Shown here piece after piece: positions 1-34,988 of a DNA stretch of 34,988 nt (its first letter is position 1; each line of letters begins with the position of its first letter). Made by a program: the position numbers and the translations under genes. The DNA comes from Clostridiaceae bacterium. GTDB taxonomy: Bacteria > Bacillota > Clostridia > DSM-8532. The notes under the pieces are model-generated. The model saw only the letters and a list, made by a program, of their open reading frames with translations, was not told the origin of the DNA and searched no databases. Location of the stretch: assembly GCA_012728015.1 (NCBI GenBank), contig JAAYFY010000073.1:1-34988 (forward strand). The letters run 5' to 3'.

Positions 1-45
1 AACAGTTTGCTACAGTGATAAAACAGCAAGACCCGCTATTTTCAA

Positions 46-123
46 TGGTCGGAGTGACTGGACTTGAACCAGCGACCTCTTGCACCCCAAGCAAGCACTC
101 TCATCCACCTGAGCTACACCCCG
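46..123 (-). tRNA. tRNA-Pro (anticodon GGG)
   Basis: Read on the minus strand this folds as a complete cloverleaf. The 7-bp acceptor stem is CGGGGTG with CACTCCG (one G-U pair). The D arm is GCTC/GAGT, the anticodon stem is CTTGC/GCAAG, and the T arm is GCTGG/CCAGT around TTCAAGT. The seven-base anticodon loop TTGGGGT puts GGG at positions 34-36, so it reads proline codons CCC and CCT. A discriminator A and an encoded CCA end complete the 3' side. It is transcribed away from abrB. Confidence 0.95.
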
Positions 124-326
124 ACAAACGACAGTGATTATTATAAAACATATTTCAATAAATCTCAATACCTAAAATATGAAAGCGCTTTTCATCCTTC
201 ACCGTTCATTAAGCCGGATTGAGGGAGTATTATCCATGAACGGCAAAATGAAGCGGATAATATACTGCATAATGGAAACGCTGCCATATAATACTCAAAT
301 TATCTGCATATTTTTAAACTTTTCTA

Positions 327-354
327 TTCACTTTATGTCAATTTATGATATAAT
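327..354 (+). promoter_or_regulatory. Putative sigma-A promoter of abrB, extended -10
   Basis: TATAAT at 349-354 is preceded by TG one base upstream (extended -10, TGATATAAT). A weak -35 (TTCACT, 327-332) lies 16 bases upstream. The start point would be near 361, about 40 bases before the abrB start codon. The perfect extended -10 can compensate for the poor -35. Confidence 0.6.
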
Positions 355-401
355 TCAATAGTGTATTGTTGTTATACAGTTTTATTCGGGAGGATTTTAA
401 T

Positions 402-641
402 ATGAGGGCTACTGGATATGTCAGAAAACTGGATTCCCTTGGAAGAATTGTACTTCCCAAGTCACTTCGCAAGGAACTGAATATTAATGAAGGTGACGAT
501 ATAGAAATGTATGTGGATGACGATGGGAACGTAGTACTGGACAAATATGTTCCAAGGTGTGTTTTCTGCGATGTCGCAAAGGATGATGTCATAAACTTTA
601 AGGGCAAGACCGTCTGCAGGGACTGCCTTAATGATATGTGA
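402..641 (+). CDS. abrB: AbrB-family transition-state regulator
   Basis: A 79-residue DNA-binding protein that in Firmicutes represses stationary-phase and sporulation genes during growth. The N-terminal half is a SpoVT/AbrB swapped-hairpin domain (RATGYVRKLDSLGRIVLPKSL, residues 2-22, with the usual LGRIVLP core). The C-terminal tail carries two CxxC pairs, C53/C56 and C72/C75, which look like a small zinc knuckle; this layout is typical of clostridial AbrB. I chose the ATG at 402 because a GGGAGG Shine-Dalgarno sequence sits about 6-7 bases upstream; a longer in-frame start at 366 has no such signal and adds residues foreign to the family. The gene stands alone between its own promoter and terminator. 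It may be a direct target of Spo0A, as in Bacillus, but no convincing 0A box is visible. Confidence 0.9.
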   Translation: MRATGYVRKLDSLGRIVLPKSLRKELNINEGDDIEMYVDDDGNVVLDKYVPRCVFCDVAKDDVINFKGKTVCRDCLNDM

Positions 642-665
642 CATATACTCCTGACTATATGAACG

Positions 666-688
666 GGCGGCAAAACCGCCTTTTTTTT
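666..688 (+). terminator. Rho-independent terminator of abrB
   Basis: Perfect 5-bp GC stem GGCGG (666-670) and CCGCC (676-680) around the loop CAAAA, followed by eight T residues (681-688). It lies 24 bases after the abrB stop codon. Confidence 0.88.
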
Positions 689-810
689 ATCCGGCCATCC
701 GTCGCGGGCACCGATTGAGACTGAAACGTAATATGTGGATCCGTCTTTTGGGTATATATAGTGTATGGGCGCCAGGCCGGACCGCCATATGGTGTCAGGG
801 GAGGTTTTCA

Positions 811-1812
811 ATGTCAATTCGCGCTTATATTGAAGAACTGGAGGAAAAAACCTTAAGCCCTTTCGCGCAGCTGAGCAAAAATAGCAGGGGCAGGATGAGA
901 CCTGAGAAAAAATGTGATGTGAGGACAGATTTCCAGCGTGACCGCGATCGCATTATCTATTCCAAGGCCTTCAGGCGGCTGAAACACAAAACGCAGGTCT
1001 TTATATCTCCCGAGGGAGATCATTACAGGACACGGCTTACCCATACCCTGGAAGTTTCACAGATAGCCAGGACCATAGCCAGGGGCCTAAGGCTAAATGA
1101 GGATCTGACTGAGGCCATTGCCCTCGGCCATGATCTCGGTCACACTCCCTTTGGACATGCGGGTGAGCGGGTCCTCAACAGGATGGTTTCAACCGGGTTC
1201 AGGCATAATGAGCAAAGCGTCCGGGTAGTATCCTATCTCGAAAAGGACAGAAAAGGCCTCAACCTGACATGGGAGGTCCTTGATGGAATCCAATGCCATA
1301 CGGGGGAAAGGCTTCCTTCCACGCTGGAAGGGCAGATCGTGCGCTACGCCGATAAGATCGCCTATATCAACCATGACATAGAGGACGCCATCCGCGGAGG
1401 GATCCTTAAGGAAGAGGATGTTCCCGATGAGGCCGCGGCCATACTGGGAAAGAGCCCGTCCCAACGCATCAATAACATGGTTGTCAATATCATTGAAAAC
1501 AGCGCCGACGGTAAGGGAATACGTATGAGCCCGGAATTCCAGAAGGCTGCCGATCTTCTCCGGAATTTCATGTTTGAGAGGGTCTATATCGGTTCCGCGG
1601 CAAAAAAAGAGGAAACTAAGGCCGAGCGGATGCTCCGGGAGCTATTCGCCTGGCTTATGAACCATCCGGACTATCTTCCCGCCGATTTTCTGAAAAACAG
1701 TGAAGAGGCCGGTCTTGAACAAAGCGTTACCGATTATGTGGCAGGCATGACCGACCGCTATGCCGAAAAAAAGTTCATGGAAATCTTTGTGCCGGTATCA
1801 TGGCTGGAATAA
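811..1812 (+). CDS. dgt: Deoxyguanosinetriphosphate triphosphohydrolase-like protein (HD domain)
   Basis: A 333-residue cytoplasmic HD-superfamily phosphohydrolase of the dGTPase family, which cleaves dNTPs to deoxynucleosides and triphosphate. The metal-binding residues are visible: H78 in LTHTLEV, the H107-D108 pair in ALGHDLGHTPFGH, and a late aspartate in YADKIAYINHD. The RDRDRIIYSKAFRRLKHKTQ stretch is the standard family N-terminus. I chose the ATG at 811 because GGGGAGG lies about 6 bases upstream; an upstream in-frame ATG at 715 adds residues of no family type. Length fits the short Dgt-like clade, whose in vivo substrate is often uncertain. It is followed by dnaG and rpoD, a common clostridial order that links nucleotide pool control to replication. 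Confidence 0.92.
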   Translation: MSIRAYIEELEEKTLSPFAQLSKNSRGRMRPEKKCDVRTDFQRDRDRIIYSKAFRRLKHKTQVFISPEGDHYRTRLTHTLEVSQIARTIARGLRLNEDLTEAIALGHDLGHTPFGHAGERVLNRMVSTGFRHNEQSVRVVSYLEKDRKGLNLTWEVLDGIQCHTGERLPSTLEGQIVRYADKIAYINHDIEDAIRGGILKEEDVPDEAAAILGKSPSQRINNMVVNIIENSADGKGIRMSPEFQKAADLLRNFMFERVYIGSAAKKEETKAERMLRELFAWLMNHPDYLPADFLKNSEEAGLEQSVTDYVAGMTDRYAEKKFMEIFVPVSWLE

Positions 1813-1899
1813 AGACAGGGAAGCCTTTGCGCCTTTTTTTTGGACGCATAGAAGGAAAATCGGGCAATATGTCGAATAATACTGCTATGGGGTTTTTGT

Positions 1900-3696
1900 A
1901 TGTTATATCCTGAACAGGTTATCGAGGAAGTCAGGCTGCGAAATGACATTATAGAGGTTGTATCCGGCTATGTGAAGCTTGAAAGGAAGGGGAGAAGCTA
2001 TTGGGGGCTGTGCCCTTTTCACAGCGAAAAGACCCCCTCTTTCCACGTTGAGCCAAACAAGCAGTTTTTTTACTGTTTCGGATGCAATAAGGGCGGCAGT
2101 GTAATCCAGTTTATAATGAACATTGAGAACCTGGAATTTGTTGATGCCCTGAAGCTTCTGGCCGACCGGGCAGGCATTGCGCTCCCCGAGTCCGAGGACC
2201 CGAAAGAGCGGGAACGGGCCCGGAGACGGAAAAAAATAATCGAGTTGAACCGGCTGGCCGCCAGATTCTTTTTTAGCAGCCTTGCCGGTGACAATGGGCT
2301 TGAGGCCAGGAATTACCTGTATAGAAGAGGTTTGTCGGATAAAACCATAAGAAAATTCGGCCTGGGATATTCACCGGCGGGCTGGGACGAACTGACCAGG
2401 ATGCTCCTGGAAAACAAATATCCTGAGAGCCTCCTGCTGGAGTCCGGCCTCTCGGTCAGGTCAAAAAGCGGCGAACTCATAGACCGCTTCAGGGGGAGGA
2501 TTATGTTCCCCATATTCAATATTCGGGGGAACATTATAGGTTTCGGCGGACGTGTATTGGACGGTTCCATGCCCAAATACATGAACTCTCCCGATACGCC
2601 GGTATACAACAAGAGCCGGGAGCTCTACGGCCTCAATTATGCCAGAACGAGCTCATCCAAAAGGCTGCTTATTGTTGAAGGCTATATGGATGTTATCTCA
2701 TTACATCAGGCGGGAATAGACTTTGCGGTGGCATCCCTGGGAACGGCGCTTACAAAGATGCAGGGCTGGATTTTGAAAAAATACTCCGAAGAGGTTATCA
2801 TAGCTTATGATTCGGATGCCGCAGGGCGTGCAGCCACCTTGCGGGGGCTTGAGATCCTGGAGGAAGCCGGGTGCAATGTCAGGGTTCTGATCATGCCCGA
2901 AGGCAAGGACCCCGACGAGTACGTCAGAAATAACGGCCCTGAAAAGTTTAAAAACCTTATAGACAGGGCAATATCACTGCTGGACTATAAAATCATGGTC
3001 AGGCGGAACATGCATAATTTGGATACCATTGAAGATAAACTAAAACTGCTTAACGGTATTGCAGATATCCTGTCGGAGCATGACAACCCCATTGAGCGTG
3101 AACTCTACGCGAAGGACTACGCTCAGAAATATGGAATATCCTATGAATCCCTGCAGGAAGAAGTAAACAAAAGGATGAGCCGCAAGAACAGGGCAGGAGG
3201 TTATTCCGCGTCGGTCAGGGACAGAAGGGGCAGAACGCTGGCGGCCCAAATAAGTGAAGACTCAGATATCCGCTATTCTGAGCTGGAGCACATGCTTCTC
3301 GTTATACTGTGCCAGGAGAACAGGTTTTTTAACCTGATTTCAGAGAACTACGGCCTTGAATCGTACAAAGACAAGAAGGCAGGAGAGATAGCCCGGAAAT
3401 TGTACAGGAAGCTGGAAGAAAACAATAGCTGTGTTTTGGCGGAACTAGTGAGCGACATGGACCCGGGCAGCGCCTCCTATCTTGTACGGCTGTCCCAGAC
3501 AAAAGGCGAAATAAAAGAACCTGAAAAGGCCATCAGGCAGATCCTGAACAAGCTTGCGATCCTGAAGCTGGAAGATCAGCAGAAACAGACCATAGAAAGG
3601 ATCAAGAACGAGCAGGACGGTGAAGTAAGGCAGCAGCTGGGACTGGAATTCAGTATACGGGCTGAGAGAATAGCCGAATTGAAAAAAATGATATAG
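1900..3696 (+). CDS. dnaG: DNA primase DnaG
   Basis: A 598-residue replication primase that makes RNA primers at the fork. The N-terminal zinc-binding domain has C38, H41, C59 and C62 (CPFH ... CFGC). A central TOPRIM catalytic core follows: IVEGYMDV near residue 258, then AYDSDAAG near residue 303, supplying the acidic metal ligands. The C-terminal part, after about residue 430, is the helicase-interaction region and is more variable. Length is normal for the family. The Shine-Dalgarno is weak (ATGGGG about 6 bases before ATG), so translation may be modest, as is usual for primase. It sits between dgt and rpoD in the macromolecular synthesis group, with only 39 bases before the rpoD start. 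Confidence 0.97.
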   Translation: MLYPEQVIEEVRLRNDIIEVVSGYVKLERKGRSYWGLCPFHSEKTPSFHVEPNKQFFYCFGCNKGGSVIQFIMNIENLEFVDALKLLADRAGIALPESEDPKERERARRRKKIIELNRLAARFFFSSLAGDNGLEARNYLYRRGLSDKTIRKFGLGYSPAGWDELTRMLLENKYPESLLLESGLSVRSKSGELIDRFRGRIMFPIFNIRGNIIGFGGRVLDGSMPKYMNSPDTPVYNKSRELYGLNYARTSSSKRLLIVEGYMDVISLHQAGIDFAVASLGTALTKMQGWILKKYSEEVIIAYDSDAAGRAATLRGLEILEEAGCNVRVLIMPEGKDPDEYVRNNGPEKFKNLIDRAISLLDYKIMVRRNMHNLDTIEDKLKLLNGIADILSEHDNPIERELYAKDYAQKYGISYESLQEEVNKRMSRKNRAGGYSASVRDRRGRTLAAQISEDSDIRYSELEHMLLVILCQENRFFNLISENYGLESYKDKKAGEIARKLYRKLEENNSCVLAELVSDMDPGSASYLVRLSQTKGEIKEPEKAIRQILNKLAILKLEDQQKQTIERIKNEQDGEVRQQLGLEFSIRAERIAELKKMI

Positions 3697-3735
3697 ATAC
3701 GACTTTAATTTTATCGAGGGGTGAGTTTACCTGAA

Positions 3736-5019
3736 ATGGCAGCAAACAAAAAGAAAAACACAGCAAAAACAGTAAAAAAACCAGAGAAAAAAAATGAGCA
3801 GGCTTTGAACCAAACACCGGATTCTGGCGAAACGGGAAAAGAGAACCCGGCAGATCCGGCTCCCGCGAATACGGCCGTTAATACCGAAGAAGCCGAAGCA
3901 ACGGCGGAAACGCCCAAAAACGGGATGAAGAACCTGAAAGGCACGTTGAAGGATTTGACCGATATGGGCCGTGAAAAAGGCATGCTCACTTACCGTGAGA
4001 TTGAGGACGCCTTTGAAAAAGTGGATATTACACCGGAGCAGATTGAAAATGTTTATGAAGCCCTGGAAAAACTGGGGATCGAGATAATAGCCGACAACAT
4101 AGATGAAGAATTTGAGGACTTCCAGTTTTCGGAGGCTGAGGAGGAATCCGAGGCTGAAGAAGAGATGGATATATCTGTGCCCGAGGGTATCAGCATTGAT
4201 GACCCTGTGAGGATGTATTTGAAAGAGATAGGCAAGGTACCTCTGTTGCAGGGAGACGAAGAGATAGAACTGGCAAAACGCATGGAACAGGGGGACGAGG
4301 AAGCAAAGAAGCGCCTGGCGGAAGCCAATTTGAGGCTTGTGGTAAGCATTGCCAAGCGATATGTGGGAAGGGGCATGTTGTTCCTCGATCTGATCCAGGA
4401 AGGTAATCTGGGTCTGATCAAGGCTGTTGAGAAGTTTGATTACGGGAAAGGATTCAAGTTCAGTACCTATGCCACTTGGTGGATCAGGCAGGCCATAACC
4501 AGGGCTATCGCAGACCAGGCCAGGACCATCCGGATTCCCGTCCACATGGTTGAAACCATCAATAAGCTGATACGGGTTTCCAGGCAGCTTCTCCAGGAAC
4601 TCGGCCGGGATCCCACCCCTGAAGAGATAGCAAAGGAAATGGGTATGTCGGAGGACAAGGTGCGCGACATCATGAAGATATCCCAGGAACCGGTTTCCTT
4701 GGAAACCCCCATCGGTGAGGAAGAGGACAGCCACCTGGGAGACTTCATTCCCGACGAAGACGCGCCGGCGCCTGCCGAATCGGCGGCGTATACCCTTCTG
4801 AAGGAACAGCTCATAGACGTTCTGGACACCCTCACACCCAGGGAAGAAAAGGTGCTTCGCCTGAGGTTCGGGCTGGATGACGGCCGGGCGCGCACCCTGG
4901 AGGAAGTGGGAAGGGAATTTAACGTAACCCGTGAAAGGATAAGGCAGATAGAGGCGAAGGCCTTAAGAAAACTTCGACATCCCAGCAGGAGTAAGAAGCT
5001 TAAAGATTTTCTGGATTAA
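3736..5019 (+). CDS. rpoD: RNA polymerase primary sigma factor RpoD (sigma-A)
   Basis: The housekeeping sigma factor, 427 residues. After a Lys/Ala/Glu-rich low-complexity leader (about residues 1-70) comes region 1.1 ([20 protein letters not shown]). Next are region 1.2 ([17 protein letters not shown]) and region 2 with [36 protein letters not shown] and the -10-reading [17 protein letters not shown]. Region 3 follows, then region 4.2 with the helix-turn-helix [20 protein letters not shown]. An in-frame GTG at 3721 would lengthen it by five residues, but that GTG lies inside the Shine-Dalgarno AGGGGTGA (3717-3724), so I favour the ATG at 3736. The leader is the only unusual part. It is the last gene of the dgt-dnaG-rpoD group. 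Confidence 0.96.
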
Positions 5020-5039
5020 CAGCGTGAAACGATATTGCG

Positions 5040-5064
5040 GGCGGCGGATAAAGCCGCCTTTTTT
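5040..5064 (+). terminator. Rho-independent terminator of rpoD
   Basis: Stem GGCGGC (5040-5045) with GCCGCC (5053-5058), a 7-base loop, then six T residues (5059-5064). It lies 20 bases after the rpoD stop and separates the housekeeping group from the Tad-like operon. Confidence 0.9.
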
Positions 5065-5220
5065 GTTGCGCGCACGGCCTTTAGCGATGAGAGTTAATTA
5101 CGAACATTAGCTTTTCTTGCCGCAAACCAGGCGCCTTTTAATATACGAAAAACAAAAATCGCAAGAATAAAATAAATAAAATGTAAAATTGTGATAATTT
5201 AGTATGGACATGTCTCCAAA

Positions 5221-5247
5221 GGTATAGTAAAATAATATCACTATACC
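5221..5247. promoter_or_regulatory. Perfect 8-bp inverted repeat upstream of the Tad-like operon
   Basis: GGTATAGT (5221-5228) and ACTATACC (5240-5247) are exact reverse complements separated by 11 AT-rich bases. The site is 40 bases before the first gene of the operon. The left arm contains TATAGT, which could serve as a -10, but I see no good -35 at the right distance. No T run follows, so it is not a terminator. An operator for a dimeric regulator is the simplest reading. Confidence 0.5.
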
Positions 5248-5287
5248 AAAATAAGTAACATTGAATAGATATTAGGAGATACGGGAC

Positions 5288-6367
5288 ATGTTCATACGTC
5301 TTGCCCTGGCGGATTCCAACGCCCGGTACATAGAAAAGCTGGCGGCATGGATTCAGAAGTATATGCCCTATCGGTTTTCCATAGAGATCCTGACCCGTTG
5401 GGAAAGCTTCCGGGAATGGGCTGAAAACGGGGGCAGAGCCGATCTTATCGTCATATCCCCTGATATGGTAATAGAGGTACTGCAATACCTGCCAAAGGAA
5501 GGAGTCCTTATTCTGGACGACGGCACCCATGGGCCTTTAGACCTGGAGGTCCCGCGGGTTGACAAATACAGGCCGGCAGAAGAACTGGTAAAGGATATCC
5601 TTTCCCTGTGCGCCGACAGGATGCCTTCTATGCATGCCAGGGAAAGGCACAGGCAGAATATCACCCTGGTTATCTACCTGGACGGCGCCGACGCGGTTTT
5701 CCCGGTCGCTCCTGCCATAGCCCATATTTACAGCGCAATGGACAGAAAAACCTTTTATCTGTCCCTGGAGCAGGCCCAAACCACCTCGCTCTTCTTCAGC
5801 GGCTCCGGTTCAAAAGGGCTTAATGAGGTGCTTTACTACGTTAAGTCCAACAGGGACAACCTGTATATGAGGCTTGAAACCTGCCTCAGCAAGGATTTTT
5901 CAACCGGTATCCATTTTCTTTCGGCGCCTTGCGGCCTTCTGACGCCCGGTACCATCGATCCCTGTGATATAGAAAGGCTTCTGTTTGCGGCGGGCAGTGA
6001 GGGGGATTTCGATGAGATTGTCCTGGCAGCCGATCTGAGCATGTTTCACCTGATCCCTGTTCTTCTGGAGAAAGCATCGCGGGTTTTTGCGGCCGCTCCC
6101 AATACCGCATCTTCGTCGATCAGGATGGAAAGGTTTCTCCAGGAGCTGGATAAGGGGAACAGCGGCACCGGAAGGATTAAGGAAAAGCTCAGGCTGATCC
6201 TGGTAAACACTTGCCATTCTGACGGCTTTATTGGCCGGTTCTCCGATATACAGAGGTATATCCTGGAGCCCCATCCCGTCCAGTCGGTTTCATCAGCCTG
6301 GGTTCCGTCTGAGAGCGGCCTTTCGGCATTGGCTTCCATACTGGAAAGTTTTGATAAAGCGGGTTAA
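5288..6367 (+). CDS. TadZ/CpaE-like Tad assembly protein, receiver-like plus ParA-like fold
   Basis: A 359-residue protein at the head of the Tad-like operon. By position and layout it is a TadZ/CpaE homologue, the component that places the secretion machine in the cell. Residues 1 to about 115 look like a response-regulator-type domain (FIRLALADSNARYIEKLA at the start, DLIVISPDMV at the phosphoacceptor strand). The remainder looks like a MinD/ParA-type fold. The strand where a deviant Walker A P-loop would follow reads LVIYLDGADAVFPVAPAI, with no GKG/GKT, so it probably does not hydrolyse ATP. The start ATG has AGGAG about 9 bases upstream. The next gene begins 4 bases after the stop, suggesting coupled translation. 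Family assignment is from context and overall pattern, not a strong motif. Confidence 0.7.
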   Translation: MFIRLALADSNARYIEKLAAWIQKYMPYRFSIEILTRWESFREWAENGGRADLIVISPDMVIEVLQYLPKEGVLILDDGTHGPLDLEVPRVDKYRPAEELVKDILSLCADRMPSMHARERHRQNITLVIYLDGADAVFPVAPAIAHIYSAMDRKTFYLSLEQAQTTSLFFSGSGSKGLNEVLYYVKSNRDNLYMRLETCLSKDFSTGIHFLSAPCGLLTPGTIDPCDIERLLFAAGSEGDFDEIVLAADLSMFHLIPVLLEKASRVFAAAPNTASSSIRMERFLQELDKGNSGTGRIKEKLRLILVNTCHSDGFIGRFSDIQRYILEPHPVQSVSSAWVPSESGLSALASILESFDKAG

Positions 6368-6371
6368 TACC

Positions 6372-7616
6372 ATGAATGACCGGCAGATGGATGAACTGGC
6401 AAAGGAAATCAGAAAGGAGATTGCCTTAAGGCGGAACCTGGCCCTGGAGTTCAGCGGATTCGAGCTTGACCGGGAACTTATGGAACTGATCGAAAACGTA
6501 ACCTTCGAAAAGGCCGGTTCCGGGTACTTAAGCCCATTGGAGATCAAGGCTGTCGTAGAATTGGTTTTCAACCAGATGCGAAGGCTGGATGTCATTGAAC
6601 CATTCATCAATGACCGGGATGTAACAGAGATCATGATAAATGGGCCAGACAAGATATTCATAGAGAAGAACGGTGAGGTTCATAAGACTGATGTCCGCTT
6701 TGAGAGCCGGGAGAGGCTGGAGGATATCATCCAGGTCATAGTGAGCAAGGTAAACCGGTCTGTCAACGAAGCCGAGCCCATCGTGGATGCCAGGCTGGAA
6801 GACGGCTCCAGGGTAAATGTGGTGTTGCCGCCGGTGGCGCTCAACGGGCCCATCGTAACTATCCGCAAGTTTCCCGACAAGCCCATGACCATCAATGATC
6901 TGATACGGCTTGGATCCATCACCGAAGAGGCGGCCGAATTCCTGGACAAGCTGGTGAAATCCAAGTACAACATCTTCATATGCGGTGGAACGGGCTCCGG
7001 AAAGACTTCCTTTTTAAACGCGCTGTCCGGGCTGATACCTTCCGGCGAGCGCATAGTAACCATTGAGGACTCGGCGGAGCTCCAGCTTTCCTCCATCGAA
7101 AACCTGGTGAGGCTGGAAACGCGGAACGCCAATACCGAGGGGAAGGGGGAGATCAAAATGAAATCCCTTATCAAAACCTCATTGCGCATGCGGCCCGAAA
7201 GAATAATTGTAGGCGAGGTCAGGGGCGAAGAGGCCCTGGACATGCTTCAGGCTATGAATACAGGCCACGACGGATCTATGTCCACCGGGCATGCAAATTC
7301 CACACGGGATATGCTCTCAAGGCTGGAAACCATGGTTCTTATGGCGGCGCCCCTTCCCCTGGAAGCTATCCGCAAGCAGATAGCTTCAGCCCTGGATATC
7401 ATCATCTACCTGTCCAGGCTCCGGGACCATTCCAGGCGCACCATGGAGATCAGCGAGGTCCTGGACTATAAAAATGGCATGATTGAGATCGTCCCGTTGT
7501 TCCTGTTCGAACACCGAAGCGATGAGTCCGATGGAAGGGTGGCTGGACGCCTGAAGCGGACGGGCAGCAACATGAAAAACCTGTGGAAAGCCCAACTTAG
7601 GGGCATCACGCTGTAG
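6372..7616 (+). CDS. cpaF: CpaF/TadA-type secretion ATPase
   Basis: A 414-residue hexameric traffic ATPase that powers Tad/type II-like assembly at the cytoplasmic membrane face. The N-terminal domain includes INDRDVTEIMINGPDKIFIE. The Walker A motif is GGTGSGKT near residue 205. The Asp box is VTIEDSAELQL, the Walker B-like segment is RIIVGEVRGEEALDML, and the His box is MSTGHANSTRDMLSRLE; all are intact, so it should be active. Length fits CpaF. The start at 6372 follows the upstream stop by 4 bases and has no good Shine-Dalgarno of its own, so it probably relies on translational coupling. Upstream in-frame starts overlap the previous gene. TadB follows after 12 bases. Confidence 0.95.
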   Translation: MNDRQMDELAKEIRKEIALRRNLALEFSGFELDRELMELIENVTFEKAGSGYLSPLEIKAVVELVFNQMRRLDVIEPFINDRDVTEIMINGPDKIFIEKNGEVHKTDVRFESRERLEDIIQVIVSKVNRSVNEAEPIVDARLEDGSRVNVVLPPVALNGPIVTIRKFPDKPMTINDLIRLGSITEEAAEFLDKLVKSKYNIFICGGTGSGKTSFLNALSGLIPSGERIVTIEDSAELQLSSIENLVRLETRNANTEGKGEIKMKSLIKTSLRMRPERIIVGEVRGEEALDMLQAMNTGHDGSMSTGHANSTRDMLSRLETMVLMAAPLPLEAIRKQIASALDIIIYLSRLRDHSRRTMEISEVLDYKNGMIEIVPLFLFEHRSDESDGRVAGRLKRTGSNMKNLWKAQLRGITL

Positions 7617-7628
7617 GAGGTGTCAAAC

Positions 7629-8384
7629 ATGGACCACGAGCCTATCCGGTATGACACGTACCGGATGAAGCCAGGGGAATTCATCCTTAGCCTGCTGTTG
7701 GCAATGGGATTCTGTTTCCTGGTAGGGATGATATTCTATGACCACCTGATTATTTCATCGCTCCTGTCGCTTCTTGGCATCGCCTGGATACCGGGCAGAA
7801 AAAAGGAACTGGCCAGGCGCAGAAAGGAGCTTGTGAAACTCCAGTTTAAGGACGCCCTCTATTTCATATCGGTATCGCTGTCTTCAGGCAAGTCTTTTGA
7901 AACAGCCCTTGTAGATGCCCAGCGGGCGCTTGAGAGGGTTTACCCCGACAAAAACGCGCTGATAATCAAGGAACTGGAACTGATCAACGCCAGGGTAACC
8001 ATGAACATTTCGGTGGAGCAAGCCCTGGCCGATCTTGCCGATCGAGTCCGGGTGGAGGAAATCAAAAACTTTGCGGATGTCTTCACCATTTCCAAACGGG
8101 CAGGTGTCAACCTGGTGGAAGTTATCAGGAACACATCCAATATGATCAGGGAAAAGATCGAGGTTAAGCAGGAAATAGAGAACCTTGTAGCAGGAAAGAA
8201 GCTTGAGCAGAAGATCCTGAGCCTTACTCCGTTCCTAATGGTCTATGTTATCAAGTCTTCCAGCAGCGGATTTCTCGATCCCCTTTTCAGCACGGCTGCC
8301 GGAAGGATGGTAATGACTGTTGCCCTGCTGCTTCTTCTGGCAGGTTATCTGCTTTCGAAAAGAATAATGAACATAGAGGTATAG
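7629..8384 (+). CDS. tadB: TadB-like inner-membrane platform protein (type II secretion F domain)
   Basis: A 251-residue integral membrane protein expected to pair with TadC as the platform on which CpaF acts. Two hydrophobic segments lie near residues 17-52. They are followed by the cytoplasmic T2SSF helical domain, with the family-type stretches DALYFISVSLSSGKSFETAL and VFTISKRAGVNLVEVIRNTS. Two more membrane segments lie at the C-terminus (SLTPFLMVYVIKSSS and MTVALLLLLAGYLLS). The ATG at 7629 is 8 bases after an AGGAGG. The in-frame GTG at 7620 lies within that Shine-Dalgarno, so I reject it. TadC starts 8 bases downstream. Confidence 0.9.
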   Translation: MDHEPIRYDTYRMKPGEFILSLLLAMGFCFLVGMIFYDHLIISSLLSLLGIAWIPGRKKELARRRKELVKLQFKDALYFISVSLSSGKSFETALVDAQRALERVYPDKNALIIKELELINARVTMNISVEQALADLADRVRVEEIKNFADVFTISKRAGVNLVEVIRNTSNMIREKIEVKQEIENLVAGKKLEQKILSLTPFLMVYVIKSSSSGFLDPLFSTAAGRMVMTVALLLLLAGYLLSKRIMNIEV

Positions 8385-8392
8385 GTGGAAAG

Positions 8393-9271
8393 ATGCAGTC
8401 ATTTTGCGTACTTATGGCTTCAGTCGCCGGTGCCCTATATATGATCCCGCAGCTGTGTCAGAGCGGCAAATACAAGGAATTTCTCGAGCCCGTGGACAGG
8501 AAGCAGTATTATTTCAAGCCTATCCTTGCAGGAGGCCTGTGGATAGAGGAACGGCTTCGTCTAAAGGGATCGGGACGATATTTCGGCTGGCTGCACCAGA
8601 AGATCGTAATGCTGAATGGCAGCCGGTACGCCGCATTCCACATGAAGATACACTGGGCTTCCAAGATACTCTATCTGTTCCTTGGCATCATCCTTGCCGG
8701 GCTGCTTGGATTCCTGGGCGGCGCCGAAGGTGAGGAGTGGTATCTGATTGTTCCGGGCGCGGGCGTCGGCCTGTTCTTCCTGGCGGACAAGATGCTGGAC
8801 GATCAGTACAGGAAAAAGGTGATGAGCATCAAAAGGGAATTTCCGGATTTTGTTTCCGGGCTTGTGCTGCTGGTCAATGCCGGTCTTAGCACACGGCAGG
8901 CCATCGAGCGCATAGTTCGTGACCGGGGCTGCGAAACCCCGCTGTACCGGGAATTATTCATAACCTTAAACGATATACGGGGCGGGCTTACAGAGCATCA
9001 GGCCTACACTGATTTTTCCGAAAGGTGCAAGATAAAAGAAATCACGAACTTTGTGGGCATACTCCTGCAGAGCATGAAACTCGGCGGGGGACAAATGCTG
9101 TATGAGCTGAAACGTCTTGGCACCGAATGCTGGGATATGAGAAAAAATACGGCTAAACAATTGGGCGAAACCGCTTCTTCCAGGCTCATGCTGCCATTAA
9201 TGATCATGTTCGTGGCCATCATAATGATCTGCATGATGCCGGCGCTGATGGAACTGAGCAATTCCTTCTGA
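8393..9271 (+). CDS. tadC: TadC-like inner-membrane platform protein (type II secretion F domain)
   Basis: A 292-residue membrane protein, the second half of the Tad platform. An N-terminal hydrophobic segment is followed by a pair near residues 85-125 (ILYLFLGIILAGLLGFLGG and LIVPGAGVGLFFLADKML). The T2SSF domain follows (FPDFVSGLVLLVNAGLSTRQ, then NFVGILLQSMKLGGGQMLYE), and a C-terminal membrane helix ends the protein (LMLPLMIMFVAIIMICMMPA). An AGGTGG sequence overlaps the end of tadB a few bases before the ATG. The next gene starts 10 bases later. Confidence 0.9.
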   Translation: MQSFCVLMASVAGALYMIPQLCQSGKYKEFLEPVDRKQYYFKPILAGGLWIEERLRLKGSGRYFGWLHQKIVMLNGSRYAAFHMKIHWASKILYLFLGIILAGLLGFLGGAEGEEWYLIVPGAGVGLFFLADKMLDDQYRKKVMSIKREFPDFVSGLVLLVNAGLSTRQAIERIVRDRGCETPLYRELFITLNDIRGGLTEHQAYTDFSERCKIKEITNFVGILLQSMKLGGGQMLYELKRLGTECWDMRKNTAKQLGETASSRLMLPLMIMFVAIIMICMMPALMELSNSF

Positions 9272-9281
9272 ACGGAGATCC

Positions 9282-9923
9282 ATGATGCTGAAAAAGGCCG
9301 GAAAGCTCTCGGGAAGCGCGACAATTGAGTATATCATTATCATGCCGGTAGTCATTGCGTGCGTTGTGGCAGTGATCATGGTTTTTGAATGCCTGTATCA
9401 GCAGTCGGCCATCCAGGCGCTGGCTGATTCAACGGCTGAAGGGCTGTCCATGATCTGGGGGTACAGCCCGATCAGGGAGGAGGAGATCGCCTCGGGCGCG
9501 TACAGCAGGGAAAGCTTTGATAACCGGCAGCTCTATTGGCAGGTCCCGCCAATAGAAAGCGGCAAAAAGACCAGAACAGCCGGAAGCTGGGCGGAAAAGC
9601 AGCTTGAAAGCATCGGTCTGCTCAAGGAAATCGAGGACAAAAATGCCGAAGTATCTGTAAGCTATCATTACGGCTTTCCAACGAGCAAGATCAAGGTGAC
9701 CATAACAGCCCATTATGTCTTGCCGGGGGCTGCCGCGCTGAAATACATCGGACTGGGCGATATTCTTACCATCAGGTGCCATGCCGAGGCCCCGGTATAT
9801 GATCAGAAAGAAATGATAAATGTATCGGATTATATCATACAAAAAGTCATGGAAAGCAAGGCAGGGGAGTTCCTTAAAAAGATTGCATCGCCGCTGAAAA
9901 AGGCTCTGAAAATGCTGGAGTAG
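9282..9923 (+). CDS. TadE-like pseudopilin
   Basis: A 213-residue single-pass protein. The N-terminus has the TadE pattern: a short basic-polar lead, then GSATIEYIIIMPVVIACVVA, where a Glu shortly after a Gly precedes a long hydrophobic helix, and then a soluble domain. TadE-type proteins are minor pseudopilins inserted into the membrane and extracted into the growing fibre. In systems with a prepilin peptidase the cut would fall before the hydrophobic helix, but no peptidase gene is visible here. CGGAG lies about 5 bases before the ATG. The soluble part (residues 45-213) has no motif I recognise. Confidence 0.8.
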   Translation: MMLKKAGKLSGSATIEYIIIMPVVIACVVAVIMVFECLYQQSAIQALADSTAEGLSMIWGYSPIREEEIASGAYSRESFDNRQLYWQVPPIESGKKTRTAGSWAEKQLESIGLLKEIEDKNAEVSVSYHYGFPTSKIKVTITAHYVLPGAAALKYIGLGDILTIRCHAEAPVYDQKEMINVSDYIIQKVMESKAGEFLKKIASPLKKALKMLE

Positions 9924-9956
9924 GGTCTTTCCGCCAGAAAGGTCGGTTCATGCGAA

Positions 9957-12900
9957 ATGAAACGGGAAAGGGGAAGCATTACTGTTTTCATCTGCATACT
10001 GCTGTCGGTCCTCATACCGCTGAGCGGTATTTTAATGGATCTGGCCCGTTACAACGAAGCCGTCAAAATAGCCGAGTCCTCTGTCAGACTATGCGCCGAA
10101 TCCATGCTGGCAGCTTACGACAGGCAGATGAAAGAGCAGTTCGGGCTTCTGGCCATGCATCCGCGGGACGCGGTATCCTTGGAAAAGGAGATATATGAGT
10201 TATTGTCCGATAATCTCACGCCCGAAGACGCCGGAGGCAGCGTGACAGATCTATATCGTTTTAAGGTAAGGCGCGTTGAAGTAATACCAATATATAACCT
10301 GTCAGAACCCTATGTCCTGGAACAGCATATAGCCGAATTCATGAAATACAGGGCTCCCATTCAGGCTGTCGGTGAGTTTTTAGAGAAGCTGAAAAGCATG
10401 ACAAGCCTTGCTAAAGAGGGGGAGATAGTGGAGCGCAATATGACGCTGGACAAGCTTCTCAACGGATTGCGGAAGGGTTTGATATATTTTTCGCTGCTCA
10501 TGAACCGGAAGATGGAGAACATAAACAAAAATAATGGAATGGATAACTTAGCTTACTGGACTCTCTTGGCTGTTGAAAGCAACAATGAGAAAGAACAGGA
10601 AAGCAGGCCTGATCAGAAAGACATAGACGACATTAATAACAAAATGGCTGAATACAGGAATGCCATGGCCGAACGCAACGAAGCATATGCCGTATATGAT
10701 AACGCCCGGAACGAGTTCAAATCGGTAGAAAGCAGAATGAAAGATTTACAGGAGCAACTAAGCCAGGGAAAAAAGAGCAGCGGCGAATCGGAAGAAGGAG
10801 AAGGGAAAGGTGATGAGCAGGACAGTACCTCTGATTCATCCCAGGATTCGATAATCAAAAGTCTCGAAGAAGAAATCAATAAGCTTCAGCCTGAGTACGA
10901 CGGCAAGAAGTCGGCCATGGAAAGTTCATGGAATACATATTCCAGCCTGCATGACAAGATGGTAATAATGGGGAAAACTCTTGATACACTCCTCGAAAGG
11001 CTTCTGAACCGTTATAAAGCAATGTATTATTATACGAGCCTCTCAACCGAATTGCTTTTTTCGCTGAAAAACCATCTGTTGTTGCACGAGAGTTACTGCG
11101 CCCATGCCATTGACCTGGGCCAAAATATAGTTACACAGGCACAGCAGATCCAGGAAGAGAAGAAAGACCTGGAAGGCACTATGAATGAAAGACCAGATAG
11201 CGCAGTTGCCCAGCAGATAGACGCGGACCTGGAAAAAAAGTTTCTCAGTGTGGATCCTCAACACTTGGGGCAGATAATTGGACAGCTTGAAAACAACAAA
11301 ATCAGGGTTTCCGCGTGGCGATTCTCGGTTGAAGCAGCATATAATTCCTACCTGGAAATAGACATGGCATTGGATGCCGAGATTAAAAAGATTGAAGGGC
11401 TCATTAATGATAAGGGTGATGGTGGTAATATCATCACTATGTATACAGGTACTAACTACATTACGTCATATCATTATAATCTGACAACAAATCTCAAGGA
11501 TATGGACACATATTCAAATATGAAGACAAGGGCGATCTATGTCATTCCCGAGTATAGGCTTACTCCGCCGGCCACAGAGAAGGAACAGGAAGCCTTCGAC
11601 ATATGGCATGCCAATACCTTTGAGGAAGGGAGCCTTGGGCAGCATGAGGAACCCGAAAACCCCGGTCTTGCGAATGCAAGGAAAAAGACCGGCGATACTG
11701 CCGAGGCCATTGCCGGGGACCAAGGGGAAGAGAACGCGGCGGAGGCCGGCGATGGCGGACAGAACGGCCAATCCAATAAGGAAAGCATAGTGTACAAGGC
11801 AATAATGGAAGGGGAATTCCTGCCATCACACGGGGGCAGTTCAAGTTCCGAGAAGAGCCTTGCCCGGATTTCGGAGCATGTCTGGCAGACGCAGACAGAC
11901 CAGTTTGTTATAAACAATCCGCTGCAGGATCCGATAGAGGGTGCTGATACAGTAAATGAGGAAGACAAGGGCTTTTTCGACAACGCGTTGGAGCGAATCA
12001 GGAAGTTCTTCGGCACCATCGGCCAACTGCTTAAGGGTGCCGGTGAATCCCTGGTGAAAAGCCTTTATATGAACGAGTATATCGTTTCGGCCTTTAAGAA
12101 CTATACCACGGTCGGAAATGTACTGGAACATGATATCGGATGGCTAAGGCCCCTCGACAAAAGCTTCTTTGACAGGGCTGAAGTGGAGTACATAGTATTC
12201 GGACAGTTTTCCGAGGAGAGCAATATCGCCGCGGCAAAGCGCTCCATAACGATAATCCGGCTGGTCTTTAACCTGCTCCATGTTTATACAGATCCCCAGA
12301 AACTTGCTTCCACTTTCAATCTTGCCTCAACCATCGCCGGGTGGACCATTATCGGAGTACCCATAGTACAGAATTTCCTGCTGATCAGCTGGGCTGCCGC
12401 TGAATCGTGGCTGGACGCGGAAAAGCTGATGGCAGGGGAACAGGTTCCACTGATAAAAACCAGCAAGTCATGGTTCCTGGACTGGGATACACTTTATGAT
12501 TACCTTATCAGCAACGTTATCGGGAGCGTTAAGGATTTTGTAGCTGACAAGGCCGGGGAGATTATCGATGAAGGAGCAAAATACCTTGAGGAGACGGTTA
12601 TGGCCTTTATCAACAGCCAGTTGGATGATATATTCTCGGGAATCACCGAAACCTGGTGCGAAGCGGCCGAAACCGTGAGCCAGGAAGCAGAAACCCTTGT
12701 TAACAGCATTGATTTCAGTGACATGTCCAATATTGCGGGAGAGACTGTGGAAAGCTTTTTGGAATCCCTCAGGGAGTATATGGTTTCAAAGCTCGTATCA
12801 TTCTGTGAAAGCATAAGGGATAAAGGATCACAGGTTATAACTGATTGTAAAAAAGCGCTGTTGGATAAGATCAGTAACTTTCTTTTCAGCGAATCGTCCG

Positions 12901-13304
12901 CATTCAGCAGACTTAAGGAAAAGGTGAAGGACTTTGCGAAGGATACCATAGAAAAGGGATTTGACGCGGTGACCAACAAGATCTCAGGAGTACTGGGGGG
13001 ATCGGGCGGAAATTCCAGCGGTGCCACCAATGTGCTTGGCCGGCTGATCATGATGGACTATGTCGATTACCTGAGATTGCTTCTGCTCACAGTGACCCCG
13101 GAGCAAAAAGCCTTAAGGTGTGCCGACCTGATCCAGGTCGATATGAAAACCGCGCTGCCCGATAACGCGAACCCTATCAAGGATTATCATACGGCACTTT
13201 ATGTAAAGGCCTGGATAGATATCGACCTTTGGGTCATCCCCGAGGAATGGTTCAAAAAGGACAAGGAGGCGATGATTGTTGTCGAATGGGCCCAGGGATA
13301 CTGA
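9957..13304 (+). CDS. Very large pseudopilin-like protein, DUF5702 type
   Basis: A 1115-residue protein with the signature start of DUF5702 proteins, which lie in Firmicute Tad loci: GSITVFICILLSVLIPLSGI, a polar lead then one membrane helix (about residues 6-28), then a conserved ARYNEA/ESMLAAYDRQMKEQFGLLAM stretch. A coiled-coil region spans about 220-335, split by an acidic Ser/Glu linker at 277-295. A second low-complexity Gly/Glu/Ala linker lies at about 569-611. A hydrophobic block lies near 785-815. The C-terminus (VTPEQKALRCADLIQVDMKT ... DLWVIPEEWF) returns to a conserved-looking fold. The likely role is a large surface or fibre-associated subunit; this is inference. A second ATG at 9950 opens a different frame of 82 residues. 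The next gene starts one base after the stop. Confidence 0.8.
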   Translation: MKRERGSITVFICILLSVLIPLSGILMDLARYNEAVKIAESSVRLCAESMLAAYDRQMKEQFGLLAMHPRDAVSLEKEIYELLSDNLTPEDAGGSVTDLYRFKVRRVEVIPIYNLSEPYVLEQHIAEFMKYRAPIQAVGEFLEKLKSMTSLAKEGEIVERNMTLDKLLNGLRKGLIYFSLLMNRKMENINKNNGMDNLAYWTLLAVESNNEKEQESRPDQKDIDDINNKMAEYRNAMAERNEAYAVYDNARNEFKSVESRMKDLQEQLSQGKKSSGESEEGEGKGDEQDSTSDSSQDSIIKSLEEEINKLQPEYDGKKSAMESSWNTYSSLHDKMVIMGKTLDTLLERLLNRYKAMYYYTSLSTELLFSLKNHLLLHESYCAHAIDLGQNIVTQAQQIQEEKKDLEGTMNERPDSAVAQQIDADLEKKFLSVDPQHLGQIIGQLENNKIRVSAWRFSVEAAYNSYLEIDMALDAEIKKIEGLINDKGDGGNIITMYTGTNYITSYHYNLTTNLKDMDTYSNMKTRAIYVIPEYRLTPPATEKEQEAFDIWHANTFEEGSLGQHEEPENPGLANARKKTGDTAEAIAGDQGEENAAEAGDGGQNGQSNKESIVYKAIMEGEFLPSHGGSSSSEKSLARISEHVWQTQTDQFVINNPLQDPIEGADTVNEEDKGFFDNALERIRKFFGTIGQLLKGAGESLVKSLYMNEYIVSAFKNYTTVGNVLEHDIGWLRPLDKSFFDRAEVEYIVFGQFSEESNIAAAKRSITIIRLVFNLLHVYTDPQKLASTFNLASTIAGWTIIGVPIVQNFLLISWAAAESWLDAEKLMAGEQVPLIKTSKSWFLDWDTLYDYLISNVIGSVKDFVADKAGEIIDEGAKYLEETVMAFINSQLDDIFSGITETWCEAAETVSQEAETLVNSIDFSDMSNIAGETVESFLESLREYMVSKLVSFCESIRDKGSQVITDCKKALLDKISNFLFSESSAFSRLKEKVKDFAKDTIEKGFDAVTNKISGVLGGSGGNSSGATNVLGRLIMMDYVDYLRLLLLTVTPEQKALRCADLIQVDMKTALPDNANPIKDYHTALYVKAWIDIDLWVIPEEWFKKDKEAMIVVEWAQGY

Positions 13305-13305
13305 C

Positions 13306-14649
13306 ATGCTTTCGGTTAAAAGCCCCGGAAGAAGCTGTGCAAAATTCAGCTGCAGGGGCAGCGCCGCCGTTGAGGCGGCAGTGGTGATTCCCATATTCAT
13401 GATAGCGCTTTTTTCCCTGGCCTACATTATAAAGGTGTTTATGGCCTACAACGTGATGCAGTCGGCACTGCAGAGTGTGGCCAGGAGCATCTCAAACGCC
13501 AGTTACTATTATCATATATCCGGCCTTAAGGATTATTCCGAAAAACTGGACAGCATGGGGCAGAGCGCGTCCGATGAGCTGAAAAACCAGGCAGACACCA
13601 TCATCGGGGCGGTGGATTCCTTCAGCAGCCTGATTTCCAACATAGATGGCCAGGATACTTCGGTGGATCTTGAGACCCGGATAAGAAACATAGGCGCCCT
13701 GGGCAAGGAACTTGCAGGCGATGCCCGGGATGTGATTGAGCTGGTAAAAGGCTGTATAAAGGATCCAAAACAGGAAATAAAGCTGTTGCTGACGGTTTTC
13801 GCGCAAAAAGCCGCCTATGCCGCAAGAAAAGAAATGGTCTGCCTGATATCCCGGCTGATGCTGGAGGAGGAACTGAAAAAAAGAGCGACAGGCATGGATG
13901 TCAAAAGGACCCTGGGTATCCAGGATATAAGTTTCGACCAGACACAGGTCTTCGGTGATAATGAATCCCTTGAATTCATAATCACATATGACATAAATCC
14001 GCCGGTTCCCTTTGGCCTGGTCCCTAAACTGGCCCTTAGCAACCGGGTAAAGGTGATCGGCTGGACATCGGGCAGGGGTTCTTCGCCGCGCATGGAGGAG
14101 CAGGAGGATAAGCCCGGTGACAGTGTATGGGTCCGGATGGATACCGAGAAAAAGTACTGGGACAGGGGGCTTGCCATCGAAGACCTGGAAGTGGAAAAGC
14201 TCAGCAATGAAGCCAAAGATATGGGTATGTGCTTCAAGGCAACCTCCAAAAGATATCCTGTGGTGGATGCCTTTATGTTCGATGATCATACTGTTAAGGC
14301 ATTCGATCTTTTCACGCTGAATCCATTTATGAAGACCTACCAGGACCAGCCCGGCCGCATAAAATCCGAAATGAAAAAGCATGGAAAAAGGCTTTTGGAA
14401 TTTGAGCCGCAGGACTATCCCGAAGTATGGAACCTGCCGAACCATGAAAGGATTATTATAATCATCCTGCCGGAAAACGCCAGGGAAGCCTTGCCCAATA
14501 TTGAAGAACTGCTTGATGAAGCGAAGGCCGAACTTATGAGGATGGGCATATCCGAGGTAAGGGTACGGTACGATTACGGAATATATGCGAAACCTGAGGA
14601 AGACGGGGGAACGGGGGAGAACGGTGAAGACCGGGAAGAAGCGGCATAA
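13306..14649 (+). CDS. TadE-family pseudopilin-like protein, long form
   Basis: A 447-residue protein. The N-terminus carries a TadE-like helix: RGSAAVEAAVVIPIFMIALF (about residues 17-36), preceded by a Cys/Arg-rich polar lead. A mostly helical extracellular region follows (about 60-200), then a mixed domain ending in an acidic tail (GGTGENGEDREEA). The AAVEAAVVIP pattern (Glu five residues into the hydrophobic segment) is the classic TadE/TadF signature. A TTG at 13276 would extend it upstream inside the previous gene; the ATG at 13306, one base past that stop and after AGGGA, is better. The C-terminal part has no motif I recognise. Confidence 0.75.
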   Translation: MLSVKSPGRSCAKFSCRGSAAVEAAVVIPIFMIALFSLAYIIKVFMAYNVMQSALQSVARSISNASYYYHISGLKDYSEKLDSMGQSASDELKNQADTIIGAVDSFSSLISNIDGQDTSVDLETRIRNIGALGKELAGDARDVIELVKGCIKDPKQEIKLLLTVFAQKAAYAARKEMVCLISRLMLEEELKKRATGMDVKRTLGIQDISFDQTQVFGDNESLEFIITYDINPPVPFGLVPKLALSNRVKVIGWTSGRGSSPRMEEQEDKPGDSVWVRMDTEKKYWDRGLAIEDLEVEKLSNEAKDMGMCFKATSKRYPVVDAFMFDDHTVKAFDLFTLNPFMKTYQDQPGRIKSEMKKHGKRLLEFEPQDYPEVWNLPNHERIIIIILPENAREALPNIEELLDEAKAELMRMGISEVRVRYDYGIYAKPEEDGGTGENGEDREEAA

Positions 14650-14679
14650 ACGCCCGCCGGTTATACAGAGAAAGGATTG

Positions 14680-16218
14680 GTGATACTGGTGGATGACAGA
14701 ATAACTGGATGGGTCCAGGAGTTTAAAAGCGAATCCGGCAAAAGCGTGATGCGTTTTATTTTTAAGGATGAAAGCAGGCTTATCGAGTATCAGCTGGAGA
14801 TGTTAAACAATAACCGGATACCAATGCTCCTAAAGCCGGATATTCTGAAAGTGGATCAGGAAATCAGGATATCCTATGATATCACTTCCCTGATCCCGCT
14901 GAAAAAGATACTGGAGCGAAAGGAGATAGGAAGGGGGGAGTTCTTTCGGTACCTGCGCCAGGTAACAGGCGTGTTTGATCAGCTGGAAAACCATTTGCTG
15001 GATTATGGCGGGCTGATGCTGGACAGCGGCATGATCTATGGTTCCCCCGCCGATGACAGGATTTTCTTTGTGTATCTTCCGATAGAAGGTTCGAAGCATG
15101 ATATAAATGAATCTCTGCGCCAGTTTGTCACCCATCTTATCATCAGGGAGATGAAGTTCAAGAATGAGGATGCCGACAATTACATCCAGCGTCTCATAGA
15201 GATCCTTAAGACACCGGACTTTAGCCTCAATATGTTGAAATCATGGCTGGAATGTTTCTCCCGCGGCCAGGATGCCGGCCAGCCATCCAAGGCATATCAT
15301 CAATCATTAAGTGAACCGGCCATAACCAGGGAACATGCTCGGCCTGGTCCCGGTCTGAAGCCTTCATTGCGGGAAAAGCCTGAAATTGCTAAAGCGAGTA
15401 TAAGAACCGCAACAGAGAAGAAGATGGTATACCCCTTAAGCTCCTGGCTATTCCTTGGTTCTGCCGCTGCCGCGATCCTTGCCCTGATTGCTGTCATGAT
15501 AATAAAGGGCGCCCTTGAACCGGGAAATCCCGATATGCTTACAACAGTCGCCGCGCTGGTCCTGATAAGCGGGGCAGTTATCTGGCTGGTATGTTCAAAG
15601 GCATTTGCAAAGGATAAAAAGGTTGAAAAGCTGGTGGAAAAAAAGATTCATGAAACCATAAACAAAACACCGGCCCAAGCCAGGGGCAGCGATATCACCG
15701 GGCATACGCCGCTAAAAGACGCACCCGTGAAAGTGGAATATGTAAACAAGTCCATAACGCAGCCTGCCGCCCGGGAAACGCGATATGAGAATTCTTACTG
15801 GTCTTCGGCTGCGGCATTCCAATCCTGCGGCGTTGGAAAGCACCGATCCGACGAGGGTTCCTGCCAGTCGGCGCAGGCAGCATGCGCCGCCGATCGCACC
15901 GTTCTGCTCGCCCAAAAGGGTGATGTAATGCCTTCAATCAGGAGGCTGGGAGGGGATGGGGAAACCGTTGCGATCAGGCGGTGGCCGTACCGTATCGGAA
16001 GGATGGCCGGACAAGTGGATTATTGTGTGAATAACCCTGCCATTGGCAGGATCCATGCCGAGCTGACCAAAGGGCCGCAAGGATACCACATTACCGACAT
16101 GAACACCCGAAATGGAACCTATATTAACGGGACGCGTATTGATCCCAACATGGAACACCCCATAAAAAGCGGCGACAGGTTCATGCTTGCAAATGAGGAG
16201 TTTCAATTTTCCGGATAA
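14680..16218 (+). CDS. DUF6382 and FHA domain membrane protein
   Basis: A protein of about 512 residues ending the Tad-like operon. Residues 1 to about 190 match the pattern of the DUF6382 domain found next to Tad genes in Firmicutes (FLDQ/VFDQLENHLLDYGGLML, then DRIFFVYLPIEG). Two membrane helices follow at about 248-300, then a low-complexity linker. A C-terminal FHA domain lies at about 425-512, with the phosphothreonine-binding pattern YRIGRMAGQVDYCVN, IGRIHAEL and DMNTRNGTYING, so it should bind pThr peptides on the cytoplasmic side. The start is uncertain: TTG 14677, GTG 14680 and GTG 14689 are all in frame, and AAAGGA at 14671-14676 fits none perfectly. It may link the apparatus to Ser/Thr kinase signalling, but no kinase gene is in the window. 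Confidence 0.82.
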   Translation: MILVDDRITGWVQEFKSESGKSVMRFIFKDESRLIEYQLEMLNNNRIPMLLKPDILKVDQEIRISYDITSLIPLKKILERKEIGRGEFFRYLRQVTGVFDQLENHLLDYGGLMLDSGMIYGSPADDRIFFVYLPIEGSKHDINESLRQFVTHLIIREMKFKNEDADNYIQRLIEILKTPDFSLNMLKSWLECFSRGQDAGQPSKAYHQSLSEPAITREHARPGPGLKPSLREKPEIAKASIRTATEKKMVYPLSSWLFLGSAAAAILALIAVMIIKGALEPGNPDMLTTVAALVLISGAVIWLVCSKAFAKDKKVEKLVEKKIHETINKTPAQARGSDITGHTPLKDAPVKVEYVNKSITQPAARETRYENSYWSSAAAFQSCGVGKHRSDEGSCQSAQAACAADRTVLLAQKGDVMPSIRRLGGDGETVAIRRWPYRIGRMAGQVDYCVNNPAIGRIHAELTKGPQGYHITDMNTRNGTYINGTRIDPNMEHPIKSGDRFMLANEEFQFSG

Positions 16219-16294
16219 AGGTGTATTATGGATATGCCGTGATAATATCTGCCATTGAGCGAGCATTGGACAGAACCGGCGGAGGTTGCTGCAA

Positions 16295-17092
16295 TTGGGG
16301 ATTATAGATATTCATACGCATGCTTTTCCTGAGTCCATCGCAAGTAAAGCTGTCCGTCAAATAGGGAACCATTATGGGATCAAAATGGCCGGGAACGGTC
16401 TTTTGAGCGATCTCAAAGCAAGCGCGAAGAGGTCGGGAGTGGATTATGTTGTATTCCACTCCACTGCCACAAAACCCACACAGGTGCGCAGCGTAAATGA
16501 CTGGATCATCAGTAACAGCGGCGGCATGATGATCGGCTTTGGCACAATCCATCCTGATTATGATGATCCCGAGGCAGAGATTGAACGCCTGATAGAGGCC
16601 GGACTTAAGGGAATCAAGCTTCATCCTGATTTCCAGGGATTTGATGCTGACAGTCCCATGATGGACAGGATCTACAGATGCATTGGCGCGAGATTACCGG
16701 TTCTTATGCATGCGGGCGATGAAAAACTGGACCATGCCTCGCCGGGGAGGATCGCGCATGTAATGGAAAAATTCCCGGAACTCAGGATCATAGCCGCCCA
16801 TCTCGGCGGCCACCAAAAGTGGGAAGAAGCCGAGGAATTCCTTATAGGAAGAAACCTCTGGCTGGACACTTCCAGCGCCATAGCCTTCATGGAGCCCGGA
16901 AGGGCGGTGGATATCATCCGGAAGCATGGTGTTGACAGGGTTCTTTTCGGAACAGATTATCCAATCACCTACCATGACAGGGAGCTTTCCATCTTTAACA
17001 GGCTTGATCTCAGTAAAGAGGAGAAAGAGTCCATTCTCTGGAAGAACGCGGCAAGGCTTCTTTGCATTGAACCTTTTTGTCAGCGGGAATAA
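16295..17092 (+). CDS. Amidohydrolase-family (PF04909-type) metal-dependent hydrolase
   Basis: A 265-residue TIM-barrel hydrolase of the amidohydrolase-2 group. The metal-binding HxH lies at H7/H9 (IIDIHTHAFPE). The later strands are KGIKLHPDFQGF, LPVLMHAGD, IIAAHLGGHQ and the final aspartate in LFGTDYPI. All expected ligand positions are occupied, so it should be active; the substrate cannot be read from the sequence, and family members hydrolyse or decarboxylate varied small molecules. GGAGG at 16281-16285 sits 9 bases before a TTG at 16295, which I take as the start; a TTG at 16286 is too close to that signal. It begins 76 bases after the Tad-like operon and may be co-transcribed, with no obvious functional link. 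Confidence 0.85.
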   Translation: MGIIDIHTHAFPESIASKAVRQIGNHYGIKMAGNGLLSDLKASAKRSGVDYVVFHSTATKPTQVRSVNDWIISNSGGMMIGFGTIHPDYDDPEAEIERLIEAGLKGIKLHPDFQGFDADSPMMDRIYRCIGARLPVLMHAGDEKLDHASPGRIAHVMEKFPELRIIAAHLGGHQKWEEAEEFLIGRNLWLDTSSAIAFMEPGRAVDIIRKHGVDRVLFGTDYPITYHDRELSIFNRLDLSKEEKESILWKNAARLLCIEPFCQRE

Positions 17093-17096
17093 TGAG

Positions 17097-17126
17097 TTGC
17101 TAATCTTTGCATGGTTTATATATAAT
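17097..17126 (+). promoter_or_regulatory. Putative sigma-A promoter of the VTC/DUF4956 pair
   Basis: TTGCTA (17097-17102), an 18-base spacer and a perfect TATAAT (17121-17126). The predicted start is about 45 bases before the VTC gene. It begins within the five bases after the amidohydrolase stop codon, so it separates the two units. Confidence 0.6.
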
Positions 17127-17176
17127 AGACAAAGGCCTTTCTAACCTGGGCTGAATGAGTTTAACGGAGTAAAAGC

Positions 17177-17836
17177 ATGACCGGCACTTTAAGGTATGAG
17201 CTCAAGTTCCATATACCGCCATTTAACGCGGCAATACTTGAAAAAAAGCTTCAGTACATCATTCCATATGATGAGAACGGCACCGATGGTGTTTACAATG
17301 TGAAATCCCTCTATTTCGACGATTTTTACGACCAGGCGCTTTCCGGCAAGATGGACGGGACGTTCAAGCTTCCAAAATTCCGTGTCCGGATATATAACGA
17401 CTGCCTTGAGTTTAAGAAGCTTGAGCGTAAGCTTAAACGCGGGGATATAGTATCCAAAAAGAGCATCCTGATAAATGATGATGAATACTTTCGATTCATT
17501 GAATGCAGCCGGAGTTTTTCCCATGAGTTTCCCGAGCTTCAGGCAAGGCCCCTGAAACCCAGGGTCATCATAAGTTACCGTCGAAAGGCCTTTGTTTATA
17601 AGCCGGGGAACGTGCGCATAACAATTGATTCCGATATAAAAACCAGCATAAATCAAAACCCGTGTCTGTACAGACCCGCTTGCTTTATCAATCTGCCGGC
17701 GCCTGAGAACATTGTGTTCGAAGTGAAGTATACCGGCATGTTCCCGGATCACCTGAGAGCAGTCTTTCAGGAGGCCGGCATCCGCCAGTCCATATCCAAA
17801 TACGCCATGGGCAGAATGGCTGGCATATACCGATGA
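17177..17836 (+). CDS. VTC-domain protein, putative polyphosphate polymerase
   Basis: A 219-residue protein made of a single VTC domain, the tunnel-shaped fold that in yeast Vtc4 makes polyphosphate from ATP. The basic tunnel residues follow the family order: RYELKFHI at residues 6-13, SLYFDDFYDQAL, KFRVRIYN, the Lys-rich LERKLKRGDIVSKKS, SYRRKAFVY, VRITIDSDI, and the glutamate strand IVFEVKYTG. The domain is complete, so activity is plausible, although bacterial members are little tested. CGGAG lies 8 bases before the ATG. It is paired with a DUF4956 membrane protein 37 bases downstream, a very common bacterial combination. The spore-coat kinase CotH often seen with this pair is absent here. 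Confidence 0.85.
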   Translation: MTGTLRYELKFHIPPFNAAILEKKLQYIIPYDENGTDGVYNVKSLYFDDFYDQALSGKMDGTFKLPKFRVRIYNDCLEFKKLERKLKRGDIVSKKSILINDDEYFRFIECSRSFSHEFPELQARPLKPRVIISYRRKAFVYKPGNVRITIDSDIKTSINQNPCLYRPACFINLPAPENIVFEVKYTGMFPDHLRAVFQEAGIRQSISKYAMGRMAGIYR

Positions 17837-17873
17837 AGCAGCGGTCTGACCGAAACATTCAAAGGAGGAACCC

Positions 17874-18563
17874 ATGAACAAGCCTTTAACCTTTCAGGAC
17901 ATCTTTAAGAACAATTTCCTAAACTCACAGGCCTTTGAAGGCATAACCCTGAGCCAGGTGCTGATAGCCCTGATTTTTGCCTTTTTGGCCGGGATGTTTA
18001 TTTACCTGATCTATCGCTTATCCGACAACACCCCGGCCTTTGTCAACAGCTTTTCCATCTCCCTGGTGGCGCTGACCATGATAACCACCCTGGTCATTAC
18101 CACCATAACATCCAATATCCTGCTATCCCTCGGCATGGTGGGCGCCCTGAGCATTGTCAGGTTCAGAACCGCGGTTAAGGAGGCCATCGATATCATATAC
18201 ATGTTCTGGGCTATCACCGCGGGCATCACCATCGGTGCCGGGTTCTATTTCATAGCAACCGTGGGCTGCCTGGCCATAGGTATTGTGCTTTTGGCAATGA
18301 GCAGGTTCACCGGCCGGGAAAACCTTTACGTCCTGGTGGTCAGCGCGAGTCAGAAGGTCAGCCAGGGCCAGCTTGAGGAAATCCTGAAGAAACATGTCAG
18401 CAAGTACCGTTTTAAGGCAAAAACCTCATTCGCCCAGGAATCGGAGTTCACATACGAGGTCCGGCTTAAAAAGGGAGATTCGGCTTTCACCGACAGCCTT
18501 ACCGCTGTTGAAGGCGTAGAAAATGTCAGCCTTGTGGGGTTCAGGACCCATAACGCGCTTTAG
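17874..18563 (+). CDS. DUF4956 membrane protein
   Basis: A 229-residue protein with four hydrophobic segments between about residues 22 and 145, then a soluble C-terminal domain of about 80 residues. The conserved family core is visible between the membrane segments: LSLGMVGALSIVRFRTAVKE at about residues 83-102. A strong AAAGGAGG precedes the ATG. It is co-transcribed with the VTC protein, so I infer it anchors or channels the product of that enzyme across the membrane; this is not proven for the family. Confidence 0.87.
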   Translation: MNKPLTFQDIFKNNFLNSQAFEGITLSQVLIALIFAFLAGMFIYLIYRLSDNTPAFVNSFSISLVALTMITTLVITTITSNILLSLGMVGALSIVRFRTAVKEAIDIIYMFWAITAGITIGAGFYFIATVGCLAIGIVLLAMSRFTGRENLYVLVVSASQKVSQGQLEEILKKHVSKYRFKAKTSFAQESEFTYEVRLKKGDSAFTDSLTAVEGVENVSLVGFRTHNAL

Positions 18564-18601
18564 GAATAATTATGCAAGGCCGATGGAATAATGATTACTG
18601 T

Positions 18602-18630
18602 GTCTGGTCCGGCAAAGGATCAGACTTTTT
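18602..18630 (+). terminator. Rho-independent terminator after DUF4956
   Basis: GTCTGGTCC (18602-18610) pairs with GGATCAGAC (18617-18625) over 9 bp with one G-U pair and a 6-base loop, followed by five T residues (18626-18630). Confidence 0.82.
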
Positions 18631-18662
18631 ATTATGTTGATAAGTCTTAATTATTGAGGGTG

Positions 18663-18821
18663 ATGCCTTCGGTGCTGAAAAATTTAATGTTTATCCTAAG
18701 ATACAATAACCGTATGGTCAGGATTAACTTTCGCAGAATGAAGCTGCTAAAGCTTTTTTACAGGCTGATAGGGTATTCAGGCCGGAAAATGCCCGGGGAA
18801 ATGCATGAAAACTCCAGATGA
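18663..18821 (+). CDS. Possible small basic protein, 52 residues
   Basis: A short open frame inside a 384-base gap (18564-18947). It starts MPSVLKNLMF and ends GEMHENSR. GAGGGTG lies just before the ATG, although the spacing is short. The product is strongly basic in its first two thirds with scattered hydrophobic residues, like a small membrane-surface or nucleic-acid-binding peptide. No family is recognised. It follows the DUF4956 terminator and precedes uppS on the same strand. It may simply be a chance frame. Confidence 0.25.
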   Translation: MPSVLKNLMFILRYNNRMVRINFRRMKLLKLFYRLIGYSGRKMPGEMHENSR

Positions 18822-18891
18822 TACCCAATGATAGTTTTTGTGGATATTATTTATGGCAAACATCATCTCTTTTTGGTATGATGTTGTTGTT

Positions 18892-18925
18892 GGCCGTCTG
18901 ATAAAGAAACGAACGGCCTTATAAT
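18892..18925 (+). promoter_or_regulatory. Inverted repeat with adjoining TATAAT upstream of uppS
   Basis: GGCCGT (18892-18897) and ACGGCC (18913-18918) form a 6-bp inverted repeat with a 15-base spacer. A perfect TATAAT at 18920-18925 touches its right arm, 23 bases before the uppS start. There is no clear -35 about 17 bases upstream. It could be a promoter under an operator, or a weak hairpin. The rest of this 384-base gap holds the DUF4956 terminator, the possible small gene and nothing else I can name. Confidence 0.35.
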
Positions 18926-18947
18926 ATCCGAAAAAAGGATCATATGA

Positions 18948-19685
18948 ATGGGAGCCAAAAAGGAAAGGAAAATGGAGCTTAACCCTGAAGCCATGCCGCG
19001 GCATATCGCCATTATCATGGATGGCAACGGCAGGTGGGCCAAAAAGCGAGGCCTTTCAAGGAGCATGGGGCACCGGGAAGGCTCAAGGGTACTGAAAATA
19101 ATAGTGGAGGAATGCTACAACCTTGGCATCAGGTATCTGACGGTATTTGCCTTTTCATGCGAGAACTGGTCCAGGCCGCAGGAAGAAGTTGATCAGCTTT
19201 TCAGGCTCATGATGGAATACCTGAAAAACTCGGAGAAAGAACTTAAGGGCAAGCCGGTAAGGATCAGGGTTATAGGTGACAAATCCGGCCTCCCTGAGGA
19301 ACTGGTATCAGAGATCCGGCGGGTAGAGCAGAACACCGCGCATATTGATGGACTTGACCTTATAATTGCCATCAATTACGGAGGAAGGCAGGATATACTG
19401 AATGCCTGCCGGACCCTGCTGGATGATTATAAAAACGACAGGATAGGGGAATCAGGGATCACCATGGACGCCCTGGCCCAACGGCTCTGGACGGCTGGCA
19501 TTCCCGACCCTGACCTCTTGATCAGGACCAGCGGAGAGATCAGGTTCAGCAATTTTCTCCTCTGGCAGTGTGCTTATTCGGAACTTTATTTTACCGACAC
19601 CTTGTGGCCGGACTTCAGAAAAAAACACCTCCATGATGCAATCGCGCATTATCAGAGGCGGGAAAGAAGATTTGGAGGGCTTTGA
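18948..19685 (+). CDS. uppS: Isoprenyl transferase (undecaprenyl diphosphate synthase)
   Basis: A 245-residue cis-prenyltransferase that extends farnesyl diphosphate with isopentenyl diphosphate to make the lipid carrier for wall polymers. The catalytic loop is intact: HIAIIMDGNGRWAKKRGL (about residues 17-34, with the essential Asp in MDGNG). FAFSCENWSRP, the late DLLIRTSGEIRFSNFLLWQ and the tail YSELYFTDTLWPDF also match. The ATG at 18948 follows AAAAAAGG by 9 bases; an ATG at 18972 would also give a full domain. The stop is one base before the cdsA start, so the two are tightly coupled. It opens the classic uppS-cdsA-dxr-rseP-ispG order. Confidence 0.95.
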   Translation: MGAKKERKMELNPEAMPRHIAIIMDGNGRWAKKRGLSRSMGHREGSRVLKIIVEECYNLGIRYLTVFAFSCENWSRPQEEVDQLFRLMMEYLKNSEKELKGKPVRIRVIGDKSGLPEELVSEIRRVEQNTAHIDGLDLIIAINYGGRQDILNACRTLLDDYKNDRIGESGITMDALAQRLWTAGIPDPDLLIRTSGEIRFSNFLLWQCAYSELYFTDTLWPDFRKKHLHDAIAHYQRRERRFGGL

Positions 19686-19686
19686 A

Positions 19687-20541
19687 ATGCTAACCAGGGT
19701 TATCAGCGGGGTTGCCGCCGCAGCCATTTTGGTATCTGTTCTGCTGCTCCCGCCGGTTATCCTTGCCATTGCCGTTTTAATTATCTCCTGCGTCGGTCTG
19801 TATGAATATGCAGGGGCTATGAAACACAGGGGCATCAAAGTGGATTTGGGGGTATCCTTTATCGCGGCTGTTTTATTGACAGCCCGTGCTTATATAACCA
19901 CCTCCCCTGGCCATGAAGGATCAGGACCGCCACATATCATGGACAGTTGGTTTTCGGAGACCGCACTGTACGCCCTGGTCTTTCTTGCTGTTGTTTTCCT
20001 GTTTTGCAGGGTCCTTTTCGGAAGCCGGAAGCTGAAACTGGATGATGCGGCCCATACGATGCTGGCCATCGCCTATATACCGTTCCTCCTGTCCCATGCG
20101 ATAATGATCAGGAATATGGAACGCGGATTTGAGCACATATGGCTTGTGATCATCGGCGCGTCTGTGACCGATATATTCGCATATTTTGCCGGAACGTTCT
20201 TCGGTAAGCATAAGATCATCCCCGCCATAAGCCCGAAAAAAACTGTGGAAGGCGCCATAGGCGGGGTAGTGGGCTGCGCCGCGGTCATGACGCTTTATGG
20301 TGTTATAGCCATAAACCACGCCGCCGCCCTCCAGGTTGATGCCTTCCATTTCGCGATATTAGGGCTTTTTTGCGGTATCCTGTCCCAGGTAAGCGACTGG
20401 TCGGCATCTTCCATCAAGAGAGCCGCCGGGGTCAAGGATTTTGGTCGCATTATTCCGGGACACGGGGGCATTATGGACCGGTGCGACAGCTATCTTTTCG
20501 TCACGCCGGTGATATATTTCTATATCAGGTTATTCTTTTAG
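19687..20541 (+). CDS. cdsA: Phosphatidate cytidylyltransferase CdsA
   Basis: A 284-residue multi-pass membrane enzyme that makes CDP-diacylglycerol from phosphatidate and CTP, the branch point of phospholipid synthesis. About seven hydrophobic segments are seen. The C-terminal family signature is complete: SIKRAAGVKDFGRIIPGHGG followed by IMDRCDS, including the Lys-Asp and the two metal-binding aspartates. The ATG at 19687 follows TTGGAGGG; upstream in-frame starts lie inside uppS and add non-hydrophobic residues. Its stop lies 23 bases before the dxr start. Confidence 0.95.
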   Translation: MLTRVISGVAAAAILVSVLLLPPVILAIAVLIISCVGLYEYAGAMKHRGIKVDLGVSFIAAVLLTARAYITTSPGHEGSGPPHIMDSWFSETALYALVFLAVVFLFCRVLFGSRKLKLDDAAHTMLAIAYIPFLLSHAIMIRNMERGFEHIWLVIIGASVTDIFAYFAGTFFGKHKIIPAISPKKTVEGAIGGVVGCAAVMTLYGVIAINHAAALQVDAFHFAILGLFCGILSQVSDWSASSIKRAAGVKDFGRIIPGHGGIMDRCDSYLFVTPVIYFYIRLFF

Positions 20542-20564
20542 CAGGATGTGAGTATTTAAGGATA

Positions 20565-21731
20565 ATGAACAGGTTGAAGGGAATATCCATACTGGGTTCT
20601 ACCGGATCTATCGGTAAGCAGGCCCTGGAGGTCTGTGAAACGCTGGGTCTTAAGGTTGTCTCACTTGTTGCCGGCTCCAACGCCTCATTATTGGAGGAAC
20701 AGATCAGGAAATACAAGCCCAGGGTTGCGGCCCTGTATGATGAAAAGGCCGCGGCGGAGTTCAGGCTTTCTGCCGCCGACCTGCCATGCAGGATCCTGGG
20801 AGGCTTGGACGGTATTATCGAGGCGGTTACCCATGAGGAGGCGGACACAGTTCTTACCTCGGTTGTGGGCATCGCCGGCCTTGTTCCAACCCTGGCGGCC
20901 ATTGAGGCAGGCAAGGACATCGCGCTTTCCAACAAGGAAACGCTGGTGACCGCCGGGTCCATAGTGATGAAAAAGGCGGAGGAGCACGGGGTTGAAATCC
21001 TGCCGGTGGACAGCGAGCATTCGGCCATATTCCAGTGCCTGGCGGGGAACAGGAGAGAGGACATAACGAAAATCATCCTTACGGCTTCAGGCGGCCCTTT
21101 TAGGGGATTTAACCCGCAACAGATGAGAAAAGTGACGCTGGAACAGGCCCTTAAGCATCCCAACTGGTCCATGGGCGACAAGATCACCATCGATTCGGCC
21201 AGCATGATGAACAAAGGGCTTGAGGTTATCGAGGCCATGTGGCTTTTCGGCATGAGCCCCGATGACATAGAGGTTGTTATCCACAAGGAAAGCATTATCC
21301 ATTCCATGGTTGAGTTTGTGGACGGATCCATCATGGCCCAGCTGGGAGCGGCGGATATGCGAATACCCATCCAACTCGCCCTTACCTGGCCTGAAAGGGT
21401 TGAAAACACTTTTCGACGCGTTTCACTGGCCGAGATTGGAAGCCTGACCTTTGAAAGGCCGGATATGGAGGTTTTTCCATGCCTTAACATGGCTTACCTG
21501 GCCGCAAGGACAGGGGGGACCATGCCTGCGGCCATGAACGCGGCCAACGAGGCGGCTGTAGCATCTTTTCTAAGAAGAGAGATACGGTTCCACCAGATTC
21601 CCGATATCATCGGGCGGGTCATGGATGAACATCGGGTGAATACCCGGCCAACCCTCAACGATATAATAGATACTGACCTGGCCTCAAGGGAAATGGCCGC
21701 GGATATCATAAGAAGGTACGGTAAACGTTGA
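20565..21731 (+). CDS. dxr: 1-deoxy-D-xylulose 5-phosphate reductoisomerase
   Basis: A 388-residue cytoplasmic enzyme of the MEP pathway that converts DXP to MEP with NADPH. The N-terminal NADPH loop is GSTGSIG at residues 11-17. Catalytic and metal-binding stretches are intact: ALSNKETLVTAG, LPVDSEHSAIFQCL, TASGGPFRG, KHPNWSMGDKITIDSASMMN and KGLEVIEA. Length is normal. I use the ATG at 20565, just after AAGGAT, because the upstream in-frame region overlaps cdsA. It supplies precursors that UppS in the same operon consumes. Confidence 0.96.
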   Translation: MNRLKGISILGSTGSIGKQALEVCETLGLKVVSLVAGSNASLLEEQIRKYKPRVAALYDEKAAAEFRLSAADLPCRILGGLDGIIEAVTHEEADTVLTSVVGIAGLVPTLAAIEAGKDIALSNKETLVTAGSIVMKKAEEHGVEILPVDSEHSAIFQCLAGNRREDITKIILTASGGPFRGFNPQQMRKVTLEQALKHPNWSMGDKITIDSASMMNKGLEVIEAMWLFGMSPDDIEVVIHKESIIHSMVEFVDGSIMAQLGAADMRIPIQLALTWPERVENTFRRVSLAEIGSLTFERPDMEVFPCLNMAYLAARTGGTMPAAMNAANEAAVASFLRREIRFHQIPDIIGRVMDEHRVNTRPTLNDIIDTDLASREMAADIIRRYGKR

Positions 21732-21788
21732 AGGAGCCCTGATTATGGGTATTAATCAATTGACGACCGTTTATGCGGAGGACAACAT

Positions 21789-23084
21789 ATGGGAATACTT
21801 GTTGCGCTGATTGTGCTGAGCATTTTAATACTGATACACGAACTTGGACATTTCCTGGTGGCAAAGGCTGTGGGCATCAAGGTCCTGGAGTTTTCCATTT
21901 TCATGGGGCCCAAGCTTTTTTCAGTGAAAAGGGGTGAAACAGTCTATTCCCTGCGGCTGATACCCATGGGTGGCTTTGTGAAAATGGAGGGTGAGGATGA
22001 AGCCTCCGATGATATACGCTCCTTTTCAAGGCAGCCGCTATGGAAGAGAGCCCTTGTGATAGGTTCAGGACCTGCCATGAATATCATGCTGGCCTTTCTT
22101 TTGGCTGCCATAGTCCTGTCTTCGGTGGGCTATACCACAAACAGGGTCTCCTATCTCGGGGAGAACTCACCGCTTAAAGACGCGGGCATGGAGGTAGGGG
22201 ACAGACTCATCTCCTATGCTGGTAAAAGGCTGTTCGAACCTGGATCTGACATCGGCATATTTCTGTATGGAGAAGACGGCTCTCCGAAAGAGATTGTCTA
22301 TAAGGATGCCGATACCGGTGAAAGGATAACTCGCGTCATCACCCCGGCCAGGACAAGAACCATCTGGCGACTGGGCTTTACGGCCGTTTCCGAAAACGGC
22401 GCCGGTACCAATGAGATCCAGATGATAGAGGACGATTCCCCGTTACGCGCGGCCGGTATCAGAAGGGGCGATATTGTTGTAAAGATTGATGAATTCCCGG
22501 TCAGCAGCACCAGCGATATACAGAAGGTGCTCAATGAGACCCGGCCCGACAAGGAGGCCCCGCTTACCCTTGAGATTCTGCGTAATGGCCAGATCCACGT
22601 ATTTGAAAACATAAAGCCCTATCCTTATTCGCAGTTCACGCTGGACCTGGGATTTGAGCGCCAGAAAGGGAATTTCTTCGGTACCATCGGGGCTGCCTGG
22701 AGATTCTCAGTTTCCACTATACGCAACGTATTCGTAACCCTGGGATGGCTGTTTAACGGCACGGTTTCCTTCCGGGAACTGTCCGGCCCTGTGGGCATTA
22801 TCGGCTCGGTTGGCAGCGTTGTGCAGGAAAGGCAGCCAGTTTCCGAAAAAGTGCTTAGCCTGCTTTATCTAAGCGCGTTTATCGGCATCAACCTGGGGGT
22901 TATGAACCTTCTGCCCATACCGGCGCTGGATGGCAGCATACTCCTGATCCTGCTGATTGAAAAGATCCGTGGAAAGCCGCTGCCCCAGGAGAAGGTCGGA
23001 ATGATATCCTTGATCGGGTTCATGCTTCTGATCGGTCTTTTGATTGCAACACTCTTCAATGATATACCCAGGTGGTTTTTCTAG
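21789..23084 (+). CDS. rseP: RseP/RasP-type site-2 membrane metalloprotease with two PDZ-like domains
   Basis: A 431-residue polytopic M50 zinc protease that cuts membrane proteins such as anti-sigma factors and leftover signal peptides. HELGH (residues 17-21) lies in the first membrane helix and NLLPIPALDG (373-382) supplies the third zinc ligand. Between the membrane segments are two PDZ-like regions, about 119-188 (SPLKDAGMEVGDRLISYAGK) and 203-276 (SPLRAAGIRRGDIVVKIDEF). Two PDZ domains are the Escherichia RseP arrangement; many Gram-positive homologues have one. GCGGAGGAC is about 5-6 bases before the ATG. It sits in the conserved place between dxr and ispG. Confidence 0.94.
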   Translation: MGILVALIVLSILILIHELGHFLVAKAVGIKVLEFSIFMGPKLFSVKRGETVYSLRLIPMGGFVKMEGEDEASDDIRSFSRQPLWKRALVIGSGPAMNIMLAFLLAAIVLSSVGYTTNRVSYLGENSPLKDAGMEVGDRLISYAGKRLFEPGSDIGIFLYGEDGSPKEIVYKDADTGERITRVITPARTRTIWRLGFTAVSENGAGTNEIQMIEDDSPLRAAGIRRGDIVVKIDEFPVSSTSDIQKVLNETRPDKEAPLTLEILRNGQIHVFENIKPYPYSQFTLDLGFERQKGNFFGTIGAAWRFSVSTIRNVFVTLGWLFNGTVSFRELSGPVGIIGSVGSVVQERQPVSEKVLSLLYLSAFIGINLGVMNLLPIPALDGSILLILLIEKIRGKPLPQEKVGMISLIGFMLLIGLLIATLFNDIPRWFF

Positions 23085-23100
23085 AGGGGAGGTCGGATGA

Positions 23101-24165
23101 TTGGCGGAAGAACCCATGATCAGGCGTCCCACGAAAAAGGTTATGGTAGGAAAGGTGCCTGTCGGGGGCGGAGCGCCTGTCAGCATACAGTCCATGACCA
23201 ACACCCTTACCGGTGACGTTAAGGCTACAGTTGCCCAAATCCGGGCGCTGGAAGATGCCGGCTGCGATATAGTACGGGTAGCCGTGCCCGATATGGAATC
23301 GGCCGCGGCAGTAAAAAGCATCAGGGAACAGATCGGGATTCCCCTGGTGGCCGATATCCACTTCGATCACCGGCTTGCCCTGAAAGCTATGGAAAACGGC
23401 GCCGACAAGATAAGGATCAATCCCGGTAACATCGGCTCTAAAGACAGGGTACGGGAAATTGTGAGGATGGCTACCGAAAGAGGAATAGCAATAAGGGTAG
23501 GCGTGAACAGCGGGTCCCTTGAAAAGCCGCTCCTTCACAAGTATGGAGGGGTATGCGCCGAAGCGCTGGCCGAAAGCGCCTTAAACCATGCTGCTTTACT
23601 GGAGGATCTGGGCTTTCATGATATCGTGATTTCCATCAAATCTTCGGACGTGGTCATGTCTTACAACGCTTACCGGCTGATCGCCCAAAAAACCGTATAT
23701 CCGCTTCATATAGGCATAACTGAGGCGGGGACATCATACAGGGGAACCATAAAGTCCGCTGTGGGAATAGGAGCACTGCTTCTGAACGGTATCGGGGATA
23801 CCCTGCGGGTGTCGCTGACCGGTGATCCTGTTGAGGAGGTCCGCGCTGCGAAAGAGATCCTGCGGGCCTGCGGGCTTTACTCAAAGGGCGTACAGTTCAT
23901 ATCATGCCCGACCTGCGGCCGGACCCGGATCGATCTCGCAAGGATAGCGACCGAGGTGGAAAAGGCTTTGGAGGGCATTGACAAGCCCATCAAGGTGGCA
24001 GTCATGGGCTGCGAGGTCAATGGCCCGGGCGAGGCCAGAGAGGCCGACATCGGTATTGCAGGCGGTAATGGCTGTGCCGTTCTCTTTAAGAAAGGTCAGA
24101 TCGTAAAAAGGGTTGACGAGGATATAATAGTTGAAACCCTTGTCCAGGCAATTAAAGAATTCTGA
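23101..24165 (+). CDS. ispG: 4-hydroxy-3-methylbut-2-enyl diphosphate synthase (flavodoxin-type)
   Basis: A 354-residue iron-sulfur enzyme of the MEP pathway that converts MEcPP to HMBPP. The N-terminal TIM barrel is seen (VSIQSMTNT, IPLVADIHFDH, IRINPGNIG). The [4Fe-4S] ligands are C269, C272 (SCPTCGRTRID) and C304 (MGCEVNGPGEA). The short single-insert form is the usual bacterial type. It starts at a TTG (23101), 7 bases after GGGGAGGT, which fits better than the internal ATG at 23116. The last 14 bases overlap, tail to tail, the end of the AsnB-like gene on the other strand. The polC gene that commonly follows ispG in Firmicutes is absent. Confidence 0.95.
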   Translation: MAEEPMIRRPTKKVMVGKVPVGGGAPVSIQSMTNTLTGDVKATVAQIRALEDAGCDIVRVAVPDMESAAAVKSIREQIGIPLVADIHFDHRLALKAMENGADKIRINPGNIGSKDRVREIVRMATERGIAIRVGVNSGSLEKPLLHKYGGVCAEALAESALNHAALLEDLGFHDIVISIKSSDVVMSYNAYRLIAQKTVYPLHIGITEAGTSYRGTIKSAVGIGALLLNGIGDTLRVSLTGDPVEEVRAAKEILRACGLYSKGVQFISCPTCGRTRIDLARIATEVEKALEGIDKPIKVAVMGCEVNGPGEAREADIGIAGGNGCAVLFKKGQIVKRVDEDIIVETLVQAIKEF

Positions 24166-25975
24166 AATTATGGCTTCTGAGAAAACCATTCAGCTGGATC
24201 AGCCAGATAAAAAGCTGCTGGTAGGAGGTCTGGCGCTTGCTGGCATCCTGCTGGCGCATCATGGACTCAAGGGTCCTGATGTCCAGGAGATAGCGCAGAG
24301 GCGAACCGGTATCATAGATTGATTCCTTAAGGGCATTCCTTATCTTTTCTCCATAAACAGGATCCAATGGCCTTGGAAAGGCACGCTTCCTTCTCTCAAG
24401 GATTTCACGGGGAAGCAGGTCCTGCGCCGATTTTATTAGAATTCCCCTGTCCATGCCATCATAACGTTTCATCTCATTGGGTACGTTCCACAGATACTCG
24501 ATCAGCCTGTAGTCGCACAGGGGGACCCTGGCCTGAAGGTTATAAAGCGTGCTTGCGCGATCCAGGCGGCTGAGGATGCAGGGAAGGTTCCAGTAGAGGC
24601 TGAACCATTCCGGTTCATAGTCTTTTTTAAGGCCCGCGGCGTTTATGGCAAAGCGCGGGTATTCAACCAGGGCTTCTTCATAGCATTTGTCCACGTATTC
24701 AAAGGGCTTTACCAACTCCATGATCTCGGTGCAAAAGACACTGACCTTCTCCGCAAGGTTTGATGCCCATGGAAAACGCCTTTTGCCCGTTGATGAATGG
24801 TCGGGGGCTTTAAGGCCGTACCCGAAGAGTTCATCCGAGCAGTCACCCGAGATGATGATGGGAAACTCCTTGCGTATCTCACGAAATAAAAGCGTTAACG
24901 CGCTGTAGTAGTCGCCGGCTCCCGGCGCGTCTCCTGCTTCGGACGCCTCAAACAGGGCGTCCAGCAAATCCTCTGTTGACAGCAGAATATAGTGGTGCCG
25001 TGTACCGAGCTCCCTGCAGATCCAGCGTATCCAGGGTATGTCCGAATCAGACTGAAAGCTTGTGGAGGTCAGCTTGCTTCCCTTTTCGTATTCCACCGAC
25101 CAGGTATTGTAAACGTGGCTGAACAGGCTGCGCCTGTTTTTGCAGATGATCGCGGTGATGAGGCTGGAATAGAGCCCGCCCGACAGAAGGCCGCATACTG
25201 GGAGATCGGCTTTTACCTGCATATTTATAGATTCGGTGATCAGTTCCCTGATCTGACTTGCAGTTTCCTCCGCCGAATCGGTATGCTCCCTTTCCTCTAT
25301 AACCCAGTAACGCTTTACGACCGTTCCATCGGGACTGAAGGTTAGGTAATGGGCGGGTCTGAGCTCATGGATTCCCTTTATCACAGTGCTTCCGGGGGTA
25401 TTGCGAGGGCTCAGGCAGATAAGCTCAGACAAGCCTTCAACACTGATCTCTGCCCTGAACAGGGGGTGTGATATGATTCCACCGATCTCGGAAGCGAAGA
25501 CCATTGTGGAGCCCATAAGTGTGTAATAAAGCGGTTTAGCGCCTATATGATCCCTGGCCAGCACCAGTTTTTTTTCATCCGCCACCCATATGGCCAGCGC
25601 GAAGAGCCCGTTAAGTCTCACAAAACAAGGCGCGTTCCATATGGCATAACAGTATCCCACCAGTTCGGAGCAGCTGTTTTCCCGGAAAATGCAGCCGCAG
25701 GATTCCAGCTGGGATCGAAGCTCACTGTAGTTGTAGATTGTGCCGTCCATGACTATGATATATTCCTTGCCGTGCTGTTTTATTTTTGTAACCCACGGGG
25801 TTTTGCCGGCATTGTATTCGCTGGCAATCCTGCAGGCCATGACGGAATGGGAGGAGATATACAGGCTGGAGCCAACCGGGCCTCTTTCGCGAACAGCATC
25901 CGAAACCGGGCAGATATGACTGCATTGATGGGTTATATCTGCCGTGGGGTTTACAATACCGGCTATCCCGGGCAT
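24152..25975 (-). CDS. Asparagine synthetase B-like protein with altered active sites
   Basis: A full-length, 607-residue homologue of glutamine-hydrolysing asparagine synthetase. The N-terminal class II glutaminase domain starts MPGIAGIVNP where active enzymes start MCG, so the nucleophile Cys2 is Pro. Other glutamine-binding residues also differ: D77-G-T79 for Asn-Gly-Glu, and SCSE with C102 for the usual Asp. In the C-terminal synthetase domain the ATP loop SGGLDSS reads SGGLYSS (Y269). Structural motifs remain: LARDHIGAKPLYY, SGDCSDELFG (376-385) and RVPLCDYRLIEYLWNVP. The frame is intact, with a GGAG signal 7 bases before ATG. I infer a non-catalytic or altered-function paralogue. It is divergent from spoIIGA, so a sporulation role is possible. 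Confidence 0.85.
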   Translation of the reverse strand: MPGIAGIVNPTADITHQCSHICPVSDAVRERGPVGSSLYISSHSVMACRIASEYNAGKTPWVTKIKQHGKEYIIVMDGTIYNYSELRSQLESCGCIFRENSCSELVGYCYAIWNAPCFVRLNGLFALAIWVADEKKLVLARDHIGAKPLYYTLMGSTMVFASEIGGIISHPLFRAEISVEGLSELICLSPRNTPGSTVIKGIHELRPAHYLTFSPDGTVVKRYWVIEEREHTDSAEETASQIRELITESINMQVKADLPVCGLLSGGLYSSLITAIICKNRRSLFSHVYNTWSVEYEKGSKLTSTSFQSDSDIPWIRWICRELGTRHHYILLSTEDLLDALFEASEAGDAPGAGDYYSALTLLFREIRKEFPIIISGDCSDELFGYGLKAPDHSSTGKRRFPWASNLAEKVSVFCTEIMELVKPFEYVDKCYEEALVEYPRFAINAAGLKKDYEPEWFSLYWNLPCILSRLDRASTLYNLQARVPLCDYRLIEYLWNVPNEMKRYDGMDRGILIKSAQDLLPREILERRKRAFPRPLDPVYGEKIRNALKESIYDTGSPLRYLLDIRTLESMMRQQDASKRQTSYQQLFIWLIQLNGFLRSHNFRIL

Positions 25976-26082
25976 ACAATCACTCCAGCAGGTGATACAT
26001 TGACATCATATTCGGTGCCGGAATGGAGTGTTACGGGAAATCGAAACCTGCATACAAGCTCGTTTTGAAGGATCCAGGGCAT

Positions 26083-26121
26083 TACGACATATTTTTTATC
26101 GGGCTATAACCTGATTTGACA
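26083..26121. promoter_or_regulatory. Two Spo0A-box-like sites upstream of spoIIGA
   Basis: On the minus strand TGTCGTA (26083-26089) and TGTCAAA (26115-26121) each match six of seven bases of the Spo0A box TGTCGAA. They point the same way and start 32 bases apart, about three helical turns. The second overlaps the -35 of the predicted spoIIGA promoter. They also lie upstream of the divergent AsnB-like gene. Confidence 0.45.
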
Positions 26122-26148
26122 GAAAATCCGCGCGGCTGCTTTTATAAT
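26116..26148 (+). promoter_or_regulatory. Putative Spo0A-activated sigma-A promoter of spoIIGA-sigE
   Basis: A perfect TTGACA (26116-26121) and a perfect TATAAT (26143-26148) are separated by 21 bases, too far for ordinary sigma-A use. The Bacillus subtilis spoIIG promoter has the same oddity (about 22 bases), compensated by Spo0A~P bound at the -35. The start codon of spoIIGA is about 137 bases downstream. Apart from this and the 0A-like boxes, the 310-base gap 25976-26285 shows nothing else I can support. Confidence 0.55.
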
Positions 26149-26285
26149 CACCTTCAGACGGAACCACCGGCAAAAAGACCGAGACAACGAGAAAACTTCC
26201 GGCTCGGCAGGGATAGTACTCATAAATCATGGACAGCTGAATAATAGTTTTAATGAAACCATCAAGCCAGGGGAGGGGAGCGGGA

Positions 26286-27185
26286 ATGGTGGTTTACGCT
26301 GACTTGCTGTTTTTTGAAAACCTACTCGCCAACTGCTTTATCCTGAAGCTGACCAGCATGATGTCGGGCATTCCCGCAAAGCTCTGGAGAATACTTCTGG
26401 CTTCATCCGCAGGGGCCCTTTATGCCGTATTTGCCGTAATCTGCCGGTCCAACCCCTTGATTGCTTCATTGCCCGCCAAGATCCTGTTCTCCATGCTTAT
26501 GGTGCTGATAGCGTTCAGGGTAAAGAGCGCGGCAGACTTCCTGAGGAGATGGGGAATCATGCTGCTGGTTGCCTTCATGCTGGGCGGGGGTACATATGCT
26601 ATTTCAGGCATATTTGGCGGAAGCATGCTGACCTACGGCGGTTTGATGTACCTGAGCCCTCAAGGTGTGCTTAAAGCCTTTTTGTTTGCGGCCGGGATCT
26701 GTATTGTGCTTGTCCGGCCCATAGGCAAGATACTGTCGGGCAAAGCGGTGAGGGAAGGAAACATCGTGCTGGTGAATGTCATACTTGGAAAGCGGTCTGC
26801 CCGGTTCAACGCGTTGATTGATACCGGTAATTCGCTGGTAGACCCGCTGACAGGGTATCCTGTCATCATCGTTGAGGCCGAGTCGGTCAAAAACATCGTA
26901 CCTCCGGATATCTATGAGTTTTTTCTGTCCAACAGGGTGCCCGGCGGAAAGATGGAAACCGATATAAACCCGTTATGGAAAAGCAGGATGCACTTGATAC
27001 CGTTCAAATCCATAGGCAGGGAAAACGGGATCCTGGCGGGATTCAGGCCCGATACCATAAGGGTCCTTCACGGGAACAGCTTCAAGGAGATTAAGAACGC
27101 TATCATAGGCATCTGCGGCATAAAGCTTTCCAGCAACTCGAGATATACAGCTCTTTTGGGACCGGCATCCCTTGTCAACATTTAG
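26286..27185 (+). CDS. spoIIGA: Sporulation sigma-E factor-processing peptidase SpoIIGA
   Basis: A 299-residue membrane aspartic protease that removes the pro-sequence of SigE in the mother cell, on a signal from the forespore. Five hydrophobic segments fill the N-terminal half (residues 1 to about 155). The C-terminal protease domain carries the catalytic motif ALIDTGNSLVDPLTG with D179 in D-T-G-N. The ATG at 26286 follows a GGGGAGCGGGA purine run; the upstream ATG at 26253 adds 11 residues without family support. It is followed by sigE after 51 bases, the standard order. Expression is expected early in sporulation from the upstream Spo0A-type promoter. Confidence 0.94.
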   Translation: MVVYADLLFFENLLANCFILKLTSMMSGIPAKLWRILLASSAGALYAVFAVICRSNPLIASLPAKILFSMLMVLIAFRVKSAADFLRRWGIMLLVAFMLGGGTYAISGIFGGSMLTYGGLMYLSPQGVLKAFLFAAGICIVLVRPIGKILSGKAVREGNIVLVNVILGKRSARFNALIDTGNSLVDPLTGYPVIIVEAESVKNIVPPDIYEFFLSNRVPGGKMETDINPLWKSRMHLIPFKSIGRENGILAGFRPDTIRVLHGNSFKEIKNAIIGICGIKLSSNSRYTALLGPASLVNI

Positions 27186-27236
27186 CAGCCTGATCAGCGT
27201 CCGCAGAGAAGTTACTTCAGGAAGGGGATGGAGTAT

Positions 27237-27947
27237 ATGTTTGAAAAGGTATTTGGGTTCTTTTTCAATTTTGTTTCCATAAACGATGAGCCAGTAAATG
27301 AAATCTACTATATCGGCGGAAATGAGATACTGCCTCCGCCTCTGCAGGCGCAGGAAGAAGCCGAGTTCCTCGAGAGGCTCGAAACCGGTGATAATTCTGT
27401 TAAGCATGTGCTGATAGAAAGGAATCTGAGGTTGGTGGTTTACATAGCAAGGAAGTTCGAAAACACCGGTGTTGATATAGAAGACCTGACATCCATAGGG
27501 ACGATTGGGCTGATCAAGGCTATCAACACCTATAATCCCGCCAGGAACATAAAGCTTGCCACCTATGCCTCGCGCTGCATTGAAAATGAGATACTGATGT
27601 ACCTGAGGAAGAACAGCCGCGCTAGAAGTGAAATATCCTTTGAAGAGCCGCTGAATGTGGATTGGGACGGAAACGAACTGTTGCTTTCGGACATCCTGGG
27701 AACCGACAGCGATATCATCCAGAGAAACCTGGAAGAGGAAACCGACAGAAAACTTTTGGTGAGCGCCATGAACAAGCTCAGCGGACGCGAAAAGAAGATT
27801 ATGGAGCTAAGGTTCGGGCTCAATAACCATCTTGAAAAAACCCAGAAAGAAGTAGCTGACATGCTGGGAATTTCCCAATCCTACATATCCAGGCTGGAGA
27901 AAAGGATACTTGGAAGGCTGAAACGGGAAATATGCAGGATGCTGTGA
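27237..27947 (+). CDS. sigE: RNA polymerase sporulation sigma factor SigE (pro-form)
   Basis: A 236-residue precursor of the early mother-cell sigma factor. An N-terminal amphipathic pro-sequence ([20 protein letters not shown], 1-20) ends at EIYYIGG, where Bacillus pro-SigE is cleaved by SpoIIGA close to the YYIGG. Region 2 follows ([55 protein letters not shown]). Region 4 ends the protein ([20 protein letters not shown]). It lacks regions 1.1 and 3, as expected. I prefer the ATG at 27237 because the purine run GGAAGGGG is 9 bases upstream of it but touches the alternative ATG at 27228. It lies between its protease gene and sigG. Confidence 0.95.
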
Positions 27948-28024
27948 TCGGTAAAGCCATGTCTTTCATGCGATTGGCCTGTCAAGGCTTTTTTTAAATA
28001 TTTTCAAGCTTTTATTCCGCATAA

Positions 28025-28090
28025 AACACACCTCGGGAGGACAAGACTGTAGGTGAGCGAAACCTATTCAGTCCGCGAGCGAGGTGTGTT
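28025..28090 (+). promoter_or_regulatory. sigG leader hairpin covering the ribosome binding site
   Basis: An exact 11-bp inverted repeat, AACACACCTCG (28025-28035) and CGAGGTGTGTT (28080-28090), encloses a second stem: GACTG (28045-28049) with CAGTC (28069-28073), continued by TAGGT (28050-28054) with ACCTA (28062-28066). The right outer arm contains GAGGTG (28081-28086), the only Shine-Dalgarno-like sequence before the sigG ATG. In the folded RNA that signal would be paired. A comparable RBS-blocking hairpin is reported for the Bacillus subtilis sigG leader. Confidence 0.75.
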
Positions 28091-28096
28091 GATTCT

Positions 28097-28867
28097 ATGA
28101 TGAACAAGGTAGAAATATGCGGTGTCAATACATCCAAACTTCCGCTTCTTTCCAGTTCACAGATGAATGAGCTTTTTGTCAGGATCAAAAAGGGTGACAA
28201 GGCTGCCCGGGAGGAGTTTATACATGGCAACTTGAGGCTTGTGCTAAGCGTCATCCAAAGGTTCGGGAATAGGGGAGAAAACGCGGATGACCTGTTTCAG
28301 GTAGGCTGTATTGGTCTTATCAAGGCGATCGATAATTTCGATGTTACCCAGAATGTAAGGTTTTCCACATATGCGGTTCCCATGATAATCGGTGAGATAC
28401 GAAGGTACTTAAGGGACAATAACCCCATCAGGGTCAGCCGGTCATTGAAGGATACGGCCTATAAGGCCCTTCAGGCGAGGGACAGGCTGATAGGAAGGGA
28501 GTCTCGTGAGCCCACAATAATAGATATAGCCAAAGAACTTAACATATCCAAAGAGGACGTGGTTATGGCACTGGACGCCATCCAGGAACCCATCTCCCTT
28601 TTCGAATCGGTTTACCATGACGGCGGCGATGCCATCTATGTCATGGACCAGGTCAGCGATGAGAGAAACAGCGATGAGAAATGGCTGGAGAGCATCGCCA
28701 TCTCTGAAGCGATGAGCAAGCTCAGCGAGCGTGAGAAGAAGATAGTAGACCTGCGCTTCTTCCAGGGGAGGACCCAGATGGAGGTAGCCGAGGAGATAGG
28801 CATCTCCCAGGCCCAGGTTTCCCGCCTGGAAAAATCAGCCCTGAAGCATATGCAGAAGTATGTATAG
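28097..28867 (+). CDS. sigG: RNA polymerase sporulation sigma factor SigG
   Basis: A 256-residue late forespore sigma factor. The start NKVEICGVNTSKLP is diagnostic of SigG. Region 2 (NLRLVLSVIQRFGNRGENAD, DLFQVGCIGLIKAIDNF, FSTYAVPMIIGEIRRYLRDN), region 3 (IRVSRSLKDTAYKALQARDR) and region 4 (EVAEEIGISQAQVSRLEKSA) are complete. Two adjacent ATGs (28097 and 28100) are possible starts; GAGGTG lies 10 bases before the first. The 149-base gap after sigE contains a structured leader that hides this signal, so read-through transcripts from spoIIGA-sigE should be poorly translated. A weak sigma-F-like promoter (GCATA at 28019-28023) may serve the forespore. Confidence 0.96.
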   Translation: MMNKVEICGVNTSKLPLLSSSQMNELFVRIKKGDKAAREEFIHGNLRLVLSVIQRFGNRGENADDLFQVGCIGLIKAIDNFDVTQNVRFSTYAVPMIIGEIRRYLRDNNPIRVSRSLKDTAYKALQARDRLIGRESREPTIIDIAKELNISKEDVVMALDAIQEPISLFESVYHDGGDAIYVMDQVSDERNSDEKWLESIAISEAMSKLSEREKKIVDLRFFQGRTQMEVAEEIGISQAQVSRLEKSALKHMQKYV

Positions 28868-28879
28868 AAAATAGAGCTT

Positions 28880-28935
28880 GGAGGTTAGAGGCTGGAGGTG
28901 AGAGGTGGGAGGTTAGAAGTGAGAGGTGAGAACCT
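28880..28935 (+). repeat. Tandem heptanucleotide repeat (RGAGGTK), eight units
   Basis: Eight consecutive 7-base units follow the sigG stop: GGAGGTT, AGAGGCT, GGAGGTG, AGAGGTG, GGAGGTT, AGAAGTG, AGAGGTG and AGAACCT. They also read as four 14-base units. The strand is almost pure purine plus T. Each unit resembles a Shine-Dalgarno sequence, yet no start codon or frame follows the array closely. Confidence 0.75.
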
Positions 28936-28938
28936 CCC
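28907..28938 (+). terminator. Hairpin at the end of the heptanucleotide repeat
   Basis: GGGAGGTT (28907-28914) pairs exactly with AACCTCCC (28931-28938) around a 16-base loop made of repeat units. Only a short TTCTAAATAATT follows, without a real T run, so termination after sigG is possible but not certain. Confidence 0.35.
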
Positions 28939-29039
28939 TTCTAAATAATTAAACAATACTATAACAAAACCCGATATAGATATTGAAACTGGATATGCAG
29001 ATTTTGTCCTGAAACATAAGATAAAGGAGGACAGGCTAT

Positions 29040-29495
29040 ATGAAGTGCCCGTATTGCTCCTGCCAGGAAGACAAGGTTATCGACTCCAGACCAACAGATG
29101 AGGGCGCCACCATAAGAAGGCGCAGGGAATGTCTAAACTGTCGCAAACGCTTCACCACCTATGAAAAAGTCGAACATCTTCCCATTATGGTTATAAAAAA
29201 GGATGGTTCCAGGGAGCCCTATGACCGTGACAAGGTCAGGAAGGGCATACTCCGCGCAACCGAGAAACGCTCGGTATCGGCTGATGAGATAGAAAGGATG
29301 CTGGACAGCATAGAATCTCATATCTATAATTCGCTGGAACGTGAAGTCACAAGTGAGTTTATTGGCGAACTTGTTATGGAAAAGCTCCGGGATCTTGACG
29401 AAGTTGCCTACGTTCGTTTTGCGTCGGTTTATCGCCAGTTCAAGGATATCAACACCTTTATGAACGAGCTGAAGAAGCTCCTTAAGGATAAGTGA
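29040..29495 (+). CDS. nrdR: Transcriptional repressor NrdR
   Basis: A 151-residue repressor of ribonucleotide reductase genes that senses ATP/dATP. The N-terminal zinc ribbon has C3, C6, C31 and C34 ([26 protein letters not shown]). It is followed by the ATP-cone domain ([20 protein letters not shown] through [11 protein letters not shown], about residues 49-139). Length is normal. AAAGGAGG lies about 10 bases upstream of the ATG. It lies downstream of sigG, a position common in Clostridia. No NrdR-box pair or ribonucleotide reductase gene is visible in the window. Confidence 0.96.
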
Positions 29496-29594
29496 TAAAG
29501 AAATGTAACGAAGCGTGGTAAATTTGAATCTGGGGGATTGTTTCAGGGAATAAGGGAGTTATGTAAAGGAAAAGCGAAATATGCAGAAATTAAG

Positions 29595-29622
29595 TTGAAA
29601 AAAGGATTTTTTGTGTTACAAT
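29595..29622 (+). promoter_or_regulatory. Putative sigma-A promoter of the PP2C phosphatase gene
   Basis: TTGAAA (29595-29600), a 16-base spacer and TACAAT (29617-29622), about 90 bases before the start codon and in an AT-rich gap of 215 bases. Confidence 0.5.
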
Positions 29623-29710
29623 ATTGATAAAGCTGATATGATTATCAAAAATATATAAATATTAGTTTTCGTTGTTTTTTTACCATAGATAAAATTCCGG
29701 AGGGCCACAT

Positions 29711-31393
29711 ATGATAACCCCAGACCTGAAATCAGGACTTCGTAGGGATTTTAAGCGTTATACCGAAATCTTCTATGTGTTGCTCGGCTGTATTTCGCTT
29801 CTCATCGCAGTGCTCCTTCTGGAAAACAAACATGGCGGAAACTTCGTAATAAAAAGCGCGATGCCTTATTGCTTCTGTCTTGTCCTTATTTCCTCAATAC
29901 TCGCGTTCTCTATCTTTCTCGTCACCTTTTACACCTATAACCAGATGATGAACAATAGCCTCGCTATTGTGGGCTTCACCTTTTTAATCTCGGGAACCTT
30001 CGATATCGTTTGTCTTTTATCATATACCGATATGTCCGGCATATCAGGTATAACAGACCCATCTGGAAAGTCGGTCTTGTTCTGGCTTTTGGCGAGGATT
30101 GTCAACGCTATAGGGTTTCTCCTGCTGATTAACGTGTCCGGACAAAGAAAAGACCGGCTGGGAAGAGGCTGGAAACTCGTAGTTTCCCTGCTATTCATCG
30201 TCACAACAGTCCTGTTTGTATACCTTTTTGATGGTTTGTCTGGCTGGATTTATGGTCCCGTTGGCCTTAGGCCCGCCTGGAACATAATTCTCGCCATTAT
30301 TGCGGCCATTTATGGCTATAATACCTGCCGGATGATCATAAGCTCGAGAAAAAACGGTGATCCCTTGAATAAGACCCTGGCTTGCGCCTTTATAATCATG
30401 TTTTTCTGCCAGATTATCACCATAGGCCTTGTCAGCTTGCATGATATCAGGGTGCTATTGTCCTGCATCCTTAAATTTACGGCCTTCCTTCTGTTCTTTT
30501 ACGTTTTCTACATACAGGGTATAAAGCGGCCCTACGTGCTCCTTTCCAAAGCCAAGGAGGAACTTAACGAATATGCTTTTGAACTTGACCGTTTAGTCGA
30601 TAAACGTACCCATGAGCTAAAGCAGGTAAACCAAAGGCTCATGGCCGATCTGGAAGTGGCCAGGGGTATTCAGCAGGCAATGCTGCCCTCGGTTTTGCCC
30701 CAAAATGAGTACGTTTCATTTGTTTCGGGATATCTGCCGGCAGAGAACCTGAGCGGAGATTTCTACAATGTTATCAGGATTGATGGCTCCCATTACGGGA
30801 TATATATCGGAGATGTTTCCGGCCACGGCGTTTCGGCTGCCATGCTCACGGTTTTTACTTTCCAGAGAATACTGTCCCTCGTTGATGAAATAGGGAAAGA
30901 AGGCATGACAATACCTGCCATGGTGCTTGAACACCTGTTTAACTCTTTCAATGCCGCCAATTTCAGTGAGGAGTTATATATCGTGCTGATCTATGGCGTA
31001 TATAACATCGACACAGGCATCTTTTCCTATGCTTCGGGCGGCCTTAACACCTCGCCTTTAAGGCTCAGACCTGACGGGTCCATCCAGGAACTTGATTCTG
31101 AGGGCTTTGCCATCTGCAAGCTGGGCGACTTCATCTCTCCCAAGTTCTCAAACCGCCAGGTTATGCTATTCCCGGGCGACAAGCTGATTCTGTATACCGA
31201 TGGGCTTGTGGAAACCCTTAACCGCGATAAGCAGCCTTATTCCAAAGAACGCCTGAAAGACCTGATATCGCGTCATAGAAAGTGGAATGCAAATCAGATG
31301 ACACAAAAAATCCTGGAGGACGTAAAACAATTCTCTGAGAAAATCAATGATGATGTCACCATTCTTACCATCGAAGTTTTAAGGCCTTTCTAA
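29711..31393 (+). CDS. Membrane PP2C-type (SpoIIE/RsbU-like) serine phosphatase with MASE3-like sensor
   Basis: A 560-residue protein. About eight membrane helices (residues 20-270) form a sensor with a MASE3-like pattern (GFTFLISGTFDIVCLLSY, LLARIVNAIGFLLLI). A short coiled coil follows (about 275-315, LSKAKEELNEYAFELDRLVD), then a SpoIIE/RsbU phosphatase domain. Metal-binding motifs are intact: LSGDFYNVIRI, YIGDVSGHGVSAAML, LILYTDGLVETLN and NDDVTILTIEV. Such proteins dephosphorylate anti-anti-sigma factors, but no STAS protein or anti-sigma kinase is in the window, so its target is unknown. It has its own promoter and a CCGGAGGGCC-type signal before the ATG. It is distinct from SpoIIE itself. 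Confidence 0.88.
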   Translation: MITPDLKSGLRRDFKRYTEIFYVLLGCISLLIAVLLLENKHGGNFVIKSAMPYCFCLVLISSILAFSIFLVTFYTYNQMMNNSLAIVGFTFLISGTFDIVCLLSYTDMSGISGITDPSGKSVLFWLLARIVNAIGFLLLINVSGQRKDRLGRGWKLVVSLLFIVTTVLFVYLFDGLSGWIYGPVGLRPAWNIILAIIAAIYGYNTCRMIISSRKNGDPLNKTLACAFIIMFFCQIITIGLVSLHDIRVLLSCILKFTAFLLFFYVFYIQGIKRPYVLLSKAKEELNEYAFELDRLVDKRTHELKQVNQRLMADLEVARGIQQAMLPSVLPQNEYVSFVSGYLPAENLSGDFYNVIRIDGSHYGIYIGDVSGHGVSAAMLTVFTFQRILSLVDEIGKEGMTIPAMVLEHLFNSFNAANFSEELYIVLIYGVYNIDTGIFSYASGGLNTSPLRLRPDGSIQELDSEGFAICKLGDFISPKFSNRQVMLFPGDKLILYTDGLVETLNRDKQPYSKERLKDLISRHRKWNANQMTQKILEDVKQFSEKINDDVTILTIEVLRPF

Positions 31394-31561
31394 GGATACT
31401 GTGAAACCCCGCGCCGTGACAGTTCCATGATCCTGAACACTTCTTTGTGCCGGTAAGCCGGTGACGTATCCGGCCTGCCATGCGAATAATTATGATAATA
31501 GACATAATATCGGTATTGTGCTAAACTGTGGATGGAATTGCATATACTTGGAGGTAACGTT

Positions 31562-32986
31562 ATGAAACCAGGTCAAAAAAACAGACCGGGGCTTTGGTTA
31601 TCCACTACCGTATCTATTGTTGGATTGCTTCTGGTCGTATTGTTCTCGTACATAGTCGAAAGAACGCTTGATCTGTCCATCAACTCTGTACTCCGTAGCC
31701 TGATATCACTGTTTATCGCTTTTGTTCCACCGCTTATCTGGCTGACCGTATTCTACAGGCAGGACCGCCTTGAACCCGAACCAAAAAGCTTTGTGTTTAA
31801 AACCCTGATTCTGGGTGCCTTGGTTCAGAAAGCCCTTTATGTTCCCATCATGAATATCGTGATGCCGGAAGCGCAAACCGGACCAATAATTACTGACTAT
31901 ATCTTCTCAGTTATCCTCGTCGCGCTGCTGCAGGAATCCATGAAACTGCTGGCGGTCAGGTACAGTATTTATGTCAGCGACGAATTTGATGAAAAAATTG
32001 ATGGAATCATTTATGGTTCGGCACTGGGTCTCGGTTTTGCCGCCATGATGAATCTTGACCTGATAATCAGTCACGGAGGAAGCGTTTTAACGGTAATTTC
32101 CTCAATAGTAGTAATAGAGTCGCTTGCCCATGCCAGTATCACAGGCCTTAGCTGCTACTTCCTTGGTATCTCCAAGTTCAGCAAATTCAATATGATAAGG
32201 CTGCCGGCAGCCATAATCATAGCCACAACTTTGAACGCGGCGTCAAGAATCCTTATAGAAGAACTGGTACGCGACGGGTTCAAAATGAATTACATACTGG
32301 GAATCATACCGGCTGCCCTTTTGGCAATAGTGATCTTCGGGATACTGGTGATAATTTCATCGAGGAGTCCGGGCAAGGAAGCCGGGCCTGTGATGAGCAA
32401 GAAGCAGTCCTTCCTGTCGGTGCTTCCTGTTTGGGTTCTCATGGTTGCCGCGCTGATAACCGGCTTCGCCATCAAGAACGCTCCGGAGAAAACTGCGGCC
32501 GTAAATTTGGATGGAGGCATACGGATCACTTATCCAGCCTTATGGACCCAGTCGAAGAGTGGGGACGCCGTTTTCATGGCCAGCGATCTACTGGCAGGCG
32601 GCGGGCAGAATTTTGTCAGTGTCATTGAAACCGATATAGGTTCCCTCATTAGTTTCAGATCCGATGAGGGAGCGCCCGAACTGGAGGATTTAGGTGCCGC
32701 CTGGGCCATCAGGACTGGCAGGAATTACAAGTTCTATCAGTCGGTTAAGACCTATCCGATGCAGTTCAGCGGCCAGGATGCCCATATAACCGAATATATC
32801 TATGTTTCAGACAAGAAATCGTCCATGCCGGGTTCCAGGAGCTCAGGCCCGGGTATTGGTTATTCGAGAGATATTATCATGACAGTCGGGGAACGTGTTT
32901 ACATTATCACCGTTTCCACCGGCTACGACGAATGGGTCCTTAAGAGAGATAATCTGAAGAAAATAACTATCTCTAGCAGCAATTAA
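31562..32986 (+). CDS. PrsW-like intramembrane protease homologue with altered motifs
   Basis: A 474-residue polytopic membrane protein related to the PrsW glutamic protease family, which cuts anti-sigma factors. The family marker YRQDRLEPEP is at residues 65-74, followed by several helices and H190 in LAHASITG. The catalytic-motif positions differ: the EExxK motif reads QESMK (124-128), and the Glu-Asn pair reads M163-N164. Helices end near residue 305, then a soluble domain of about 170 residues follows, probably outside the cell, an addition not standard for PrsW. The ATG at 31562 is 6 bases after GGAGGT; an ATG at 31532 adds ten residues. It may be inactive or use other residues. The downstream gene encodes a secreted serine protease. 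Confidence 0.75.
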   Translation: MKPGQKNRPGLWLSTTVSIVGLLLVVLFSYIVERTLDLSINSVLRSLISLFIAFVPPLIWLTVFYRQDRLEPEPKSFVFKTLILGALVQKALYVPIMNIVMPEAQTGPIITDYIFSVILVALLQESMKLLAVRYSIYVSDEFDEKIDGIIYGSALGLGFAAMMNLDLIISHGGSVLTVISSIVVIESLAHASITGLSCYFLGISKFSKFNMIRLPAAIIIATTLNAASRILIEELVRDGFKMNYILGIIPAALLAIVIFGILVIISSRSPGKEAGPVMSKKQSFLSVLPVWVLMVAALITGFAIKNAPEKTAAVNLDGGIRITYPALWTQSKSGDAVFMASDLLAGGGQNFVSVIETDIGSLISFRSDEGAPELEDLGAAWAIRTGRNYKFYQSVKTYPMQFSGQDAHITEYIYVSDKKSSMPGSRSSGPGIGYSRDIIMTVGERVYIITVSTGYDEWVLKRDNLKKITISSSN

Positions 32987-33027
32987 TGATCGTGGGCATG
33001 CCCTTAAACGGATAGGAGTGGTTTTGC

Positions 33028-34488
33028 ATGCTGAAATCTGTAAATAAGCGGAAATTCCTTGCAGTTATGGCCTTGGCGGTGGTCATGTTGTTTTCCTCAT
33101 GTTCTGTCAGAGGCGAGGATGATAAACCGCCTACGGCTCCAGTGCTCACTGTCAAAGAAGTCCTGAGCGACCGGGTATCCCTTGCCTGGAGCGAATCCTA
33201 CGACGACAGCGGTATTGATGAATACAGGCTCTATCGCAACAGCGATGTCCTGGCACGTGTTGAGGAAACCCAGTATGACGATACCGATGTTGTTCCCGGT
33301 GAGCAATACGAGTATTATGTCGTCGCGTATGACAAGGCAGGAAACAAGTCGTCAAAGAGTGTCAGGCAGACCGTAAAGGTCGATGAAGGGTCCATTGAGG
33401 CAAAAGTAACGCCTGAACCGGAGCAACCGTCAAAACCCGTTGAACCTTCCCAGCCGGAAGGCACAAGGGACATGAACAGGCTGGCCAAGTCCACAGTGCG
33501 CCTTTATGTGCTGGATGATGATTTTGTCTGTATTGGCACAGGATCGGGCACCATTATGAACGAACAGGGATACATACTGACAAATTATCACTGTGTGGGC
33601 GATGATTATGGGCTGTACAACAGCGAAGGCTATGTGGCAATTGCGCTGACCAATGATGTCCGCGCCAACGCCCAGCCTCAGTATTTTGCCCAGTTCAGGG
33701 GTGGTGATCCGTTCCTGGACCTTGCCGTGGTGCAGATCACCGAAGACCTGAACGGAAACAGGGTATCAGCCGCGGACCTGAGACTCACACCTGCAAAAAT
33801 CGGGGACTCGGATGCCCTTAATATTGGAGAAGAGATCAACATTCTCGGATATCCCGGGGTGGGAGGGGATACCATTACCTTTACTGCCGGAAAGGTATCG
33901 GGATTTGTCGATGAGAATTATGACGATGAGATAGACTGGATAAAAACCGATGCCATCATCAGCCATGGCAACAGCGGTGGAACGGCAATAAACAGCAAGG
34001 GTGAGATGATTGGCGTTCCCACGCAAAAGCTGATAGGGATGGATGTCGACATCATGTTCCTTCTGAAACCCATAAACCAGGCTGTTGAAATACTGGAAGC
34101 CGCCTATGCCCAGAGCGGACTGCCCGACGTTCCGGTGACACCCGGTCCGTCAGGTCCATCCAGTCCGTCCAGCGTGATTGATATATATGGTTTTATCGTA
34201 GACGCATTTACTTTTGAACCCATAGAAGGCGCCATGTTTGTTATCCTGCGTGCGGGCGTTACCATTGATCAGTTTGTGAATGACCCGCAGGACAGCATGA
34301 TCCTGTATTATACTGAAGCCGACGCTGATGGTTTCTTCTATTGCGAGGACATTCCCGTTGGCGATTCTTATTCTGTTATAGTTGGTGCCGAGGGATATGT
34401 GCCCATCGCTGAGGACTATGCTCTCTATATAGATGCATACGAGACCGAAGACTGGTACCTTGGCAACATCTACCTGGAAATGGAGTGA
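33028..34488 (+). CDS. Lipoprotein trypsin-like serine protease with FN3 and C-terminal beta domain
   Basis: A 486-residue exported protein. A basic start and hydrophobic helix end in the lipobox LFSSC (Cys26), so it is probably lipid-anchored outside the membrane. Residues 36-116 form one fibronectin type III domain (PPTAPVLTVKEV ... YEYYVVAYDKAGN). A Pro/Glu-rich linker follows, then a trypsin-like/HtrA-like protease domain (about 150-360) with all three catalytic residues visible: His in LTNYHCVG, Asp in DPFLDLAVVQ and Ser in SHGNSGGTA. After a Pro/Ser/Gly linker, residues 385-486 resemble a carboxypeptidase-regulatory-like beta domain (IYGFIVDAFTFEPIEGAMFV). AGGAG precedes the ATG. It follows the PrsW-like gene by 41 bases and may be in its operon. 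Confidence 0.88.
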   Translation: MLKSVNKRKFLAVMALAVVMLFSSCSVRGEDDKPPTAPVLTVKEVLSDRVSLAWSESYDDSGIDEYRLYRNSDVLARVEETQYDDTDVVPGEQYEYYVVAYDKAGNKSSKSVRQTVKVDEGSIEAKVTPEPEQPSKPVEPSQPEGTRDMNRLAKSTVRLYVLDDDFVCIGTGSGTIMNEQGYILTNYHCVGDDYGLYNSEGYVAIALTNDVRANAQPQYFAQFRGGDPFLDLAVVQITEDLNGNRVSAADLRLTPAKIGDSDALNIGEEINILGYPGVGGDTITFTAGKVSGFVDENYDDEIDWIKTDAIISHGNSGGTAINSKGEMIGVPTQKLIGMDVDIMFLLKPINQAVEILEAAYAQSGLPDVPVTPGPSGPSSPSSVIDIYGFIVDAFTFEPIEGAMFVILRAGVTIDQFVNDPQDSMILYYTEADADGFFYCEDIPVGDSYSVIVGAEGYVPIAEDYALYIDAYETEDWYLGNIYLEME

Positions 34489-34525
34489 TGGCGTAAGGAC
34501 GGCCTTAGACCGGAAAATGATTGTG

Positions 34526-34552
34526 AGGCTCCGCAGATCTTTTGCGGAGCCT
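34526..34552 (+). terminator. Hairpin after the protease gene
   Basis: AGGCTCCGCA (34526-34535) and TGCGGAGCCT (34543-34552) form a perfect 10-bp stem with a 7-base loop, 37 bases after the stop codon. The following ATTTCCTTCTCTTTT is T-rich but interrupted. It probably ends the protease transcript. Confidence 0.65.
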
Positions 34553-34629
34553 ATTTCCTTCTCTTTTAAAAAATTAATAGTTACTCCTTTAAATCCTATC
34601 AATTCTTGCGTATAATCTTTGTAGAGCAT
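34553..34629 (-). pseudogene. Possible ISL3-family transposase remnant, N-terminal fragment
   Basis: On the minus strand GAAAGGAG (34638-34645) sits 8 bases before an ATG at 34629. The product begins MLYKDYTQELIGFKGVTINF, which resembles the first residues of ISL3-type transposases (YTxxLxGxxxV). The zinc ribbon CPxC that should follow is missing. The frame instead runs into the terminator hairpin and then antisense to the protease gene. I infer a truncated insertion-sequence end. The match is short and from memory, so a chance resemblance is possible. Confidence 0.33.
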
Positions 34630-34707
34630 GGTTGAATCTCCTTTCAAATGGTAGGTTGTGCAACTCCATTTTACTTGAGATTTCAACTCCATGCTCTCTT
34701 TATTTAC

Positions 34708-34754
34708 AAAAAAATGTCGGAGCACCGAAGTTATTTCCCTTCGGCACCCCAACA
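34708..34754 (-). terminator. Minus-strand rho-independent terminator
   Basis: Transcribed on the minus strand, bases 34754-34739 and 34730-34715 form a 16-bp hairpin with four G-U pairs and an 8-base loop, followed by seven U residues (complement of 34708-34714). On the plus strand the same positions give four A-C mismatches, so the element works in one direction. An outer inverted repeat TATTTACAA (34701-34709) and TTGTAAATA (34771-34779) flanks it. It would stop transcription coming from the right, just before the ISL3-like remnant. Confidence 0.6.
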
Positions 34755-34779
34755 TTTATTATAGAATCATTTGTAAATA

Positions 34780-34916
34780 AGGACGTTAAAGAAGTCTCGT
34801 GACTGAGGCGGCTGGTCTGCGGCGCATCATGCGGGGCTTCGGGGCGGATAAAATAAAAGGGCTTAGCGTAAAGTTACTGTAGGGTAAATGGGAAAAAAGA
34901 CCAGAGGAATTGAAAA
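34780..34916. other. Non-coding stretch without recognised features
   Basis: A GC-rich patch (about 34800-34850) followed by an AT-rich run. No frame with a start signal, tRNA or clear promoter is visible. Together with the hairpins and IS debris around it, it fills the 500-base region after the protease gene. Confidence 0.4.
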
Positions 34917-34979
34917 GAAGATGTCATCCTGTTAAGATAAGAATTTGCAACAAAAACTCAACGAAAGGGTGACATCTTC
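34917..34979 (+). repeat. 14-bp inverted repeat covering a ribosome binding site at the window edge
   Basis: GAAGATGTCATCCT (34917-34930) and AGGGTGACATCTTC (34966-34979) are complementary over 14 bp with one G-U pair and a 35-base loop. The right arm contains AGGGTGA, a Shine-Dalgarno-like sequence 7 bases before an ATG at 34980. The layout resembles the end of an insertion sequence whose transposase signal is hidden in read-through RNA. Confidence 0.5.
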
Positions 34980-34988
34980 ATGTATAAC
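34980..34988 (+). CDS. Possible gene start cut by the window end
   Basis: An ATG at 34980 follows AAAGGGTGA with 7-base spacing and reads Met-Tyr-Asn before the sequence ends. The inverted repeat just before it suggests a transposase, but three codons cannot show this. Confidence 0.3.

Follow-up and report, generated by a model that had tools for sequence, protein, structure and literature searches.

The DNA analysed here, referred to as the window, is a stretch of 34,988 nucleotides corresponding to contig C31 of a 2.19-Mb Clostridiaceae genome in 97 contigs. The nearest named relatives of this bacterium include Thermoclostridium caenicola DSM 19027, whose SpoIIGA is 82% identical. Three sporulation genes follow each other on the plus strand, namely spoIIGA, encoding the pro-sigma-E processing peptidase (26286-27185; PF03419 and TIGR02854 over cut-off), sigE (27228-27947; TIGR02835 over cut-off) and sigG (28097-28867; TIGR02850 over cut-off). 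An asparagine-synthase-like (AsnB-like) gene lies upstream and divergent on the minus strand (24152-25975). The operon had been described in an earlier note as detached from ftsAZ, and ftsZ is indeed found on a different contig, C38. Of the 157 loci compared below, 58 have an FtsZ-like C-terminus ahead of spoIIGA, and only one of these, a doubtful regular-expression hit, belongs to the window's family. Additionally, the leader of sigG contains a strong hairpin (28015-28105; -31.8 kcal/mol, z -3.89) whose pairs extend over the sigG ribosome site.

The intergenic region contains a promoter, P1, on the plus strand. Its hexamers TTGACA (-35; 26116-26121) and TATAAT (-10; 26143-26148), both conserved in relatives, are separated by 21 bases, and re-reading of these positions bore out the earlier description. 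Spo0A-type boxes were scored against TTCGACA, the complement of TGTCGAA. Two boxes matching at 6 of 7 positions are present on the minus strand, as had been claimed: TTTGACA (26115-26121), which covers the -35 hexamer, and TACGACA (26083-26089; complement TGTCGTA), whose start lies 32 bp ahead of that of the first. No other 6/7 box occurs within 25976-26286; the whole window contains 82, or 0.0023 per base counting both strands. The TTTGACA box is not independent evidence, as any T followed by TTGACA automatically scores 6/7. The block CGGGCTATAAC (26100-26110, plus strand) precedes the -35 hexamer at a constant distance.

The exact arrangement TTGACA-N21-TATAAT occurs once in the genome, at P1, and with up to one mismatch it occurs at 14 sites versus 13 for a reversed-pattern control. 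On the basis of this single sequence, a chance origin of P1 is moderately unlikely and only partly excluded. P1 is judged real because of its conservation among relatives, not because of single-sequence statistics.

The 21-base spacer across Clostridia

A total of 157 spoIIGA loci, with up to 450 bases upstream of each, was assembled from separate SpoIIGA searches (30 loci, 27 remaining from a further 30 after three duplicates were removed, and 100). The set of 27 came from the best matches listed among the 220 of 293 genomes matched, which biases the sample towards good SpoIIGA matches. TTGACA/TATAAT pairs were counted for each spacer length of 12-27 bases, and dinucleotide shuffles and the reverse strand of the same regions served as controls.

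A pair matching at 10 or more of 12 positions with a 21-base spacer was found in 119 of the 157 loci, compared with a shuffle mean of 11.8, 8 on the reverse strand and 5-32 at other spacers. At 11 or more matches, the count was 82 loci versus 1.0 in shuffles. The usual optimum of 17 bases was not enriched on the spoIIGA strand (5 versus 12.2 in shuffles), and the reverse strand of the same regions peaked at exactly this spacer (10 versus 0.8 at 11 or more matches), providing an internal control. Spacers of 23-27 bases were also raised, probably in part because TATAAT is often trailed by AAT. Among the 38 loci lacking a 21-base site, 14 (one of them doubtful) reach at least 10/12 at a spacer of 22, and 24 have neither. 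The -35 element ends in GACA, the core of the Spo0A box, in 102 of the 119 cases. When sites with at least 55% identity over 73 flanking positions were collapsed, 68 groups were left, and the conservation of P1 is therefore not produced by a few close relatives. Two loci (L015 and L016) carry an inserted stretch that displaces spoIIGA from P1, which lies at -443 and -341, respectively.

Conservation of the spacing and boxes in relatives had been named beforehand as a point on which the Spo0A reading could fall. The 21-base geometry, present class-wide in the proportion given above, is found in all five members of the window's genus. These comparisons confirm P1 as a predicted promoter, and its spacing is, judged by the aligned sequences, far more constrained across Clostridia than the single case suggested.

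The regions upstream of spoIIE, which is likewise a target of Spo0A, behave similarly, with 27 hits at spacer 21 over 45 loci (27 of one 30-locus set and 18 further stretches) versus 1-5 at other spacers. Several spoIIE promoters of family f1 have a best 21-base site of only 8-9/12, and spoIIE in the window's family may be wired differently. In the spoIIE loci L270-L283, L203, L207 and L208 (genus g1/g2), where the best 21-base match often reaches just 8-9 of 12, TATTTCCC, often with GGGAA nearby, stands at a roughly constant distance before the -10 element (CATATAAT).

Spo0A boxes and the proposed activation of P1

Box positions were measured relative to the initial T of the -35 hexamer in 96 loci outside the window's family and 21 loci within it. 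In the former, 75 boxes were found at -1, 33 at -14, and 18 and 17 at -33 and -32, respectively, in the opposite orientation. In the latter, the -1 box is universal, partly through site selection, and the -14 box common in other Clostridia was present in 0 of the 21 loci tested. A box of at least 5/7 at the offset of the 26083 box (-33 from the -35 T) occurs in only 9 of the 21 family loci; within the window's genus, however, this box is invariant, lying inside the 14-base block TACGACATATTTTT in 5 of 5 members. The claim of a second upstream box thus stands for the genus but extends to fewer than half of the family loci.

In the window's family, the place of the -14 box (elsewhere 13 bp ahead of the -35 box) is occupied by CGGGCTATAAC or a variant of it. 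This block is near-invariant, with few exceptions, in the window's genus and in sister genus g2, and a looser GG-ATA form stands at the same place in sister genera. Spo0A itself is present in the window's genome, over the profile cut-off, and its recognition helix SRVERAIRHAIEVAW does not vary among the 22 proteins compared, which represent 22 of 30 loci. Because of this identity, an altered Spo0A specificity was rejected as the cause of CGGGCTATAAC, and the block probably does not represent a re-coded Spo0A site. With the -14 box absent, Spo0A may contact P1 differently in this family.

Taken as a whole, P1 (26083-26148) is very probably a spoIIG-type promoter, used by sigma-A and activated by Spo0A~P, from which spoIIGA-sigE is expressed; less certainly, a sigma-E-type promoter (P2, described below) follows it in many relatives. 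The earlier interpretation as a Spo0A-type promoter is supported, with the corrections given here. Hexamers 21 bases apart, instead of about 17, would be too distant for the sigma-A polymerase alone. In the Bacillus model, Spo0A shifts sigma-A region 4 by about 4 bp downstream; if this model holds in Clostridia, the effective distance would be 21-4 = 17, the usual spacing. Spo0A~P bound over the -35 hexamer would take over that element, enabling the polymerase to engage the -10 hexamer. We infer Spo0A binding, the start site and the repositioning step at P1; the class-wide conservation of 21 bases and the presence of Spo0A with an unchanged helix are observed.

It is rather improbable that P1 in the window's family depends mainly on an activator other than Spo0A that binds CGGGCTATAAC. 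Such an activator would account for the fixed position of the block upstream of -35 in sister genus g2 as well, for its replacement of the -14 box, and for its appearance beside an unchanged Spo0A helix. However, the TTTGACA box is retained, as is the -32 box in all five genus members, and the joined CGGGCTATAAC pattern is a single copy in the genome even with up to three mismatches, with no regulon seen. That P1 is a chance sigma-70-like match and the actual promoter lies elsewhere would fit the near-equal one-mismatch and control counts, but it is hardly credible given the exact 21-base spacing kept across the class and throughout the genus.

The boxes had also been noted to face the AsnB-like gene, but no sign of Spo0A control was seen there; a separate conserved block resembling a promoter precedes this gene. 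The minus-strand block consists of GATTTCCCGTAACA, about 15 bases and GAATA, and 16 of the 17 loci from the window's genus and its sister genus have it, the first base varying. Ahead of the AsnB-like gene in the window, the corresponding minus-strand stretch, 26005-26041, reads TGTTACGGGAAAT...GAATA. Its AC-N17-AATAnnnTA spacing presumably recalls a sigma-K promoter, with A in place of C.

A candidate sigma-E promoter between P1 and spoIIGA

A second conserved element, P2, with the pattern CATAAA-N14-[C/A]ATA, is found between the P1 -10 hexamer and spoIIGA. In the window, the P2 block (26216-26267, plus strand) comprises CATAAA (26221-26226), 13 bases and AATAATAG (26240-26247), and relatives have the 14-base sigma-E-type geometry. 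Of the 80 loci with P1 and a leader of 52 bases or more, 43 carry P2 at spacer 14, compared with a shuffle mean of 2.5 (maximum 6 in 30 runs) and 0-12 at other spacers. The P2 seeds were drawn from all 157 loci, including the window's family, so that seed counts are not independent and the spacer scan is the test relied on. The dyad was found in 59 of all 157 loci (11.2 on average in shuffles) and in 39 of the 131 loci that do not belong to the family (10.6 in shuffles), an enrichment weaker than in the 80-locus subset. Flank identity divides the 41 scorable loci among the 43 into 19 groups. CATAAA starts 3-4 bases past the P1 -10 hexamer, over the expected P1 start, in 19 of 44 loci.

The same signal recurs upstream of sigma-E targets. 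A matrix built from 47 P2 sites gave a mean z of 1.37 before spoIIIAA and 1.72 before spoIVA (30 loci each, standard error 0.18), compared with 0.23 before spoIIE (n=45) and 0.37 before spo0A (n=20; 21 regions were listed and 20 counted), both taken as sigma-A genes. In dyad counts, spoIVA reached 13 of 30 versus a shuffle mean of 2.4 and spoIIIAA 10 of 30 versus 1.6; before spoIIE the dyad was not enriched (2 of 45 versus 3.0). A regular expression for sigma-E sites found almost none before spoIVA, and the sites later scored there by the P2 matrix mostly have AATA, not CATA. In the reverse direction, a sigma-E matrix derived from spoIIIAA was too narrow: P2 ranked first in 31 of 59 loci, yet shuffled sequences often scored at least as well.

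These observations favour, by a modest margin, the view that in a large part of the Clostridia spoIIGA-sigE is served by two promoters stacked one after the other: a starter dependent on Spo0A~P and sigma-A, with a nearly constant spacer of 21 bases, and an autoregulatory sigma-E promoter, P2. Once Spo0A has started the operon and sigma-E is active, P2 could allow sigma-E to maintain expression of its operon in the mother cell. The window is the weakest case of P2, with a spacer one base short. As a qualification of the earlier view that the operon's own promoter must do the job, the operon may depend on more than P1.

A less likely reading, though one to be weighed seriously, is that P2 is a conserved mRNA leader element or the operator of another regulator, and that P1 is the only promoter of the operon. 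The 52-base block is nearly invariant over its full length in the window's genus, including the inter-box stretch, which is more than a promoter needs; there it has a spacer of 13 instead of 14 and AATA at -10, the first -10 base of P2 is often A where the usual sigma-E consensus has C, and the spoIIIAA-derived scores mentioned above are consistent with this reading. Against it, the dyad at 14-base spacing recurs before spoIVA and spoIIIAA and not before spoIIE. Moreover, the RNA leader explanation was rejected, since folding gave no signal (z of 0.06 for the leader in the window, and between -0.94 and 0.80 for six short pieces), and there was no compensatory change in 20 predicted pairs and no Rfam match.

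A side observation concerns the motif GGAC, which lies inside the P2 inter-box stretch (26227-26239 in the window) and inside the sigma-E-type spoIVA promoters of sister genera (L229, L233). By the SpoIIID consensus, we take this motif in P2 to be SpoIIID-like. In B. subtilis, spoIIGA DNA served as a negative control for SpoIIID binding (PMC517825).

Relation to known promoters and biological meaning

The spacer of the Bacillus spoIIG promoter is 22 bases and that of spoIIE is 21. P1 resembles the B. subtilis spoIIG promoter in preceding the same gene, in its near-consensus hexamers and over-long spacer, and in having a Spo0A box over the -35 hexamer and, in the window's genus, a further box upstream. 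It differs in its spacer of 21 bases and in its box pattern. Unlike in B. subtilis, moreover, spoIIGA in the window does not adjoin ftsZ, and many Clostridia have a putative second promoter of the sigma-E type.

In sigma-E promoters, the distance from the ATA motif to the -10 element is 16 bases, and this distance is also seen before spoIIIAA in the genomes studied here. Where it has the 14-base spacing, P2 is like the sigma-E promoters of C. difficile and the B. subtilis consensus in having ATA, 16 bases and a CATA-type -10 element, an arrangement shared with spoIVA and spoIIIAA of the same genomes; it departs from the consensus in its frequent AATA and in the base missing from the spacer in the window's genus. 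The ATA motif at -35 of sigma-E promoters is described in PMC3789822.

The closest clostridial parallel is C. difficile, where sigma-A hexamers likewise precede spoIIGA and Spo0A dependence has been studied. In one report, RNA-seq located a sigma-A promoter (GTGACA/TATAAT) ahead of spoIIGA, and sigE RNA was reduced 240-fold in a spo0A mutant (PMC3789822). In another, the Spo0A DNA-binding domain bound spoIIGA DNA weakly, with low affinity (PMC3485338). The portions of both sources considered here report a sigma-A promoter alone upstream of spoIIGA and do not give its spacer (PMC3789822, PMC3485338).

In the literature searched, a sigma-E promoter before spoIIGA was not found reported, nor was sigma-E feedback wiring found described for B. 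subtilis or C. difficile, so P2 as a second, apparently self-amplifying switch seems undescribed. P1 is a new member of an already known promoter type, and P2 may be the potentially new part.

The unusual mode of Spo0A consists of acting at a promoter that the polymerase alone cannot use. A spacer of 21-22 bases held over most of the class is strong evolutionary evidence that this mode of activation is ancestral in Clostridia. Sigma-E commits the mother cell, and if the sigma-E feedback promoter is real, it would make this commitment self-sustaining.
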